This document shows positions 1 through 64,000 of a DNA stretch of 64,000 bases, in pieces. Location of the stretch: NCBI GenBank assembly GCA_003166955.1, contig PMUI01000091.1:281-64280 (forward strand), in the 5' to 3' direction. Made by a program: the position numbers and the translations under genes. Source of the stretch: Acidobacterium sp. (GTDB lineage Bacteria > Acidobacteriota > Terriglobia > Terriglobales > Acidobacteriaceae). The notes under the pieces are model-generated. The model was given only the letters and a program-made list of their open reading frames with translations. It was not told the DNA's origin and did not search any database. How positions within the stretch are numbered: position 1 is the first letter of the stretch; the number at the start of each line of letters is the position of its first letter.

Positions 1-937
1 GGACCTGAGCGGTGAGGTTGCCGGCCATGGCATTGACCGAGTCGGTGAGGTCCTTCCAGGTCCCCGCTACGCCGGGGACGACGGCCTGGCCGCCGAGCTT
101 GCCGTCGGTGCCGACTTCGCGGGCGACACGCGTGACCTCCGAGGCGAAGGAGCGCAGCTGGTCGACCATGGTGTTGATGGCTTCTTTGAGCTGCAAAATT
201 TCGCCACGGACATCGACGGTAATCTTGCGGGAAAGGTCGCCGGATGCTACCGCTGTGGCGACCTCGGCAATGTTGCGGACCTGGCCGGTGAGGTTCGAGG
301 CCATGGAGTTGACGGAATCGGTGAGGTCCTTCCAGGTTCCAGCGACGCCGGGGACCATGGCCTGGCCGCCGAGTTTGCCGTCGGTGCCGACTTCGCGGGC
401 GACGCGCGTGACCTCGGCGGTGAAGACGCCGAGCTGCTGAATCATGGTGTTGACAATGGTGGCGGAGCGGAGGAATTCGCCTTCGAGGGGGCGGCCATCG
501 ACGTCGAGGCGAACGGTCTGCGTGAGGTTGCCCTGGGCCACGGCGGCGATAGCGCGGGTGACTTCCGTGGTGGGGCGGAGAAGGTCTTCGATGAGGGTGT
601 TGACGGAGGTCTCCATGTCGTCCCATGCGCCCTGGTGGCGGGGAACGCGGATACGCTCGCGGGTTTTGCCCTCTTTGCCGACGGCCTGGCCGACGCGCTT
701 GAGCTCGCGGGCCATTTGCTCGTTGGCGGAGACGATCTCATTGAAGTGGTCGGCGATCTTGCCGGCGAGACCGGTCCAGGAACCGGGCAGGCGGACGCTG
801 AAGTCACCATCCTTCATGGTCTGGAGGCCCATCAGAATGATGGGAAGGTAGTCGGGCACGGAAGGATCCGTGCCATTGACGGGCAGACTTTTCTGGGGGT
901 TCTTCGATTTGGGCGTGGGCTCAGCCGCTGTCGCCAT
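1..937 (-). CDS. Poly-HAMP sensor histidine kinase, N-terminal part (runs off the window)
   Basis: The reading frame is open from an ATG at 937 to the window edge, about 312 residues. After a hydrophilic N-terminus it carries successive HAMP-like units. At least two near-identical copies contain the string [19 protein letters not shown] followed by [16 protein letters not shown]. Tandem units of this kind are the hallmark of the cytosolic Nik1/group III hybrid histidine kinases, where the HAMP chain is the sensor or transmission module and the kinase and receiver domains follow. No signal peptide or membrane helix is visible at the start, so a soluble kinase is likely. An AGGAG ribosome site lies 7-8 bases before the ATG. 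The kinase core lies outside the window, so the exact class is inferred. It is divergent from the lactonase gene. Confidence 0.85.
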
Positions 938-1144
938 AAAAAGACTCCTGCCTGAGATGAACCTGAATTCTTCCCCGGGACAGACGCCGAATTATGGCGC
1001 ACCCGAACCGTGTGTCTGAAGGAGCGTTGGGTGGATGCGGCGAAATCGAAAAAAGGTTGCCTGCGGAAATTCTGTGGAAATTTTCTGCGGTCTGTTGGGG
1101 CGGGGGTGGCTCGGTGGGGAGTCGATGAGCGATGATGGACCGCG

Positions 1145-2320
1145 ATGAGAGAGCTAAACAGACGGGAGTTTTTGCGGCTGGCGGCGATTGCGCCGGGAGC
1201 AGCGCAGTCACTGTGGTCACGATCAGGACAAGAGGCGAAGCGACGACTGCTGTTTGTGGGAACGCAAACGGGGCCGGGGGGCAGCCAGGGGATCTATGCG
1301 TACCACTGGGATCCGGCGAGCGGGGACCTGCAGGCTGCAGGGCTGGCGGCGGAGAGCGATAACCCTACGTTTCTGGCGGTCGATCCGGATGCGAAGTATT
1401 TGTTCGCGGCGAATGAGATTGCCGGTTTCGAGGCGAAGGCCAGCGGGGCGGTGAGCGCGTTCGCGATCGATCACGGGGCGGCCAGGTTGAGGGCGATTAA
1501 CAAGGTGTTGGCGCTGGGCACCGGGACGTGCCATGTGGCCGCAGATCACCTGGGGCGGACGGCCTTCTGCGCGAACTACAGCGGCGGCAGCGCAAGTTCA
1601 TTCGTGATCGATTACGACGGGCAGATCAGCGATGCGGTTTCGCATTTTCAGTACCGGTTCGAGAACCAGGGGCATGGACCGAACACGGAGCGGCAGGAGG
1701 CGGCGCATGCGCACCGGGTGACGGTCTCGCCCGATGATCGTTATTTATTGGTGAACGATCTGGGGCTGGATTGCATTCACATCTACCACCTCGACGACAG
1801 GAACGCGAAGCTGACGGCGAATGCGCCCGCGCAGTGGAGTGCGACACCGGGATCGGGGCCGCGGGCGTTGCGGTTTCATCCCAACGGGCGGTTCGCGTAC
1901 TGCGTGCACGAGCTGGTTTCGCAGGTGGAGGTGCTCGAGTGGGATCGGGAGAAGGGGACGCTCGAGTCGGTGCAGAAGGTGAGCCTGATCCCCGACGATT
2001 ATCGCGGGACGACGCGGGGCGCCGATATTGTGGTCACGCGCGATGGGCACTTCGCGTATGCGGCGAATCGGGATTATGACTGTTTGGTGAGTTTCGTGGT
2101 CGATGCCAAGGACGGCAAGCTGACGTTGCTGGGGCGCGGGTCGTGCGGCGGGAAGATTCCGCGGCATCTGGCGCTCGATCCGACGGAGAGGTGGGTGCTG
2201 GTGGCGAACGAGCAGTCGGATTGGATTTCGGTTTTTGCGCGGGACGGGAAGACGGGCAAGGTGGCGGAGATGGGGAAGAGCTTTCCGATTTTGAAGCCGC
2301 AGTGTTTGGTGTTCGCGTAA
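1145..2320 (+). CDS. Lactonase-family (6-phosphogluconolactonase-like) seven-bladed propeller protein
   Basis: A 391-residue protein resembling the YbhE/Pgl-type lactonase family (PF10282). Family members hydrolyse sugar lactones, best known for 6-phosphogluconolactone. Supporting strings are LFVGTQT near residue 37, NPTFLAVDP, FCANYSGGSASSF, HAHRVTVSPDDRYLLVNDLGLDCI and GPRALRFHPNGRFAYCVHE, spaced like propeller blades. The N-terminus RREFLRLAA followed by a short hydrophobic stretch looks like a twin-arginine signal, so export to the periplasm is possible. An exported copy may act on a lactone other than the pentose-phosphate intermediate, or not be an enzyme. It stands alone, divergent from the poly-HAMP kinase and convergent with the Hpt gene. 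Confidence 0.85.
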   Translation: MRELNRREFLRLAAIAPGAAQSLWSRSGQEAKRRLLFVGTQTGPGGSQGIYAYHWDPASGDLQAAGLAAESDNPTFLAVDPDAKYLFAANEIAGFEAKASGAVSAFAIDHGAARLRAINKVLALGTGTCHVAADHLGRTAFCANYSGGSASSFVIDYDGQISDAVSHFQYRFENQGHGPNTERQEAAHAHRVTVSPDDRYLLVNDLGLDCIHIYHLDDRNAKLTANAPAQWSATPGSGPRALRFHPNGRFAYCVHELVSQVEVLEWDREKGTLESVQKVSLIPDDYRGTTRGADIVVTRDGHFAYAANRDYDCLVSFVVDAKDGKLTLLGRGSCGGKIPRHLALDPTERWVLVANEQSDWISVFARDGKTGKVAEMGKSFPILKPQCLVFA

Positions 2321-2321
2321 A

Positions 2322-2351
2322 AGCTTGGAGCTTGGAGCTGGGAGCAGCAGG
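2322..2351. repeat. Short tandem-like repeat AGCTTGGAGCTTGGAGC at a gene end
   Basis: Directly after the lactonase stop codon lies a run of GCTTGGAGCTTGGAGCTGGGAGC. It is one of several short low-complexity repeats placed at gene ends in this window. No protein-coding role is evident. Confidence 0.6.
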
Positions 2352-2367
2352 TCGGAGACTAGACTAA

Positions 2368-2703
2368 TCAGGACTCTCTTGAAGCGATCTCGGCGTCCAG
2401 TTCGGCGATCTCCGCGCGGAGGGTGGCGAGGTCTTCTGCGGTTAGAGGCTCGTCGGATTTGAGCAGGAATTCGATGGATGAGGCGAGCTGGGTGCCCTGG
2501 GGCAATCCGAAGACGCCGAGAACGCCGGAGAGTTTGTGCGCGGCTTCGCGGCCCTGAGAACGGGCTTCAAGGTCGGCGGGACTGAGGGCCAGGGTTTCGC
2601 AGGCGGAGTGGAGCAGGGCCATGCGTTCGAGGACAGTGGGGCGCGATCTGCGCCAAATCTCCTCGAGCCGTGAGGCGATTTTGGCGGCAGGGTCCTCGGT
2701 CAT
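2368..2703 (-). CDS. Histidine-containing phosphotransfer (Hpt) domain protein
   Basis: A 111-residue, helix-rich protein with the Hpt signature AAHKLSGVLGVFGL; His56 is the likely phospho-acceptor. It has no other domain. The chosen start is the ATG at 2703, whose ATGA overlaps the stop codon of the receiver gene upstream, a sign of translational coupling. An in-frame upstream start at 2715 would give four extra residues inside the receiver gene. Together with the receiver and the sensor kinase on the same strand it forms a phosphorelay without an output domain. Its final target is presumably encoded elsewhere. Confidence 0.85.
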   Translation of the reverse strand: MTEDPAAKIASRLEEIWRRSRPTVLERMALLHSACETLALSPADLEARSQGREAAHKLSGVLGVFGLPQGTQLASSIEFLLKSDEPLTAEDLATLRAEIAELDAEIASRES

Positions 2704-3080
2704 ATTTCCTGCCAACCCAGGGTCGCTGCGATTTCCTGGGCCAGCACGAGCGGGTCGAAGGGCTTGAACATGACTTTGACGACGCCAAGGTCGGAGAAGC
2801 GTTTCTGGTCGGCGGCCTGGACTTTGGCGGTGAGCAGGATGACGGGGATGTTGGCGGTCTCGGGCAGGGAGCGGAGCTCGCGGAAGGTGGTGGGGCCGTC
2901 CATGCCTGGCATCATGACGTCGAGCAGGATGGCGTCGGGGTGGCTTTCGCGGGCCTTGATAATGCCGGCGGCGCCGGAACCGGCGACGAGGACATCCCAG
3001 CCGGCTACGGTTTCGAGGCTCAGCGCAGCAACCTCGCGAATATCCTCCTCGTCATCGATAATCAGAACCCGTCGCGACAT
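2700..3080 (-). CDS. Stand-alone CheY-like response regulator receiver
   Basis: A 126-residue single receiver domain. The acidic pair Asp9-Asp10, phospho-acceptor Asp54 in LLDVMMPGMDG, Thr84 in LLTAK and Lys106 in KPFDP are all in their expected places. There is no DNA-binding or enzymatic output domain. The ATG at 3080 was preferred over an in-frame TTG at 3092. It lies about 150 bases downstream of the sensor kinase and overlaps the Hpt gene by four bases, so the set probably works as kinase to receiver to Hpt, or as a phosphate sink. Confidence 0.9.
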   Translation of the reverse strand: MSRRVLIIDDEEDIREVAALSLETVAGWDVLVAGSGAAGIIKARESHPDAILLDVMMPGMDGPTTFRELRSLPETANIPVILLTAKVQAADQKRFSDLGVVKVMFKPFDPLVLAQEIAATLGWQEI

Positions 3081-3227
3081 CAGTTCGCTCAATCTGCTTG
3101 AAATCTGTTACTCAGTTCTCTGCTTAAAATCTCTTGCTCAGTTCCTGACCTAACTATTACTCAATTCGCGAATTCCCACCATCCCCCGGTGGTTCTAGTA
3201 CTTCATTCGAGTTTTTGCGCGATTGGC

Positions 3228-5909
3228 TTATCCCAGTTTCTGTTCAAACTGGCTCTGCGTGGCTTCCTCGGCGAGCGGGGAGATGGAGGCGCGCTCGGGC
3301 AGGTAGAAGCGGAAGATGGCGCCGCGGGATCCGTTCTGCTCGGCCCAGATGCGGCCGCCGTGCTGATGGACGATGGTGCGGCAGATGGCGAGGCCGAGGC
3401 CGGTACCGCCTTTCTGGCGCGAATCGGAAGCGTCGACCTGCTGGAAGCGGTCGAAGATGCTCTCCAGCTTGTCGGCGGGAACGCCGCGGCCCTCGTCGAT
3501 CACGCTGACGGTGACGCCGTCGGAAGCGCGGACGGTGACGACGCGGACGGTGGAGCGTGGCGGCGAAAACTTAATGGCGTTGCTGAGCAGATTGGTGAGC
3601 ACCTGCAGCATGCGGTCGGAATCCGCCTCGACGAAGACGGAGTTTGAGTCGCTGGCGAGATAGACTTCTTCGGAATCGGCCATGGGCTGCATGGCTTCAA
3701 TCGCCTGGCGCACAAGCTCGTCGAGGGAAATGCGGCGGAAGGCGAGAGGCGCGCGGCCTGAGGTCATGCGTTCGAGGTCGAGGATGTCGTTGATGAGGCG
3801 GACGAGGCGGTCGGAGTTAGCGACCGCGATGCGCAACAAGCTGGTTGCCTTTTCGCTGACCTCGCCGAGCAGGCCGGCGGAGAGAAGGCCGAGAGCGCCG
3901 CGGATGGAAGTAAGCGGGGTGCGCAGCTCATGGCTGACGGTGGAGATGAACTCATCCTTCATGTGGTCGAGCGCGTAGCGCTGGCTGATGTCGCGGAAGC
4001 TGAGCACGCTGCCGACGGGCTCGCCTTCTTCGACCATGGGCATGAGCGAAAACTCGACGGGGAAGCTCTTGCCGTTGCCGCGGAAGTAGACATCCTGGCC
4101 GGAGGCGCCTTCGGTGGTCTGGAAGGCTCTGCGGGTGAGGCAGGTGGAGTCGCAGCCGGCGAGGGGTGGATGGAGCAGTTCGTGGACGCGGCAGCCGATG
4201 AGCTCGGACTCGTTGCATTCCATCATGCGGGCGGCGGCGGGATTGGCGAAAGCGATGCGGTTGGTGGAGTCGACGCCGATGATGCCGTCGGCGACGGAAT
4301 TGAGGATGACGGCCTTCTGGCGGTCGAGCTGGCGGACCCGGGCTTCCTGACCGGCGCGCGCCATGAACTGGCCGACGGAGCCGCAGACGGTTTCGACGGT
4401 GGCCATCAGGTCGGGATCTTCGCGCATGAACTGGCGGGAGAAGCATTCGACCGCGGCGATGACCTGATTGCCGACGCGGACGGGAACGGCCCATCCGGAG
4501 ACGAAGCCGTTGAGACGCGCCGCGGTACGGCGCAGGAAGGTGGGATGCTGGCGGAGATCGGCGACCCAGCATGGCTTGCCGAGAGACCAGACGAGGCCGG
4601 GGAGGCCCTGGCCTCGGGAGAGCACGAGCGACTCGGTCTCCTGATGGAAGTCCTCGCTGGAGCGGCCCCGGGAGAACCAGCAGGTGCGGGGACGGATGGA
4701 GTGCTGGCTCTCGTCGACGGTCCAAAGAGCGGCAAATTCGCAGGAGAAGGTTCCGCAGAGCGCTTCGAGGACGCGGGTGAGCCCTTCGTCCATGGAGGTG
4801 GTCTCGCCGATGATCTGGCTGACGATGAGCTGAATGCGGAGGCGGCGCTCGCGGCGGTTCTGCTGGGTGACGTCACGGAAGATGCAGCGGACGGAGACGG
4901 GCTCGGACTCCTCGCGGCGGCAGCTGAGGCTGGCTTCGACTTCGACATTCTCGCCGGCGGAATTCTGCAGGCGCAGCGGGTGATGCTCGACGCGGACGCC
5001 GTGCAGGGCCTTGTGGAAGAGGGCAGCGGCTTCGGCCTGAACTTCGGGAGGGAAGGGCGATTCGAATCCAATGAGTGACTCGAACTGTGACGAATCCATG
5101 CCGAAGAGGGCCTGCCAGGAGGGATTGACGTAGAGGTAGCGGCCACGCGGGCTGAGCGTGGCGATCATCTCGGCGGAGTTGTCGAACAGGTCGCGGTAGC
5201 GCTCTTCGCTTTCGCGCAGGGCGTGTTCGGCGCGGCGGGTGGCGCTGAGATCGACGGCGATGGAGACGAGGCCCTCGACGGTTCCGGCGGAGGAACGGAC
5301 AGCGGAAAGGTAGACCATGGCCGGAAAGGTGCTGCCGTCTCTGCGGCGATAGCGCATTTCGAAACCGCGGACACGGCTGGCGGGAAAAGTGGCTACGTAG
5401 CGGACGTAAGGAAGGAGGGTGGGCGAGGTGTCGGGCGGGACCTCGGGGTGAGTGCGAAAAGCGGGCATGGAGGCGGCGAGTTGCTCGCCGACGCGGGCCA
5501 TCTCGCTTTCGGGGAAGAGCTCGGCGGCGTTGAGCTTGCCCAGCGCTTCATGAGTGCGGTAGCCGAGCATGCGTTCGGCGGCGGGATTGAAGAGATTGAT
5601 GCGACCGGTGAGGTCGCAGGCGATCATCATGGGCCCCGCGGAATCGAGGATGCTGCGATGCAGGCGGGCCACTTGCTGAAGCTGGCGCTCGCCCCGGCGT
5701 TCGCGCAGGACGGAGCGGAAGTTGGAAATGGCGATGGACACGAGGAGGGCGAGGGCCACGGTCCAGAAACCGGCAAACCAGAAGATCCACGGATGGCTCT
5801 GCGCGGGCGGACTGCCGTAGCGCGCGAGGATGAGCGCGCCCACGAGAGAAAAGGCGAGCGCGATCATGAAAGCTGGCGTGACAGTACGCGAGTGGTTGAA
5901 TCGAGTCAC
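3228..5909 (-). CDS. Membrane sensor histidine kinase with three PAS and one GAF domain
   Basis: An 893-residue kinase. Two N-terminal membrane segments (about residues 13-30 and 41-62) are followed by a PAS domain (about 85-215, with FNPAAERMLGY), a second PAS (about 235-350, with LYVNPSWQALFG), a GAF domain (about 365-515) and a third PAS (about 530-645, with IAFANPAAARMMECNE). The H-box is FISTVSHELRTPLTSIRGAL with His660. The ATPase domain follows, with the GRGVP and GGTGLGLAI boxes. No receiver is fused, so phosphate presumably passes to the separate receiver downstream. The three intracellular sensor domains point to a small cytoplasmic ligand or redox signal, but the ligand cannot be read from the sequence. 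Confidence 0.92.
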   Translation of the reverse strand: MTRFNHSRTVTPAFMIALAFSLVGALILARYGSPPAQSHPWIFWFAGFWTVALALLVSIAISNFRSVLRERRGERQLQQVARLHRSILDSAGPMMIACDLTGRINLFNPAAERMLGYRTHEALGKLNAAELFPESEMARVGEQLAASMPAFRTHPEVPPDTSPTLLPYVRYVATFPASRVRGFEMRYRRRDGSTFPAMVYLSAVRSSAGTVEGLVSIAVDLSATRRAEHALRESEERYRDLFDNSAEMIATLSPRGRYLYVNPSWQALFGMDSSQFESLIGFESPFPPEVQAEAAALFHKALHGVRVEHHPLRLQNSAGENVEVEASLSCRREESEPVSVRCIFRDVTQQNRRERRLRIQLIVSQIIGETTSMDEGLTRVLEALCGTFSCEFAALWTVDESQHSIRPRTCWFSRGRSSEDFHQETESLVLSRGQGLPGLVWSLGKPCWVADLRQHPTFLRRTAARLNGFVSGWAVPVRVGNQVIAAVECFSRQFMREDPDLMATVETVCGSVGQFMARAGQEARVRQLDRQKAVILNSVADGIIGVDSTNRIAFANPAAARMMECNESELIGCRVHELLHPPLAGCDSTCLTRRAFQTTEGASGQDVYFRGNGKSFPVEFSLMPMVEEGEPVGSVLSFRDISQRYALDHMKDEFISTVSHELRTPLTSIRGALGLLSAGLLGEVSEKATSLLRIAVANSDRLVRLINDILDLERMTSGRAPLAFRRISLDELVRQAIEAMQPMADSEEVYLASDSNSVFVEADSDRMLQVLTNLLSNAIKFSPPRSTVRVVTVRASDGVTVSVIDEGRGVPADKLESIFDRFQQVDASDSRQKGGTGLGLAICRTIVHQHGGRIWAEQNGSRGAIFRFYLPERASISPLAEEATQSQFEQKLG

Positions 5910-6095
5910 GACTCAATTCCGTGAAAAACGGGAATGGGCTTCCCTCGTGTCTAAACAGGGATTCGAGGCTCAGTATAGGGGAAGGCCGGAGAGTTCCGAC
6001 AGGAAAATCCACAGCGAATCCGCGGAACAATCCCACTTTGGTGTTAGTGCTGCGGAAATGATGCAAAAGCGTTGCGCCACTTGTAATAGTGACTG

Positions 6096-7157
6096 TTAAA
6101 CGGCGACCGGATCGAGGATGCGGCCCCAGCGACGCTCACGACGCTCTGCATACGCTTTTTTGTGCCATGCGTAGCCGGCGACGAGGGGCAGCGCGAGGGT
6201 GGCTTCGCTGTAAACCATCTGCTCGAAGGTCGTGTCGACCTTGCCCCAGGAACTGGCTTCCTTGAGGGTGCTCGAGGAAAGGGCGCCATCACGAACGTCG
6301 GCGACGGTGATCTGGATGGCGTATTTGTGCATGGGGGCTTCGTTACCGAGGATTTCCGCGGCGACGACGATGTCCTGCGCGAAGTTTTTGGGGACGCCGC
6401 CGCCGATCATGAGCAGGCCGGTGGTGGGGTTGGCGATTTTGAGCTGGGTGAGCTCGTAGAAATCTTTGGCGGAGTCGATGGAGACTTTGGGCTTGTCCTG
6501 GCGCTTGTGCTGGTGAGCGACGAGGCCGAAGCCGGCGGAGCAATCGCTGAAGGCGGGACAGAAGATGGGGACATCTTTCTGATACGCGGAGAGGACGATG
6601 GAGTCGACGCCGCCTTTTTCCGGCGTCTTGCCGTAGGCTTCGAGCCAGGCGCCCATAGCGCGGATAAATTCGCGGGAGCTGTGGGGGCGGGGCGGGAGCG
6701 AGTCGGCGACTTTCTCGGTGGTCTCGTCGCAGAGGCGGAGTTCTTCTTCGTCGATCAGGGTGTCGTAGATGCGGTCGATCATCAGCTCGCGGAGAACGCC
6801 GTCCTGGGTGCCGGATTTGTAGAGGTCGTCGGCGATGTAGTGCTGAAAGCCGAGAGCTTCGAAGAAATCCTGATCGACGATATTGGCGCCGGTGGAGACC
6901 AGGGCGTCGACCATGTTGTTGCGGATGAGGTCGACGAAGATCTGCTTGAGGCCGGCGGAGACGAGGGAGCCAGCGAGGCAGAGGATGACGCCGCAGTCCT
7001 GATCGCGCAGCATGCGCTCGTAGATAGAGGCGGCCCGGGCGAGGTCACGGGAGCTGTAGGCCATGGACTGCATGGCGTCGACGAGGGCGACGACGTTGTG
7101 CTGGCGGATATCGATGTGGCGGATAGGGTTCTTGAGGAGATCGTGTTTCGAAGGCAT
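6096..7157 (-). CDS. Deoxyhypusine synthase-like protein
   Basis: A 353-residue protein of the deoxyhypusine synthase family. The family transfers the aminobutyl group of spermidine, using NAD, onto a lysine of eIF5A, or in relatives onto putrescine to make homospermidine. The key string SSWGKVD contains Lys306, aligned with the catalytic lysine of eukaryotic deoxyhypusine synthase (SWGK). Other family strings are LAGSLVSAGL, STGANIVDQDF, DVPIFCPAFSDCSAGFG, GLLMIGGGVPKNF and YSEATLALPLVAGYAW. Bacteria have no eIF5A, so a polyamine-forming role is more likely than protein modification. The start is the ATG at 7157 (MPSKHDLL); the frame is open further upstream but that part has no family similarity. 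It appears monocistronic. Confidence 0.88.
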   Translation of the reverse strand: MPSKHDLLKNPIRHIDIRQHNVVALVDAMQSMAYSSRDLARAASIYERMLRDQDCGVILCLAGSLVSAGLKQIFVDLIRNNMVDALVSTGANIVDQDFFEALGFQHYIADDLYKSGTQDGVLRELMIDRIYDTLIDEEELRLCDETTEKVADSLPPRPHSSREFIRAMGAWLEAYGKTPEKGGVDSIVLSAYQKDVPIFCPAFSDCSAGFGLVAHQHKRQDKPKVSIDSAKDFYELTQLKIANPTTGLLMIGGGVPKNFAQDIVVAAEILGNEAPMHKYAIQITVADVRDGALSSSTLKEASSWGKVDTTFEQMVYSEATLALPLVAGYAWHKKAYAERRERRWGRILDPVAV

Positions 7158-7581
7158 AACGGATTCAGGATAGCAAAGCGAAATGAGGGTGAAGGTTGAT
7201 GGGCGGTGAATTGAGTGCGGTGGATTCCCGGCTACAGGACTGAGAACGAGTCGCTTAGGAAGGGGGCGGCGACGGCCTGGGGGGTGAAGGGGAGAGGACG
7301 CGGAACGATTCCCGAAACGGGATTTGATTCCCATAATGGTCGGGCCAGGAACGAAAGGAGAGGGAAAGCACCAACGGTACATTCCGCAGCCCGCCCGCCT
7401 CCGGTAAGCGTAGAGGTGGCACGGCAATCCGATGTAATTAGGAACTGTCGGCCGCAAATCGGAGGAGGGCGCTCTTGTTACTCCCAACGCCGAGGAAAAC
7501 GGAAGGAGCCGGTGGGAAATCAGCGGGGACGGTGTCCTCGCAGGACCTGTCTACCGGCGATCCGGCAAAGGAGGGGAACGG
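7158..7581. other. Intergenic region before the first porin
   Basis: This 424-base spacer lies between two divergent genes and should hold both promoters. It is GC- and purine-rich in its right half, with GGAGG-like runs. I see no convincing ORF or RNA family. AGGAGGGG lies a few bases before the porin ATG and is a good ribosome-binding site. A TGGCACG string at 7417 was considered as a sigma-54 element and rejected. Confidence 0.5.
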
Positions 7582-8832
7582 ATGAAGAACATGCTTTGCA
7601 AAGGTATTGCGGCAGCCGGGTTTCTGGCCCTGGCATCAACGATTGGCCTGCATGCCCAGGAGTTTCGGGTCTTCAGTCGGACCGTGCAGGTGCACGGTTT
7701 CGGAACCCAGGGATTCGTCCACACCGGCGAAAACAACTGGCTGACGATGAATACTTCCAATGTAGGCAGCGGGGAGTTTACCGATTTTGGGGCCAACGCA
7801 ACGGTTCCGCTCTTCGACAAAGTTCGCGTCGGGGCGCAGATCTACGAACACAACGTGGGGCAGCTGGGAAAGTGGCATCCGCAACTGGACTGGGCCTCCG
7901 CCGATTACAACTTCAAAACCTGGCTGAGTTTCCGGGGCGGCAAGGTGAAGACGGCGATGGGACTGTACAACGACACCCAGGACATGGATTCTCTGCACGT
8001 CTTCGGGCTGCTGCCGCAATCGGTTTATCCGATCGACATGCGGGACGCCACGCTCGCGCACCTGGGCGGAGACCTCTACGGCACGATCAAGCCGGAAAAG
8101 AAGCTGGGGTCCTTTGGGTACACGTTGTACGGGGGCGACAGGCGCGACAGCATCTACGGAGGATACCCGTACCTGCTGCAGATCCACGGGATTTCCATGC
8201 AGCAATACGGGGGCCCGGTAATGGGGGGCGATCTGCGCTGGAACACTCCGGTGAAGGGGTTCACGGCAGGGACATCCTATGTCTACGAAATCATCACGGG
8301 GACAGGCCAGCTGAACCCGTCCATCGCACTGGGTGGTCCTAACATCGTTGTGCCGTATAAGGAGTGGTCCAATAACGACTTCATGAACCAGTACTACGGA
8401 ACCTGGAGTTCTCGTTCAGGCAAGCTGCGGCTGGACAGCGAATACCGCCGCTACTGGCGGGATCAGGACATCTTCAGCGGCCAGTTCTGGGTTACGACCG
8501 ACGTACGGAGCTGGTATGTTGCGGGCTCCTACGGCATCAACAAATGGCTCGAGGTCGGCAGCTACTACTCTTATTTCACCAATAACTGGAATTGCGATGT
8601 ACCCGGACAGATTCCCGCCCCCAGCGCGAGTTCTCCGGATCGCCATGTCTACGACAAAGCCGTGACCGCGCGTATCAACCTGAAGAACTACTGGTATGCC
8701 AAGGTCGAAGGCCACTTTATGGATGGCTACGCGGGCTTCATGTACCCGGACGGCTTCTATCCGCAGGTCAACCCGCAGGGTCTGAAGCCCAACACCAACG
8801 GCGTCGTCGTTCGTACCGGAATGTACTTCTGA
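7582..8832 (+). CDS. Outer-membrane beta-barrel porin, copy 1
   Basis: A 416-residue exported protein. Residues 1-25 form a signal peptide ending in LHAQ. The mature part alternates aromatic and polar residues with many Tyr/Trp/Gly, lacks long hydrophobic helices and ends in RTGMYF; a C-terminal aromatic residue is the BamA recognition signature. Clear similarity runs over its whole length to the porin at 9565-10776, for example GLYNDTQD, LLPQSVYP and HFMDGY. Its substrate cannot be read. It is followed after 27 bases by a small binding-protein-like gene, an arrangement repeated in the second copy, so the pair probably works together in solute uptake or sensing. Confidence 0.85.
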   Translation: MKNMLCKGIAAAGFLALASTIGLHAQEFRVFSRTVQVHGFGTQGFVHTGENNWLTMNTSNVGSGEFTDFGANATVPLFDKVRVGAQIYEHNVGQLGKWHPQLDWASADYNFKTWLSFRGGKVKTAMGLYNDTQDMDSLHVFGLLPQSVYPIDMRDATLAHLGGDLYGTIKPEKKLGSFGYTLYGGDRRDSIYGGYPYLLQIHGISMQQYGGPVMGGDLRWNTPVKGFTAGTSYVYEIITGTGQLNPSIALGGPNIVVPYKEWSNNDFMNQYYGTWSSRSGKLRLDSEYRRYWRDQDIFSGQFWVTTDVRSWYVAGSYGINKWLEVGSYYSYFTNNWNCDVPGQIPAPSASSPDRHVYDKAVTARINLKNYWYAKVEGHFMDGYAGFMYPDGFYPQVNPQGLKPNTNGVVVRTGMYF

Positions 8833-8859
8833 GAGGAAAGGATGCGTAAGGAGACGAGT

Positions 8860-9279
8860 ATGAAATATACACAATGGCTTCTACTGGCCGGCGCCGTCAT
8901 GCTGATCGTTCCGCTCAGTCTGCGGGCGGCCGATATGAAGGTGATCGCCAACCCGAGTGTGTCGGCCAGTGCGGTATCGGCCGACGATCTGAAGGATGTC
9001 TTTCTCGAAAACAAGGATTCTCTGGGCGGATCGCACGTGGATCCGGTGCTCGAGAAGGGCGGCCCTGCGCACGAAGCTTTCCTGAAGGTGCTGGGCAAGA
9101 GCGATGCGGCGCTGCAGACGTATTACCGGAGCCTGGTGTTTTCGGGCAAAGGCTCGATGCCGAAGGCTTTGGCCTCGGACGCGGAAGTCGCGGCCTGGGT
9201 GGCAAAGACCAAGGGCGCGGTCGGCTACGTGAGCGGCGACGCCAGCGCGCCGGGCACGAAGGTACTGGAAGTGAAGTAA
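8860..9279 (+). CDS. Small PstS-like periplasmic protein, copy 1
   Basis: A 139-residue secreted protein. A signal peptide (about residues 1-23, ending SLRAAD) precedes a mature domain of about 115 residues. KVIANPSVSASAVSADDLKDVF and GAVGYVS resemble short phosphate-binding-protein-like (PstS-type) domains. It is much shorter than a full two-lobed binding protein. The ATG at 8860 was chosen because AAGGAG lies 6 bases before it and because it then equals the length of copy 2. It sits between two porin genes and differs from copy 2 mainly in the signal peptide. A role in presenting a ligand to the downstream chemoreceptor is possible but inferred. Confidence 0.8.
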   Translation: MKYTQWLLLAGAVMLIVPLSLRAADMKVIANPSVSASAVSADDLKDVFLENKDSLGGSHVDPVLEKGGPAHEAFLKVLGKSDAALQTYYRSLVFSGKGSMPKALASDAEVAAWVAKTKGAVGYVSGDASAPGTKVLEVK

Positions 9280-9316
9280 ATCTGACCACCGGTCGCGATA
9301 CTGATCCGGGGAGGAA

Positions 9317-9345
9317 GGACCCGCCAGGAGCGGGTCCCTCGTTTA
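9317..9345 (+). terminator. Intrinsic terminator after the first porin module
   Basis: GGACCCGC at 9317-9324 pairs perfectly with GCGGGTCC at 9330-9337 across a five-base loop, followed by CTCGTTT. The T-run is short, so termination may be partial. It separates the first porin module from the second. Confidence 0.7.
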
Positions 9346-9564
9346 GGCGGTGCGTTTTCGAGAGCGGGCAGGCTTCGAGGAGCCGGTTTGCGTTCGCCAG
9401 GAGATGTCAGGAAGTGGAAAAAAACCGTCGCGCCTGCTAAAGAGCGCCCCTGAATTGCCGAAGGAGCAAGTGTGGGCGCAAAGGTGTCGGGAACCACGGT
9501 CTGGCAACTCCGGTCCGCGGTGCGTCCTGACCATCCGCACACAGAAATCATCGAGGAGTTTTTC

Positions 9565-10776
9565 ATGAAAGGGTTCAGGACGCATCTGATTCTCGCAGCT
9601 CTGGTATGCACCGCTTCGCTTACGGCGCGCGCGCAGGAGTTCAGGGTATTCAACCGCAGCGTGCAGGTACACGGCTCTCTGTCACAGGGATTCGCATATT
9701 CGAACGACAACAATTTTCTGACCATGAAGACCAGCGACGGCAGTCCTGCGTTTACGGACGGCGCGCTGAATCTGTCCACATCGATCACGGACAAGTTTCA
9801 CGTCGCCGCGCAGGCCTATGACCGGAAGGTCGGGCAGCTGGACGATTTTCGTCCGCAGCTGGACTTCGCCTATGGCGACTACCGGTTCGTGAGCTGGTTC
9901 GGCGTGCGCGCCGGGCAGGTGAAGACGCCGCTTGGGCTCTACAACGACACCCAGGACGCGGACTTCCTCCACACCTGGGCGCTGCTGCCGCAGGGCGTCT
10001 ATCCGCTCGATTTGCGCAGCACCATGCTGTCGCATACAGGAGTGGACATCTACGGGCGGATTCCGCTGAAGAAGGCCGGGAAGCTGGCGTATGCGGCCTA
10101 TGCGGGCGAGCGCAGCTTCGACAACCGGGGCGGGTATTACATTTTTTCGAGCGACCTGGGCATGCCGATCACGTCGGCGTCCGGCCGTGTGACCGGCTGG
10201 GATCTGCGCTGGACGACACCGCTGAAGGGGTTGACGCTTGGTTCGTCGTGGATCGACATGACGCAGAACCGGGACGGGAGTTACTCCCAGGCGATGTTCC
10301 CGCCCCACACAGCGTACAAGGCAACCTCCGCGCCGGAGCGCACCACGGTCGGTTATGGCGACTTCCAGCGGGGCAAGTGGGATTTCGCCGGAGAGTACCG
10401 CGCCGAGGATTACTGGCTGAGCATCCTGACTCCGTCCTTCGGCAATTCGGTCTTCCTGTGGAACGGGAGCAACGAGAGCTGGTTCCTGGCGGGGAGCGTC
10501 CACGCGATGAAGCGGCTTTCCCTCGGCGTGTATCACTCGAACTTCCACGTGGATGTACCGGCCGATCCGGCGAACAAGGCGACCAACCACATCTACGACG
10601 AAGTGGCGACGGCGCGCTTGGACCTGAACCGATTCTGGACCGTGAAGGCCGAAGAGCATTTCATGGACGGCTACGGGGATCTGTATTCCGCGCACGGCTT
10701 CTATGAACGGTCGAATCCGAACGGGTTCAAACCGCGGACAGACATGCTGATGCTGCGCACCAGCTTCTTCTTCTAG
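9565..10776 (+). CDS. Outer-membrane beta-barrel porin, copy 2
   Basis: A 403-residue paralogue of the porin at 7582. The start is the ATG at 9565, preceded by GAGGAG at 6 bases and followed by a normal signal peptide ending ARAQ; the frame is open upstream but without export features. The mature protein begins EFRVFNRSVQVHG, parallel to EFRVFSRTVQVHG in copy 1, and ends RTSFFF with the terminal Phe typical of outer-membrane barrels. Conserved blocks include GLYNDTQDAD and HFMDGYGD. Overall the two porins are clearly diverged, in contrast to their small neighbours. It is followed after 28 bases by the second PstS-like gene. Confidence 0.85.
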   Translation: MKGFRTHLILAALVCTASLTARAQEFRVFNRSVQVHGSLSQGFAYSNDNNFLTMKTSDGSPAFTDGALNLSTSITDKFHVAAQAYDRKVGQLDDFRPQLDFAYGDYRFVSWFGVRAGQVKTPLGLYNDTQDADFLHTWALLPQGVYPLDLRSTMLSHTGVDIYGRIPLKKAGKLAYAAYAGERSFDNRGGYYIFSSDLGMPITSASGRVTGWDLRWTTPLKGLTLGSSWIDMTQNRDGSYSQAMFPPHTAYKATSAPERTTVGYGDFQRGKWDFAGEYRAEDYWLSILTPSFGNSVFLWNGSNESWFLAGSVHAMKRLSLGVYHSNFHVDVPADPANKATNHIYDEVATARLDLNRFWTVKAEEHFMDGYGDLYSAHGFYERSNPNGFKPRTDMLMLRTSFFF

Positions 10777-10804
10777 GCGGCCCGAAAGGACAATGGAGAC
10801 AAAG

Positions 10805-11224
10805 ATGAAGCACACACACTTTTTGCTGATGGCAGCCGTGGGGATGCTGGTGGTTCCGCTCAGTCTGCGGGCGGCCGATATGAAGGTGATTGCCAACCCG
10901 AGTGTGTCGGCCAGCGCGGTATCGGCCGACGATCTGAAGGATGTCTTTCTGGAGAACAAAGACTCGCTGGCCGGATCGCACGTAGATCCGGTGCTGGAGA
11001 AGGGCGGGCCGGCGCACGAGGCCTTCCTGAAGGTGCTGGGCAAGAGCGACGCGGCGCTGCAGACGTATTACCGGAGTCTGGTGTTCTCGGGCAAAGGCTC
11101 GATGCCGAAGGCTCTGGCCTCGGACGCGGAAGTCGCGGCCTGGGTAGCGAAGACCAAGGGCGCGGTCGGCTACGTGAGCGCGGACGCCAGCGCACCGGGA
11201 ACGAAGGTGCTCGAAGTGAAGTAA
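10805..11224 (+). CDS. Small PstS-like periplasmic protein, copy 2
   Basis: A 139-residue secreted protein. Its mature part is almost identical to copy 1 at 8860; by eye I count two substitutions after the signal peptide, both Gly to Ala. The signal peptides differ clearly. GGAG lies 6 bases before the ATG at 10805, which was preferred over the ATG at 10793. The chemoreceptor gene follows 78 bases downstream after a hairpin. Identity this high next to diverged porins suggests recent duplication or gene conversion of this segment. Confidence 0.8.
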   Translation: MKHTHFLLMAAVGMLVVPLSLRAADMKVIANPSVSASAVSADDLKDVFLENKDSLAGSHVDPVLEKGGPAHEAFLKVLGKSDAALQTYYRSLVFSGKGSMPKALASDAEVAAWVAKTKGAVGYVSADASAPGTKVLEVK

Positions 11225-11234
11225 AACCAACGGC

Positions 11235-11269
11235 GCGCGCCGGAACTCCAGGTTGAGTCTCCGGCGCGC
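11235..11269 (+). terminator. Terminator-like hairpin between PstS-like gene and chemoreceptor
   Basis: GCGCGCCGGA at 11235-11244 pairs with TCCGGCGCGC at 11260-11269, with further pairing inside. No T-run follows, so it may act as an attenuator or mRNA-stabilising hairpin rather than a full terminator. Confidence 0.5.
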
Positions 11270-11302
11270 CTCGGGCAGAGACCGCAAGGCGAGCTGAGGG
11301 AT

Positions 11303-13018
11303 ATGAAAACGACACATGTGAAGACCAGAATTCGGATGGCGATCGGCATCATCGGGGCCGGTTATCTTGCACTGCTGCTGCTGGTGTACTGGACAGGGAC
11401 GCGGACGCAGAAGTCCATGAATCTGGCGTCGGGCTCGCTGTTTCCGGCGACGCTGTCCAGCCAGGAGGCGGGCGCGGGTTTTCAGAAGCTGACCAAGAGC
11501 TACTCCGACGCGGTACTGACGCAGGATGTCAGCGCGCTGGGGAAGGCTGACGAGGCGGCGCAGGCAGTAACCGGCTCCCTCCAGTCGATCGAGCAGGATG
11601 TGGCTGGCGACCCGGTGCGGAAGCAGCAGGTGGCTGAACTGCTCGGGAAATTCACGGATCTGGCGTCGCGGTCGCGGACGGTGTACGCGGCGATGGCGTC
11701 GGGTGGGGCGAACATCTCGGCCGATACGCAGAGCCAGATTGGGGGCCTGGCGCGGGAGAACCGCGCGATGGAAGACTCGCTCGGTCAGCTGCGGACCGTG
11801 CTTTCGGCCGACTTCAAGGCGCAGCTCGACGATGTGACGGCATGGACGAATCGCCAGCGGTTGTTCGGGCTGATTCTGTTCCTGGTGATGGCGACGTGCG
11901 CGGGCGTGCTGACGGTGATGGTGGAACGGCGGGTGTCGGGGCCGCTGCATCAAGTGACGGAGAGCCTCAGAGATATCGCCGAAGGGGAAGGCGATCTGAC
12001 GCAGCGGATTCCCATCACGGCGCAGGACGAAATCGGAGAGCTGAGCCACTGGTTCAACACGTTTCTGGAGAAGCTGCAGGGGATCATCTCGCAGGTGCAG
12101 GAGAACACGCGGCGGCTGGCGGAGTCGTGCGATGGCATTACCGCCGCTTCGGTGGAGATGGCGAAGGGCGCCGAAGCGCAGCAGATGCAGACCGCGCAGG
12201 TAGCGACGGCGATGCAGGAAATGTCGGTGACGGTGCAGGAAGTCTCGCAGAACTCGAATTCCGCGGCGGAAAGGGCGCATGAGGGAGCGGAGAACGCGCG
12301 CGAGGGCGGCAAGGTGATGGAGCGGACCATCGCCATGATGCAGAAGGTGACCGCGTCGGTGGATCAGGCCGCGAAACAGGTGGCGGATCTGGGCAGCCGG
12401 TCGGATCAGATCGGGCGCATTGTGGGGGTGATCAACGAAATTGCCGAACAGACCAACCTGCTGGCGCTGAATGCGGCCATCGAAGCAGCACGTGCCGGCG
12501 AACACGGGCGAGGATTCGCGGTGGTAGCGGGTGAGGTGCGGAATCTCGCGGAGCGGACCACGAAGGCAACGCAGGAAATCGGCGGCATGATCGGCAGTAT
12601 CCAAAAGGAGACGAAGGCCGCGGTCGAAGCGATGGTGCGGGGGACCGGCGAGGTCGAGTTGGGCGTGAAGGCGGCCGAGGAGTCGGGTGCGAAGCTGCGG
12701 GGAATCATTGACGGGACCGAGCATGCGGCGCAGATGGTGGCGCAGATTGCCACGGCGGCGACCGAGCAGGCGAGCACCACCGACGAGGTGAATGCCAACA
12801 TCACAGAGATTGCCCGGATCTCGAACGACTTTGCCGCGGGCGCGCAAAAGTCGGCGAAGGCGAGCGAATCGCTGAGCCAGCTGGCGGTGGAGCTGGATTC
12901 GCTGGTATCGCGGTTCAAAGTGGAAGAGGAGGCAGGGCGCCGCGAAACTGGGGTGCGGCCGAGCCGCGCACGTGGGGGCGAGGCGCCGATGGCGCGTCGG
13001 GCAGGTGCGGTGGCCTGA
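11303..13018 (+). CDS. Methyl-accepting chemotaxis protein
   Basis: A 571-residue transmembrane chemoreceptor. It has a membrane helix at about residues 12-30, a periplasmic four-helix-type sensor of about 150 residues, a second helix at about 187-206, a HAMP domain (about 207-262) and a cytoplasmic coiled-coil signalling domain. The hairpin tip contains [42 protein letters not shown], split in conserved MCP fashion, and would bind CheA/CheW. There is no obvious CheR-binding pentapeptide; the tail is Arg/Gly-rich. No che genes are present in the window. Its place behind two porin and binding-protein modules suggests that it senses the same solute, directly or through the small periplasmic proteins. 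Confidence 0.92.
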
Positions 13019-13037
13019 GCTGCATTGGAAGCGCTGG

Positions 13038-13071
13038 GCCGGCTGAATCTCAGCCGGCTCTTTCTTTTTAG
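13038..13071 (+). terminator. Strong intrinsic terminator after the chemoreceptor
   Basis: GCCGGCTGA at 13038-13046 pairs with TCAGCCGGC at 13050-13058 over a three-base loop, followed by TCTTTCTTTTTA. It lies between convergent genes and ends the porin/chemoreceptor unit. Confidence 0.9.
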
Positions 13072-13105
13072 TCCGGAAGCAGCACCGTTCTGCCCGCCAG
13101 ATCGC

Positions 13106-14932
13106 TCACTCGCGCGTGTAGCTGTATTCGCCGGAGGGATCGCGTTCCTTCAGCGCTTTGACCTGGCCGTTTTCGAGGACAAATTCAAAGATGTCGTCAG
13201 CAAACTGCGGGGTCCGGAACTGGAAGCCCTTGATGAGGATGAGCGGGTGCGGCGGTCCTCCGGGAAAATCCAGAGAGAGCCCGCTTCCCGGCTGATAGAG
13301 AACCCGGAATCGCGTCTTGTCCGGCGTGATATAGGTTCCGGCCAGCTTCTGGAGGGTGGCTTCATCGAGCGTGGGGGGCTTGCGGGTGAAGGTGACCCCG
13401 GCTTCATCGAGAGAGGTGGTGATGCTGTCGATGTCGCCCTCCGGATTGGTGAGGAAGTTCAGGGAGAAGCGGCCGTACTGCTCGTCGTCAGGCGTGTCGA
13501 AACGGTCGTAATGAAAGTGGCTGAGGGGGAAAGAGAACTCGTGGAAGCCAAAGTGGAGCTGATCCCCCTCGAGTGAGATTTTCACGATCCCGTAGGCGGG
13601 GTTCTCGTACTCGCCCACATAGGCGGTGAGCGGGTGGGACTGGGTGGTGTCAGGGACGCGGTCGCCGCCGGCCTTGGCGCGACTTTCAGTGCCGGCTTTT
13701 TTGTCGGCGAGGCGCTCGGCAAGGCGGCGCTGGCTCCACGGTGTGAGGTCCATGCCGAGCAGCCGCTCGTAGACGTTGTAGCTCACGACGTTATAGAGCG
13801 GGGCGCTGTGGTCGCTGATGACGAGAACGATGACCCCGATGTGGTCATTGGGCATGAAGGAGACCTGGGAGTGGAATCCAGGCAGGTCACCGCCGTGGAA
13901 AGTGATGAGGTGGCCGCGGTAGGAGGCGGTTTCGCGCGCCATGCCGTAAGCGGGATTGAGAATCTCCCAGAATCCCTGGGCTTCTCCAAGCGTGTTGGGA
14001 AGACCGACGGCCGGCTGGAGGGTCTGGCGGAGGACGTCGGACGGGAGGACCTGGCGGCCGTTGTATTTGCCGTCGTTCATGAGCGCGATGAGCCAGTGCG
14101 AGAGGTCGTGGATGTTGGAGATGATGGCGCCGGCGGGAGCGACGCCCTGGGTGTCTTCGTAATAAGGGATCTTGTACAGGTCGAAGCTGTCGCGTTTCTC
14201 GCGATAGGGGACGCCGTGATCGGGGTGCTGGAGCATGTCGGCGATGGTGAAGGAGGTGGAGGACATGTCGAGCGGGGCGAAGATGCGGTCATGGACGAAC
14301 TGCTCCCAGCTTTGCCCGGACTCAAGCTCGACAACGTGGCCGGCGGCGGAGAACATGAGGTTGTTGTAAAGGAAGGTTTCCCGCATAGGCTGCTCGGGCT
14401 CGAGGTAGCGGAGCTTGTCGAATAACTGCGCGCGGGTGAAGTCGGATTTGAACCAGATGAGGTCGTGGCGCGTGACACCGGTGCGATGCGAGAGCATGTC
14501 GCGCAGCGTGACGTTGTTGTTGAGCTCGTCGTTGTAGAAGCGGATACCGGGAACGGAGTCGCGGATGGGCTTGTCCCAGGTGAGCCTGCCTTCGTCGACG
14601 AGCATGCCTGCGGCAGTAGCGGTAAACAGCTTGGTGTTGGAAGCGATCTGGCAAAGGGTGTCGGGCGTGAAGGGCAGTTTTTTGTCGTAGTCGCGATAGC
14701 CGTAGCCTTTGGCGAAGACCAGCTTGTCATTGACAACGATGCCGACGCCGATGCCGGGCGTGTTCCAGTCCTTGAGGGTCTGCTGCATCCAGGCGTCGAA
14801 GCCCTGGAGTTTGGCGTCGATGTCCTGGGTCTGCGCGTGCAGGAGCGGGCCGCCGAGCGCGGCGAGAGACAGGGCGAAGGCGAGGAGCGGCAGCGCACGA
14901 AGAGAGCGGTGAGATTCGAGTGAGAGAGACAC
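13106..14932 (-). CDS. Secreted serine hydrolase of the class C beta-lactamase / PBP4 family
   Basis: A 608-residue protein from a GTG at 14932, with AAAGGA about 9 bases upstream and a signal peptide ending LLHAQ. The catalytic triad motifs of the beta-lactamase/transpeptidase fold are present: SNTK at Ser98-Lys101, YNN at Tyr189 and HGG at His345. A C-terminal domain of about 110 residues (from about 495) resembles DUF3471, which often follows this fold. Family members are D-amino-acid peptidases, esterases or cell-wall enzymes more often than true beta-lactamases, so the substrate is open. The frame is open upstream to 15169, but that part overlaps the AlkA-type gene and lacks signal features. 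Confidence 0.88.
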   Translation of the reverse strand: MSLSLESHRSLRALPLLAFALSLAALGGPLLHAQTQDIDAKLQGFDAWMQQTLKDWNTPGIGVGIVVNDKLVFAKGYGYRDYDKKLPFTPDTLCQIASNTKLFTATAAGMLVDEGRLTWDKPIRDSVPGIRFYNDELNNNVTLRDMLSHRTGVTRHDLIWFKSDFTRAQLFDKLRYLEPEQPMRETFLYNNLMFSAAGHVVELESGQSWEQFVHDRIFAPLDMSSTSFTIADMLQHPDHGVPYREKRDSFDLYKIPYYEDTQGVAPAGAIISNIHDLSHWLIALMNDGKYNGRQVLPSDVLRQTLQPAVGLPNTLGEAQGFWEILNPAYGMARETASYRGHLITFHGGDLPGFHSQVSFMPNDHIGVIVLVISDHSAPLYNVVSYNVYERLLGMDLTPWSQRRLAERLADKKAGTESRAKAGGDRVPDTTQSHPLTAYVGEYENPAYGIVKISLEGDQLHFGFHEFSFPLSHFHYDRFDTPDDEQYGRFSLNFLTNPEGDIDSITTSLDEAGVTFTRKPPTLDEATLQKLAGTYITPDKTRFRVLYQPGSGLSLDFPGGPPHPLILIKGFQFRTPQFADDIFEFVLENGQVKALKERDPSGEYSYTRE

Positions 14933-15084
14933 AGGCCGGCGTCCTTTCCCAGTCCCGGAATGGGTGGAAATGTGTCCAGGATTATAGCGCGGGGTTTCGG
15001 AAGGCGACGAACGCGGGGGATTCACCCTGCGAGCCTCGGTGGGGAGAGGCTTCAGCCGGAAAGCGCTCTGGTCCGGAAGGGGCG

Positions 15085-15774
15085 TCAATCGGGCAGGACC
15101 ATCGTTTTTCCGGCGAGGTCGCAGGCGCGCCAGAGGTACCAGCTGGCGACCGAGCGCCACGGGCGCCACTTTTCTCCGCGTCGCTGGATCTGGTCGGCGG
15201 TGGCGAGCATGGAGGCGTCGAAGGGCTTCGATTTGGGGAGGCGCAGAAAGGTGAGGGCGAAGCCTTTGCGGACCCCGTAGTCGGTGACGGGGAGGACGTC
15301 GGGGCGGCCAAGGCGGAAGATGAGGAGCATCTGGACGGTCCAGGTGCCGATGCCGCGGACCTCGGTGAGGCGGTCGATGATTTCCTGGTCGGGCATGCGG
15401 CGGATGGCGACGAGGGTGGGCACGGTTCCGTCGATGGTCTTTGCGGCGAGGTCGCGCAGGGCTTTGGTTTTGGAGGCGGAAAGGCCGCAGGCGCGGAGCC
15501 TGTCGTCGGGTGCCTGGAGCAGGTGTTCGGGCGCGGGGTGGAGCTCGCCGAAGGCGGTGAGCAGACGCTTGAGAATCGCGGCGGCGGCTTTGCCGTGGAG
15601 CTGTTGATAGATGATGGACTCCAGCAGCGCCTCGAAGGGGGAGTGCTGGCTCTTGAGTTTCAGTGTGAAGGGACCGGCGCGCTGGATCAGTTGGGCGAGT
15701 TTCGGGTCGGCAGCGGCGAGGCTGCTGCAGGCGAGAGCGGCATCGTAGCGAACGGCGCGGCGTCCATCGATCAT
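15085..15774 (-). CDS. alkA: DNA-3-methyladenine glycosylase II (AlkA-type, HhH-GPD)
   Basis: A 229-residue DNA repair glycosylase that excises alkylated bases. It shows the helix-hairpin-helix LTEVRGIGTWTVQMLLIF at about 136-153 and the catalytic aspartate Asp165 in PVTDYGVRKG, as in AlkA/MAG enzymes. There is no iron-sulfur cluster motif and no N-terminal AlkA domain, so it is the short bacterial form. SIIYQQLHGKAAAAI is the usual family entry motif. It lies 152 bases upstream of the serine hydrolase on the same strand; a functional link is not obvious. Confidence 0.92.
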   Translation of the reverse strand: MIDGRRAVRYDAALACSSLAAADPKLAQLIQRAGPFTLKLKSQHSPFEALLESIIYQQLHGKAAAAILKRLLTAFGELHPAPEHLLQAPDDRLRACGLSASKTKALRDLAAKTIDGTVPTLVAIRRMPDQEIIDRLTEVRGIGTWTVQMLLIFRLGRPDVLPVTDYGVRKGFALTFLRLPKSKPFDASMLATADQIQRRGEKWRPWRSVASWYLWRACDLAGKTMVLPD

Positions 15775-15778
15775 GGGA

Positions 15779-15814
15779 GACAGGGTACAGGGTCGAGGGT
15801 AGAGGGTACAGGGC
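15779..15814. repeat. Short GGGTACAGGG-type tandem repeat
   Basis: Degenerate copies of AGGGTACAGGGTCGAGGGTAG follow the alkA start region on the upstream side. It belongs to the same class of spacer repeats as those at 22456 and 38560. Confidence 0.6.
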
Positions 15815-16034
15815 GCGGGGCTTGGTGATTGGTCGTTCGTGATCCGTCGTCAGAGAGAGGCGCGACGCAAAGAAGCGCCTGCGCGCGGTTGCCGATTATG
15901 GCACCGGCACGGTTACAGATGTGTGAATTGCGGAGCCGGGTGTGGAGTCCTGCAGCCAGGCTGCTCGAACGTTTGAGTTGCGCGGGTGAACGGCGGCTAG
16001 TGGCACATGTTGGCGCATGCGGAATCGTGCGGCC

Positions 16035-16048
16035 TTGATTCGAATCAA
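16035..16048. promoter_or_regulatory. FNR/FixK-type operator TTGAT-N4-ATCAA
   Basis: TTGATTCGAATCAA is a perfect 14-base palindrome and a full match to the FNR/Anr/FixK consensus TTGAT-N4-ATCAA, the binding site of oxygen- or redox-responsive CRP-family regulators. It is about 300 bases upstream of actA, which suggests oxygen-dependent control of the operon. It is far from the start codon, so either the leader is long or it acts at a distance. Confidence 0.6.
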
Positions 16049-16115
16049 TAATTTTTTCTTCGTGATCGCGCTCGCGGCTTGCAGAGCGCCGCGATGTGCC
16101 GCTATAGTTTTCTTT

Positions 16116-16162
16116 ACACAAATTTGTGATGCAGGTCACAATCGGCTGTGATCCAGAACACA
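16116..16162. promoter_or_regulatory. Overlapping CRP-family dyads upstream of actA
   Basis: TGTGATGCAGGTCACA at 16125-16140 is a perfect TGTGA-N6-TCACA site of the CRP/FNR superfamily. A second, imperfect site, TGTGATCCAGAACACA, lies at 16147-16162, exactly 22 bases (two helical turns) downstream. The first half-site also forms a palindrome, CACAAATTTGTG at 16117-16128, with sequence to its left. The regular spacing suggests cooperative binding of a dimeric regulator. Confidence 0.6.
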
Positions 16163-16345
16163 AACCAACCAAACTCCAGAGCACAGGGCCTTGCCGGGAT
16201 GAGGTACTGCGCGCTGGAAACCACAGCAATCCTGGAAACTGCCCGTTTCATCTGAGGCCGCGACCGCAGTAGCTCGCGTCGGCCTATTTTCGGTAATTCT
16301 CTAAGCTCTCACCTTGCGATTCACCAAGAGATTCAGGAAGCATTC

Positions 16346-17227
16346 ATGGCGCAGATTTTTGACCGAAGCTCGAACGCGCTGGCCCGGATGAGCCTGATTT
16401 TGACGGGGCTGATCACGATAGCCCTGGGGCTAACGCTCGATGAGTTGCAGCGGTCGCCATGGGTGACGCGCCAGGGGCAGCGCGCGGATCAGCCGGTACC
16501 GTTCAGTCACAAGCATCACGTCGAGGGGCTGGGGCTACAGTGCCAGTACTGCCACACGACGGTCGAGAAGTCGAGCTACGCGGGGATCCCTCCGACGAAG
16601 ACGTGCATGAACTGCCATGCACAGATCTGGACCAATGCGCAGCTGCTGGAGCCGGTGCGGCACAGCTGGGCGACGGGGGAATCGATTGCATGGACGCGGG
16701 TGCACGATCTGCCGGATTACGTCTTCTTTAATCATGAAATTCACGTGAACAAGGGGATTGGGTGCTCGTCGTGTCATGGGCGGGTGGACCAGATGCCGAT
16801 CATGTACATGCAGAATTCGCTGCAGATGGAGTGGTGCTTGAACTGCCACCGGAATCCGGCGAAGAATCTGCGTCCGACCAGCGAGATTTACAACATGGCG
16901 TGGCAGGGCGCGTCGGAGTTAAGGCCGGTTTGGTGCGCGGCCGAGGATGTGCCGGCGGGATCGCCGACTGCGGGCGGGGTGACGTGCACGGAGACCGCTC
17001 CTGGAGGCGAGGTGCAGATGGCGGCCTTGAGTTCACCGCTGACGGGGCTGCATACGCAGACGGCGGCGACAGCGATTGGGAGCGAGAACACGATGCCGAT
17101 GACGCTGCCGGCAGGATTGCATTACACGAAGTTCACGAGCCAGGATGCGCTGGGGCAGTTCCTGGTGCAGCACTACAACGTTCGTAATCCGCGTGAGCTG
17201 ACCAGCTGCGAGGTTTGTCACCGATGA
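16346..17227 (+). CDS. actA: ActA: pentahaem cytochrome c subunit of alternative complex III
   Basis: A 293-residue membrane-anchored multihaem cytochrome. The N-terminal helix (about residues 13-31) is followed by five CxxCH haem sites: 66-70, 87-91, 140-144, 164-168 and 288-292. Alternative complex III is a quinol oxidoreductase that replaces cytochrome bc1; ActA carries electrons from quinol oxidation to the cytochrome c acceptor side. Many His residues between the sites, such as FSHKHH and FNHEIH, can serve as distal ligands. It opens a 13.6-kb operon on the plus strand and ends just before actB. Confidence 0.95.
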   Translation: MAQIFDRSSNALARMSLILTGLITIALGLTLDELQRSPWVTRQGQRADQPVPFSHKHHVEGLGLQCQYCHTTVEKSSYAGIPPTKTCMNCHAQIWTNAQLLEPVRHSWATGESIAWTRVHDLPDYVFFNHEIHVNKGIGCSSCHGRVDQMPIMYMQNSLQMEWCLNCHRNPAKNLRPTSEIYNMAWQGASELRPVWCAAEDVPAGSPTAGGVTCTETAPGGEVQMAALSSPLTGLHTQTAATAIGSENTMPMTLPAGLHYTKFTSQDALGQFLVQHYNVRNPRELTSCEVCHR

Positions 17228-17239
17228 ACAATAACGAGC

Positions 17240-17300
17240 GTTCGGGGTTCAGCGATCAGCGTTCGGAACAGAGCGCAGAGCTCAGAGCGCAGAGTTCAGG
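17240..17300. repeat. Spacer repeat between actA and actB
   Basis: GCGTTCGG/AGCGCAGAG-type direct repeats fill the 80 bases between the actA stop and the likely actB start. GAGCGCAGAGCTCAGAGC at 17271-17288 recurs identically at 52402-52419 at the end of an unrelated gene. If translated it would only add a Ser/Gln-rich N-terminus to ActB. Confidence 0.65.
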
Positions 17301-17307
17301 AGAAGCG

Positions 17308-20300
17308 ATGACCGGAAGCGCGAACGGCCTCGTTCAGATCGAGGCGAAGAAGCCGACGCTTGCCGATGTGCGGGCGAAGCTGGCGAATCAGAAGGGCAAG
17401 AAATTCTGGCGGTCGATCGACGAGCTGGCGGAGACGCCGGAGTTTGCGGAGATGGTGGCCAAGGAGTTTCCTTCGCAGGCTTCGGAGTGGATCGATCCAG
17501 TTTCGCGGCGGAGTTTTCTGAAGGTGATGGGCGCGTCGATGGCGCTGGCCGGGCTGGCCGGATGCACGAAGCAGCCGGACGAGCCGATCATGCCGTACAT
17601 CGCGGCACCGGAGGATTTGATTCTCGGCAAGCCGGTGTATTTTGCGTCGGCGTTTCCGTTTGCGTCGGGCGCGGTGCCGGTAGTGGTGAAGAGCGATTCG
17701 TACCGGCCGATTAAGGTCGATGGAAATCCGGAGCATCCGTATGTGCGCGGCGGATCGGATCCCCTGACGCAGGCATCGCTGCTGGATTTGTACGATCCGG
17801 ACCGGTCGCAGCACATTCTGTACCGCGGCGAGACGCGGACGTGGCCGGCATTTCTGGCGGCGTTTCGGTCGATGCTGGCGGACAAGAAGCCCTCGGGCGG
17901 CCAGGGACTGTATTTCCTGAGCACGACGGTGACGTCGCCGACGCTCGCGGCGCAGTGGCAGCAGGCGCAGAAGAACTATCCGCAGGCGAAGTTTGTGCAG
18001 TACGAGCCGGTGAATCGCGACAGCCACTACACGGCGGCGAAGCAGGCGTTCGGCAGCTTCGTGGACGCGCAGTACCGGCTGGATCAGGCGGACGTAATTG
18101 TTTCGCTCGATGCGGATTTTCTGGGCGGCGCTACGTTCCCGGGATTCCACAAACTGGCGCGCGATTACGCGCAGAAGCGCAAGCTGGACGGGACCGATCA
18201 GATGAACCGGCTGTATGTCGTAGAGAGTGTGACCACGACGACAGGGTTCAAGGCGGAGCATCGGCTGGCGGTAAGGCCGAGTGAGGTGGCGGCCTTCGCG
18301 GCGGCGCTGGCGAGCGCGGTTGGTGCGGGCGGCGCGAGTGGTGGTAACTGGACCGATCATCAAACGAAATATCTGCAGGGCTTGGCGGCCGATCTGAAAG
18401 CGAGTGCGGGCAAGTGCGTCGTGATCCCTGGGGAGTTTGCGGCGCCTTCGGTGCACGCGGCGGCGTTTGCGATCAACCAGGCGCTGGGCAACGTAGGCAA
18501 GACGGTGGTCTACACCGACCCGGTGAACCCGATGCCGTCGATTCAGGCCGACGATTTGAAGGCGCTGGTCGCAGACATGAACGCCGGCAAGGTGGACTGG
18601 CTGGTGATTCTGAATGCGAACCCGATTTATTCGATGCCAGCGGACCTGGATTTTGAGAGTGCGTTCAATAAGGTTGGGACGGTGGTGCATCTGGGCTCGC
18701 ACTGGGATGAGACCGGCGAGCAGGCGCACTGGCACATCAACAACGCGCACTATCTGGAGATGTGGTCGGATGCGCGAGCCTACGACGGCACGGTGAGCAT
18801 CGTGCAGCCGATGATCGATCCGCTGTATGGCGGGCATAACGCTCACGAGATCGTGCAGTCGATGCTGGAGGAGCCGGATGTTTCTGCGTACGACGCGGTG
18901 CGCGGGACATGGAAGGATCAGCTGTCGAAGGGCGATTTTGAGTTCAGCTGGCGCAAGGCGCTGCACGATGGGTGGATCGACGGGACTGCTTACACGCCGA
19001 AGACGGTGACGGCGAAGGCCGGTGGGATTGCGGCGAGCGCGCCTGCGAGCGGCGATTCTGTTGAAGTCGCGTTCCGGCCGGATGCGAATGTGTACGACGG
19101 ACGTTACGCGAACGTGGGCTGGATGCAGGAGATTCCGCGGCCGGTGACGAACTTGTCGTGGGATAACGCGGCGCTGATGAGTTTCGCGACGATGGAGAAG
19201 TACGGACTCGCGGAGAACGATGCGGTCGAGATCAGCGTGGGCGGGAAGAAGATTGTTGCCGGAGCGCTGGCGGTTCCTGGGCAGGCGGACGGAGTGGTTG
19301 TGGTCACGCTGGGACAAGGGCGCAGGCACGGGCGCGTGGCGGGGGGAGTTGGGTACAACGCGTACCTGATCCAGCAGTCGGGCGCGCCGTGGATGCAGTC
19401 GGGCGCGTCGCTGCGGAAGACGGGCGACATTTACGACATCTGCGTGACGAAGAGCCACCACATCGATCAGCGGAGTGTGAAGGCTGGCGGCGATGGTAGC
19501 TGGACGCACTCGATCGAGGGCAATGAGTCGCTGGACCGCGGAATTATTCGCTACGCGACGCTGACGGAGTTCAAGGCGAATCCGGAATTTGCGCATGAGG
19601 GCGAAGGACACGACACGCCGGAGCCGGACGACAGCATGTTCCCGGCGTATCGCTACGACAAGAATGCCTGGGGAATGTCGATCGATCTGAACTCGTGCGT
19701 GGGCTGCAACGCCTGCGTAACGGCCTGCTACGCGGAGAACAACATTCCGGTGGTGGGGCGGCACCAAACCAAGGTCGGCCGCATCATGCAGTGGATCCGC
19801 ATCGATACGTATTTCGAGGGCGATCTGGCGGCGCCGCGCGCGCACTTCCAGCCTATGACGTGCCACCACTGCGAGAACGCGCCGTGCGAACAGGTTTGCC
19901 CGGTGGGCGCGACGGTGCATTCGCCCGAAGGGTTGAATCTGATGGTCTACAACCGCTGCGTGGGCACGCGGTATTGCTCGAACAACTGTCCTTATAAGGT
20001 GCGGCGGTTCAATTTCCTTCTGTACTCCGATGTGTACGACTGGGATAACCCAACGCTGGCGCTGATGCGCAATCCGGATGTGAGTGTGCGGAGCCGCGGC
20101 GTGATGGAGAAATGCAGCTACTGCAACCAGCGGATCCAGGAAGTAAAGATCGCTGCGGACAAGGAGAATCGCGAGATTCGCGATGGCGAGATTCGGACCG
20201 CGTGCCAGCAGGCCTGCCCGACAGACGCGATCATCTTTGGGAACATCAACGATAAGGCCAGCCGCGTGGCGAAGGCGAAGACGCAGGAGCGGACTTACGG

Positions 20301-20403
20301 GGTGCTGGCGGACATCAATACTCGACCGCGCACGACCTATGTTGCCGGTGTGCTGAATATCAATGAAGATCTGGCGAAGCAGTTGGGTGAGTACAGTACC
20401 TAG
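17308..20403 (+). CDS. actB: ActB: iron-sulfur / molybdopterin-oxidoreductase-like subunit of alternative complex III
   Basis: A 1031-residue subunit on the periplasmic side. A twin-arginine motif, SRRSFLKVMG, and a following lipobox-like LAGC lie near residues 68-88, so Tat export and possibly lipidation are likely. A large molybdopterin-oxidoreductase-like region (about 90-770) precedes a ferredoxin region with four Cys groups: CVGCNACVTACYAEN, CHHCENAPCEQVCPVGA, CVGTRYCSNNCPYKVRRFN and CSYCNQRI with ACQQACPTDAI. In this family they hold one 3Fe-4S and three 4Fe-4S clusters. The ATG at 17308 was chosen for its AGGAG site 5 bases upstream. The ATG at 17224 overlaps the actA stop and would add a repeat-encoded N-terminus. 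Confidence 0.93.
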   Translation: MTGSANGLVQIEAKKPTLADVRAKLANQKGKKFWRSIDELAETPEFAEMVAKEFPSQASEWIDPVSRRSFLKVMGASMALAGLAGCTKQPDEPIMPYIAAPEDLILGKPVYFASAFPFASGAVPVVVKSDSYRPIKVDGNPEHPYVRGGSDPLTQASLLDLYDPDRSQHILYRGETRTWPAFLAAFRSMLADKKPSGGQGLYFLSTTVTSPTLAAQWQQAQKNYPQAKFVQYEPVNRDSHYTAAKQAFGSFVDAQYRLDQADVIVSLDADFLGGATFPGFHKLARDYAQKRKLDGTDQMNRLYVVESVTTTTGFKAEHRLAVRPSEVAAFAAALASAVGAGGASGGNWTDHQTKYLQGLAADLKASAGKCVVIPGEFAAPSVHAAAFAINQALGNVGKTVVYTDPVNPMPSIQADDLKALVADMNAGKVDWLVILNANPIYSMPADLDFESAFNKVGTVVHLGSHWDETGEQAHWHINNAHYLEMWSDARAYDGTVSIVQPMIDPLYGGHNAHEIVQSMLEEPDVSAYDAVRGTWKDQLSKGDFEFSWRKALHDGWIDGTAYTPKTVTAKAGGIAASAPASGDSVEVAFRPDANVYDGRYANVGWMQEIPRPVTNLSWDNAALMSFATMEKYGLAENDAVEISVGGKKIVAGALAVPGQADGVVVVTLGQGRRHGRVAGGVGYNAYLIQQSGAPWMQSGASLRKTGDIYDICVTKSHHIDQRSVKAGGDGSWTHSIEGNESLDRGIIRYATLTEFKANPEFAHEGEGHDTPEPDDSMFPAYRYDKNAWGMSIDLNSCVGCNACVTACYAENNIPVVGRHQTKVGRIMQWIRIDTYFEGDLAAPRAHFQPMTCHHCENAPCEQVCPVGATVHSPEGLNLMVYNRCVGTRYCSNNCPYKVRRFNFLLYSDVYDWDNPTLALMRNPDVSVRSRGVMEKCSYCNQRIQEVKIAADKENREIRDGEIRTACQQACPTDAIIFGNINDKASRVAKAKTQERTYGVLADINTRPRTTYVAGVLNINEDLAKQLGEYST

Positions 20404-20435
20404 TAGCCGGTAGCTAGTAGCCAGTAGGTAGCAGG
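20404..20435. repeat. TAGTAGCC-type spacer repeat after actB
   Basis: TAGTAGCCGGTAGCTAGTAGCCAGTAGGTAGC directly follows the actB stop region, before actC. It is another short tandem-like repeat in an operon spacer. Confidence 0.55.
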
Positions 20436-20483
20436 GTTCGAGTTAGCGGGCGAAGTTCAGGTTTCGGAGAAGGCACAGAGACG

Positions 20484-21908
20484 ATGGCGACGAAAGACGC
20501 ACCCGTCAACAATCCGATGGTGGATCCGGTCACCGGAGAGTACCGGGTTATCGCGCCCGGGCACACCTTCAAGTCGGTCACGGAGAAGGTTTCGCGCATC
20601 GTGCTGACGAGCCACACGCCACTGGGGTGGTGGTTCGGGCTGCTGCTGGCAGGGTCGATGGCAGGGCTGCTGCTGACCGCGGTGACGTGGCTGTTTCTGA
20701 AAGGTGTTGGGATCTGGGCCATCACGATTCCAGTGGCGTGGGGCTTCGCGATCATCAATTTCGTTTGGTGGATTGGTATCGGTCACGCGGGCACGCTGAT
20801 CTCCGCGATTCTGCTGCTGTTCAAACAGGGGTGGCGCAACTCGATTAATCGGTTTGCCGAGGCGATGACGATCTTTGCGGTGGTCTGCGCCGGCATGTTC
20901 CCCCTGATTCACGTTGGGCGCCCATGGCTGGGGTACTGGCTGTTCCCGTATCCGAGCACGATGAATTACTGGCCGCAGTTCCGGTCGCCACTGGTGTGGG
21001 ACGTGTTCGCGGTTTCGACCTACGCAACGATCTCGGTGGTGTTCTGGTACATCGGGATGATTCCCGACCTGGGCACGCTGCGCGACCGGTCGACTTCGAA
21101 GCTGGCGCAGTTCACCTACGGGCTGCTGGCGGTGGGATGGCGCGGCTCGGTGAGGCACTGGGTGCGGTACGAGACGGCTTCGCTGCTGCTGGCTGGTCTG
21201 GCGACGCCACTGGTGCTCTCGGTGCACAGCGTGATCAGCCTCGACTTCTCTGTGGCCCTAATGCCGGGCTGGCACACGACGATTTTTCCACCGTATTTCG
21301 TCGCGGGCGCGATCTATTCGGGATTCGCCATGGTGCTGACGCTGGCGATTCCGATCAGGAAGTTTTATCACCTTGAGGATCTGATCACGATCCGGCACAT
21401 CGACAACATGGCCAAGGTCATGCTGGCGACGGGGCTGATTGTGGCGTACGGCTATTCCACCGAGATTTTCATGAGCTGGTACTCGGCGAGCCACTGGGAA
21501 TACTTCATGATGTGGAATCGCATGTTCGGGCCGATGGGGTGGTCGTACTGGGTGCTGATCACCTGCAATATTGCGCTGCCGCAGCTGATGTGGCTGCGCA
21601 AATTCCGCGTGAACGTGGGACTGATGTTCCTGATGTCGCTCATCGTGAATACGGGCATGTGGTTTGAGCGCTTCGTAATTGTGGTGACGAGTTTGACGCG
21701 CGACTATCTGCCGTCGTCGTGGGGCACCTATCGCGCGACTAAGTGGGACTACGCGACATTCCTTGGGACGCTGGGGTTGTTTACGTTCCTGTTCCTGTTG
21801 TTCGTGCGCTTCCTGCCCATGATTCCGATGTCGGAACTGCGGATGATGCTGCCGCAGGCGAAGGTGAAGGAGTTGCACGGAGAGCCCTTACCGGAGGCAG
21901 GTGATTAA
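20484..21908 (+). CDS. actC: ActC: NrfD/PsrC-like quinol-binding membrane subunit
   Basis: A 474-residue integral membrane protein with about ten hydrophobic helices, of the NrfD/PsrC family. In alternative complex III it forms one of two homologous membrane subunits (with ActF) and contains the quinol-binding site next to ActB. Conserved strings include WWIGIGHAGTLISA, RFAEAMTIFAVVCAGMFPLIHVGRPW and SLDFSVALMPGWHTTIFPPYFVAGAI. The length matches the family. The stop TAA overlaps the actD start (TAATG), indicating translational coupling. Confidence 0.95.
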   Translation: MATKDAPVNNPMVDPVTGEYRVIAPGHTFKSVTEKVSRIVLTSHTPLGWWFGLLLAGSMAGLLLTAVTWLFLKGVGIWAITIPVAWGFAIINFVWWIGIGHAGTLISAILLLFKQGWRNSINRFAEAMTIFAVVCAGMFPLIHVGRPWLGYWLFPYPSTMNYWPQFRSPLVWDVFAVSTYATISVVFWYIGMIPDLGTLRDRSTSKLAQFTYGLLAVGWRGSVRHWVRYETASLLLAGLATPLVLSVHSVISLDFSVALMPGWHTTIFPPYFVAGAIYSGFAMVLTLAIPIRKFYHLEDLITIRHIDNMAKVMLATGLIVAYGYSTEIFMSWYSASHWEYFMMWNRMFGPMGWSYWVLITCNIALPQLMWLRKFRVNVGLMFLMSLIVNTGMWFERFVIVVTSLTRDYLPSSWGTYRATKWDYATFLGTLGLFTFLFLLFVRFLPMIPMSELRMMLPQAKVKELHGEPLPEAGD

Positions 21909-22450
21909 TGCCACTCCCTGAAGGTGTTTACGGACTGATGGCGGAATTCGAGACACCGACGCAGTTGGTGCGCGCGGCGGAGGCGGCGCATGGCGCGGGC
22001 TATCGCCGCATGGACTGCTACACGCCGTATCCGGTGGAGGAAGCGGCGGCGGCGATCGGATTCCATCGCGATGAAGTTTCGCTGGTGTGTTTGATTGGCG
22101 GCCTGCTGGGGCTGGCGGCGATGTTTTCGCTGGAGACCTGGATTTCGGTTTGGGCATATCCGGTGAACATCGCGGGACGGCCGTACTATTCGTGGCCGGC
22201 GTTCGTTGTTCCGGCATATGAGTGGACGATTTTGTGGGCTGGGCTTTCGGCGGCGTTCGGGATGCTGGCGCTGTGCGGGCTGCCGAAGCCGTATCACCCG
22301 GTGTTCAACGCGCCGAATTTCCGCAATGGCGCGACGAGTGACAAGTTCTTTTTGTGCCTGGAGTCGACGGATCCGAAGTTCGATGCAGTGGAGACGCGGA
22401 GTTTTCTGGAAGCGCAGGCGCCGTTATCGGTCGTGGAGGTGGAGTATTAG
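21908..22450 (+). CDS. actD: ActD: DUF3341 membrane subunit of alternative complex III
   Basis: A 180-residue protein. An N-terminal soluble part (YGLMAEFETPTQLVRAAEAAHGAGYRRMDCYTPYP) is followed by two membrane helices at about residues 58-75 and 98-118. This is the DUF3341 layout of ActD, a structural subunit. The C-terminus is soluble and acidic. The start codon overlaps the actC stop. An overlapping open frame in another phase belongs to the next gene only after 22450. Confidence 0.93.
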   Translation: MPLPEGVYGLMAEFETPTQLVRAAEAAHGAGYRRMDCYTPYPVEEAAAAIGFHRDEVSLVCLIGGLLGLAAMFSLETWISVWAYPVNIAGRPYYSWPAFVVPAYEWTILWAGLSAAFGMLALCGLPKPYHPVFNAPNFRNGATSDKFFLCLESTDPKFDAVETRSFLEAQAPLSVVEVEY

Positions 22451-22455
22451 CGCCT

Positions 22456-22490
22456 CAGGGTACAGGCAACAGGGAGCAGGGAACAGGGGC
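22456..22490. repeat. ACAGGGAGCAGGGAACAGGGG-type spacer repeat
   Basis: CAGGG/ACAGG units lie between the actD stop and the likely actE start. They are similar in style to the repeats at 29992 and 38560. Confidence 0.6.
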
Positions 22491-22502
22491 CGCGGCCTCC
22501 GT

Positions 22503-23264
22503 GTGAGCGCGTTGGGTGCGCTCGGCATTCTGGCGCTGGTGGCGGGTTGCCGGCAGGATATGCAGAATCAGCCGAGGATGTTTCCGCAGCGCGGGTCGTC
22601 GATCTTCGCCGATGGGCGCTCAGCGCGGCCGCAGGTGGAGCACACGGTGGCGCGCGGGCAGCTGTACGAAACGGAATACTTCTACACGGGACTGACGAAC
22701 GGCAAGGAAGCCGACATGATGCCGTTTCCGGTAACCATGCAGGTGCTGGCCCGTGGGCAGGAGCGGTTCAACGTGTATTGCACGCCGTGCCACTCGCGCG
22801 TGGGCAACGGGGCCGGGATGATTGTGGGTCGCGGCTACAAGCCAGCGGGGAATTTCCACGATGCGAAGCGGCTGAGTGAACCGCTGAGCCACTACTTCTA
22901 CGTGATGACGAACGGATTTGGCGCAATGCCGGATTACAAGGCGCAGGTGGCGCCTGAGGATCGGTGGGCGATTGCGGCGTATATTCGCGCGCTGCAGTTG
23001 AGCCAGAACGCGAACATGCCGGATGTGCCGGCGGGTGCCCAGGTGGAAAGCCTGAGTTCGATCGCGGAGAGCATGGGGCATTCGGAATACGCGGGACCGT
23101 GGCCGTTGCCGTCGACGGCGATCAACGCGAAGCCGCGCACGCAGATTGTTGCGGGGGCTCCGGCGCAAACGCCGAATCCGCAGTCGGCGACGCCGCCGGT
23201 TACGACTACAACGCAGGGGCAGACGAACAAGCCGCCAGCCAGGCCATCAGGAGCGCAGCAATAA
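22503..23264 (+). CDS. actE: ActE: monohaem cytochrome c lipoprotein of alternative complex III
   Basis: A 253-residue cytochrome c. A short hydrophobic leader ending in VAGC looks like a lipobox, and a single CTPCH haem site lies near residue 97, with later Met residues able to ligate haem (NGFGAMPDYK). The tail is Pro/Thr/Gln-rich and probably flexible. The GTG at 22503 was chosen because it directly precedes the lipoprotein-like leader; the ribosome site is poor and the frame extends upstream across actD, so the start is uncertain. Its stop overlaps the actF start (TAATG). Confidence 0.9.
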   Translation: MSALGALGILALVAGCRQDMQNQPRMFPQRGSSIFADGRSARPQVEHTVARGQLYETEYFYTGLTNGKEADMMPFPVTMQVLARGQERFNVYCTPCHSRVGNGAGMIVGRGYKPAGNFHDAKRLSEPLSHYFYVMTNGFGAMPDYKAQVAPEDRWAIAAYIRALQLSQNANMPDVPAGAQVESLSSIAESMGHSEYAGPWPLPSTAINAKPRTQIVAGAPAQTPNPQSATPPVTTTTQGQTNKPPARPSGAQQ

Positions 23265-24568
23265 TGGCGAGCGATTCCTTCAGCAAAGGGTTGACGAGCA
23301 CAACGGGAACACCCCCGTTTGTCGATCTGTGGCGGCGGAGCGCGCTGCGGGCGGGCCTGGTGTTCGCTATTCTCGCGGTGATTCTCGCGCTGCTGGGGCA
23401 GAAGTTCGATCAGCCTGCACTGGGCTGGGATCACGTGGTGCGCGGATGGCTGCACGGCTTCATGATCTGCTTCGGATTTTGTTTCGGCGCAATGGCGCTG
23501 CTGATGACGCAGTATCTCTCGGGCGGCAAATGGGGACTGATCATCCGGCGACCGCTGGAAGCGATGACGCGGACGTGGCCGCTGGTGGTGCTCTTCTGGT
23601 TCCCAATTGCGCTGTTGGGCGCGTCGTTCGGCAAGCTATACATTTGGGCGCGGTACGACAACTGGCGGGACGCGCTGCAGAAGGGGCTGATCACAATCGA
23701 TCAGGCGCACGCGATCCACTGGAAGCAGCCGATGCTGAACGTGACGAGTTTCTACGTTGTGTCGCTGGTGTGCTTCGCGATCTTCGCGCTGTATGTGACG
23801 TTGCTGAATTCCTGGTCGGTGAAGCGCGATGCCGATCCTGAGCCGAACGTGGCGCGGTGGCGGACGAAGTTCGAGAACCTGAGCGGGTTTGGCGTGGTGC
23901 TGTACGCGGTGCTGCTGTTCGTGCTGGTGATTTATTTTGTGATGTCGCTGGATCCGACGTGGTACTCAACCGTGTACGGATTTCAGTTTTTAGTGGGGCA
24001 AGCGTACGGAGTACTGGCGCTTTCGATCCTGACACTGATTGCGCTGTCGAAGGCGGAGCCGATCAAGAGCACGTTCCGTATTGTCGAGCAGCACGATTTG
24101 GGCAAGCTCTGCTTCGCGTTCGTAATGCTGAATATGTACCTGGCATTCGCGTCGTTCCTGATTATCTGGTCGGGTAACTCGCCGGAAGAGATTCCGTGGT
24201 ATCTCGATCGGATTCGCGGGAACTGGGGCGTGATTGCGACACTGGATGTGATCTTCCACTGGGTGATTCCGTTCAGCCTGCTGCTTTCGCGGGACCTGAA
24301 GCGCATCAAGAGCCGGCTGGTGCTGGTGTGCTGCATCATGATCTTCGCGCGCATGTGGGATATGTTCTGGCTGATCGAGCCCAACTTTAGGGATGCGGCG
24401 CGCAATCTGCACTTCAGCTGGGGAATTCTGGAGTACATCGCGGTGCCCGGAGCGCTCGTGAGCTTCTGGCTCGTGTACTACTTCACGGAGCTGAAGCGGC
24501 GTCCGCTTATCGCGACTAACGATCCGCACCTTACGGAGATTCTGGAGCATGACTATGCCCACGCCTAA
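23264..24568 (+). CDS. actF: ActF: second NrfD-like membrane subunit of alternative complex III
   Basis: A 434-residue integral membrane protein with about ten helices, homologous in design to ActC and typical of ActF. Landmarks are HGFMICFGFCFGAMALLMTQYL, WFPIALLGASFGKLYIW, HWKQPMLNVTSFYVVSLVCF and FHWVIPFSLLLSRDLKR. The start is the ATG at 23264, overlapping the actE stop; the open frame upstream is only the shadow of actE. It overlaps the following gene by 14 bases, so the operon is translationally chained here. Confidence 0.93.
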   Translation: MASDSFSKGLTSTTGTPPFVDLWRRSALRAGLVFAILAVILALLGQKFDQPALGWDHVVRGWLHGFMICFGFCFGAMALLMTQYLSGGKWGLIIRRPLEAMTRTWPLVVLFWFPIALLGASFGKLYIWARYDNWRDALQKGLITIDQAHAIHWKQPMLNVTSFYVVSLVCFAIFALYVTLLNSWSVKRDADPEPNVARWRTKFENLSGFGVVLYAVLLFVLVIYFVMSLDPTWYSTVYGFQFLVGQAYGVLALSILTLIALSKAEPIKSTFRIVEQHDLGKLCFAFVMLNMYLAFASFLIIWSGNSPEEIPWYLDRIRGNWGVIATLDVIFHWVIPFSLLLSRDLKRIKSRLVLVCCIMIFARMWDMFWLIEPNFRDAARNLHFSWGILEYIAVPGALVSFWLVYYFTELKRRPLIATNDPHLTEILEHDYAHA

Positions 24569-25199
24569 TCCGCACGATCCGAAGCATGACCCGAAGACGC
24601 ATTTCGATGAAGCTTCGGTCAAAGAGGGCTACGAGCTAAGCGATGCGAACACCGGCGGGATCATGGTGTTCCTGGTGGGCCTCTTCATCTCGGTCGGCGT
24701 GTTCTTCGTGGTCTGTTACGGCTTCGGCATCATCATCAACAGTGGGATGGATCGGGCAGATGGGCCGCCGAATAAGTGGAACGCGCCGAATCAGATTGCC
24801 CCAAGGAAGGCGATCCAGTCGAATCCGGCGCTGGAGCAGCAGCAACTGGCAAAACTGACGCAGCAGTTTCCCACGCCGCGACTGGAACTGGACGACGGCA
24901 ACGAGGATTTGACCGAGCTCCACGGCCGGGAGGATCTGCTGCTGAATTACTACACCTGGGTCGATAAACCGGGCGGGGCGGTGAGGATTCCGATTGGGCG
25001 GGCGATGGAGCTGATTGCGCAGCGGGGGCTGCCGGTGGCTCCGCAAACGCAGCATCAGGGGCTGATGATGGGCGACGCGGAACCGCAGGTGCAGATGCCG
25101 CTGACCAACGGATTTGCGCGTACTGGCTATGAGCAGGAATTGGCGGGCCCTCCGGGAGCGGCGGGCGAGCAGGCTTCGACGAAGGCAAACAATCAGTAG
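24555..25199 (+). CDS. One-helix membrane protein encoded in the actABCDEF-cox operon, function unknown
   Basis: A 214-residue protein I do not recognise. A His/Asp-rich N-terminus (NPHDPKHDPKTHFDE) is followed by one strong membrane helix at about residues 35-60 (GGIMVFLVGLFISVGVFFVVCYGFG), then a polar, probably periplasmic domain with ELHGREDLLLNYYTWVDKPGGAVRIPIGRAMELIAQRGLP. There are no haem, copper or iron-sulfur motifs. The ATG at 24555 has GGAG 7 bases upstream. Its position between actF and sco suggests a structural or assembly role for the complex III / oxidase unit. Confidence 0.8.
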   Translation: MPTPNPHDPKHDPKTHFDEASVKEGYELSDANTGGIMVFLVGLFISVGVFFVVCYGFGIIINSGMDRADGPPNKWNAPNQIAPRKAIQSNPALEQQQLAKLTQQFPTPRLELDDGNEDLTELHGREDLLLNYYTWVDKPGGAVRIPIGRAMELIAQRGLPVAPQTQHQGLMMGDAEPQVQMPLTNGFARTGYEQELAGPPGAAGEQASTKANNQ

Positions 25200-25215
25200 G
25201 GATCAGAGATTAGCG

Positions 25216-26127
25216 ATGCGGGATCGAGCGACAACACGGAGATGGGCGAAGGCGGCGGGGATGGTGCTGGCTGCCGTGCTTGTGTGTTTCGGTTCAGTGT
25301 CGATGGCGCATGGGCAGGGGCAATTCTTCGGTTATGAGAAGCCCGGAACTCCGGCGGATCAACAGCCGCTGCTGCTGAAGAAGATCAGCGTTCAGCAGAA
25401 GCTGAATACGCAGCTGCCGCTGAATCTGGAATTTCGCGATGAGACGGGCAAAGTAGTTCACCTCGGGGATTACTTCGGCAAGAAGCCGGTGATTTTGTCG
25501 CTGGTGTACTACCAATGCAAGATTCTTTGCCCGGAAGAGATCGACGGGCTGGTGGGTGCGCTGGAGATGTTGAAATTCAACCCGGGGCGCGACTTCGACG
25601 TGGTGCTGGTGAGTATCGACGCGACGGAAACGCCGGAGATTGCCGCGCGGGAGAAGGCGTTCTACATGAAACGCTACGGGCGGCCGCAGGATGTGGGCGG
25701 CTGGCATTTTCTGACCGGGCAGGAGCCGGCGATTCGGGCGCTGGCCGGCACTGTGGGATTTGGCTATGTGCCGATGCAAGGGCCGGACGGCAAGATGACG
25801 CAGTTTGCGCACGCGAGCGCGGTGGAACTGGTGACGCCGGAGGGACGGCTGGCCCAGTACTACCTGGGGGTTGAGTTTTCGCCGAAAGATCTGCAGCTGG
25901 GATTAGTCGAAGCTTCGCACGGAACGATTGGATCAGTGGTCGATAACTTGCTGACTTACTGCTACCAGTACGATCCGGCGATGAACCGGCACACGCTGAT
26001 GTACATTCGGATTTTTCAGGCGGGCTGGATTCTGACAGTTTTGGCTTTGGGAACGTTCATGGTGGTGAACTTCCGGCGCGACATACGTGAAGCGCGGCAA
26101 CAGAAGACACAGTGGGTGAACGGATAG
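25216..26127 (+). CDS. sco: SCO1/SenC-family copper chaperone for cytochrome oxidase
   Basis: A 303-residue thioredoxin-fold protein. The N-terminus is a signal or anchor helix. The copper-binding motif CKILCP (CxxxC) is near residue 100, and the distal His is likely in FAHASAVEL near residue 195. Sco proteins deliver copper to the CuA site of subunit II, encoded immediately downstream. A second hydrophobic helix lies near the C-terminus (GWILTVLALGTFMVV). The start ATG at 25216 follows the previous stop by 17 bases. It lies 3 bases from coxB. Confidence 0.92.
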   Translation: MRDRATTRRWAKAAGMVLAAVLVCFGSVSMAHGQGQFFGYEKPGTPADQQPLLLKKISVQQKLNTQLPLNLEFRDETGKVVHLGDYFGKKPVILSLVYYQCKILCPEEIDGLVGALEMLKFNPGRDFDVVLVSIDATETPEIAAREKAFYMKRYGRPQDVGGWHFLTGQEPAIRALAGTVGFGYVPMQGPDGKMTQFAHASAVELVTPEGRLAQYYLGVEFSPKDLQLGLVEASHGTIGSVVDNLLTYCYQYDPAMNRHTLMYIRIFQAGWILTVLALGTFMVVNFRRDIREARQQKTQWVNG

Positions 26128-26130
26128 ACG

Positions 26131-27213
26131 ATGCAACATTTCATCAGTCCGGTACTTTGGCAATTTTTGATTAAGTGGCTTACGTACTTCGCGATCTTCC
26201 CGCCGGAAGCGTCGACGATCGCTCCGTATGCGGACGCGCTTTACTTTTTTCTGGTGGCCATTTCGGCTGTGGGTCTGGGTGCGGTCATCTTCCTGGTGGT
26301 TTATTTCTCCATTCGTTACCGGAAAGAGCTAAATCCGGTGGCTACACAAATTGAAGGATCGACGCTGCTGGAAGCGACGTGGACCATCATTCCGCTGATC
26401 CTTTTCATGGTTTGCTTTGTGTGGGGCGCGCTGTTGTACTTCAGGATTTACAGCCCGCCGACGAATGCGATGAACATCTACGTGGTGGGGAAGCAGTGGA
26501 TGTGGAAGGTGGAGCATCCGGGCGGGCAGCATGAGATCAACGCGCTGCACATTCCGATCAACCAGCCGATCCAGATCACGCTGATTTCTCAGGATGTGTT
26601 CCATAGTTTTTCGATTCCGGCTTTTCGCGTGAAGCGCGAGGCGATTCCGGGACGGTACAACACGGAGTGGTTTGAGGCAACGACGCCGGGGACGTATCAC
26701 ATCTTCTGCACGCAGTATTGCGGCACGCTGCACTCGCAGATGATCGGCGAGGTGGTGGCGATGACGGAGGAAGATTACGAGGCGTGGGCAGCGCAGTCGA
26801 CCAGCGGGAACTCGCTGGCGCAGAACGGGGAGAGGCTGTTTGCGAGTCTCGGATGTAATTCCTGTCACAACAGCGGGCCGAACGCGCACGGGCCCAATCT
26901 TGCGAATGTCTACGGGTCGCATCTGCAGCTAAAGAACGGATCATTTGTAACTGCGGACGATGCATTTCTGCGCGACACGATTCTGAACCCGACGATGCAC
27001 GAAGTCGCCGGGTTCGCGCCGATCATGCCGACGTATCAGGGACAGGTGAGTGAAGAAGGCCTGATAGACCTTGTGGAGTATATCCGGCGGCTGGACACGC
27101 AGTACAGAATCGACCAGACCATCGATAACAGCGCCGGGCAGCCCATCCAGACGGGCGCGACGCCGCCGGGGACCTCGGCTCCGGCGCTTGCACCAGGGAC
27201 GGTGAAACAATGA
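26131..27213 (+). CDS. coxB: Cytochrome c oxidase subunit II with fused cytochrome c (caa3 type)
   Basis: A 360-residue subunit II. Two membrane helices (about 38-62 and 82-106) are followed by the CuA cupredoxin domain with His158 (DVFHSF), Cys193, Cys197, His201 and Met204 in [12 protein letters not shown]. The bridging Glu common in this loop is Gln here. A fused C-terminal cytochrome c has CNSCH at 242-246 and a likely Met ligand in FAPIMPTY. The fusion defines a caa3-type oxidase, which can take electrons directly from the neighbouring complex III. The stop overlaps the coxA start (ATGA). Confidence 0.95.
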
Positions 27214-28871
27214 GCACAATCGTTACACTGCCGGACCAGCGGACGGCCACGCTTCCGAAGGTTTCGTACCTGAACAAAGAGTATGGGCTGAAGAGCTGGC
27301 TGCTGACGGGCGACCACAAGCGGATCGCGGTGCTGTATCTGATCTCGATCACATTCTTCTTCTTTATTGGCGGTGCGATGGCGGGGCTGATTCGCCTGGA
27401 ACTGCTGACACCGCCGAGCGATCTGCTGGCCGCGGACACCTATAACAAGGTGTTCACGGCGCACGGCATCATCATGGTGTTCCTGTTTCTGGTGCCGTCG
27501 GTGCCGGCGACGATCGGGAATTTCGTGATTCCGATCATGGTAGGTGCCAAGGACCTGGCGTTTCCGAAGATCAATTTGCTGAGCTGGTACCTGTATGTTG
27601 CGGCCGGCTGCATGCTGCTTTGGGCGCTGGTTTCGGGCGGCGTCGATACCGGGTGGACGTTCACAACTCCGCTCAGCACGCATTATCTGAACACGCATGT
27701 AGTGACAGCGGGGCTGGCGGTGTTTGTCGCCGGGTTCAGTTCGATCTTCACCGGACTGAATTTCATTGTCACGATTCACCGCATGCGTGCGCCAGGAATG
27801 ACCTGGTTCCGGCTGCCGTTGTTTGTGTGGTCGCACTACGCCGCGTCGATCCTGATGGTGCTGGGAACACCGGTATTGGCAATCACTCTGACGCTGGTGG
27901 TTCTGGAGCGGACGATCGGGATCGGGGTGTTCGATCCGACCAAGGGCGGCGATCCGCTGTTGTTCCAGCATTTGTTCTGGTTCTATTCACACCCGGCCGT
28001 GTACATCATGATTTTGCCGGGGATGGGCGTGATCTCAGAAGTGATGAGCACCTTCTCGCGCAAGCGGGTGTTCGGATACACGGCGGTTGCATTTTCATCG
28101 GTGGCGATCGCCGTGTTTGGGTTCTTCGTCTGGGCGCACCACATGTTCGTGATGGGCATCTCGAGCTACTCGGCGCTGGTGTTTTCGCTGCTGACGATGC
28201 TGGTGGCGGTGCCCTCGGCGATCAAGATCTTCAACTGGTCGGCAACCTTATATAAAGGGTCGATCACGTTCGAGACGCCGATGCTGTACGCGTTTGGATT
28301 TATCGGGCTGTTCACGATCGGCGGGCTGACGGGTGTGTTCCTCGGATCGATGGGGATGGACATCCACCTGACCGAAACCTATTTCATCGTGGCGCACTTC
28401 CACTTTGTGATGGTCGGCGGCATGTTAATGGCGTATTTGTCGGGCGTACATTTCTGGTGGCCGAAGATCACGGGGCGGATGTATCCGGAGGGCGTGTCCA
28501 AGCTGGCGGCGGTGATCACGTTTGTCGGGTTTGTGCTGACATTCTTCCCGCAGTTCATCCTTGGTTATCTGGGGATGCCGCGGCGGTATGCGGCGTATCC
28601 GGCGGAGTTCCAGGTGCTGAACGTGTTTTCGAGCGCGGGCGCGAGCGTGCTGGGAGTGGGCTATTTGTTACCGTTGCTGTATCTTACTTGGTCGCTGAAG
28701 TACGGTAAGATTGCCGGATCGAATCCGTGGCAGGCGACGGGGCTGGAGTGGCAGATTCAGTCGCCGCCGCTGACGGAGAATTTTGTCGAGACGCCGATTG
28801 TGACGCACGAAGCGTACGACTACGAGTGGCTGGAAAGCAAGAAAGAGAACGAGGTGCCGACCGTTGGATAG
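27210..28871 (+). CDS. coxA: Cytochrome c oxidase subunit I, A2-type
   Basis: A 553-residue haem-copper oxidase core. Haem a ligands are His85 (TAHG) and His398; the haem a3 ligand is His396 (AHFHF). The CuB ligands are His261, His310 and His311, with the cross-linked Tyr265 in YSHPAVY. The YSHP string replaces the Glu-bearing motif of A1 oxidases, placing this enzyme in the A2 group, as expected for a caa3 oxidase. Twelve or more membrane helices fit the length. It reduces oxygen to water and pumps protons. The start overlaps the coxB stop by four bases. Confidence 0.97.
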
Positions 28872-29604
28872 CCACACACTTGCCGCTCAGACGTCGGAGA
28901 CGGCGCACATCGAGCATGAGCATCCTCCATTTCTGCGCCACCATTTCGCGAGCGTGGAACAGCAGCGGGAGACCGCTACGTTTGGGATGTGGCTGTTCCT
29001 ACTGACGGAAATCATGTTTTTTGGCGGCCTGTTCTGCTCCTATCTGATCTTCCGCAACTGGTACTATCCGGCGTTTGTGGTGGCGAGCCATTCGCTGCAC
29101 CTGTGGGCAGGCACGCTGAATACGACCTTGCTGATCATCTCCAGCTTCACGATGGCGATGGCTGTTCACGCGTCGGAGACGCGCGTGCGCAAGGCTCTTA
29201 TTGGTTGGATGATCGCAACGATCATTTTGGGCTGCGGTTTTTTATGTGTGAAGGCTTATGAGTGGCACGACGAATGGGTAGAGCATCACGTGCCGGGGCT
29301 GAACTTCAGTCCTCAGGGATTTCTGCACGGCACGCACGACTATCCAGACGACAAGCTGCAGTTGGACATGGCGGAGAAGACCCAGGTGTATTTCTCGCTG
29401 TATTTCGCGATGACCGGCATGCACGCCCTGCACATGGTGATCGGCGTCTCGCTGCTGAGTTTCCTGCTGTTCCAGGCGTACGGGGGAAAGTACGTCAACG
29501 GTCATGTGGCGCCGATTGAGAATTTCGGGTTGTACTGGCACTTTGTCGATATTGTTTGGATATTTCTGTTCCCGCTGCTGTATTTGATCAGCCGACATCA
29601 ATAG
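28864..29604 (+). CDS. coxC: Cytochrome c oxidase subunit III
   Basis: A 246-residue membrane protein with about five helices and the subunit III strings [18 protein letters not shown] and [19 protein letters not shown] start at 28864 overlaps the coxA stop; no in-frame ATG is available before the conserved region, and a GAGG site lies about 10 bases upstream. The N-terminus is His-rich ([12 protein letters not shown]). It completes the oxidase core with coxB and coxA. Confidence 0.93.
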
Positions 29605-29656
29605 AACAGGCAACAGGAACCGGAGCAGATTGCGAGTTTGAGTTTAGGACGGATCA

Positions 29657-29986
29657 ATGGCTGAGCCTCAGCATCATGACGAACCGACGAAACATGAAGA
29701 GCACATCGTCAGCCCTAAGATCTATCTGGCGATTGGTACGACGCTGCTGGTTTTCACCGCGATTACGGTTGGGGCGTCGTTGATCGATCTGCCGGGCGAT
29801 CTGAATGCTGTGGTGGCTCTGGCCATTGCGTGCTTCAAGATGACGCTGGTTGTTTTGTTCTTCATGCACGTGAAGTACAGCTCGAAGCTGACGAAGCTGA
29901 CGGTGGCAGCGGGTTTCCTGACCTTTGTTGTGCTGATTACGATGACGATGACGGATTACATCAGCCGGGCGTGGGGGCGCTGGTGA
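29657..29986 (+). CDS. coxD: Cytochrome c oxidase subunit IV (prokaryotic type)
   Basis: A 109-residue protein with three predicted membrane helices (about 22-45, 50-70 and 80-102), matching the small prokaryotic subunit IV. The string CFKMTLVVLFFMHVKYSSKLTKL is characteristic of that family, where FFMH is the conserved core. The N-terminus is rich in His and acidic residues. It is the last gene of the operon. Degenerate AACAGG repeats flank it on both sides. Confidence 0.9.
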   Translation: MAEPQHHDEPTKHEEHIVSPKIYLAIGTTLLVFTAITVGASLIDLPGDLNAVVALAIACFKMTLVVLFFMHVKYSSKLTKLTVAAGFLTFVVLITMTMTDYISRAWGRW

Positions 29987-29991
29987 AAATG

Positions 29992-30027
29992 CAGGGAACA
30001 GGCGACAAGAAATAGGGAATAGAAAAC
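29992..30027. repeat. GGGAACAGG/AATAGGGAATAG spacer repeat after coxD
   Basis: After the coxD stop, CAGGGAACAGGCGACAAG is followed by AAATAGGGAATAG. No clear rho-independent terminator is seen here. Confidence 0.55.
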
Positions 30028-30251
30028 GTGAAGCGGGGGCGGCTGCGGCTGCTCCCTTTGCTTTTAGAGTCGCCTCGGATTACGGTCCCGATTCTTCGTC
30101 ACTAATCGTCCCTGGCAATGAGCCGCCAGGGCATAATGTTCCGAAGCAGGCAGCGGCCCCGGTCCGCGGCGCTTATTTCTCCAGATTGCTCCCGCCGTTC
30201 ATTGACGACATCCGCATGCATTTTGCAAAACAGACCACGAACGAGGTCCTT

Positions 30252-32738
30252 ATGCTGAAGACTCTTATGCTCGCGGGCCGGATTCTCAGGAAGAATCCGG
30301 GGTTCACGATCATTGCTGTGGTGACGATTGCGCTGGGCGTCGGCGCGAGCACGGCGATCTTCAGCGTGACGGATGCGGTGCTGTTGCGGCCGCTGCCATA
30401 TCGGGACCCCGGCAAGCTGGCAGTGGCCGGGATGGAGCTGCGCAAGCGCAACGTGCAGAACCTGCCCTTCTCCAACGCGGATTACATCGATTTGCGCGAG
30501 GGCACGAAGTCGGTGTTCTCGGATATGGCGGGTGTGTTTACGGGCCGCAATGTTGTGCCGCGGGAGGATGGAACACCCGAGCAGATCAAGTATGCGGTGG
30601 CGACAACGAATATTTTCCAGGTGCTGGGCGGGAAGATTCTGTACGGGAGAGATTTCACTGCGGACGATGGCGTTCCGCAGCCGCCTCCGCCGCCGGGGGC
30701 AGCGCCGAATGCTCCGAATGCCGCTCCGCCGCTGCCGAATATCGCCATTCTGAGTTACGAGTACTTCGAGCGGCGCTATGCGGGCAATACGGCGATTCTC
30801 GGCCATCGGATGGCGACAACCGGGCCTCCCGGTCCGGTGATTGTGGGCGTGCTGGCGCCGGGCTTCCGGTTGTATTTTCCGCCGGAGTCGAATGAAGAGG
30901 AGGCGCCGGATATCTGGGTTGCGAATCGGCTGGCGTACGATGCGGCGAATCGCAACGGATTTTCGATTCGGCCGATTGGGAGGCTGAAGGACGGCGTGAC
31001 CGTGCAGCAGGCGCGGAGCGCCGCGGACGCTGTGGCCGCGCAGGGAAGAAACACGTTTCCGCTGGACCGGACCGCCGGGTACTACGTCGATCTCGAACCG
31101 ATGCGACAGCATCTGGTGGCGGAAGTGCGGCCGGCGATCCTGGCGCTGATGGGGTCGGTGATGTTTCTGTTGCTGATCGCATGCGCCAACGTGGCGAACC
31201 TGCTGCTGGTAAGGGCTTCGCTGCGGGAGCAGGAATTCGCGGTGCGCGCGGCGCTGGGCGCGAATCGGTGGCGGCTGATTGTTCCCCTGCTCACCGAGGC
31301 GTGTTTGCTGGCTGTACTGGGGACTGCGCTGGGGCTGGTACTGGCGTGGGCGGGGATTCGCGAACTGCGCTCGCTGGCTCCGGCGAATTTGCCGCGGCTG
31401 GACAGCATTCATATCGACGGCACTGTGCTGGGATTTACGGCGCTGGCGGGGCTGGTGGCGGCGGTGCTGTTTGGGATCGCGCCGGCGTGGCGGGCGACGC
31501 TGCCAGCGCTGATGAACGTGCTGCGGGGCTCGAGCCGGACCGCGGGACTGGCGAGCGGGGCGACGGTGCGGAATCTGGTGGTGATGGCGGAGGTGGCACT
31601 GTCGTTTGTGTTGCTGGTGGGGTCGGGGCTGATGTTCAGGAGCTTTCTGGATCTGCAGCGCATCGATCCTGGATTCGATTCGCACAATTTGCTGACGTTC
31701 CAGGTGCTAGGCGCACCGCGAGGGCAGAAGACACCCGAGGAACGGGCGGCGTTCATCAGGGGAATTGAGGACAGCCTGCGGGGAATTTCCGGGGTACAAA
31801 ATGTAACAGCGTCGTTTCCATTTCCGCTGACCGGGCAATTCAGCCCGATTCGGTGGGGGACGGCGGAAGCCGCGAGCGATGCGAGCAAGTTTCAGGACAC
31901 GGATTGGCAGATTGTTCTGCCTGGGTACTTCGAAACGATGCGGACGCCGGTGCTGGCGGGGCGGACGTTTAACGAAGACGACAATTTGCCTGGGCGGAAC
32001 TATGTGATCGTGGACCAGATGTTGGCGAACAAGGCGTTTCCGGGGCAATCGGCGGTGGGTAAACGCATTCTGACGAGGATCCGCACGCCGGAGGCGGAGT
32101 ACGTCCAGATTGTCGGGGTCATCGCGCATCAGCGAGAAGAGTCGCTGGCGGTGCCGGGACGCGAGCAGATTTACTTTACAGACGCGTTCATTGGATCGGG
32201 CAATGTTGGATCCTGGGCGCTGCGGACGGGGAGCGATCCAGCCGATTACGAAAATCAAGTGCGGGCTGCGATCGCGGGGGTTGATCGGAATCTCCTGGTC
32301 ACAGAGATGCTGCCGGCGACGGAGGTCGTGCATGCTGCCCAGGCGAGCACGCGATTCTCGCTGCTGCTGATTGCGGCGTTTGCGATCATTGCGGGAACGC
32401 TGGCGGGTGTTGGTCTGTACGGCGTGCTGTCGACTGCGGTGCGGCAACGGACGGCGGAGATTGGCGTGCGCATGGCGATGGGTGCAGAGCGCGGCGACAT
32501 TGTGCAGCTGGTTGTACTCCAGGGGCTGCGGCTGAGCGGGATCGGGATTGTCATCGGATTGATTGCGGCGTTTGTGCTGGGGCGGGTGATGACGGCGATG
32601 CTGGTGGGCGTGAAGGCGACGGATCCGGCGACATTTGTAGCAATGACGGTGATCTTTTTGGTGATTTCCGTGTTTGCATCGTGGATTCCGGCACGGCGGG
32701 CGGCGGGACTGGATCCGAAGACGGCGTTGCAGGACTAG
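30252..32738 (+). CDS. FtsX/MacB-like ABC permease, acidobacterial duplicated orphan permease type
   Basis: An 828-residue membrane protein with a duplicated MacB_PCD + FtsX layout: a helix at about 15-35 (ILRKNPGFTIIAVVTIALGVGAS), a periplasmic domain, three helices around 295-395, then a second helix / periplasmic / three-helix repeat to the C-terminus (RTAEIGVRMAMGAERGDI). No ATPase gene lies next to it, which defines the orphan permeases that are expanded in Acidobacteriota. The substrate is unknown; relatives export macrolides, lipoproteins or peptides. The ATG at 30252 was chosen for GAGG 5 bases upstream and family-like start; ATG 30216 and TTG 30186 are alternatives. Confidence 0.9.
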   Translation: MLKTLMLAGRILRKNPGFTIIAVVTIALGVGASTAIFSVTDAVLLRPLPYRDPGKLAVAGMELRKRNVQNLPFSNADYIDLREGTKSVFSDMAGVFTGRNVVPREDGTPEQIKYAVATTNIFQVLGGKILYGRDFTADDGVPQPPPPPGAAPNAPNAAPPLPNIAILSYEYFERRYAGNTAILGHRMATTGPPGPVIVGVLAPGFRLYFPPESNEEEAPDIWVANRLAYDAANRNGFSIRPIGRLKDGVTVQQARSAADAVAAQGRNTFPLDRTAGYYVDLEPMRQHLVAEVRPAILALMGSVMFLLLIACANVANLLLVRASLREQEFAVRAALGANRWRLIVPLLTEACLLAVLGTALGLVLAWAGIRELRSLAPANLPRLDSIHIDGTVLGFTALAGLVAAVLFGIAPAWRATLPALMNVLRGSSRTAGLASGATVRNLVVMAEVALSFVLLVGSGLMFRSFLDLQRIDPGFDSHNLLTFQVLGAPRGQKTPEERAAFIRGIEDSLRGISGVQNVTASFPFPLTGQFSPIRWGTAEAASDASKFQDTDWQIVLPGYFETMRTPVLAGRTFNEDDNLPGRNYVIVDQMLANKAFPGQSAVGKRILTRIRTPEAEYVQIVGVIAHQREESLAVPGREQIYFTDAFIGSGNVGSWALRTGSDPADYENQVRAAIAGVDRNLLVTEMLPATEVVHAAQASTRFSLLLIAAFAIIAGTLAGVGLYGVLSTAVRQRTAEIGVRMAMGAERGDIVQLVVLQGLRLSGIGIVIGLIAAFVLGRVMTAMLVGVKATDPATFVAMTVIFLVISVFASWIPARRAAGLDPKTALQD

Positions 32739-32868
32739 CCGTCCAGGCGGACGCGCTTCGCGCCACAAGCTCCCGGACTCCGCCGGTCGCGATCTTGCTC
32801 AGTCGAACACCGCACGGGTAGGATGGTTCTAAACCGCTTGAAAATCTGAACAGGCAATGGAGGTGTGG

Positions 32869-33873
32869 ATGAGGCCCTTCGCTTTCGCAGGACTGTTTCT
32901 GTTGTGGGCGGGCGTGGCCTGCGCGCAGGGAACGCCGATTGTGCTGAATGCCACGCCATCGACGGTGGCGTGGGGGTATTACTGGTCGAAGGCGAAGCCG
33001 GTGCTGACGGTGCATTCCGGCGACACGGTGCGGATCGAGACGCTGTCGACATGCGGGCCGAATGAGCGGCTCCAGGACGAGGGCGTGAATGCTGCGGATA
33101 TTCCTGCGTATAACCAGCCGATTTTCGATCAGGTGAAGGACAAGGGGCCGGGCGGGCACATTTTGACGGGACCGGTGGCGATTGAAGAAGCTGAGCCGGG
33201 CGATGTGCTTGAGGTGCAGATCCTGAAGATTGATATTGACGCGCCGTTTGCGTGCAATGGATTTGGGGCGGGGCGGGGATTTCTGCCAAATGACTTTCCG
33301 TATGGACGGCGAAAGATTATTCCGCTGGATCGGGAGAAGATGATCGGGCATTTTGGGCCGGGGATTGAGATTCCGTTGCGCCCGTTTTTCGGGAGCATGG
33401 GTGTTGCTCCGCCGGAGTCAGCGGGGCGGTACGACAGCGCGCCGCCGTGGATGCACGCGGGGAACATCGACAACAAGGAGATGGTGGCGGGGACGACGCT
33501 GTTTATCCCGGTGCACGCGAAGGGCGCGCTGTTTGAGGCGGGCGACGGGCACGCGGGCCAGGGCAATGGCGAGGTGGACATCACGGCGATGGAGACGTTC
33601 CTGACGGGGACGTTCCGGTTTGTGGTGCACAAGGATCAGCATCTGCTGTGGCCGCGGGCAGAGACGCCGACGAGCTACATCAGCATGGGGTTCAGCCCGG
33701 ACCTGAAGACGGCGACAGAGATGGCGGTGCGGAACATGATCGATTTTCTGGTGACGGAGAAGCACCTGTCGCGCGATGAGGCGTACATGCTGACCAGCGG
33801 TGGATGTGGACATCACGCAGCTGGTGGACGGGAACGTGGGGGTGCACGCGATTTGCCCGAAGGGGATCTTTAA
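32869..33873 (+). CDS. Secreted acetamidase/formamidase-family protein with frameshifted C-terminus
   Basis: A 334-residue protein of the FmdA/AmdA family, which hydrolyse short amides. Family strings are HSGDTVRIETLSTCG, GPVAIEEAEPGDVLEVQI, DAPPWMH-like SAPPWMHAGNID, GDGHAGQGNGEVDITAME and SYISMGFSPDL. A signal peptide (ending CAQG) is unusual, since classical members are cytosolic. After EAYMLTSG near 33800 the frame leaves the family sequence. The +1 frame immediately continues as VDVDITQLVDGNVGVHA and stops at 33877, the expected family ending. So a small deletion or a sequencing error has broken the last 25 or so residues. GGAGG 5 bases upstream supports the ATG at 32869. Confidence 0.85.
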   Translation: MRPFAFAGLFLLWAGVACAQGTPIVLNATPSTVAWGYYWSKAKPVLTVHSGDTVRIETLSTCGPNERLQDEGVNAADIPAYNQPIFDQVKDKGPGGHILTGPVAIEEAEPGDVLEVQILKIDIDAPFACNGFGAGRGFLPNDFPYGRRKIIPLDREKMIGHFGPGIEIPLRPFFGSMGVAPPESAGRYDSAPPWMHAGNIDNKEMVAGTTLFIPVHAKGALFEAGDGHAGQGNGEVDITAMETFLTGTFRFVVHKDQHLLWPRAETPTSYISMGFSPDLKTATEMAVRNMIDFLVTEKHLSRDEAYMLTSGGCGHHAAGGRERGGARDLPEGDL

Positions 33874-33906
33874 GTAGGAGAGCTATCAGGTTCGATCTGG
33901 GGAAAT

Positions 33907-33918
33907 GCTATATATAGC
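33907..33918. promoter_or_regulatory. Palindrome GCTATATATAGC upstream of mntA
   Basis: A perfect 12-base palindrome lies 20 bases before the mntA start. It is AT-rich in a GC-rich region, so it could be a -10 element, an autoregulatory operator for the toxin-antitoxin pair, or both. Confidence 0.4.
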
Positions 33919-33938
33919 GTGTGGGCAGGGGCTGAGCA

Positions 33939-34247
33939 ATGGTTGCCGAAATAACGACACGCAAGGCAGAACTGGTTGAGCTCTGTCGTCAGCATCACGT
34001 TCGGCGGTTGGAAGTTTTCGGTTCGGCGGTGGGTTCGGGGTTCAATTCTGAGCAAAGCGACTTCGATTTTCTGGTGGAGTTCGAGACACTGCCACCCGGC
34101 TCGTACGCAACGAATTTCTTCGCGCTGAAGGAAGCGCTGGAGAGTCTATTGGACCGTCCGGTCGACCTCGTCGTGCTTTCCTCTGTCAGAAATCCGTGGT
34201 TCCGCCAGAGTATCGAGCGAAGCAGGGCGCTGCTATATGCAGCTTGA
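33939..34247 (+). CDS. mntA: MntA-type minimal nucleotidyltransferase (antitoxin)
   Basis: A 102-residue minimal nucleotidyltransferase with FGSAVGSG (Gly28-Ser29) and the metal-binding SDFDFLVEF (Asp41, Asp43). Proteins of this type neutralise the HEPN toxin partner by adding AMP to a tyrosine beside its active site. The spacing from GS to DxD is 11 residues, one more than the GS-x10-DxD often quoted for characterised MntA. The downstream hepT starts 11 bases before its stop codon, the usual coupled arrangement. Confidence 0.88.
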   Translation: MVAEITTRKAELVELCRQHHVRRLEVFGSAVGSGFNSEQSDFDFLVEFETLPPGSYATNFFALKEALESLLDRPVDLVVLSSVRNPWFRQSIERSRALLYAA

Positions 34248-34590
34248 GGCTCGGAAATATCTCTACGACATCCAGGATGCAGCGGGGCTGGCGGCGCAAT
34301 TCACTGCTGGCAAGACCTTCGCCGATTATCAGACGGACCCTATGCTGCGGCTTGCTGTTGAGCGCGCCTTTTCCATTATCGGCGAAGCCCTGAACCAGCT
34401 TGCGCGCGTCGATGCCGCGCTCGCGGCGGCAATCACAGATAGTCGCAACATCATCGCCTTCCGCAACATATTGATCCACGCCTACGCGAACGTCGATGAC
34501 CGGATTGTCTGGGAGATTGTGGAGTACAAGCTGCCGGTATTGATTCGCGAAGCCGCTGACTTGATGAATCAGCCCGATGAGGCCCCGTAG
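34237..34590 (+). CDS. hepT: HepT-type HEPN (DUF86) ribonuclease toxin
   Basis: A 117-residue all-helical HEPN protein. The R-x4-H-x-Y motif is complete in RNILIHAY: Arg76 and His81 are the RNase residues and Tyr83 is the tyrosine modified by MntA in characterised pairs. The catalytic motif is therefore intact and the pair is probably functional. It overlaps mntA by 11 bases. Homologues cleave RNA, including the tRNA 3' end, when not neutralised. Confidence 0.88.
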   Translation: MQLEARKYLYDIQDAAGLAAQFTAGKTFADYQTDPMLRLAVERAFSIIGEALNQLARVDAALAAAITDSRNIIAFRNILIHAYANVDDRIVWEIVEYKLPVLIREAADLMNQPDEAP

Positions 34591-34595
34591 GTCGT

Positions 34596-35363
34596 TCAGA
34601 CTCTCGGGGCATTGGGGGCTGGGAGATCGGGGCGGGGGTCGGAGCCCCGGGATTCGCGCATGGCAACGGGCTGCGGGGCGGGCTGGATGGGCGCGGCTGG
34701 CTGGACGATGTGGCGAATTTCGGTGACGGGCGCGAGATGGCGCGTCTGCTGGTAGGTGTAGGCGACGCGGTGAATCACCGTGATGGTGGAGATGACGGCG
34801 AGGACCCAGAGGACCGGCGCCATCGCGTCCCAGCGCTCGAACAGGGCGCCGATGATGATGAGGACGACGCGCTCGGGGCGCTCCATGAAGCCGACCTTGC
34901 ATTTTCCGATCAACGCCTCGGCGCGGGCGCGGGTATAGCTGACCATCAGCGACGTAACCATGACGAAGGCGGCAAGGAAGACGTAGAAGAGGCGATTGCC
35001 GCGCGCGTAGAAGACCAGGAGTCCGAAGAAGAGGACGACGTCGGAGTAGCGGTCGATGACGGAGTCAAAGAAGGCGCCGAAGACGGTGACCTGCTTGGTT
35101 TGGCGTGCGACACGGCCGTCGACCATGTCGAAGATGCCGGCGCCGATGATGACGAGGCCGGCATAGAGGAACATGCGGACGTAGTTGTGCTGGTTGCCGA
35201 AGCCGAAGAGAATCGCCGCGCCAGTGTTGATGACGAGGCCGAGCGCGGTGAGGACGTTCGGGGAGATGCGGGTGAGGGCAAGCCCGTTGACGATCACCTG
35301 CAGAATTACGCCGCAACCGGCACCGAAAGCGCGTGTCCAGGTGATTTGAGGAGTTTTCTCCAC
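34596..35363 (-). CDS. CDP-alcohol phosphatidyltransferase
   Basis: A 255-residue membrane enzyme that joins CDP-diacylglycerol to an alcohol such as inositol phosphate or glycerol phosphate in phospholipid synthesis. The full motif D-x2-DG-x2-AR-x8-G-x3-D-x3-D is present: Asp79, Asp82, Gly83, Ala86, Arg87, Gly96, Asp100, Asp104. About six helices follow the family plan. The C-terminal 50 residues are a Pro/Ala-rich tail not needed by the family. The acceptor alcohol cannot be read from sequence; inositol-phosphate-type synthases share this length. Confidence 0.9.
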   Translation of the reverse strand: MEKTPQITWTRAFGAGCGVILQVIVNGLALTRISPNVLTALGLVINTGAAILFGFGNQHNYVRMFLYAGLVIIGAGIFDMVDGRVARQTKQVTVFGAFFDSVIDRYSDVVLFFGLLVFYARGNRLFYVFLAAFVMVTSLMVSYTRARAEALIGKCKVGFMERPERVVLIIIGALFERWDAMAPVLWVLAVISTITVIHRVAYTYQQTRHLAPVTEIRHIVQPAAPIQPAPQPVAMRESRGSDPRPDLPAPNAPRV

Positions 35364-35413
35364 TGCGTTCCGGCTTCTGCTTCAGTTCGAAGCGATCATG
35401 GTCAAACTACGAG

Positions 35414-35896
35414 CTACGAGGCGGCTTCCGCATCGTCGTGAATCGTGGCCAGCTTGAGAACTTCCAGCTCGCGTTTGCCGTTGGGCGTGACCACGGTCGT
35501 CATGTCGCCCACCTGTTTGCCCACCAGCGCCTTGCCGATGGGAGAGGTGGTGGAGATGAGACCCTTGCTCACGTCCGACTCTTCGCTGGTCACCAGCTTG
35601 TACTCGATTTTCTCATCTTTCGAGGTGTCGTAGACGAGGACCGTGGAGCCGAAGGCGGCGCGGTCGCGCGGAATGTTGGACAGATTGACGAGGGCGAGCT
35701 CCGCCATGCGCTTTTTGAGCTGGCCCAGGCGCGCGTTGACGAAATCCTGGCGCTGCTTGGCCATGTGGTACTCGGCGTTTTCGCTGAGGTCGCCCATGGC
35801 CACTGCCTTTTTGATTTCAATGGGCAGTTCATGGGTGAGCTCGTGTTCAAGCCGTTTGATCTCTTCCAGCAGCTTCTTTTTAATGTGTTCGGTCAT
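35414..35896 (-). CDS. greA: Transcript cleavage factor GreA
   Basis: A 160-residue protein. The N-terminal coiled coil includes the GreA signature GDLSENAEYHMAKQRQ with the acidic tip residues Asp and Glu that enter the RNA polymerase secondary channel. The C-terminal FKBP-like domain contains SPIGKALVGKQVGD and TPNGKRELEVLKL. It rescues backtracked polymerase by stimulating transcript cleavage. It is separated from the upstream ruvX gene by about 150 bases. Confidence 0.95.
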   Translation of the reverse strand: MTEHIKKKLLEEIKRLEHELTHELPIEIKKAVAMGDLSENAEYHMAKQRQDFVNARLGQLKKRMAELALVNLSNIPRDRAAFGSTVLVYDTSKDEKIEYKLVTSEESDVSKGLISTTSPIGKALVGKQVGDMTTVVTPNGKRELEVLKLATIHDDAEAAS

Positions 35897-36043
35897 GCAG
35901 TCAATTTCCCCTTTGGGGCCGTTCCCGGTCGCGCCCAGGCAATAGCCTGTGCTGTGCGGAACGGGAAGAATGCCACGCGCCGCAGCGAGATGGGGATCTA
36001 GACCCTCAAAAAAGGAGTACGGTTCCGAAGGCTGGGGTACCGC

Positions 36044-36526
36044 CTATTCCTGATTATACGACTCTTCACGGGGGCGGTGGGCGTCGAGGAAACTCTGCAG
36101 AATCAATACGGCAGCCACCTGGTCGACGACTTCCCGATGTTCGGAGAGGGGGCGTCCGGCGGCGTGGAGATGGCGGTGGGCTTCGGCCGAGGTGAGGCGC
36201 TCGTCCCACAGGTGGACGGGTAGGGAGAAGGCCTCGCGCAGGGATTCAGCGAAGGCCTGGGTCTTGGCGGCCTGGGGGCTGACGTCGCCGGACATATAGA
36301 GGGGATTGCCGAGGACGATGGCGGTGCAGCCGAATTTGCGGAGGAGGCGGCCAAGAGATTTAAGGTCCTGTTTCGCGTTCTTTCGAACCAGCGTGAGGAC
36401 GGGTTGAGCGGTAAGGCCGAGCTCGTCGGAGACGGCTACGCCGATGCGGCGGCTGCCGAAATCGAGGCCCAGCAGGCGGGGTTGCACAGTAGAGATGGTA
36501 CCTCGGGACAGAGGAGAAAGCCGCAT
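36044..36526 (-). CDS. ruvX: RuvX/YqgF Holliday-junction resolvase-like protein
   Basis: A 160-residue RNase H-fold protein with LGLDFGSRRIGVAVSDELG at the N-terminus, IVLGNPLYMSGDVSPQA and the acidic WDERLTSAEAHRHL, followed by VDQVAAVLILQSFLD. Homologues process 16S rRNA ends. The first 15 or so residues may not be translated; an internal start is possible. It is divergent from mltG, with about 58 bases between the starts, an arrangement often seen in bacteria, and the two may share a promoter region. Confidence 0.92.
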   Translation of the reverse strand: MRLSPLSRGTISTVQPRLLGLDFGSRRIGVAVSDELGLTAQPVLTLVRKNAKQDLKSLGRLLRKFGCTAIVLGNPLYMSGDVSPQAAKTQAFAESLREAFSLPVHLWDERLTSAEAHRHLHAAGRPLSEHREVVDQVAAVLILQSFLDAHRPREESYNQE

Positions 36527-36584
36527 CTTAGAATGGGTTAGGGAATCAAAGGAACATCAATCAAAGGAAAAGGTTCTCTCCCTG

Positions 36585-37583
36585 GTGCGACGCTTTTTTC
36601 TCCTCCTTGTTTTTGCGGCTTTGGTGGCGGCGGGCGCGGTTGCATTCGCGCTGCTCGTTCCCGCGGGACCGCATGCGGAGACCTTCGTGGACATCTCGCC
36701 CGGGATGTCGAGCATGCAGATTGCGACCCTGCTCAGGAACCAGGGGATCATCCGAAGCCGGTATGTGTTTATTGGGCTGCATGAGGTGAAGGGCGGAACG
36801 TTAAAGGCTGGCGAGTATCGATTCGATCACCCAGCACCGATGAAGGAAGTTTGGGATCGGATACGCCGCGGCGATGTATACACGGTTGCGCTGACGATTC
36901 CTGAGGGGTCGAACATCTTCGACATTGCCGCGAAGGTGGAGGCGGCGGGGCTGGGCTCGAGGGCGACGTTCATCGCGGCCGCGAAGCAGGACGGGGCACT
37001 TGTGAGCGATCTGGATCCGACGGCGACGAGCCTCGAGGGGTACCTGTTCCCGGATACGTATCGCTTTGCGCGGCACATAGACGCGCAGGAGATGATGGCG
37101 GGGATGGTGAAGCGTTTTCGCCAGGCGACGCAGGGGATCGGGCTCAGCACGGGCTATCACCAGACGGTGACGCTGGCCTCGCTGGTTGAGAAGGAAACCC
37201 CGATCGATGCGGAACGGTCGCTCGTGGCGAGCGTGTTCGTGAACCGGATGGAGAAGAACATACCGCTGATGACCGATCCGTCGGTGATTTACGCAGCGCT
37301 GCTGGACGGGCGGTATCGGGGGACGATTTATCAGTCGGACCTGCAGGCGGATTCGGCATACAACACGTATCGGCATGCGGGCCTGCCGCCGGGACCGATC
37401 TGCAGTCCGGGGTTAAAGTCGCTGCAGGCGGCGATGCATCCGGCACAGACGGATTACTTGTATTTCGTGGCGGCAGGCGCCGATCCATCGGGGCAGTCGC
37501 GGTTCTCGGCGACGCTGGAGGAGCACGCGAAGGATGTGGAAGCATACCGGCGCGCGGTGCGCAACGCAGGGCCGCCACAATGA
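36585..37583 (+). CDS. mltG: Endolytic murein transglycosylase MltG
   Basis: A 332-residue protein from a GTG at 36585. One N-terminal membrane helix is followed by a LysM-like region and a YceG domain. The catalytic Glu is Glu202 in ASLVEKETPI. Other family strings are EGYLFPDTYRF, NRMEKNIPLMTDPSVIYA and YNTYRHAGLPPGPICSPG. MltG cleaves nascent glycan strands and limits their length. The start is uncertain: AAAAGG lies about 11 bases before the GTG, and the open frame continues back into divergent ruvX. Its stop overlaps the next gene's start (ATGA). Confidence 0.93.
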   Translation: MRRFFLLLVFAALVAAGAVAFALLVPAGPHAETFVDISPGMSSMQIATLLRNQGIIRSRYVFIGLHEVKGGTLKAGEYRFDHPAPMKEVWDRIRRGDVYTVALTIPEGSNIFDIAAKVEAAGLGSRATFIAAAKQDGALVSDLDPTATSLEGYLFPDTYRFARHIDAQEMMAGMVKRFRQATQGIGLSTGYHQTVTLASLVEKETPIDAERSLVASVFVNRMEKNIPLMTDPSVIYAALLDGRYRGTIYQSDLQADSAYNTYRHAGLPPGPICSPGLKSLQAAMHPAQTDYLYFVAAGADPSGQSRFSATLEEHAKDVEAYRRAVRNAGPPQ

Positions 37584-38554
37584 GCGCGAGGGACGGATGC
37601 GCGTGCCGGGCGCGAAGGGCAGGCCGAACTGACCGGGCATACTCGCACTTTGCCGCTTTGAGCTGGACGAGTCGAACCCGGAGAAGGATTTCTGTCGTTC
37701 TGATGCTGGCGCTGCCGGTGTTGAACGGCTGCCTGTGGCATACGCGCAAGGTGCCGCAGGCGAAGATGCCGGAGAATGTGCTGTCGGCAGCGCCGGAGCA
37801 GCTGGTCGAAGCGATCAACCAGCGATACGACGAGATCAACTCGCTCAACGCGACGGTGACATTCACTCCTACGCAGGGCGGGTCGCTCAAAGGGAAAGAG
37901 ACGACATATACCTCGTTCAGCGGATACATTCTGCTGCGCAAGCCGGAGTTCCTGCGGGTGATTGGATTTCTTCCGGTGGTGCACACGCGGGCCTTCGACA
38001 TGGGCAGCGATGGACAGACCTTCAAGCTGTGGATTCCGCCGAAGAACAAAGTAGTGGAGGGGACAAATACGGTGACCACGCCGTCACCGAACGCGCTCGA
38101 GAATTTGCGGCCGTACGTCTTCTTCGATTCGCTGCTGATCCGAAAGATCGGACCGCAAGACAGGATGATGTTGACTGTGGACAGCGATACCGGGGTCAAT
38201 CCCAAAACCAGGAAGCTGGAGATCCGTCCGGAGTACATTCTGACGGTGGCGCGGCCGCAGGCCAACAGCAACGTGGAACTGGCGCAGCGAGTGATCCAGT
38301 TCAGCCGGGTCGATCTGCGACCGGTTGAAGAAGATATCTACGATCAGAACGGACAGATTCAGACCATTGCCACCTACGGACCGATGCAGACATTCGGGAC
38401 GGAGCGTTTTCCCGGGACAATCACGATCAAACGGCCGCTGGAGCAGTATCAGATTCTGATCACCTTCCAGAAGCTTGTGGTGAACCAGGCGCTCACGGAC
38501 GATCAGTTCCAATTGACGATTCCGGAAGGGACGCCGGTGCAGAAGCTGCCCTGA
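37580..38554 (+). CDS. Outer-membrane-type lipoprotein, LolA/LolB-like
   Basis: A 324-residue protein with a lipobox LNGC (Cys51 from the first ATG), then a mature domain with LVEAINQRYDEINSLNATVTF and KPEFLRVIGFLPVVHTRAFDMGSDG, reminiscent of the LolA/LolB-type half-barrel. The N-terminus before the hydrophobic core is 35 residues long if the ATG at 37580 (overlapping mltG) is used. An in-frame TTG at 37658 gives a normal short lipoprotein signal. Cell-envelope placement fits its MltG neighbour. Function beyond lipid or lipoprotein binding is not known. Confidence 0.75.
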   Translation: MSARDGCACRARRAGRTDRAYSHFAALSWTSRTRRRISVVLMLALPVLNGCLWHTRKVPQAKMPENVLSAAPEQLVEAINQRYDEINSLNATVTFTPTQGGSLKGKETTYTSFSGYILLRKPEFLRVIGFLPVVHTRAFDMGSDGQTFKLWIPPKNKVVEGTNTVTTPSPNALENLRPYVFFDSLLIRKIGPQDRMMLTVDSDTGVNPKTRKLEIRPEYILTVARPQANSNVELAQRVIQFSRVDLRPVEEDIYDQNGQIQTIATYGPMQTFGTERFPGTITIKRPLEQYQILITFQKLVVNQALTDDQFQLTIPEGTPVQKLP

Positions 38555-38559
38555 AAGCA

Positions 38560-38587
38560 GGGAATAGGGAATAGGGAATAGGGAACA
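38560..38587. repeat. Tandem GGGAATA repeat, four copies
   Basis: Three exact copies of GGGAATA and one GGGAACA lie directly after the lipoprotein stop codon. This is the cleanest member of the spacer-repeat class in this window and the likeliest to vary in copy number. Confidence 0.8.
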
Positions 38588-38590
38588 CAC

Positions 38591-40615
38591 CTAAAGCGGG
38601 CGGTCGGTGTAGAGGGATTTGTCGGAGAGATCTTGGACGGGGAAGAGGCGTCCCTGCAGGAGGCTCTGGACGTGGTCGTGGAAGTCGCCGGGGACGAAGA
38701 GGAATTTGCGCGGGCCGGCTCCCCAGAGGCGCAACAGGTCCTGATCGCTCAGGAAAATGTGGGGCGCGTCGGGATAGTCGGCGCCCCAGATCATCGAGGA
38801 GCCGAAGATCTGGCCATGGGTGGTTCGGTCGGGCGAAAAGTACTGCGTTGCGCCGTGGAAGAGCCGGGCGGGGCGCCGGGTGTAGAAGATGATCGATGAT
38901 CCGTCGGCCTGATCGCCGTAGAGCATGAGCTGGGCGTCGGCGTTGGCGGGGGCCGCTGTAATCCGATTGATGGTGTGAGCCATGGCGCGCGAGGAGAGCA
39001 TCGGCTGGAAGCGGACCAGCGCGATATGGGCTGCGATCAGGATGATGGCAGTGGTGAATGCGACACTGACGGTCGCTTCGAAGGCGTGACCACGACGGCG
39101 CAGCAGCCAGGCGGCCAGCGGCCCGAGGAAGAAGGCGAGGGCGGCGAGGGCCGCGGGCATACGCAGAGCAGCGAAGGATGGGCCGGTGAGGTCGAAGAAG
39201 TGCGACATGGAGAGGGTGTAGCCACCCACTCCGCGATGCGCCATCAAGGTGCCGATGTCGGCGACGAAGGGGAGATGGCGCGACTGCCAGAGTCCCCACG
39301 CGAGCAGGGCGGCTGCTGCGATGCCGATGATCATGAAGAAGACGTGTGCACCGGTCAGCCAGCCAGATGAAGCTTTGCGGCCTTCGCTCTGGGATTCTTC
39401 GATGACGGAGAGGCCGCCGGCGATGAGCATCAGCACCGCCGGATACATCGGCCAAGTGTAGTACTCCTGATTGGTGGAGATGGCGAAGAAGAGCAGGATG
39501 AAGCCTGCGTAGAGCCCGAGGAGAAGGCTGGTGCGCGCGCGGAAACGGAGGCGCGCGGCGAGGGCAGAGGATTCCCAGGCCGTGAGCCGGGGGTCGAGGA
39601 ACTGAATGGTGTTGGTGGCGTCATAGCGCAGGTCGGAATGGAAGAGATGACGATTGCGCCAGCCGCGGCGCAGGACGACGGGCAGGTAGAGGGTCCAGGG
39701 GAAAAGCCAGATGAGCTGGCCAAGCCAGTAGACGTACCAAGGCTGGCGGTTGTAGTCGTGGGGATAGCGTGCGCCGAGGAAGCGGAGAACGTGCTCGTTG
39801 ATGAAGTAGAAGTAGAAGAATCCGTGGACGTGGCCGGGAGTGGGAACGTTGCCGACCGGGTTGCCGTGGTCGGGGTTGGCGAGGCCGGCGAGGATGTGCC
39901 AGGGCGCGCCGATGGCGAGGAAGACGAGGAGTCCGGTGAGGAAATGGAACTGGCGCCAGCGCCGCCACTCGCCGGTGATGATGAGATACGGAACGATGGC
40001 GGCGACGAAGAAGACGGGGGCGATGAGGCCCTTGGCCAGGAGAGCCAGCGCGAGCGAGGCGTAGGCGAGATAGAGGCGCGCGGGCTTGCGGTCTTCAACG
40101 CCGGTGAGAAAGCTGTAGAGCGCGAAGAGCAGGAAAAAGGTGAGGAGCGATTCAGGAATGAGCGTGCGCGTGAAGAGGAAGACGCCGACCGAGGTCAGCA
40201 TGGCGAGCGCGGCGTAGAAGGCGGCTCTGTCGCCCCAGGCGCGGCCAGCCCATTTCCACGTGATGAAGGCACAGCCGAGCACAGCCAGCACCATGGGGAA
40301 ATGGGTGGCGAAGACGTTGAAGCCGAAGAGATGGTAGTCGACGGCGACGATCCAGTAGGGGAGAGGCGGCTTCTCGAGATAGCGGATGCCGTTGACATAC
40401 ATCGTGACCCAGTCATTGCTGGTGGCGATGTGCTGGGCGGCCTGGGCGTGGGTCGCGTCGGCATCGTCGAGGAGCGAGGGCGAGAAGAGGGCAGCAAAAT
40501 AAACGGCGATGAAGACGAGAAGCAGCGGCGTCCAGGTTCGCGCGAGGGTAGAGTAGAGCGATGGCTGGACAGGCGGGGCCGCCGACTGGTTTTTTGACAG
40601 AGGAGGGTAGGTCAT
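38591..40615 (-). CDS. GT39/ArnT-like membrane glycosyltransferase
   Basis: A 674-residue multi-helix membrane protein resembling ArnT/PMT-type (GT-C fold) transferases that use polyprenyl-phosphate sugars. The first periplasmic loop has DDADATHAQAAQHI, matching the catalytic acidic pair position, and MYVNGIRYLEKPPLPYW is typical of ArnT-like proteins. About 11-12 helices are followed by a soluble periplasmic C-terminal domain. The start is the ATG at 40615 (MTYPPLSKN); the open frame upstream lacks family sequence. Lipid A or glycan modification is plausible but the acceptor is unknown. Confidence 0.88.
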   Translation of the reverse strand: MTYPPLSKNQSAAPPVQPSLYSTLARTWTPLLLVFIAVYFAALFSPSLLDDADATHAQAAQHIATSNDWVTMYVNGIRYLEKPPLPYWIVAVDYHLFGFNVFATHFPMVLAVLGCAFITWKWAGRAWGDRAAFYAALAMLTSVGVFLFTRTLIPESLLTFFLLFALYSFLTGVEDRKPARLYLAYASLALALLAKGLIAPVFFVAAIVPYLIITGEWRRWRQFHFLTGLLVFLAIGAPWHILAGLANPDHGNPVGNVPTPGHVHGFFYFYFINEHVLRFLGARYPHDYNRQPWYVYWLGQLIWLFPWTLYLPVVLRRGWRNRHLFHSDLRYDATNTIQFLDPRLTAWESSALAARLRFRARTSLLLGLYAGFILLFFAISTNQEYYTWPMYPAVLMLIAGGLSVIEESQSEGRKASSGWLTGAHVFFMIIGIAAAALLAWGLWQSRHLPFVADIGTLMAHRGVGGYTLSMSHFFDLTGPSFAALRMPAALAALAFFLGPLAAWLLRRRGHAFEATVSVAFTTAIILIAAHIALVRFQPMLSSRAMAHTINRITAAPANADAQLMLYGDQADGSSIIFYTRRPARLFHGATQYFSPDRTTHGQIFGSSMIWGADYPDAPHIFLSDQDLLRLWGAGPRKFLFVPGDFHDHVQSLLQGRLFPVQDLSDKSLYTDRPL

Positions 40616-40659
40616 CTGGTCGTAGCTCGGCAGAGAGTTCAGAATAACAGTGAGGGCCG

Positions 40660-41694
40660 ATGGGGAGCGGGCGCGCGGGGATGAATGACGATTTTGATAA
40701 TGCGCGTCGGCTGGCAAACAAGCTGCGCGAAAACCTGTTGAGGTGCGCGGACGAGCCGGATGTCGACCCGGTGCATGACACGCGGACAGGAACCCGGCGT
40801 TTGCAGGCGACGCTGGAGGACCTGGTGCGGGAGATTCCCGCTGGCGATGCGGGCGAGCCGGTGCGGGATGCGGCGATGGCCGCGATGAAGCTGCTGAAGC
40901 GCATCCGGCACGAAGCCGGGCCGGTGCGGGATCTGGATGTGCACCGGAAGCTGGTGGAGAAGCTGACCAGGCGGACGGTTCAGTATGGCGAGGATGCGAA
41001 GGACGAGAAAGAGCCAGCGGCGCTCAGATTGGCGAACGGCGAGCCCGATGTTCTGGAGACACTGGAGGCGGGACTGCGGCGGACCGATGTGGAGCAACAA
41101 GCCGACGATCTGGACGCCTGGCTGACGGACCGGTGGAGCGAGTCGGCGGTGGGGTTGAAGGCGCAGGCTCAGGACTTCGCGGAGAAGCTCGACAAGCGGA
41201 TGGAGGAATTGGAAGCCGCGCTGAGGGCGAGGCACGCGCGGCGAACACGGAAGAAGCCGCCGGGGGTAGTGGCGCTGGACAGCTTTGCGCGGCTGGCCTC
41301 GGAGATGCAGGTGCTGGATGCGGGGAATCTGCATGATTTTCGCAAGGGCGCGAAGAAAGCGCGGTACGTTGCCGAGCTGGCGGCACAAGGTGATGCGCAA
41401 GCGAAGCAGGTGGGCGAAACGCTGAAGAAGCTGCAGGATGAAATCGGCGACTGGCACGACTGGCTGGTACTCGCCGAAGAAGCCCACGCGGCGCTGGGCG
41501 ATGAGGCGACGGAGTTGATCGCAATGCTGGAGGCTGAGCGCGGGCGACATTTTGTGGCGGCGATGAAGATGGCTGCGAAGTTGCGCGGGCGATTGATGGG
41601 AGAGTGGCTGGCAGTGTCGGGGCGTCAGGTGGCGCGGGCGCGCATTGGCGTGCGAAGGCGGGCGGTTGGGCAGCCGCGCGGAGCGACTCCGTAA
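40660..41694 (+). CDS. CHAD-domain protein (likely polyphosphate-binding)
   Basis: A 344-residue helical, Lys/Arg/His-rich protein. CHAD motifs are VHDTRTGTRRLQATLEDL near residue 38, RIRHEAGPVRDLDVH near 85, and LHDFRKGAKKARYVAELA near 224. The conserved basic residues bind polyphosphate in studied CHAD proteins. It is transcribed in the same direction as the Ppx/GppA gene 65 bases downstream, consistent with a polyphosphate-linked unit. An ATG at 40681 (MNDDFDN) is an equally possible start. No CYTH domain is fused. Confidence 0.88.
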   Translation: MGSGRAGMNDDFDNARRLANKLRENLLRCADEPDVDPVHDTRTGTRRLQATLEDLVREIPAGDAGEPVRDAAMAAMKLLKRIRHEAGPVRDLDVHRKLVEKLTRRTVQYGEDAKDEKEPAALRLANGEPDVLETLEAGLRRTDVEQQADDLDAWLTDRWSESAVGLKAQAQDFAEKLDKRMEELEAALRARHARRTRKKPPGVVALDSFARLASEMQVLDAGNLHDFRKGAKKARYVAELAAQGDAQAKQVGETLKKLQDEIGDWHDWLVLAEEAHAALGDEATELIAMLEAERGRHFVAAMKMAAKLRGRLMGEWLAVSGRQVARARIGVRRRAVGQPRGATP

Positions 41695-41759
41695 CGGCGC
41701 TCGTGTATCGTGCTGGGTGAATTCTTTCTGAACGGAGATCCGGGCACTTTTCGCCGATC

Positions 41760-43283
41760 ATGCAGACTTTCGCAGCCATTGACATCGGATCGAACTCCTG
41801 CCGGCTGAAGATTGGCCGCGTGGTGCAGCACCGGCTGCGCATCGTGCATGAGGATCGCGAGGTGACGCGGCTGGGCGGGAGCGTCTTCGAATCGGGCATC
41901 GTTTCGCCGGAGGCGATGGCCGCGACGCTGCGGACGCTGAAACGGTTTTACAAAGCCGTGCAGGGGAACGGCACGGACAAAGTGCGCGCGGTGGCCACGT
42001 CGGCGATGCGCGATGCGCGGAATTCACGGGCGTTTCAGGCGTGGGTGCGCGATGAGACGGGCTGGGATGTGGAGATCATCTCAGGCCTCGAAGAGGGGCG
42101 GCTGATCCATCGCGGCGTTGTGGAGAACGAGCCGGGAGCGGGCGGCCGATGCGTGTTGGTCGACATTGGCGGCGGCAGCTGCGAGATTACGCTCTCCGAG
42201 CACAAGAGGATTCATGAAACGATCAGTCTGCCACTGGGCGCGGTGCGGCTGACACAGGAATTTGTGCGCAGCGAGGTACCCGGCAAAGACGAGATCCGGC
42301 GGCTACGGCAGTTTATCGACCGCGAGTTGCGGAAGGCGAAGCGGCGCATTCACCCCGATCGCGTGCGGCTGGTGATTGGGACGTCGGGCACGGCAGCTGC
42401 GCTCTACGATGCGGGGCGGGCGCTGGGCAAGCGTCGCGCGACGAAGGAGCTGGTGCCGACGGGAACCGTGCGCCGGCTCACATCAAAGCTGACGAAGATG
42501 AAGACTGGGGAGCGGTCGGCGGTTCCGGGGATTGGACCGAAGCGGTCGGAGATTATTGTGGCGGGCGCGCATGTTTTCGCTGAGATTCTCGAAGGATTCG
42601 CGTTGCCCGGGTTCCGCTATTCGCCGATGGGGCTTCGCGACGGCATTCTGGCGCAGATGCTGGCGGAGCAGGATTCGCGGACGTCGGTGCATCAGCAGTT
42701 CGAGCGCGAACGCTGGCAGGCGGTGGAAGAGGCGTGCCGGCGGTATGGGATCGATCCGCGGCAGGCGGAACCGGTGCGGCAACACGCTGCGCAGATGTTT
42801 CGCGATCTGGCCGCGGTGCACAAGCTGCCCCAGGAATATCTGACCTGGCTGGAAGCCGCGGCGAAGCTGCGCGACATCGGGAAGTTTCTCAACCACCAGG
42901 GCTATCACCGGCATGCGCAGTACATCATCGCGAATTCGGAGCTGTATGGGTTTACGCCGCAGCAGCGCGTGGTGACGTCAGCGATTGCGCGGTATCAGGG
43001 CAAGAGCCGGCCAGCGCCCGAGGGACGCACGATGCGGCAGGTTCCTCCTGAGGAGTACGAGCATGTGCGGCGGGCGGTGGTGCTGCTGCGGCTGGCGGTG
43101 GCGCTGAATCAGGACCGCGCCAGCGACGTGCTGAAGGTGCGGGTGCACGTGTATCCGAAGCGCGTGCAGATGGATCTCCTGCAAGGGCGCACGGGGGCCG
43201 AGCTGGAGATGTGGTCGCTGCGCAAAGAGGCGGCTTACTTCCGCGAAGTCTTCGGCCGCGATCTCTTCGTCACTTTGGCGTAG
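41760..43283 (+). CDS. ppx: Ppx/GppA-family exopolyphosphatase / pppGpp phosphatase
   Basis: A 507-residue ASKHA-fold phosphatase with AAIDIGSNSCRLKIG at the N-terminus, AVATSAMRDARNS and the second phosphate loop VDIGGGSCEITLSE. A C-terminal helical HD-like domain begins near residue 320 (LAAVHKLPQEYLTWLEAAAKLRDIGKFLNHQGYHRHAQYII). The family hydrolyses polyphosphate from its ends or pppGpp; domain content alone does not decide. Neighbouring CHAD favours polyphosphate. Its 3' end overlaps the convergent sixA gene by 49 bases. Confidence 0.92.
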   Translation: MQTFAAIDIGSNSCRLKIGRVVQHRLRIVHEDREVTRLGGSVFESGIVSPEAMAATLRTLKRFYKAVQGNGTDKVRAVATSAMRDARNSRAFQAWVRDETGWDVEIISGLEEGRLIHRGVVENEPGAGGRCVLVDIGGGSCEITLSEHKRIHETISLPLGAVRLTQEFVRSEVPGKDEIRRLRQFIDRELRKAKRRIHPDRVRLVIGTSGTAAALYDAGRALGKRRATKELVPTGTVRRLTSKLTKMKTGERSAVPGIGPKRSEIIVAGAHVFAEILEGFALPGFRYSPMGLRDGILAQMLAEQDSRTSVHQQFERERWQAVEEACRRYGIDPRQAEPVRQHAAQMFRDLAAVHKLPQEYLTWLEAAAKLRDIGKFLNHQGYHRHAQYIIANSELYGFTPQQRVVTSAIARYQGKSRPAPEGRTMRQVPPEEYEHVRRAVVLLRLAVALNQDRASDVLKVRVHVYPKRVQMDLLQGRTGAELEMWSLRKEAAYFREVFGRDLFVTLA

Positions 43284-43759
43284 CCGCGGAGAATCCTGGG
43301 ATCGACGAGCCAGTGCAAAGTACCGGGCAGGCGGGTGCAGTCGATGCGCGCGACGGCGCCTTTGCGAAGGCGGGTACTGATGCGGCCGCCGGTTACGAGG
43401 AGCGATCCAAAGAAGGCGGTCAGGTTGGGATTGTGGCCGACGACCAGGACGTTCTCGTACTTCATCAGGCTTCGGACCAGGTCCTGGAATTTCTGCACGG
43501 TCCCCTGGGGAGAGAGGGCGTCAGAGATTTCGATTTTGCTCTCGTAGCCGGTTTCGGTGCCGACCAGCGACGCCGTTTGCAGCGCGCGCTTGAGCGGGCT
43601 GGAGACGACGCGGTCGAACTGGACGTTGAGAGCGCTGATAAAGCTGCCGACGAGGATGCACTGCTGCTTGCCCTCCTTGTCGAGGGGACGTTTTACGTCA
43701 ACAGCCGGATTGACGCGGCGTGTGCCGGCGCTGGCATGGCGAAGAATGTAGAGGTTCAT
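43235..43759 (-). CDS. sixA: SixA-type phosphohistidine phosphatase
   Basis: A 174-residue histidine phosphatase with the N-terminal LRHASAG (His8 is the likely nucleophile), the mid-chain SSPLKRALQTA and VVGHNPNL containing the second active-site His. SixA dephosphorylates histidine in phosphotransfer proteins. Members without a partner may act on small phosphate esters. It converges with ppx and overlaps it by 49 bases, so antisense effects between their mRNAs are possible. Confidence 0.9.
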   Translation of the reverse strand: MNLYILRHASAGTRRVNPAVDVKRPLDKEGKQQCILVGSFISALNVQFDRVVSSPLKRALQTASLVGTETGYESKIEISDALSPQGTVQKFQDLVRSLMKYENVLVVGHNPNLTAFFGSLLVTGGRISTRLRKGAVARIDCTRLPGTLHWLVDPRILRGYAKVTKRSRPKTSRK

Positions 43760-44163
43760 GGGTGAAAAGCCGGAAGCGAACTCCAGTTCCCCTGTGGAGA
43801 GGTCTTTTACCGTGATTGTAACAATGGGATGAGGCGGGGAATATTAATTTCGCGGTTTGGTTTGGGCGGTGTTCGGGATTTTGCGGTGTTTGCGGGCTTC
43901 GGGTCCCAGGCTGCGGGGCGGGAATGGGGCCGGAGTAGGGTTCCGGGTCGGGGTCGGGCGCAGGACCGGGAGCGGGATCGGTATTGGCGGTGAATCGGGG
44001 AAGGGCTGCGGGCCGGGGTAAATGCCGGGGACAGAGCCCAGACTTAGGTCGGGTTCAGTGGCAAGGGGCACAGTTAGGTGGAAGCGCGCGGCGTTTGGGG
44101 CGGTTGCCTCACGGAGCGGTCGGCGGCTGCGGGGAGGGTAGCGGCGAAAGCCACACCTTAATT
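43760..44163. other. Spacer with low-complexity GGGTCGGG-rich sequence
   Basis: This 404-base gap contains the sixA promoter side at its left and, at about 43900-44060, a stretch of short G-rich units such as GGGTCGGGGTCGGGC. A 75-codon Pro-rich ORF on the minus strand (43844-44071) is explained by this composition. I see no gene or RNA family. Confidence 0.55.
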
Positions 44164-46449
44164 TTAGAAGTGAAAACGGTAGCGAACCTCCCCGTAGACC
44201 TGGCGTGGATCATTTTCATGGAAGCCGCCGAAGGTGAGGCTGTTGTCGAGCAGGACGCGCGTGTTGGCGACGTTGACCGCGTTGACGCCGAGAGACCAGT
44301 TCTCCGCGATTTCTTTGCCCGCGGACAGATCGAACGTTGTGTGCGCGGGCAGATAGTTGCCGGTGTTGGGCGACGGCGGAGCGGCGTAGCCATTGGAGAA
44401 GCCGGAGCCGTAGTAGACGTTGAATCCTGCCCAAGTGCGATGGGGCAGAGTGGCGTTAAGGCCGACGTTAAGCGTGTTGCGCTGATCGTGGTCGAGTCGT
44501 GAGTATCCGGGCGCAACGGCGCACGCGGAAGAGCCGGGAGGGAAACAGATGAGCCCGCCGGTGATGGGGCCGCGCTGCTGGGCGATCTGATTCGAATAGG
44601 CGAGATGGGCCTGGCCATAGCGCCAGAGGCGTGGTGAGCGCAGAGTCAGTTCCCAGCCCTGAATGAGCGCGCCCTGGACGGTGACGGGGATGAAGATGCT
44701 CGACTCGCCGATGTTGCTATGGTCGAGGAAATTGTTAGCGCGGGTTTGGAAGGTGTCGGCGTCGAGGAGCCAGCCGCGCCATGGAATTTCGAGGCCCAAC
44801 TGGTGTTCTTCATCGCGTTCGCCGCGGAGTGGAACGAAGCTGGTGTTGCTGGACTCCGCGAAGGCGAGAGCGGGGCCGGAGATGCTGGTGAGCGGCGGCG
44901 GTTGGTAGAAGTGGCCGTAGAAGCCGCGCAGGACCCAGCCGAGTTTGGGAATCTGCACGGCCGCGCCGATGCGCGGATAGATGGCGTTCTCGGAGATTCC
45001 GGCCTGGAAGTGGGTCTGGCGCTCGCCGCCGATGAGCGTGAGCCAGGAGGTGGGGTGGTAGTTGTCCTCGAGGAAGGCTTCTTCTACGCCACCGTTGACC
45101 TTGGAGGTCTCGGAGAAGTTCGTGGCGGTGCCGTCGTTGAAGACCGCTCCGAAAAGGTCGTTCTCGTGCTGGCCGTAGCCGTAGAGGCCTGCCTTGAATG
45201 TATTGCGTGCGACGCTGGTGGAGAAGTACGCCTGCGCGCCGGTGTACTGGCCGGTTTGTTTTGCTGTCGTGGCCGTGGGGAAATCCTGGGCGCTGGGTTC
45301 GTAGTTGGCGTCGTTGTAGTGGTAGAAGGGAGAGATTTCGAATAGAGACGACGCGCTGAGGGTGTGAATCCAGGAGAAGGTGGCAAGGCCGTCGGTTTCG
45401 TGCTGGCCGTCGCGTAGCCCGGAGGAATCGTAGATCTGGTTTTCCCAGTCATCGGAATTGCGGTCGTTCGGGATTTGGTAGTAGTCGGCGCGCAGCTGGC
45501 CGACCAGACGCAACTGGTCGTGCGGATTCTTGTTGAAGATGAGGGATGTGAATCCGCCGTAGCCGTTTTCGGCATCGTGGATTGGAGTTTCGATCGGCGC
45601 CATGAGGCCGTAGTTGCTGCGGTTGCCGTTGAGGGAGGCGAACCAGGCGAAACGCTCGGTGTGATTGCCGAGGCTGAGCTGGCTGTCGGTTTGATAAAAG
45701 CTACCAATGGTTGTTACAAATTCACCTTGGCGGCTGGTTTCAAAGCCGGTGCGGGGGACGACATTGAACATGCCATAGGTGCGGTCGCCGAGATCCGCGC
45801 CGTAGCTGCCGCGGTCGATCTCGACGGTGTCGATGTCGCGCGGATCGATTTGCGGGCCGATGTTGCTGGCGATGTTCGTATTGGGAATGGCAACGCCGTC
45901 GATCATCCAGTTGAGTTCGTGGCCGCCGCGCATATGGAGCATGTCGTGGCTCATGTAAGCGCCGGGGACGTAGTCGGTGATCATCGCGAGCGAGTTGGTG
46001 CGGTCGGCGCCGGGCGTTGCTGCGATCTCGGAGCGGCTGACCATCGTCGTGGGTGTGGCGGTGTCGAGACTGGCGAGATCGTCAGCCTGGACGACCGTGG
46101 TTTGATGAATCGACGCGACTTCAAGGGGGAAGTGCAGAATCTCCGCGCCATTCGAGGTCACGGTGATGATCTGCTGCCGCTGTGCAAAGCCGGAACTGGA
46201 GACAGTGATGACATAAACCCCGGCGGGAACGGCGGGAATGGAGAAGGAGCCTTCGGCGTTGGTTTCGGCGGTAAAGGAGAGATCGGACGCAGCGGCATTG
46301 AGAACGATGAGCGCTCCGGCGATAGGTCGGTGGGTTTGGTCATGCACGATGCCCTGCACCTGACCCAGAAGAGCGGCGTAAGCAAAAGGCGGGATAAGAA
46401 GCGGAATAACTGAAAGCAGAAATACGAGCAGCTGTATCTTTCGCAGCAT
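44164..46449 (-). CDS. TonB-dependent-receptor-like protein with N-terminal carboxypeptidase-regulatory domain
   Basis: A 761-residue outer-membrane protein. The signal peptide (residues 1-25) is followed by a CarboxypepD_reg-like domain at about 30-115 (VQGIVHDQTHRPIAGALIVLNA), a plug-like region at about 130-250 (NWMIDGVAIPNTNIASNIGPQIDPRDIDTVEIDRGSYGADLGDR) and a beta-barrel ending YRFHF. This layout is common in Acidobacteriota. CAGGAG lies 7 bases before the ATG at 46449. A plain TonB box is not obvious. The substrate is unknown; the next gene upstream encodes a small Cys/His protein, which suggests metal relevance. Confidence 0.88.
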   Translation of the reverse strand: MLRKIQLLVFLLSVIPLLIPPFAYAALLGQVQGIVHDQTHRPIAGALIVLNAAASDLSFTAETNAEGSFSIPAVPAGVYVITVSSSGFAQRQQIITVTSNGAEILHFPLEVASIHQTTVVQADDLASLDTATPTTMVSRSEIAATPGADRTNSLAMITDYVPGAYMSHDMLHMRGGHELNWMIDGVAIPNTNIASNIGPQIDPRDIDTVEIDRGSYGADLGDRTYGMFNVVPRTGFETSRQGEFVTTIGSFYQTDSQLSLGNHTERFAWFASLNGNRSNYGLMAPIETPIHDAENGYGGFTSLIFNKNPHDQLRLVGQLRADYYQIPNDRNSDDWENQIYDSSGLRDGQHETDGLATFSWIHTLSASSLFEISPFYHYNDANYEPSAQDFPTATTAKQTGQYTGAQAYFSTSVARNTFKAGLYGYGQHENDLFGAVFNDGTATNFSETSKVNGGVEEAFLEDNYHPTSWLTLIGGERQTHFQAGISENAIYPRIGAAVQIPKLGWVLRGFYGHFYQPPPLTSISGPALAFAESSNTSFVPLRGERDEEHQLGLEIPWRGWLLDADTFQTRANNFLDHSNIGESSIFIPVTVQGALIQGWELTLRSPRLWRYGQAHLAYSNQIAQQRGPITGGLICFPPGSSACAVAPGYSRLDHDQRNTLNVGLNATLPHRTWAGFNVYYGSGFSNGYAAPPSPNTGNYLPAHTTFDLSAGKEIAENWSLGVNAVNVANTRVLLDNSLTFGGFHENDPRQVYGEVRYRFHF

Positions 46450-46540
46450 TGGCGGCTCCTGAGGAAAGCTCGCAAATGTAACAGTGATGGTGGCAAACAG
46501 CGTCGCCACGACGTGGGCCGTGGTTTTGCCGAGTGCGGGG

Positions 46541-46915
46541 TTACAGTGCGAGGTTCAGCGGAGGGCCGCGTTTGTGGCGGGCGCGATCGGAGGAGATGCG
46601 ATAGCCGGCTTCGGCGGCGCGGATGACCGCCGTGAAATCAGCGCCGTAGTTGGTGGCTGTGAGGCTCACTGGCGCGGCGAAGGGGTGAGGCTGCACGAGC
46701 GGAGTGTGGGCGAAGGGCGAGTACGGACACTTCTCCGAGACGACGTGGATGCGAGTGGGGATGTTCCCCAACTCCACTTTCAACGCGCATTGATGCCTGC
46801 CGCTGCGGCGGCAGCAGGCCGGCAACTGCGATGCATCGGAGCCGGAGGTGAGCGCAGGCGCGATCAGCGGAAGGCTGAAGACGAGCACCAGCAGAGTGGC
46901 GAACGCGCGTCGCAT
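46541..46915 (-). CDS. Small secreted protein with CCRR-x3-HxC motif, function unknown
   Basis: A 124-residue protein with a signal peptide (about residues 1-24) and a compact Cys/His group, ACCRRSGRHQC, at about 33-43. A second Cys is in SEKCPYSPFAH. I do not recognise a named domain. The arrangement could bind a metal, and the gene directly precedes the TonB-type receptor on the same strand with a gap of 91 bases, so the two may be co-transcribed. No homologous enzyme motif is seen. Confidence 0.65.
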   Translation of the reverse strand: MRRAFATLLVLVFSLPLIAPALTSGSDASQLPACCRRSGRHQCALKVELGNIPTRIHVVSEKCPYSPFAHTPLVQPHPFAAPVSLTATNYGADFTAVIRAAEAGYRISSDRARHKRGPPLNLAL

Positions 46916-47005
46916 GAGTCGAACCTAACGGAACCTAACTGACCTAGTTGGGGGGCCGGGGAATGGCGGCAGCGGAAAAGCCGCCACCGTCCGATAGCCA
47001 GCATT

Positions 47006-48154
47006 TTACTGTGCTGTCGAGTAGTCCTGCTGCACGAGAGTCCAGATATCGCCCTTCTTCGATGTCAGGCTCAGGTGATGGGAGACGGATTCCGACGCAT
47101 CTTTATCGGGCGTGTAGGTGACCGTGTACTGGTTCTTCAGCAGAGCGGTGAGTTTGTTATAAGCCTCGTCGGCTTTGTCCTTCTTGCCCTCGATCATGTA
47201 ACCGCCGGTGGCGCTGCACATGTGCTCGAAAATTTCCTTGCCATCGATGTGCGGGCCTTCAGAGGGAGCCTGTCCCCCGCCGCGCCTGCCGCCGCCTCCT
47301 CCTCCTGGATAGCCGCCTCCCCCGCCGGGATAGCCTCCGCCGCCGACTCCACCGCGGCGGTTCTGGCCCTGATTGGGATTGTTGGTGCGTTCCTCTTCGC
47401 TCTTGAAGTAGATCGCGAAGATGGCAGCGTGCGCCGCCTGTGCGGCCTCGAGGGCATCGTTCTCGGTTTCCTTGCTGCCTTCGTCGACGCCGTCGCCGAC
47501 GATGACGAGCACGTGCTGGCCAGGTTGCTTTTTCAAAATTTCCATCGAGGCGAGATAGATAGCGTCATAGAGGGTTCCGCCGCTGTGGCCTTCGTGATGA
47601 TCCGAAGAGGACTGATCGGTGGAGTCGCTGCTGCTTTGACTGCCGGACTGACTGCCGAATTGGGGTGATCCCAGCTGATTGATGGCGTCGTGGAGCTTGT
47701 TCACGGTTCCGGTGGGGTCCTCCAGCAGATCGACTTCGCGGGCGAACTGGACCACGAAGAACTTGTCGTCGGTGCCGGGAATGGTGTGGTCGACAAAGTG
47801 GACACTGGCCAGGCGAATATCGCCAATCTCGGTGTGAAGGCCGGTGCTGGTTTGACCGAGAATGCCGAAGGTGACGGGCGACGGCTGGGCGGGCGCGAAG
47901 GACTGGATGGTCTGGATGTGGCCGTTGTCGGTGAGCGTGAGGTCGCCGGCGGCCAGGCCTTTCACTGGATCACCCTTCTTGTCGACAACGGTGACGGGAA
48001 GGGAGATTGGAGGCCCGGAAGCTGGCGCGGCTGCCGGCGCCGCGGCTGGCGTGGCGGGCTGGGATGTCGATTGCGCCGGGACGTGGATGGGGAGCGTCAG
48101 GGCCGCGATGGCGACCGCAGGGATCGAGAATCGGATGCGCGTGGATATCTGCAT
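47006..48154 (-). CDS. VWFA-domain protein of the acidobacterial VWFA-related type
   Basis: A 382-residue secreted protein. The signal peptide is followed by an Ala/Pro linker and a domain starting VTVVDKKGDPVKGLAAGDLTLTDNGHIQTIQSFAP, which is typical of the acidobacterial VWFA-related family. A von Willebrand A-type fold follows, with FFVVQFAREVDLLEDPT, GGTLYDAIYLAS and HVLVIVGDGVDEGS. The MIDAS motif is not complete in the usual DxSxS form. A Gly-rich insert (about 268-295, GGGGYPGGGGG) interrupts the C-terminal half and is probably a flexible loop. Function unknown. Confidence 0.82.
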   Translation of the reverse strand: MQISTRIRFSIPAVAIAALTLPIHVPAQSTSQPATPAAAPAAAPASGPPISLPVTVVDKKGDPVKGLAAGDLTLTDNGHIQTIQSFAPAQPSPVTFGILGQTSTGLHTEIGDIRLASVHFVDHTIPGTDDKFFVVQFAREVDLLEDPTGTVNKLHDAINQLGSPQFGSQSGSQSSSDSTDQSSSDHHEGHSGGTLYDAIYLASMEILKKQPGQHVLVIVGDGVDEGSKETENDALEAAQAAHAAIFAIYFKSEEERTNNPNQGQNRRGGVGGGGYPGGGGGYPGGGGGGRRGGGQAPSEGPHIDGKEIFEHMCSATGGYMIEGKKDKADEAYNKLTALLKNQYTVTYTPDKDASESVSHHLSLTSKKGDIWTLVQQDYSTAQ

Positions 48155-48260
48155 GGTTCGTTTGGGTGCGGCTTAACCACCCATTAGACGTTAGCACCGG
48201 GCGGAGGGTTTCGGGTGGAGGTTTCGGGCGGGCTTCTGCGCCGGTTGGGATTCGGGCCTG

Positions 48261-48758
48261 TTAACAACCCTGGCGGCGCCAGATGAGGTAGTCCACGGAG
48301 TAGCGGCCCGCTCCAAAAATCAGCGCCATGAGCGCCGCGAACAGGAAGGTGTACGGGTCGGCACCGTAGAACTGGCCGGGATTACTGATGACCGATGCGA
48401 GGGCGGCGCGGTCGGAGGTGAGGTAGGCGACCAACATGTCGCCGGCCAGCAGCAGGCCAATGAAACGTGTGGCGAACCCGCCGATGAGGAGGATTCCGCC
48501 GACGAATTCGAGCAGGGAAACGCAGATGACGGTGAAGTGGGGGGCCGGAATGTTGAGGCTCGCAAAGAAGCCGGTGGCGCGGTCGAGGTTGTGGAGTCGG
48601 CCAAATCCAGATTGGGCGAACTGCCATCCCCAGTAGACGCGGACGAGCAGGAGGAAGGGCGCGTCGAGTTTGGCGGAGAGGAACTGAAACCGGCGATAGA
48701 GCGTTGGGATGAGCCCCGAGTGCTTGGCGGGCGCCGGGGCGGTGGCAGGCGTATTCAT
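48261..48758 (-). CDS. DoxX-family membrane protein of the MNIO operon
   Basis: A 165-residue membrane protein with four predicted helices, of the DoxX family (FLLLVRVYWGWQFAQSGFGRLHN, ISLLEFVGGILLIGGFATRFIGLLLAGDML). In gig and bufferin-type loci a DoxX protein (GigT-like) is the last gene after the DUF2063 gene, exactly as here, with a 37-base gap. It may act in membrane redox or transport of the modified peptide or metal; its role is unproven. It ends the operon. Confidence 0.88.
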   Translation of the reverse strand: MNTPATAPAPAKHSGLIPTLYRRFQFLSAKLDAPFLLLVRVYWGWQFAQSGFGRLHNLDRATGFFASLNIPAPHFTVICVSLLEFVGGILLIGGFATRFIGLLLAGDMLVAYLTSDRAALASVISNPGQFYGADPYTFLFAALMALIFGAGRYSVDYLIWRRQGC

Positions 48759-48795
48759 TCGTGGTGGCTCACTCTTACAGGGAACATGGAATGCG

Positions 48796-49692
48796 TCAGG
48801 TAGTAAACCACCCCAGCATAGACCAGGTGGCGAAGGCTTCCTGGAGAAACGCGGGACGCTGGTCTTCGGGGAGGGAGCTGTCTGTCAGGGCGAGGTCGAT
48901 GGCGTCGCCCAGGGCTTTGCCCTCGATGAGCGCGGCCAGGAGACCGTATTCCTCGGTTGAAAGCGGCTTGTACCAGACAATATTTTCGTGGCGATGGACG
49001 GCAATGTGGATCACCCTGTGCGCGAGGGCGGCTACGTGGCGGACATGGCGGCGCTTGCGCGAGGTGCTGGCATTGTTTGTTGATGAGGCGCTGCTGCCGT
49101 TCTCAGTGCGGACCTGGAGCAGGAGGTCGTCAACGGGATAGGAAAGCGCGAGCACGCGCAGATGCGGCTGGAGGCGCAGCTTTGAGTTCTCGTCAATCGC
49201 GGCCAGGGATTCGGCACTGAGGCGCGGGCGCTCCTCGGAGTCGAACGCCTCAATGTGCGCCCATTCAATGCGCACCATGTCGCGCGCGAGCGTGGGGTGC
49301 GGGCCAAAATGCTCAGGATGTTTGTCGAGCCAGGCTTCGAGACGCGAACCGAGATTGCGAAGCGTGAAGGACTCGGAGGGGCAGTCGGTGAGGTAGGCTC
49401 GCATGAGCGCGTCGAATTTGGCGCGGCCGAGGATGGCCTGGAGGCCGGGGAAATCCTCTTCGAAAGACGTGTAGAGACGGAACCAGTATTGCCGATTGTA
49501 AATTTCGAGGCGCTCGAAGGAGGTCAGCCGGTCGTTGGGGCGGATGATGGCATCGGCTTCGCTGATGTTGGAAGCGCCATCGCGACGGCGGCGGGGCATG
49601 GTTTCGCCGCGCGTGAGCGGGTGCATGACGGCGGCCGCCATGCGGCGCTGAATTTCGAGAAGATTCGCGGTCTGGGTGGCGGATCCGCTCAT
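48796..49692 (-). CDS. bufC: DUF2063 / BufC-like partner of the MNIO enzyme
   Basis: A 298-residue protein. The N-terminal DUF2063 domain (about 10-110) has LLEIQRRMAAAVMHPL and SFERLEIYNRQYWFRLYTSFEEDFPGLQAILG. The C-terminal region is His-rich and probably helps bind the precursor peptide. In MNIO systems this partner (MbnC/HvfC/GigB class) forms a complex with the DUF692 enzyme. Its start codon overlaps the stop of the DUF692 gene by four bases (ATGA), consistent with a stoichiometric complex. Confidence 0.9.
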   Translation of the reverse strand: MSGSATQTANLLEIQRRMAAAVMHPLTRGETMPRRRRDGASNISEADAIIRPNDRLTSFERLEIYNRQYWFRLYTSFEEDFPGLQAILGRAKFDALMRAYLTDCPSESFTLRNLGSRLEAWLDKHPEHFGPHPTLARDMVRIEWAHIEAFDSEERPRLSAESLAAIDENSKLRLQPHLRVLALSYPVDDLLLQVRTENGSSASSTNNASTSRKRRHVRHVAALAHRVIHIAVHRHENIVWYKPLSTEEYGLLAALIEGKALGDAIDLALTDSSLPEDQRPAFLQEAFATWSMLGWFTT

Positions 49693-50618
49693 CGGGCGGC
49701 TCCTGATTCGACCAGAGCAGGATGGAGCGTTTCTGCTGCAACGGCCTGCACGGCGGCGAGGCTGTTCTGCTCAGGCGCGGCTTCGGCGGCGGCCTTCAGG
49801 GATTTGTTGGCCTTCAGCGCTTCGGCGTGGACTTCTTCGAAGCTGGGGATGTTGTCGTCCCACTCAAGGAGAGTGGCGGTGGGTCCGCAGCGTTCGATAG
49901 CGCGCGCGTAGAGACGCCAGACCGCGGGCAGCACGGGATGATCGTGCGTGTCGAGGATGTACTTTTCGAATTTGCTGTGGCCGGCGATGTGAATCTGCGC
50001 GACGCGATGCGCGGGAACCGAATTGACGTAGGTGAAGGGGTCAAAGCTGTGGTTCTTCGATGAGACGTAGATGTTGTTGACGTCGAGCAGAATGCCGCAG
50101 TCGGCGCGCTCCACCACTTCGTTGAGAAACTCCCACTCCGTCATTTCGGAGGCGTGGAACTCGGCGTAGCTTGAGACGTTTTCAACGACGACGGGAACCT
50201 CGGTGAAGTCCTGGACCTGGCGGATTTTTTGCGCTGTGACCTCGACGGCTTCCCAGGTGTAGGGCATGGGCAGCAGGTCGTGCGTGTAGCGGCCGTCGAC
50301 GGATCCCCAGCAGAGGTGGTCGCTGAGCCAGGGCGTGTTGGTGCGGCGGACGAGGCGCTTGAGCTTCTTCAGGTGCTCGCGGCTGAGCGGATCGGCGGAG
50401 CCGAAGTACATGGAGACGCCATGCTGGACAACTTTGTACTGCTCGAGAATCTGGTCGAGGACCTCCAGCGGGCGGCCGCCATCGACCATGTAGTTTTCCG
50501 AGATGATCTCGAACCAGTCGACAACGGGGTGGCGGCTGAGGATGTGCTGGTAGTGCGGAATGCGCAGACCAATGCCGACGCCGTAATCGGTGAAGCCGTT
50601 GAAGCGATTTGCGGGCAA
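49689..50618 (-). CDS. bufB: MNIO (DUF692) multinuclear iron oxidase, BufB-like
   Basis: A 309-residue TIM-barrel enzyme of the DUF692/MNIO family, which uses two or three iron ions and oxygen to modify cysteines in RiPP precursors. Candidate metal ligands in place are His66 (QHGVSM), His101 (SDHL), Glu146 (VVENVSSY), Asp179 (LLDVNN), His210 and His214 (IHIAGH), His225 (DTHDHP) and Glu252 (LLEWDD). The length matches MbnB/BufB relatives. It lies 63 bases after the Cys-rich precursor gene, across a hairpin, and overlaps the DUF2063 gene. Confidence 0.93.
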   Translation of the reverse strand: MPANRFNGFTDYGVGIGLRIPHYQHILSRHPVVDWFEIISENYMVDGGRPLEVLDQILEQYKVVQHGVSMYFGSADPLSREHLKKLKRLVRRTNTPWLSDHLCWGSVDGRYTHDLLPMPYTWEAVEVTAQKIRQVQDFTEVPVVVENVSSYAEFHASEMTEWEFLNEVVERADCGILLDVNNIYVSSKNHSFDPFTYVNSVPAHRVAQIHIAGHSKFEKYILDTHDHPVLPAVWRLYARAIERCGPTATLLEWDDNIPSFEEVHAEALKANKSLKAAAEAAPEQNSLAAVQAVAAETLHPALVESGAAR

Positions 50619-50641
50619 GGGGAACCTCGATGGAAAAGCAG

Positions 50642-50666
50642 AAGGGCCGCTGGGTAGGCGGCCCTT
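50642..50666 (-). terminator. Attenuator hairpin between precursor and MNIO gene
   Basis: On the coding (minus) strand AAGGGCCGC pairs with GCGGCCCTT around a seven-base loop, followed by CTGCTTTTCC. It lies between bufA and bufB and is a plausible partial terminator that gives more precursor than enzyme mRNA. Confidence 0.65.
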
Positions 50667-50681
50667 TGCCCTGGGGTGAAA

Positions 50682-50978
50682 CTAGTCAGGCATTTTGGAG
50701 CCGTCGGTAGCGCAGCCGCCCTTCCCTTTGCAGCTGTTCTTACCGCTGCAGCCGTTGTCGCTGCTCTTGCAGCCGCCCTGGCCCTTACAGTCGTTTTTCC
50801 CTTTACAGGAATGCTTGGCGGGTTTGTCGAGATTGACACCGGCGAACGACAGCTTGCCCGCCTTCAGAATGGGCGTTGCGGACGAGTTGACTGCTGCCGA
50901 CGCGTGCATCATTGTCGCGCCGCTCAGCAGACCGGAAACGGCCGCTGCGACCATCATGGTCTTCATGGATTGCTTCAT
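50682..50978 (-). CDS. bufA: Cys-rich RiPP precursor, bufferin-like (BufA)
   Basis: A 98-residue peptide. A signal peptide (about residues 1-28, ending HASA) precedes a mature part with exactly six cysteines: 58, 64, 70 and 77, 83, 89. They form two C-x5-C-x5-C triplets, CKGKNDCKGQGGC and CSGKNSCKGKGGC, clearly an internal duplication. The rest is Lys/Gly/Ser-rich. The MNIO enzyme downstream is expected to oxidise some of these cysteines, and related peptides bind copper. GGAGGA lies 8 bases before the ATG. The signal peptide means the product acts in the periplasm or outside. Confidence 0.9.
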   Translation of the reverse strand: MKQSMKTMMVAAAVSGLLSGATMMHASAAVNSSATPILKAGKLSFAGVNLDKPAKHSCKGKNDCKGQGGCKSSDNGCSGKNSCKGKGGCATDGSKMPD

Positions 50979-51220
50979 TTTGTCATTCCTCCATCGGATT
51001 GCGAGGACCAGACCAGGCGCCTTCTGGGAACGGGGAGCGCCGGGCGGGGGACCTCGCGGTGCGGATTAGACTACATAAACTACTACGCGTTGTGCTACTC
51101 CGCCGGATTGATTTTTCCTGGTGTTTACCGGATGTTTAAGAGCGGAGGAGCCAGGTCAGGGGTTGGGCCATCCCGCGCGGGCGGCGCGCATCTCCAATAG
51201 AAGGAAGGACTCAGGGACGA

Positions 51221-52426
51221 ATGGCCGTTTTCGAAGGACCAAAACGCTCGCAGGCGGGCAAGGTCGCCCTCCGCTTTGTACTGATGATCGGGGTGGTGAG
51301 TTTTTTTGCGGATTTTGTGTACGAGGGCGGTCGAAGCATCACCGGGCCCTTCCTTGAAACGCTGGGGGCGAGCGGGGCGGTGGTGGGGGTGGTCGCGGGG
51401 CTGGGTGAGCTGCTCGGCTACGGGCTGCGATTTTTTTCCGGACGGATCAGCGAGCGGACCCGGCAGTTCTGGCCGATGACGCTGTTTGGCTATTTTTTGC
51501 AAATGGCGGTGGTGCCGTCGCTGGCGCTGGCCGGGAACTGGCAGGTGGCCTCGGTGCTGATCGTGTTAGAGCGGGTGGGGAAGGCAATTCGGAATCCACC
51601 ACGCGACGTGATGCTGTCGCATGCCGGCAAGGAGATGGGGATCGGCTGGGCATTCGGACTGCATGAGGGGCTGGATCAAGCGGGGGCGATGGTGGGACCG
51701 CTGGTGATGGCTTTGATTCTGGCCCATCGTGGTGAGTATCGGATTGCCTTTGCGACGTTGCTGATTCCCGCCATCATCACTGCGGTGCTGATCGTGGTGA
51801 CGAAGTTTCTGTATCCGCGGCCCGAGGATCTGGAGCCGCACTCGCCGGCAATCCGCGCGGTTGGCCTGGGGCGGTCGTTCTGGATTTATATGGTGGGCGC
51901 GGCGCTGGTGGCTGCGGGCTTCGCGGATTACACGCTCATCGCGTTTCATCTGCAGAAGCACGGCGTGGCTTCGGCGATCTGGATTCCGATCTTTTATTCG
52001 GTGGCGATGGCGACCAGCGGCGCGGGTTCGCTGTTGTTTGGGAAGCTGTTCGACCGATTTGGCGTGGGGGTTCTGATCCCGTTGACCTTCATTTCAATCG
52101 CGTCGGCGCCGCTGGTGTTTCTGGGCGGGTTCAATCTTGCGCTGGTGGGAGCGGCGGTGTGGGGCCTAGGGATGGGAGTGCACGAATCGATCATCCCGGC
52201 GGCGGTGGCGGCGATGGTTCCCGTGGAGCGGCGGCCCTCGGCATATGGGATGTTCACTGCGGCCTATGGAATTTTCTGGTTCCTGGGCAGCGCTGCGATT
52301 GGTTTCCTGTATGACGTGTCGGTGCAGGCGGCGGTGGTGTTCTGCGTTGCGACGGGCGTGGCTTCGCTGCCGTTCTTCTTTGCAGTGAGGAACAGAGCTC
52401 GGAGCGCAGAGCTCAGAGCACAGTAA
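51221..52426 (+). CDS. Major facilitator superfamily transporter
   Basis: A 401-residue protein with about twelve membrane helices. MFS features include RFFSGRISERTRQFWPMTLFGYFLQM after the second helix and KLFDRFGVGVLI between helices 8 and 9. It begins with no signal peptide at the ATG 51221. It is divergent from the bufferin-like operon, so a shared promoter region could link it to the same stress, but its substrate is unknown. The last residues, RARSAELRAQ, are encoded by a repeat also found at 17271-17288. Confidence 0.88.
   Translation: MAVFEGPKRSQAGKVALRFVLMIGVVSFFADFVYEGGRSITGPFLETLGASGAVVGVVAGLGELLGYGLRFFSGRISERTRQFWPMTLFGYFLQMAVVPSLALAGNWQVASVLIVLERVGKAIRNPPRDVMLSHAGKEMGIGWAFGLHEGLDQAGAMVGPLVMALILAHRGEYRIAFATLLIPAIITAVLIVVTKFLYPRPEDLEPHSPAIRAVGLGRSFWIYMVGAALVAAGFADYTLIAFHLQKHGVASAIWIPIFYSVAMATSGAGSLLFGKLFDRFGVGVLIPLTFISIASAPLVFLGGFNLALVGAAVWGLGMGVHESIIPAAVAAMVPVERRPSAYGMFTAAYGIFWFLGSAAIGFLYDVSVQAAVVFCVATGVASLPFFFAVRNRARSAELRAQ
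52390..52422. repeat. AGAGCTCGGAGCGCAGAGCTCAGAGC repeat in the MFS gene end
   Basis: GAGCGCAGAGCTCAGAGC at 52402-52419 is identical to 17271-17288 between actA and actB. Here it is translated as the last residues of the transporter. Confidence 0.7.
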
Positions 52427-52459
52427 AACTAGGCCACGGAGGCCGCATCCAGAGGCACC

Positions 52460-53128
52460 TCACGGCGTTATGACGGGCTGGTCGTGGCGGCGGTGGGCGT
52501 GGTATTCGAGGTAGCCGAGGCCGACGCGCATGTGGTGGTTGATGTGGTTGGGCACGGTGACGGCGAGGCACATGCCGAGGATTCCATGCGCGAGCGCCAG
52601 CGTGTAGAGGTTCCGATAGCGAAGGAAGAGCATGCAGGAGACCGCTCCCCAGACGAGGGTGAGCGCAATGAGCACGGGGTTCGGGATGTGGGCTGCGGCG
52701 AAGAGGACCGCGGCGAGCGCGACGGCTGGCTTGCGGTTCATCCCGAGGCGGAGGAGCCGGAGCAGAACGTAAACCTGCAGGATGAACTGCTGCATCAGGG
52801 CCCAGAGCACGTATCCCCAGACGTGGGTGATGACGGGCAGAGGACCGTAGAGCGGATGCAGCGTGTGCAGATGCTGGGCGAGCGCGACGCTGGCGAACAA
52901 GATGATGATCGCGGCGGCGACGATCCAAAGGGACGAAAGCAGACCGCGGAATCCGAGGCCGTTGGGTGCGGTTTCTTTGCGGCGCAGGATCGCGGTGATG
53001 GCGATCCATGCGAAGGCGGTCCAGTAGAGGATGCGCTGGGCGGGATTCGGCGTCCAGATGGTGGCGAGAATCAGGCCGTAGCCGATGCATAGCTCGGCGA
53101 TGTCTCGGACGCGTGGAGAGATCCGCAC
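52460..53128 (-). CDS. CPBP-family membrane protein lacking the EExxxR motif
   Basis: A 222-residue protein with about six helices and the CPBP (Rce1/PrsW-like) layout: FAAAHIPN (Phe143, His147) and LALAHGILG (His181) match motifs 2 and 3. Motif 1, normally EExxxR, reads QQFILQ at 113-118, so both glutamates and the arginine are changed. A peptidase function is thus doubtful, or the fold serves another role. It converges with the MFS gene and is not clearly in an operon. Confidence 0.8.
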   Translation of the reverse strand: MRISPRVRDIAELCIGYGLILATIWTPNPAQRILYWTAFAWIAITAILRRKETAPNGLGFRGLLSSLWIVAAAIIILFASVALAQHLHTLHPLYGPLPVITHVWGYVLWALMQQFILQVYVLLRLLRLGMNRKPAVALAAVLFAAAHIPNPVLIALTLVWGAVSCMLFLRYRNLYTLALAHGILGMCLAVTVPNHINHHMRVGLGYLEYHAHRRHDQPVITP

Positions 53129-53151
53129 AAATTTAGGTTAAGGGAAACCGG

Positions 53152-53382
53152 CTATTCGCTGAGTCGGTCCCATGCTTCGGGGTCGATGTGCGCCTGACGC
53201 AGAATACTGCGGAGGGTGCCGACCGCGACCTCGCTTTTGCGCGGCACAATTGCTGTGTCGACGATTTCTCCTGCGCGCCGCACGAATTTCACATGGCTGC
53301 CTCGCTGGCCAGCCTCCCGAAACCCAGCGGCTTCCAGCCGGCGTTTGACCTCCCGAAAGGGGAGAGGATTAAGCCGCCCCAA
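53152..53382 (-). CDS. hicA: HicA-type mRNA interferase toxin
   Basis: A 76-residue double-stranded-RNA-binding-fold toxin with REVKRRLEAAGF at the start, the catalytic His in RGSHVKFVRR and VPRKSEVAVGTLRSILRQAHI at the C-terminus, all typical of HicA. The best start is a TTG at 53382, giving MGRLNPLPFRE; no ATG fits, and an upstream start would place the start inside hicB. It overlaps the end of hicB by 14 bases, so synthesis is coupled to the antitoxin. Confidence 0.8.
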   Translation of the reverse strand: MGRLNPLPFREVKRRLEAAGFREAGQRGSHVKFVRRAGEIVDTAIVPRKSEVAVGTLRSILRQAHIDPEAWDRLSE

Positions 53383-53575
53383 CCTCAACCTCGATGGTGC
53401 GGATTTCCGCAGGTCGAGTGGGCGTCGGCGGCTCAAAATGAAGCTCCAGCGCTTCTTTCAGATTGGCGAGAGCTTCCTCCTCCGTGTCACCTTGACTGGC
53501 GACGTCGACATCGAGACATTGGGCAATGTACCACTGGCCCTCTCTCCATACCGTTGCCGAAAATGGGCGTTTCAT
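53369..53575 (-). CDS. hicB: HicB-type antitoxin (short, no DNA-binding domain)
   Basis: A 68-residue RNase H-like HicB domain with FSATVWREGQWYIAQCLDVDVASQGDTEEEALANLKEALEL, matching the HicB consensus. It lacks the C-terminal ribbon-helix-helix or Xre DNA-binding domain of long HicB proteins, so autoregulation would need another factor. It is encoded before the toxin and starts 21 bases after the gyrA stop, so it may be transcribed from the gyrA promoter. Confidence 0.85.
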   Translation of the reverse strand: MKRPFSATVWREGQWYIAQCLDVDVASQGDTEEEALANLKEALELHFEPPTPTRPAEIRTIEVEVGAA

Positions 53576-53596
53576 AGCGGTATTCTTTCACACCTC

Positions 53597-56260
53597 TTAC
53601 TGCAGCAGCGTTCCCGTTTCTGGTTCGAGCTTGGCTTCTTCCGGTGGAATGACGACGGCGGCGGCCACCCGGTCGCCTTCTTCGAGGTTGAGCAGCTTGA
53701 CGCCCTGGGTGGAGCGGCCGGCGGCGCGGACCGTGTTGGTGTCGATGCGGATGATCTTGCCGTACTGGCTGATGACGATGATCTCCGACGTCTCATCGAC
53801 GAGCTGAATGCCGACCACTTTGCCGTTGCGGGCCGTGGTCTTGACGTTGATCACGCCCTTGCCGCCGCGGGTCTGCAGGCGGTACTCCTCAACGTCGGTG
53901 CGTTTGCCGAAGCCGGCTTCGGTGACGCTGAGAATACGGTGGGTCACGCCGTTCTTTTTCGGAGTAACGGCGAGGCCGACGACGTAGTCATTCTTACCGA
54001 GGTCGATGCCGCGGACGCCATAGGCGGGACGGCCCATGGAGCGGACGTCTTCTTCGCCGAAGCGAATCGCCATGCCGTTATGCGTGGCGATGAAGACGAT
54101 CTGCTGGCCGTCTGTGACGCGGACGCCGACGAGCTCGTCGTCCTCGTCGATGCCGATGGCGATGATGCCACGCGACATCACATTCGAGAAGTCCTTCAGC
54201 TCGGTCTTCTTCACTGTGCCTTTGCGGGTGGCGAAGAAGATGTGCTTGCCTTCTTCTTCGAGATTGCGCACAGGGAGGATGTTGCGAACCGTCTCGCCGG
54301 GCTGCAGGCTGAGAAGGCTGGCGATGGATTTGCCTTTGCCGGCTGCGCCTACGTCGGGGATCTCGTAGACCTTGAGCCAGTAGACGCGCCCCTTATTCGT
54401 GAAGCAGAGCAGGTAAGCGTGAGTCGAGTCGACGATGAGTTGGGTGACGAAGTCTTCCTCGCGCGTGCGCATGCCGAGACGGCCGGTACCGCCGCGTCGC
54501 TGCTGGCGGTAGGTGGAGATGGGCGTTCGCTTGAGGTAGCCGGAGTGCGAGACGGTGACCGCGACCTGCTCGTCGGCGATGAGGTCTTCGAGCTGCAGCT
54601 CGGCGGTTTCGTCGACGATCTGGGTGCGGCGCTCGTCGCCGTATTCCTTCTTCACGGCTTCGAGTTCCTTCACGATGACCCCGCGCAGCTTTTTCTCCGA
54701 GGCCAGAATCGATTCGTACTCGGCGATGTTGTCGCGGACTCCGCGCAGCTCGTTCACCAACTCGTCGATGGAGAGCTGTGTGAGGCGATAGAGTTGCAGG
54801 TCGAGGATGGCGTCGATCTGGCGGTAGCTGAGGGTCAGCGTGGCCTCGATCAATACAGTTGGATCGACGGCGTACTTTGCTGGATCGAGCTTGACGCCGG
54901 CGAGCGCCTGATCGCGCACCTTGATGGTACGGCCGGAGAAAAACTGGAACAGGTTTTCACGCGCATCGGCGCGGGATGACGATCCGCGGATGATCTTAAT
55001 GACGTTGTCGAGGTGGTCCAGCGCGATCTGGTAGCCGAGCAGAATGTGCTCGCGCTCGCGCGCTTTGCGCAGCAGGAAGGCGGTGCGGCGGCGCACAACG
55101 TCCTGGCGGTGCTCGATGAAGATGCGGATGGCTTCGGGCAGCGGAAGCTCGCGCGGCTGGCCGTTGATGACGGCCAGGAAGATCATCGAGAAGCTCTCCT
55201 GCATCTGCGTGTGCTTGTAGAGCTGGTTCAGGACGATCTGCGCTTCGGCTCCGCGCTTGAGTTCGATGACGATGCGCATGCCGTCGCGGTCGCTCTCGTC
55301 GCGCACGTCGCTGATCTCGTCGATGATCTTCTCGTTGACCAATTCTGCAATGCGCTTGATGAGGACGTTTTTGTTGACCTGATAGGGAATCTCATTGACG
55401 ATGATCGACTGACGCCCCTGCGGCATGGTTTCGGTGGCGCATTTGGCGCGCACCAGAAAGCGGCCGCGGCCCGTTCTGTAGGCCTGCTCGATGCCGCCCT
55501 TGCCATAGATGAATCCGCCGGTGGGGAAGTCGGGCCCCTGCACGCTGCGCAACACCATAGCGAGCGCGGTCTCAGAATTGGCCGCCTCATGCGGATTGTT
55601 GACCATCTCAATCGCCGCGTTGATGACTTCGGTCAAATTGTGCGGCGGAATGTTCGTCGCCATACCGACGGCGATGCCGTTGGAGCCGTTGACGATGAGA
55701 TTGGGAATGCGCGTGGGCAGGACAAAAGGCTCGTAGGTGGACTCGTCGTAGTTGGGGACGAAGTCCACGGTTTCCATCTCGATGTCGGCGAGAAGTTCGC
55801 CGCTGATCTTCTCGAGACGGCACTCGGTGTATCGCATTGCCGCGGGCGGGTCGCCGTCGACGGAGCCGAAATTTCCCTGACCATCGACCAGGGGATAACG
55901 CATGCTGAAGGGCTGTGCCATGCGGACCAGCGCGTCGTAGATGGCCGAGTCGCCGTGGGGATGGTAAACGCCCATGGCCTGGCCGACGACCTTCGCGCAC
56001 TTGGTGTACTTCTTGTTCGACTGCAGGCCCATCTCGTGCATGGTGTAAAGAATGCGGCGATGCACGGGCTTGAGGCCGTCGCGGGCATCGGGGAGCGCGC
56101 GCCCGATGATGACCGACATGGAGTAGTCGAGATACGACCGCCGCATCTCGTCTTCAATGTTGATGGGGATGAGATTCGCGGCGCCGGGGCCGGTGGGACC
56201 GTTGGGTCCGTCGCTCGAGTTGCCGCCGAGGGGAAGGAGAGGGTTCTGATCGTCTGCCAT
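53597..56260 (-). CDS. gyrA: DNA gyrase subunit A
   Basis: An 887-residue gyrase A subunit. Catalytic Tyr144 is in [10 protein letters not shown]. The quinolone-determining region reads [10 protein letters not shown] with Ser105 and Asp109, the residues of a sensitive enzyme. The GyrA box appears as QRRGGTG at about residue 585, so this is gyrase and not topoisomerase IV. The C-terminal pinwheel has the usual repeats ([24 protein letters not shown]). The ATG at 56260 was chosen over an upstream GTG at 56284 that has an unfavourable CCTCC context. Confidence 0.97.
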
Positions 56261-56518
56261 AGAATTTAGTGGGCCGGGGGTCACGCCAGGAGGGTCAACT
56301 TGGAAGGAGCGACCGAGGACTTATCTTCATGATACGGGAAGAGTTAGCTCTGCACAACCCAGCTTAAGCCAATGGATTCAGGCGCTTGCGGGAGAGGAGT
56401 GCTTGAGGTGGAGTTTTGAGGAAAAAGAGGACTGAATTCGAGGCCTCAAACGGACAAATTTCGGCTCGCCGGTGGGGTCGAATGGCGAGCGGTATAGTGG
56501 GACGAAGGCTCCAGGAAT

Positions 56519-57610
56519 ATGGCGAACGCTTCCACCAGCGGACCTCCGGCGACGCTACTTTACAACGAATGGTACCCGGCGATGCGCAGCGCTGGGCTGC
56601 AGGGCAAGAGCATGCAAACCGCGATGCTGCTGGGAATTCCGATGGTGCTCGGGCGGCGCGAGGATGGACGGCTGTTTGCGATGCGCGACCTGTGCCCGCA
56701 TCGCGGTATTCCGCTATCGTGCGGATGGTTCGACGGGAAAACGCTGACGTGCAAATACCATGGCTGGGCGTTTGAGCCGGTGTCGGGGCAGTGCATGGAG
56801 ATTCCATCGCTGACGAAGGACGATCCGTTTCCGCGGAATCTGCACGGCATGGCGTATCCGTGCGAGGAGCGCGACGGCTACGCGTGGGTGTATGTGCCGG
56901 AGGCGGGGCGCGGGCGCGTGAAGGCAGAAGATGCGGCGGTGAGTCCGGTGCCGGAGCTGCCGAAGTTCAGCGAACGCTATCGCAGCGAGCATCTGACCGC
57001 CGACCTGCCGTGCAATGTGGATCACGGAATCATTGGGCTGATGGATCCGGCGCACGGGCCATTCGTGCATCAGTCGTGGTGGTGGCGGAAAGAGGCGAGC
57101 ATCCACGAAAAGAAGAAGCGCTTCGAGCCGATCCCTCAGGGGTTTCGCATGGCCACGCATGCGCCGTCGAAGAACAGCGCGCCCTACAAGCTGCTGGGCG
57201 TGTATGGCGAGCCGATCACGACGACGATCGATTTTGTTCTACCGAACCGGCGTTACGAGACGATCCGGTGCGGAGAGAAGTGGTTTTCGAGCCTGACGAC
57301 GGTGACGCCGACGACCGCAAGCGCGTGCCGCATCGATGTATATGGGGCGTGGAACGTGCTGTATCACCTGCCGTTCATGACGTCGATCCTGCGCTTCTTC
57401 GGCAACATGTTTGTGCGCCAGGATCAGGTGACGATGATCCAGCAGGCAGAGGGGTTGAAGTACGATCCGGCGCTGATGCTGATCGACGATGCGGACAAGC
57501 CGGCGAAGTGGTACTTCGCGCTCAAAGAGGCGCGGCTCGACGCGGAGCGGACGGGCCGGCCGATGAAGCATCCGATGGACGGGCCGGTGACGTTGCACTG
57601 GCGCAGCTGA
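56519..57610 (+). CDS. Rieske-type non-haem iron oxygenase
   Basis: A 363-residue oxygenase. The Rieske cluster is bound by Cys59-x-His61 (LCPHRG) and Cys78-x2-His81 (CKYHGWAFEP). The catalytic iron site is likely NVDHGIIGLMDPAHGPFVH, with His ligands. The C-terminal domain fits ring-hydroxylating or pheophorbide-type oxygenases. No reductase gene is nearby, so its electron donor is elsewhere. CAGGAAT lies 5-6 bases before the ATG and TATAGT at 56493 could be its -10 element. The substrate is unknown. Confidence 0.88.
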   Translation: MANASTSGPPATLLYNEWYPAMRSAGLQGKSMQTAMLLGIPMVLGRREDGRLFAMRDLCPHRGIPLSCGWFDGKTLTCKYHGWAFEPVSGQCMEIPSLTKDDPFPRNLHGMAYPCEERDGYAWVYVPEAGRGRVKAEDAAVSPVPELPKFSERYRSEHLTADLPCNVDHGIIGLMDPAHGPFVHQSWWWRKEASIHEKKKRFEPIPQGFRMATHAPSKNSAPYKLLGVYGEPITTTIDFVLPNRRYETIRCGEKWFSSLTTVTPTTASACRIDVYGAWNVLYHLPFMTSILRFFGNMFVRQDQVTMIQQAEGLKYDPALMLIDDADKPAKWYFALKEARLDAERTGRPMKHPMDGPVTLHWRS

Positions 57611-57617
57611 ACGGCGG

Positions 57618-60254
57618 CTAAGGGACGCTGACAGAAATCTTCGTGAGAGGTTGCGGCTCGGGCGTTGTCCTGGCGGCTTCTTCGGCGATCTGGGCGGCAT
57701 CGTGGGCTCCGTTGCCGTTTCCATTGGCCTCATCGATAGCGATCGCATCGACGGCGATGTGCATCTGCCGGCCGAGTTCCTTCATTTTCTCCAGCCATTC
57801 GGGCGAGGGCGGCTTATCGCGGTGATGGCGGTAAGTGTCGTACCAGAGGTTCTGTGCCTGCCACAGATTCACATCGAACGGTAGCTCACGCATGGTGCGC
57901 GCCACTAACAAAGCATCCTCGACCGTGGCCAGGTTTTCGGGGCGCTCGTACAGAGCCAGCATCACGTCCTTCATCTTCCGGTCGACGATGAATCCGAGGA
58001 GCTGTTTGTCGAGTGTGACCTGATCGGACTTCGCTAATCCCAGCCAGGAACGCGCCTGAATGGCATCGATGGGCTCGGCTTCGAGCGCGCGGCGCAGGCC
58101 CGCATTGATGGCGAAGGTGGCGGCGACGGTGAGGGCTTCGGGCCGCGGCAGTTTGCTCTGAGTGAGGAAGTGCAGCAGCGAGGCCTGATTCTCGTAGATG
58201 GCCGAGAGGCTCGATTCCACTTCTTCGAGGGTGCCGGTGAGCAGAATTTCGAGAATGCGCTTCTGTTCGTCGCGGAAGAGCGAGCGCAGCGAGTAGGTCT
58301 GGCTGCCGAAATGGCGGTCGAAGCAGCGAACGACCTCCGGGAAATCGGCCATGTTGACGGCGGCTTTAGCTTCCTCGACGAATTTGTCGTAGTCAGCGGA
58401 ATCCGACGGATCGAACCGCTTCACTACGGCGGTGATGTTCTGGTCGCCGAAGTGAAGGACGGCGAAGCAGACGGTCTCGGCGGCTTCAGTGATCTTCGAA
58501 CAGATCAGGGCCTGTCCGACCGCGAGGCGCACGCGGCCGGACATGACCGAATCCCACGCGAGGCGGCGCACGGAATAGCAGAAGATGTCGGCCTCGTCGG
58601 GGTAGCTGGTGAAGATCGAGCTGATGGCGTAGTGCGCGGCGACCTGTTCGAGGCCGACTTGCATGCTGCGGATATAGCGGTTGTAGACGGTGGCGCCATC
58701 CTGCTGCTCTGGCAGGTTGCTCTTCGCGGTGGCAAGGCGGTCGACGAATTTCTTTTCGAGCATCGCCGCGCGCTTGCCGAAGAGGTAAGAGGCAAGCTGC
58801 AGGACGCGACCGGCGTAGGCGATGACCTGTACGGTCTCGATGCCGGAGATGTCGTCAAAGAACCAGCCGCAGCTGGTGTACATGAGCATGGCGTGGCGCT
58901 CGAGCTCCATCAGCATCAGGGCGCGCGTGCGTTCTTCTTCGTTGAGCTCGTAGTTGGCGTGCGCCTGGAAGAAGGCGTCGCGAGATTCTTTGGACCGGTC
59001 GAGCACCACGCTGACGTAGTCGTTGCGCGCTTCGTCGGGATCCTTGAAGAGACGAATGGCGGCTTCGTGAAAGAGCGGGGCGACCGCGTCGCGCAGGTCG
59101 TCGAGCCCCTGTCGCAGCGGAGCGCGCCATTTCTGGTTCCAGCCAGGACGACCGCTCGAGCAGCCGCAGTCGGAGCGCCAGCGTTCGATGCCGTGCACAC
59201 AACTCCAGGACGTGTCCTCGACGATCTGCGCCTCGTAACGCGGTGGGTGCCTCTCAAGAAACTCGCCGTAGTTGGTGAGGTGCACGGCGGCGGAATCCTG
59301 TTTCAGGGCGTGATCCTGCAGCGAGTGCAGCACCCAGGCGAGCGCCATCTCTCCGTATCTGTGGTGATGGCCGTAGCTCTCGCCGTCGGTGGCGACGTGA
59401 ACGATCTGCGCGTCGTTGCTGTCCGGCTTGAAGCCGCTCATCAGGCGCTGCGCAAAGCTCTCGCCGCTGTTGAGGAGTCCTTCAAAGGCGATGGCGCGAG
59501 AGCGGGGGCCATCGTAAAAGAAGGCGTTGATACTGCGGCCTTCCTTCAGGCGGACGAGATAGGCCTGCGTTGTGTCGACAGAGGCGTTGGGAGTATCGAT
59601 CCAGACCGGCTCTGCGGGCTCCTTCGCTTCCTTTCCTGAGGCGGTCGTCTTTGGAGTTGGTGGGGAAGCGGGCGGAGTCAGCGAACGGATGCCCGCGCAC
59701 TGATGCGGCGCGAGGAGCACGAAGCGGATGCCGTTCTGCGCGAGAAGATCGAGCGATTCCGAGTCGACTGCGGTTTCCGGGAGCCACATGCCTTCCGGCA
59801 TCCGGCCGAAGCGATGCTGGAAGTCGGCGATGCCCCAGCGGATCTGCGTGATGCGATCGCGGGTGCTGGCCAGGGGCATGATGAGGTGGTTGTAGATTTG
59901 CGCCATCGCGGAGCCGTGGCCGGAAAAGCTCTGCTGGCTGCGGCGGTCGGCGTGGACGATCGTGTCGTGGACGCGCGGAGCGTTCTGCTGCAGCCAGGAG
60001 AGCAGCGTCGGCCCGAAGTTGAAGCTCATGCGCGCATAGTTATTAAAGATGCGGATGATCTCGTTCTCTTGATTGACGATGCGGGCGGCGCCGTTGGGCG
60101 CGTAGCACTCCGCCGTGATGCGGTCGTTCCAGTCGTGCCAGGGCGCGGCGGACTCCTGCGCCTCGACGGTTTCCAGCCAGGGGTTCTCGCGGGGTGGCTG
60201 GTAAAAGTGGCCGTGGATGCAGATGGTTTTTTCGGCGCTGCTCGTGGCGCTCAT
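57618..60254 (-). CDS. GH57-like glycoside hydrolase with DUF3536
   Basis: An 878-residue cytosolic protein. The N-terminal GH57-type catalytic region includes CIHGHFYQPPRENPWLE, IRWGIADFQHRFGRMPEGMWLPETAVD and VHVATDGESYGHHHRYGEMALAW. The C-terminal half matches the DUF3536 type, which follows GH57 domains (DVMLALYERPENLATVEDALLVA). GH57 enzymes act on alpha-glucans such as amylose and glycogen. The exact activity is not assignable. It is divergent from tatA, with about 150 bases between. Confidence 0.88.
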   Translation of the reverse strand: MSATSSAEKTICIHGHFYQPPRENPWLETVEAQESAAPWHDWNDRITAECYAPNGAARIVNQENEIIRIFNNYARMSFNFGPTLLSWLQQNAPRVHDTIVHADRRSQQSFSGHGSAMAQIYNHLIMPLASTRDRITQIRWGIADFQHRFGRMPEGMWLPETAVDSESLDLLAQNGIRFVLLAPHQCAGIRSLTPPASPPTPKTTASGKEAKEPAEPVWIDTPNASVDTTQAYLVRLKEGRSINAFFYDGPRSRAIAFEGLLNSGESFAQRLMSGFKPDSNDAQIVHVATDGESYGHHHRYGEMALAWVLHSLQDHALKQDSAAVHLTNYGEFLERHPPRYEAQIVEDTSWSCVHGIERWRSDCGCSSGRPGWNQKWRAPLRQGLDDLRDAVAPLFHEAAIRLFKDPDEARNDYVSVVLDRSKESRDAFFQAHANYELNEEERTRALMLMELERHAMLMYTSCGWFFDDISGIETVQVIAYAGRVLQLASYLFGKRAAMLEKKFVDRLATAKSNLPEQQDGATVYNRYIRSMQVGLEQVAAHYAISSIFTSYPDEADIFCYSVRRLAWDSVMSGRVRLAVGQALICSKITEAAETVCFAVLHFGDQNITAVVKRFDPSDSADYDKFVEEAKAAVNMADFPEVVRCFDRHFGSQTYSLRSLFRDEQKRILEILLTGTLEEVESSLSAIYENQASLLHFLTQSKLPRPEALTVAATFAINAGLRRALEAEPIDAIQARSWLGLAKSDQVTLDKQLLGFIVDRKMKDVMLALYERPENLATVEDALLVARTMRELPFDVNLWQAQNLWYDTYRHHRDKPPSPEWLEKMKELGRQMHIAVDAIAIDEANGNGNGAHDAAQIAEEAARTTPEPQPLTKISVSVP

Positions 60255-60404
60255 AGTGGGTCCTACTTAAGGTACACGCGAGGCCGAATTTCAGGCGATC
60301 CAGCCGGTGGCACCCACGTACTACATCGGCAAATGATCGCTTGTGCGACAATAGCTCAGTGTGGATTGCACCCCGTTGCGGGAATGTGGTCCCGGAGAAT
60401 CCCA

Positions 60405-60626
60405 ATGTTTGACAATCTGTTGAAACCCGAGCACCTGATCATCATTCTTGTCATCGCCCTGTTGATCTTTGGGCCGAGCAAGCTGCCGGGTCTCGGGAAG
60501 GGACTGGGCGAGGCCTTCCGCGGATTCAAGGAAGGCCTCAAGGGCTCAGGTTCCCCGGATAATGCCGACGCTCCGAAGCAGGACACTGTCGCGAAGTCGG
60601 AGAACGTCACTCCGCAGGTGAAATAG
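60405..60626 (+). CDS. tatA: TatA/E-type twin-arginine translocase subunit
   Basis: A 73-residue protein with one short membrane helix (LIIILVIALLIFGPSKLPGLGKGLGEAFRGFKEGLKG), which is the TatA signature: the hinge FGPSKLPGLGKGLGEA, then an amphipathic helix, then a polar tail. TatA polymerises to form the Tat pore for folded proteins such as the ActB subunit and possibly the lactonase at 1145. GGAGA lies 7 bases before the ATG. No tatB or tatC is adjacent. Confidence 0.95.
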   Translation: MFDNLLKPEHLIIILVIALLIFGPSKLPGLGKGLGEAFRGFKEGLKGSGSPDNADAPKQDTVAKSENVTPQVK

Positions 60627-60645
60627 AGCCACTGTCCGCGATACG

Positions 60646-60672
60646 AAGCCGCATCCTCGGATGCGGCTTTTG
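60646..60672 (+). terminator. Intrinsic terminator after tatA
   Basis: AAGCCGCATCC at 60646 pairs with GGATGCGGCTT around a short loop and is followed by TTGTG. The stem lies between convergent genes and is strong. Confidence 0.9.
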
Positions 60673-60686
60673 TGCGTCTATGCCTG

Positions 60687-61550
60687 CTATTTGTGAAGGT
60701 GCGCGGCCGCTGCGGTCGCGTCGAAGCCATCCGGAGGGAGCGGAACGTTGTACGCAGCCTTGAAGACGAAACTCTGCCTGGTCATGTCGCCATTGTGCAG
60801 GCGCGTAATGGTGAAGGGCGTCTGGATGCCCTCGATGTTGTGATAATCGTCGTACTCCTCAACCTCTTCGTTCCTGTCCTTGTATACCGGGTCCCGCCAG
60901 AAATAGGTCCGGCGCAGCGGCAGGTGCGTCATCGCGTCGATCTGGATAGTGATGGAGTCGTTTTCGGCATTGAGCAGCGTAACCTGCTGTGCCAGATGGC
61001 GTTCGGCGAGCGATTGGCCCTCATACATCAGGACCGTGGACGGGTCTTTCATCCAGACATGCGCCGCGGCTTCGATGGAATGTTCACGGCGGCGGATCGC
61101 TTCGGCGCACTGATCTTTGGGGACGGGATTCTTGCCGCGGAAGGTGATTTCCCAGCACTCTTTGCCCGCGAAGATCTGCGACCAGTCGTGCTTGTCGGTC
61201 TTTTTCTCGGTCATGTCGATGCGCTCCGACGTGGGCGTGCGCCAGTCCCAGTAGCGGACGGTGGCGCCGGTGGGCTTGCCCTGGTAGAAGCCGGCGATGC
61301 GGCCATCGATATAGGCGTTCTGCTGATTGAGCCAGGTGTCGCCGCCGAGCGCCTGCACCATGGCGTTGAGAGCCTCGCGGGCCTTCTTGCTGCTGGCGTC
61401 CTCTGCCGATGAAGTGGGCGCGGCGATGCTCGACGTGGGCGGCGGTGCGTCGGGGGTGGTGTTTTGCGCGCGCAGCGTGAGGGGGCTGCAGAAGACGAGC
61501 AGGACAGGGATCAGGAGAACCGGGATCAGGAGAACGGGGATCTTTCGCAT
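60687..61550 (-). CDS. Secreted protein of the outer-membrane lipoprotein-sorting-like type, function unknown
   Basis: A 287-residue protein with an N-terminal signal sequence containing three IPVLL units from a 15-base DNA repeat, then an Ala/Ser/Pro linker and a single domain (AREALNAMVQALGGDTWLNQQNAYIDGRIAGFY). The half-barrel-like character (VRYWDWRTPTSERIDM, DAMTHLPLRRTYFWRDPVY) resembles LolA-like lipid- or lipoprotein-binding proteins. It lies 3 bases after the SDR gene on the same strand and probably shares its mRNA. No enzyme motif is visible. Confidence 0.75.
   Translation of the reverse strand: MRKIPVLLIPVLLIPVLLVFCSPLTLRAQNTTPDAPPPTSSIAAPTSSAEDASSKKAREALNAMVQALGGDTWLNQQNAYIDGRIAGFYQGKPTGATVRYWDWRTPTSERIDMTEKKTDKHDWSQIFAGKECWEITFRGKNPVPKDQCAEAIRRREHSIEAAAHVWMKDPSTVLMYEGQSLAERHLAQQVTLLNAENDSITIQIDAMTHLPLRRTYFWRDPVYKDRNEEVEEYDDYHNIEGIQTPFTITRLHNGDMTRQSFVFKAAYNVPLPPDGFDATAAAAHLHK
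61507..61542. repeat. 15-base tandem repeat inside a signal-peptide sequence
   Basis: Two copies of GGGATCAGGAGAACC (the second ends in G) and a third partial copy encode IPVLL repeats in the signal peptide of the secreted protein. Each unit is a multiple of three, so copy-number change would lengthen or shorten the leader without a frameshift. Confidence 0.8.
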
Positions 61551-61553
61551 GGG

Positions 61554-62357
61554 TTAACCGATTAAGACAGCTCCTCCATTTACATTGACGATCTCTCCGG
61601 TCATAAAGCCAGCAAGCGGTGTGCACAAAAAGAGCACCGGGCCGGCGATTTCTGTGGGATCGGCAGGACGGCGGAGCGGGATAGCAGCGGTGATGCGCTC
61701 GACAGCGTCGGGTTTGGCGAGAATCGGCGCGGACATATCGGTTTTGACCCAGCCGGGCGCGACACAGTTGACCCGGATGCTGTGGGCGGCCAGCTCCGTT
61801 GCCAGCCCCTTGGTCATGCTGATGATGGCGCCCTTGCTGGCGGCGTAGTCGGTGTGAAAGGCTTCGCCGCGCTGGCCGGCAGTGGAACTGATGAGGACGA
61901 TGTGGCCGGCCGCTTCGCCTGGCTTCGGTGGATCGGCCTGCGCCTGTTTCTGCATCTGAGCCGCCGCGGCCTGAATGAGCCCGAAGACGCTGTCAAGGTT
62001 CACGGCCATGGTGTTGCGCCACTGCGCGTCGGACATGGTGGCGATGGAGACATTCTCAAACTCCCAGACGCCGTGGTTGGCGACGAGAATATCGAGGCGG
62101 CCGAAGTGCTCGACCGCGCAGCGAACGAGGGCGCGGCCGTGTTCGGGAGTGGAGAGATCCTGCGCGAAGGCCTGACATGCGGACGGGCCCCCAAGTTCGG
62201 CGGCGAGAGCATCGGCGGAGGCGCTGGCGGTGCGGTAATTGAAGGCGACACGGGCGCCGGCCTGGTGGAAGAGGCGGACCGTGGCCGCGCCGATGCCGCG
62301 TGAGCCCCCCGAGACGAGGGCGACTTTGTTTTCGAGGGAAAGGGCGACCCCGGACAT
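61554..62357 (-). CDS. Short-chain dehydrogenase/reductase
   Basis: A 267-residue NAD(P)-binding SDR. The cofactor motif is VSGGSRGIGAA, the structural motif is ANHG, the catalytic Ser is in ISSTAG and the catalytic YxxxK pair is YAASK. The C-terminal PVLFLCTPLAGFMTGEIVNVNGG is typical of FabG-like enzymes. Substrate is unknown. It precedes the secreted protein by 3 bases, so the two are probably one operon. Confidence 0.92.
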   Translation of the reverse strand: MSGVALSLENKVALVSGGSRGIGAATVRLFHQAGARVAFNYRTASASADALAAELGGPSACQAFAQDLSTPEHGRALVRCAVEHFGRLDILVANHGVWEFENVSIATMSDAQWRNTMAVNLDSVFGLIQAAAAQMQKQAQADPPKPGEAAGHIVLISSTAGQRGEAFHTDYAASKGAIISMTKGLATELAAHSIRVNCVAPGWVKTDMSAPILAKPDAVERITAAIPLRRPADPTEIAGPVLFLCTPLAGFMTGEIVNVNGGAVLIG

Positions 62358-62429
62358 GGGACCAGCCTATCAATAAGCGGGGGATTGCGGTCCACCGAGG
62401 GGCTTAAGCTGGAAGGTGAGGGCATATTC

Positions 62430-62606
62430 ATGAGCGAAGAGCAGGAGTCGAGCACGCAGGGCGATGTGGAGCGCCACCAGCGAGAGTCGGACCATGCGGA
62501 CGTTGCCGCTGCGGCCGAGCGGATTCGGGCTCGTGCCGCTGAGGTGAAAATCCTGGAATTGCATTGGCAGTTCTTGAAGGCTGATCGGAACGCTGGTCGT
62601 CCCTGA
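62430..62606 (+). CDS. Small hydrophilic protein, unrecognised
   Basis: A possible 58-residue protein (MSEEQESSTQGDVERHQRESDHA...) with a GAGG site 8 bases before the ATG. It is rich in charged residues and probably helical in its second half (AAAERIRARAAEVKILELHWQFLKAD). There is no signal or membrane segment and no family I can name. A spurious ORF is possible. Confidence 0.45.
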   Translation: MSEEQESSTQGDVERHQRESDHADVAAAAERIRARAAEVKILELHWQFLKADRNAGRP

Positions 62607-62693
62607 GGCGAGTCCGCTCCGGTGCAGGGCCCTCTAGGATGACCTGCGGCAGGAAGATGCTTCTGACGGGTTTGTGTTACAGGGTGATCGCGA

Positions 62694-63311
62694 ATGACGA
62701 TTGCAACTCAGGCTTTTCTTTTTGATGCAGACGCAGAGGGTGTCCCTTCCTATTATGGTGGGGTCTTCGATCCTGCATTTTTGCAGGCGCTGTCAGGATC
62801 TGATCCAGACGGGACGACGATAACTCGGATTCTGCGGGGAGACCTCCCTGTCAGTTGGCTGTGCCAGCGCACAGTGGCAGTGGCCAACGATGGAAAAGGT
62901 CAGAGCTCGACCATTGGGCACGATATGGAACTGTATCGCACCGTGATCTGGGACTTGGCGGACGCGTTTGCGGGCCAGTGGAATACGCTCAATCTCGAGA
63001 CCTTCCCCATTACGTTGGCGAGAAAGAACGTCTACTGCATCACTGCAACGCCGATGAAGATCGGTGGATACCCAGTGGAGATGGAGGGTCTCTGTGGCTG
63101 GGCAAACGTTCGGATCCCGGATGCGCGCCGCGGATTTGGCCGATGGGTGGTGCGATCCGGCGCGGGACATCGCCACCACCGTTCTGGTGCCGCAATCTAT
63201 GCGTCCCACGACAGTCAGTCTTTTGACCGTGCAGTGGCTTATGCGAACGCATTTGCGGCAGTTCTGAAATTGAATGGCTTAGAGTGCGAAGTCGAAAGTC
63301 GACTCGATTAG
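62694..63311 (+). CDS. Hypothetical 205-residue protein
   Basis: An open frame from ATG 62694 with no domain I recognise. It starts MTIATQAFLFDADAEGVPSYYGG; a central part reads GKGQSSTIGHDMELYRTVIWDLADAFAGQWNTLNLETFPITLARKNVYCITA and could be a compact alpha/beta domain. The segment after about 63110 (ARRGFGRWVVRSGAGHRHHRSGAAIY) has an unusual composition, so a frame change there cannot be excluded. It is isolated, with no clear terminator before the next gene. Confidence 0.5.
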   Translation: MTIATQAFLFDADAEGVPSYYGGVFDPAFLQALSGSDPDGTTITRILRGDLPVSWLCQRTVAVANDGKGQSSTIGHDMELYRTVIWDLADAFAGQWNTLNLETFPITLARKNVYCITATPMKIGGYPVEMEGLCGWANVRIPDARRGFGRWVVRSGAGHRHHRSGAAIYASHDSQSFDRAVAYANAFAAVLKLNGLECEVESRLD

Positions 63312-63463
63312 AGCCCATCGGGATCAGACTGTAGCGCAGCAAATTGGCTTTGACGGCGACTACTCAGATCGGGCCAGGTCCGGCAAACTGACTTTCTGAC
63401 TATGCTTGAGAATCTATCTGAGAAGTTGCAGCTCGGGTGAGTAAATGGCACGGCTCATTGCGG

Positions 63464-63502
63464 AAAAAGCCGGGCCTCGGGACGATATGGTCCGGAGGCC
63501 CG
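63464..63502 (-). terminator. Terminator for the phosphoesterase gene
   Basis: On the minus strand CGGGCCTC pairs with GAGGCCCG, with an inner GGAC/GTCC stem, and is followed by GCTTTTTCC. It lies 30 bases after the phosphoesterase stop. Confidence 0.85.
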
Positions 63503-63531
63503 CGTTGCGTTCAGTGGTGAGGGCCGTGTAG

Positions 63532-64000
63532 TTAGTGCCGGTGCTCCTCGCCGAACAGGTCGGACATGACCTGGACGCCGGGATCGCAGGCGTGGTTCAG
63601 GCAGGGCAGGCCAAAAGCCCCTTCCAGCGACTTCAGCAGCGAAAAGCTGGTGTAGTACGTGTCGCTTTGAGCGTCCTGACTGTGGCCGTAATTGGTCTGG
63701 ACGGTGAGGACGACCCGGTTCTGGTTTTGAGGCGGGAACAGGCCGCTGATCACGGTGGTGCTGCCGCTGTAGTCGTTCTCATCCCACACGATGACGATGG
63801 CGCTGCTTTCCGAGTTCCACACCGGAGAGGCGTGGATGGCTTTCACCAGGCGCTCGATGGTCGTGTCCCCCTGCTGAATGAGGCCGGGGTTCAGGCCGAC
63901 CTGCGTGCCGTAGGTGTAGCCGCTGTTGTTCTGGCCGTAGTCGAATGCGCAGAACGCATCGGCATTACTGCGGCCATGCTGGTCGTCGCACTGATTGGGC
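63532..64000 (-). CDS. Phosphoesterase-family (PF04185-type) protein, C-terminal part (runs off the window)
   Basis: The open frame reaches the window edge; about 155 residues are seen. The string SSAIVIVWDENDYSG is the family's metal- and phosphate-site motif, followed by NRVVLTVQTNYG and the end region TYYTSFSLLKSLEGAFGLPCLNHACD. This family includes phospholipase C and acid phosphatase-like secreted enzymes. The N-terminus and the first catalytic motifs lie outside the window, so the exact activity cannot be assigned. Confidence 0.88.
   Translation of the reverse strand, partial: PNQCDDQHGRSNADAFCAFDYGQNNSGYTYGTQVGLNPGLIQQGDTTIERLVKAIHASPVWNSESSAIVIVWDENDYSGSTTVISGLFPPQNQNRVVLTVQTNYGHSQDAQSDTYYTSFSLLKSLEGAFGLPCLNHACDPGVQVMSDLFGEEHRH

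Follow-up and report, generated by a model that had tools for sequence, protein, structure and literature searches.

A bufferin-type operon of an Acidobacterium sp. with a Buf2-like precursor carrying two cysteine triplets

Results

The window, a 64,000-nucleotide stretch of an Acidobacterium sp. contig (PMUI01000091.1), holds at 48261-50978 (-) genes for a cysteine-rich precursor, an MNIO enzyme, a DUF2063 partner and a DoxX protein, all on one strand. The features of this locus and its surroundings are:

51064..51075 (-), promoter-like element TGTAGTCTAATC, conserved in the genus, upstream of the precursor (cross-locus comparison)
50682..50978 (-), Buf2-like RiPP precursor, 98 aa (ORF, NCBIfam BufA2 match below cut-off, aligned relatives)
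50895..50978 (-), probable Sec signal peptide, residues 1-28, ending ASA before A (basic start, hydrophobic stretch and A-x-A, by eye)
50712..50807 (-), core with two C-x5-C-x5-C triplets (sequence, spacing in 82/82 precursors)
50638..50669 (-), stem-loop in the precursor-MNIO gap (folding against dinucleotide shuffles, window z -2.1)
49689..50618 (-), MNIO of BufB type, 309 aa, TTG start (NCBIfam, Pfam, 3bww relative, LLEWDD motif)
48796..49692 (-), MNIO partner with DUF2063 and an RRE-like domain, 298 aa (Pfam, AlphaFold, fold search)
48261..48758 (-), DoxX membrane protein, 165 aa (Pfam DoxX, NCBIfam HvfX below cut-off)
47006..48154 (-), VWA-domain protein, acidobact_VWFA (NCBIfam TIGR03436, 131.3 bits, cut-off 81.25)
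46541..46915 (-), 124-aa secreted-looking protein (conserved LPACCRR-x-G-x-H-x-C and CP motifs)
44164..46449 (-), TonB-dependent receptor with CarboxypepD_reg (Pfam; start at an internal ATG, by eye)

A preliminary description had proposed a four-gene MNIO RiPP operon here, and the open reading frames, with Pfam matches to MNIO, DUF2063 and DoxX, bear this out. The overlap it reported is present, as the DUF2063 frame shares 4 nt with the MNIO stop, and the gene order is indeed the bufferin/gig layout, with an MNIO above the NCBIfam BufB cut-off (MNIO_BufB, NF050167; 356.5 bits, cut-off 310). This enzyme also matches Pfam PF05114 (MbnB_TglH_ChrH) at 364.3 bits (cut-off 25), does not reach the cut-off of the HvfB family (257.9, cut-off 360), has the PDB relative 3bww (1.4e-50) and shares the motif LLEWDD with 74 of 75 related MNIOs. 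The partner matches Pfam DUF2063 at 54.1 bits (cut-off 27.2) and falls below the NCBIfam HvfC cut-off. A PDB sequence search with the partner gave zero matches, and a relative came via fold search only: its AlphaFold model (pLDDT 87) best matched TglI (8hci, E 1.9e-5) and weakly resembled the TbiB1 RRE (E 0.78). The fourth protein scores 64.4 bits against Pfam DoxX (cut-off 23.6) and 50.2 against NCBIfam HvfX, below the cut-off of 80.

The precursor's cysteines lie at residues 58, 64, 70, 77, 83 and 89, giving C-x5-C-x5-C-x6-C-x5-C-x5-C, and the translated frame thus upholds the two triplets (58-64-70 and 77-83-89) described earlier. In the family search that had been proposed as a check, NCBIfam BufA2 (NF050166) is the sole family match, at about half its cut-off (3.6e-7, 30.3 bits, cut-off 60; 33.3 in the genome search); no HvfA-type NCBIfam model matched, EGKCG repeats are absent, and a Pfam scan of the precursor gave zero matches, DUF2282 included. 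AlphaFold returned no usable fold for the core (pLDDT 51), and a plasmid search with the precursor as query found zero matches.

We compared the operon with 80 named loci, the best 80 of 350 confirmed matches, a set biased by a precursor script whose search pattern per frame was one C-x5-C-x5-C plus two CKG; each locus contained such a frame and zero were dropped. MNIO matched at 78 of these loci, DUF2063 at 73 and DoxX at 68, and all three follow the precursor, with order and strand kept, at 67. Missing genes fall mostly at contig or locus ends; two loci (L061, L109) lack a DoxX match despite sufficient room, and in L079 the DoxX gene sits on the opposite side. The spacing x5-x5-x6-x5-x5 recurs in 82/82 precursors (80 named loci plus the window), and the double triplet is therefore more than chance. 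Accordingly, the internal duplication claimed for the window gene stands as two real triplets and is not private to that gene. Lysine follows C1 to C5 in 81, 82, 81, 73 and 82 of the 82 precursors and C6 in 0. Five Cys-Lys sites per core is the maximum in the lineage; the window precursor has four, with Ser after Cys77. In the MNIO tree, the double-triplet rows fall to one side of a supported branch, and their lineage appears, from these sequences, to be a distinct Buf2-like variant. Its outliers are two MAGs labelled as Verrucomicrobiota orders.

A six-Cys Buf2 pattern has been described, and the available part of that survey gives wide-sense Buf2 criteria, six conserved Cys and an operon of ABC plus DoxX, that agree with what we find in the window operon (PMC12452194). 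The double triplet is the form which that pattern takes in this lineage. Canonical Buf2 was reached via plasmid searches with the window MNIO and then a Pseudomonas precursor; 11 plasmid loci were taken, and L151 was left out, having no precursor on reading. The window operon resembles Buf2 (NCBIfam BufA2, Buf_6/12Cys) in its signal-peptide-like six-Cys precursor, gene order, BufB-type MNIO, Cys-Lys motifs and Cys1-5 register of x5-x5-x6-x5, found in many canonical sequences. It differs in that the sixth Cys comes 5 residues past the fifth in its lineage and 12-13 past it in canonical members, in the CKG context of Cys1, in lacking the canonical C-terminal tail and in its BufA2 score. Members above the BufA2 cut-off (the canonical Paraburkholderia precursor scores 83.8) have the spacing x5-x5-x6/8-x5-x12/13, outside which the window precursor falls; x12 or x13 precedes the last Cys in 20/20 single-unit precursors above the cut-off. 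No following Lys accompanies Cys1 in 20/20 canonical precursors, whereas one does in 81/82 double-triplet precursors. The BufA2 model places 0/61 relatives above its cut-off and matches 17 more weakly, which suggests that the curated model omits a soil lineage. Absences by NF050166 are weak evidence, because the model gave no match in the control Caulobacter vibrioides, said in the accessible part of the source to possess Buf2. One match of the model, L021, was rejected as false.

Tandem precursors from other Acidobacteriota (for example L033, L199 and L203) have an x5-x5-x6-x5-x5 unit in each half; they differ in carrying two units per precursor and in MNIOs that form a separate starred clade. 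The tandem precursor that was scored, L033, exceeds the BufA2 cut-off via three summed stretches (64.6 bits). Buf1 (DUF2282) and gig operons share the operon layout, and a Caulobacter Buf1-type operon, in the part of the report available, has an upstream sigmaF site, GTAACC-N16-CGAA, similar to the TGTAACC-N15/16 site in relatives of the window operon; the window precursor has no DUF2282 match and six Cys against four conserved in Buf1. Buf_EGKCG/oxazolin, fontiphorin and gonophorin systems likewise combine an MNIO and DUF2063 partner with DoxX, but their precursors have Lys-Cys repeats where the window precursor has Cys-Lys. The sources, as far as available, tie the Buf_EGKCG-type cluster of H. 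influenzae and Neisseria to an ECF sigma factor and a small anti-sigma factor, the meningococcal one with a ZAS motif.

At 96-164 nt upstream of the precursor, the window shares TGTAGTCTAATC or a near form of it with 10 loci from its genus, and the element occurs once genome-wide, at the window operon. A CopY/BlaI operator at 51064-51100 was dropped when cross-locus comparison gave a -10-like element. Among the 80 named loci, TGTAACC is found in 41 of the regions upstream of the precursor (shuffles 0.9), and an ECF sigma/zf-HC2 pair at 44; the motif is probably an ECF-type promoter of these related loci. The cultured relative Silvibacterium bohemicum (L048) carries the motif together with the sigma pair. 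Since the window operon has neither the TGTAACC promoter nor the sigma pair, stress induction there is unsupported. Autoregulation of the ECF genes via TGTAACC found no support, as only 5/42 ECF upstream stretches hold the motif, and two of these five represent a single contig with two ids. G000 has 35 occurrences of the ECF pattern against 21 for the reversed control, barely above background. The precursor-MNIO gap forms a hairpin with z < -2 in 56/77 loci compared with 3/77 MNIO-internal control stretches, and could possibly serve as an attenuator or processing element.

Downstream, a module of VWA, Cys-His-protein and TonB-receptor genes comes next in the window's genus. The VWA gene of the window runs in the same direction as DoxX, and the two genes are neighbours in 12/12 genus genomes. 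The 124-aa protein, for which Pfam and NCBIfam scans gave no family above cut-off, has Cys34, Cys35, His41, Cys43 and Cys63 invariant across 10 sequences. The receptor matches Pfam TonB_dep_Rec, Plug and CarboxypepD_reg, each above cut-off; a PDB search with it found no relative. These three genes are candidate operon members. Pfam and NCBIfam scans of eight window proteins revealed no known metal-resistance protein beyond the operon.

Discussion

Our computation establishes gene content, homology, spacing, phylogenetic unity and an RRE-like partner. Judged from these sequences the operon is of bufferin (captophorin) type, and in all likelihood it makes a periplasmic bufferin-type metallophore of the captophorin class. 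The DUF2063/RRE partner would present the precursor, still in the cytoplasm, to the MNIO, which would oxidise Cys preceding Lys to 5-thiooxazoles; Sec would export the peptide, the signal peptide would then be removed, and in the periplasm the peptide would bind excess copper or a comparable soft metal, assisted in some manner by DoxX. For the window peptide, thiooxazole formation, export and copper are inferred by analogy with relatives that have been studied. Cys-Lys-type enzymes are described, in the available part of PMC13097082, as carrying Asp where FonB has Phe250, and on our reading of the register via the 3bww alignment the window MNIO would have Asp at this site. As a Buf2 variant, the peptide would have its sixth Cys beside the fifth and Cys1 in CKG, yielding two near-equal triplets; one metal centre per triplet is our guess. 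Counting against this explanation, precursor, partner and DoxX all lie below the BufA2, HvfC and HvfX cut-offs, the eight window proteins scanned include no known metal-resistance protein beyond the operon, the ECF promoter and sigma pair of the relatives are missing here, and AlphaFold returned no structure of the core.

Could the double triplet be mere drift? The peptide might be modified as in canonical Buf2 and hold a single metal site, with a disulfide between the first and last Cys as has been reported for Buf1. We regard this as possible though on the unlikely side: the Cys1-5 register is common to many canonical sequences and C6 alone never precedes Lys, but C1-Lys separates the double-triplet precursors (81/82) from the canonical ones (0/20), and a Cys pattern identical in 82/82 is not what drift would produce. 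It is slightly less probable, in our view, that a peptide of this same RiPP class has a role other than copper and buffers either a different metal (gold, mercury, zinc, cadmium or, in a chromium response, chromium) or an oxidant, for instance hypochlorite. Anti-sigma factors of the zf-HC2 type are often redox sensors, which speaks for such a role. Caulobacter sigmaF governs a DUF2282/DUF692/DUF2063/DoxX operon under chromate (available part of PMC3511200), and H. influenzae RpoE2 reportedly acts on a DoxX/COG3220/DUF2063 cluster under hypochlorite (available part of PMC7907618); the bufferins and captophorins studied so far, as far as the accessible parts of PMC12452194 and PMC13097082 go, bind copper. 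Very improbable is an unmodified metallothionein-like or structural Cys-rich protein beside an MNIO with another substrate. A sizeable share of bufferin precursors is unlinked to MNIO genes (PMC12452194, in part), but here the MNIO adjoins the precursor in 78/80 named loci, the other two stopping at the precursor, and the genome has a single MNIO and a single double-triplet precursor.

Beyond the bufferin-type reading, we can sketch a fuller history, which we hold to be doubtful as a whole. The operon would belong to a distinct Acidobacteriota captophorin lineage in which relocation of a Cys gave two equal thiooxazole copper sites without the outer disulfide; an ancestral ECF/zf-HC2 switch at TGTAACC would have been lost in the window's genus, and the VWA/CCRRxGxHxC/TonB-receptor module gained. 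If this is true, the peptide and that module may join outer-membrane metal traffic.

Bufferins rank among the largest RiPP families, and the available part of a 2025 survey states that the chemical modifications of Buf2 were not identified (PMC12452194); no metal count for Buf2 was found in the literature examined. With its sixth Cys elsewhere and Cys1 in a Cys-Lys context, the lineage is a natural experiment, whose contrast with canonical Buf2 would reveal which Cys form heterocycles and which the disulfide. The same survey, in the part available, reports an ECF sigma/anti-sigma switch for Buf1 and not for Buf2 (PMC12452194), and the present loci add this switch to Buf2-like clusters.

A Buf2-like operon with a double-triplet precursor

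The operon is of a known type and the finding is sound; specific to this lineage are the core architecture of its precursor and its regulation, for which we found no previous mention in the literature searched. Four core strings had no occurrence in that literature (supplements and the PNAS 2024 bufferin paper lying outside it), and within the same scope no paper on this acidobacterial lineage was found for bufferin, MNIO, DUF692, DUF2063, ECF or Acidobacteriota. Six-Cys DUF692 precursors have been described, almost only from Proteobacteria in the accessible part of the source (PMC8692599), and excerpts of two further papers give the gig (PMC5413113) and RpoE2 (PMC7907618) contexts. The genes and their surroundings are as follows.

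50978 to 48261, minus strand: four-gene operon, precursor, MNIO, DUF2063, DoxX
First gene, minus strand: Cys-rich precursor, 98 aa
Second gene, minus strand: MNIO, 309 aa, TTG start
Third gene, minus strand: DUF2063 protein, 298 aa, overlapping the MNIO gene by 4 nt
Fourth gene, minus strand: DoxX protein, 165 aa
50638-50669, minus strand: stem-loop in the precursor/MNIO gap
44164-48154, minus strand, behind DoxX: VWA protein, 124-aa LPACCRR-x-G-x-H-x-C protein, TonB receptor

The MNIO scores 364.3 bits against PF05114 (Pfam) and 356.5 bits against MNIO_BufB (NCBIfam, cut-off 310), and the DUF2063 and DoxX proteins both exceed their respective Pfam cut-offs. The preliminary description had likened the operon to bufferin operons; searched against the bufferin families, the precursor matches Cu_RiPP_BufA2 alone, its sole family match in Pfam and NCBIfam, and under the cut-off (30.3 bits vs 60). 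The window's own genome, G000 (5.4 Mb, 142 contigs, 99% complete), holds a single MNIO and a single double-triplet precursor, and the closest named relatives, among the best 80 of 350 confirmed loci, come from MAGs that carry the names Acidobacterium sp. and Acidobacteriaceae.

The double triplet is the rule of the lineage

The same description had pointed to two C-x5-C-x5-C triplets in the precursor. With a 17-precursor alignment, we took the best 80 of 350 confirmed loci (the named loci) from genome contigs. As the x5-x5-x6-x5-x5 core occurs in 82/82 precursors (these 80 loci, the window and a second precursor of the genus locus L057), the pattern is real, yet it is a lineage-wide rule; the sample is biased to such cores because of the scan peptides (HSCKG[KQ]N[DSN] and [GQ]KNSCKGK) and because the frame search, which dropped 0 loci, required a C-x5-C-x5-C together with two or more CKG. 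In these 82 precursors (best 80 of 350 loci), Lys follows C1, C2, C3, C4 and C5 in 81, 82, 81, 73 and 82 cases and C6 in none. The window precursor is slightly atypical, with Ser after C77. Double-triplet precursors were also seen in MAGs labelled Methylacidiphilales and Chthoniobacterales (L108, L119); because the L108 MNIO is nested among acidobacterial MNIOs in our tree, transfer or mis-binning is possible.

Canonical Buf2 precursors are spaced differently. Ten from Pseudomonadota plasmids (L150, L152, L212-L219) have x5-x5-x6-x5-x12, whereas the window's final spacing is x5; L219 carries that unit twice in tandem. All ten exceed the BufA2 cut-off, at 62.2 to 102 bits, with L213, L218 and L219 scored as fragments. 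Ten from Acidobacteriota (L183-L192) likewise exceed it, mostly with x5-x5-x8-x5-x13 (x5-x5-x8-x5-x12 in L183 and L188, x5-x5-x6-x5-x12 in L189). The six-Cys double triplets tested score 27 to 47 bits. Against a clean split, however, stand the tandem 12-Cys precursor L033, two double triplets that pass the cut-off at 64.6 bits in three stretches, and another frame, in genome G360, that exceeds it by summing. Tandem or enlarged double triplets number ten (L033, L198-L201, L203, L205, L207, L209, L210) and five-Cys precursors two (L038, L206); L204 has one double triplet plus additional Cys, and L211 was left out of these classes. Because the window precursor misses both the BufA2 cut-off and the BufA2 spacing, it is, judged by its sequence, a Buf2-like variant that we do not assign to the BufA2 equivalog.

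A maximum-likelihood tree was built from 58 MNIO rows, picked from loci already fetched and without L189, L200 and L216 (MNIO match too short). In it, a branch with 98/91 support separates 18 canonical rows from all others (29 six-Cys double-triplet, 9 tandem, 2 five-Cys). This split fits a single origin of the double triplet.

Proposed modification and metal binding

In the published work, Buf1 is modified on its central Cys and has a disulfide joining its first Cys to its last, 90% of Buf2 cases show six conserved Cys (PMC12452194), and captophorin enzymes form 5-thiooxazoles, Cys-Lys-type enzymes having Asp at the position of FonB Phe250 (PMC13097082). The equivalent site reads LLEWDD in the window MNIO and in 74/75 related MNIOs. 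The AlphaFold model of the DUF2063 partner (pLDDT 87) has TglI as its best PDB match (8hci, 1.9e-5) and matches the TbiB1 RRE weakly (E 0.78, probability 0.91); that of the precursor is unstructured. From the published captophorins, the LLEWDD site and the partner model, we infer that precursor Cys would be converted to thiooxazole in the cytoplasm, that the signal peptide would then export the modified peptide, and that the exported peptide would bind metal in the periplasm. Each triplet might, at a guess, be one metal site.

An ECF-type promoter motif and a sigma/anti-sigma pair in relatives

Upstream regions of up to 320 nt were taken from the window and the 79 loci with more than 200 nt. 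TGTAACC lies upstream of the precursor on the coding strand in 41/80 regions (loci from the best 80 of 350). Fifty dinucleotide shuffles gave 0.9 on average and never more than 4, and the opposite strand gave 2. The extended form GTAACC-N15-17-[AGT][CT]TC is found in 38/80 of these regions vs 0.24 in shuffles, with 16 the commonest spacer and 15 the next. A Caulobacter sigmaF site at a DUF2282 operon reads GTAACC-N16-CGAA (PMC3511200, in excerpt).

Models of an ECF sigma factor and a zf-HC2 anti-sigma factor, built from these loci, were searched in flanks of up to 7 kb, and both matched in 44 of the 80 named loci (best 80 of 350), a few being cut by contig ends. Two pairs tested with Pfam (L082, L057) gave Sigma70_r2, Sigma70_r4_2 and zf-HC2. 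Among the 44 pair loci the motif is present in 29 and absent in 15, and another 12 loci carry the motif but lack the pair (best 80 of 350 loci). The pair lies either ahead of the precursor or downstream of DoxX (e.g. L048 6959-7893, L054 5300-6234, L082 5289-6226). A small gene with a membrane-protein-like product recurs (L048 7908-8540, minus strand, and 19 other loci), in many cases next to the pair; its L048 copy had no match in Pfam.

Anti-sigma matches above 125 bits, a line set after the scores were seen, occur in 12 genomes among 120 relatives; in 9/12 the match lies within ~3 kb of a buf-type MNIO, in G027 and G092 no MNIO was found, and in G074 the match is on a different contig. Because the model was trained on linked copies and the 120 genomes partly coincide with the named loci, the counts support an association without proving it.

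Sigma and NrsF genes have been reported with Buf1 and not with Buf2 in the accessible text of PMC12452194. Besides the pair near these Buf2-like operons, a second exception to that statement is a Novosphingobium plasmid (L215, 1-2162), in which sigma factor and DUF1109 (NrsF-type) genes lie directly 5' of a canonical six-Cys BufA2 precursor that scores 102 bits and is accompanied by an MNIO.

The window's genus has its own upstream element and neighbours

Eleven named loci are contigs of the genus genomes G001-G011. TGTAACC occurs in 0/11 genus upstream regions (window, L040-L046, L049, L053, L056), and the L057 region is also without it. In the fetched flanks, the pair is absent near genus loci except L057 (G001), the only member seen to keep it; there, at 3764-5876, a precursor gene stands on each side of the pair and the MNIO follows. 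The best anti-sigma match in all of G000 reaches 47 bits on a different contig, and other genus genomes are alike, MAG gaps being possible. Kept in the genus, 96-164 nt upstream of the precursor, is TGTAGTCTAATC or a near form, which in G000 occurs once, at the operon.

The VWA and 124-aa genes adjoin DoxX in 12/12 genus genomes, with the TonB receptor next in 11 (the twelfth contig ends). Among the named loci (best 80 of 350), module genes matched in only 10/80, all of the window's genus, with the receptor in 9. The 124-aa gene is present in 52/150 relatives, and of 18 loci from outside the genus, read with 1.5 kb on either side, 13 have the receptor next to it and 2 have the VWA gene. Synteny within a single genus says little about whether function is shared. 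Because the receptor accompanies the 124-aa gene outside the genus, the two form, on gene-neighbourhood grounds, an independent module, seen elsewhere in Acidobacteriaceae, that became the operon's neighbour here.

A hairpin between precursor and MNIO

Including the window, 77 loci have a measurable precursor/MNIO gap (76 named loci from the best 80 of 350). The gap folds with z < -2 vs dinucleotide shuffles in 56/77 (median -3.3), compared with 3/77 for 105-nt stretches within the MNIO gene; the window's gap has z -2.1. By eye, the stem-loop sequence is little conserved across loci. The hairpin may keep the enzyme below the precursor level or shield the precursor mRNA. Two genus genomes have a long reading frame in the precursor/MNIO gap (L027 8634-9563, L032 6868-7894), its product resembling a membrane protein.
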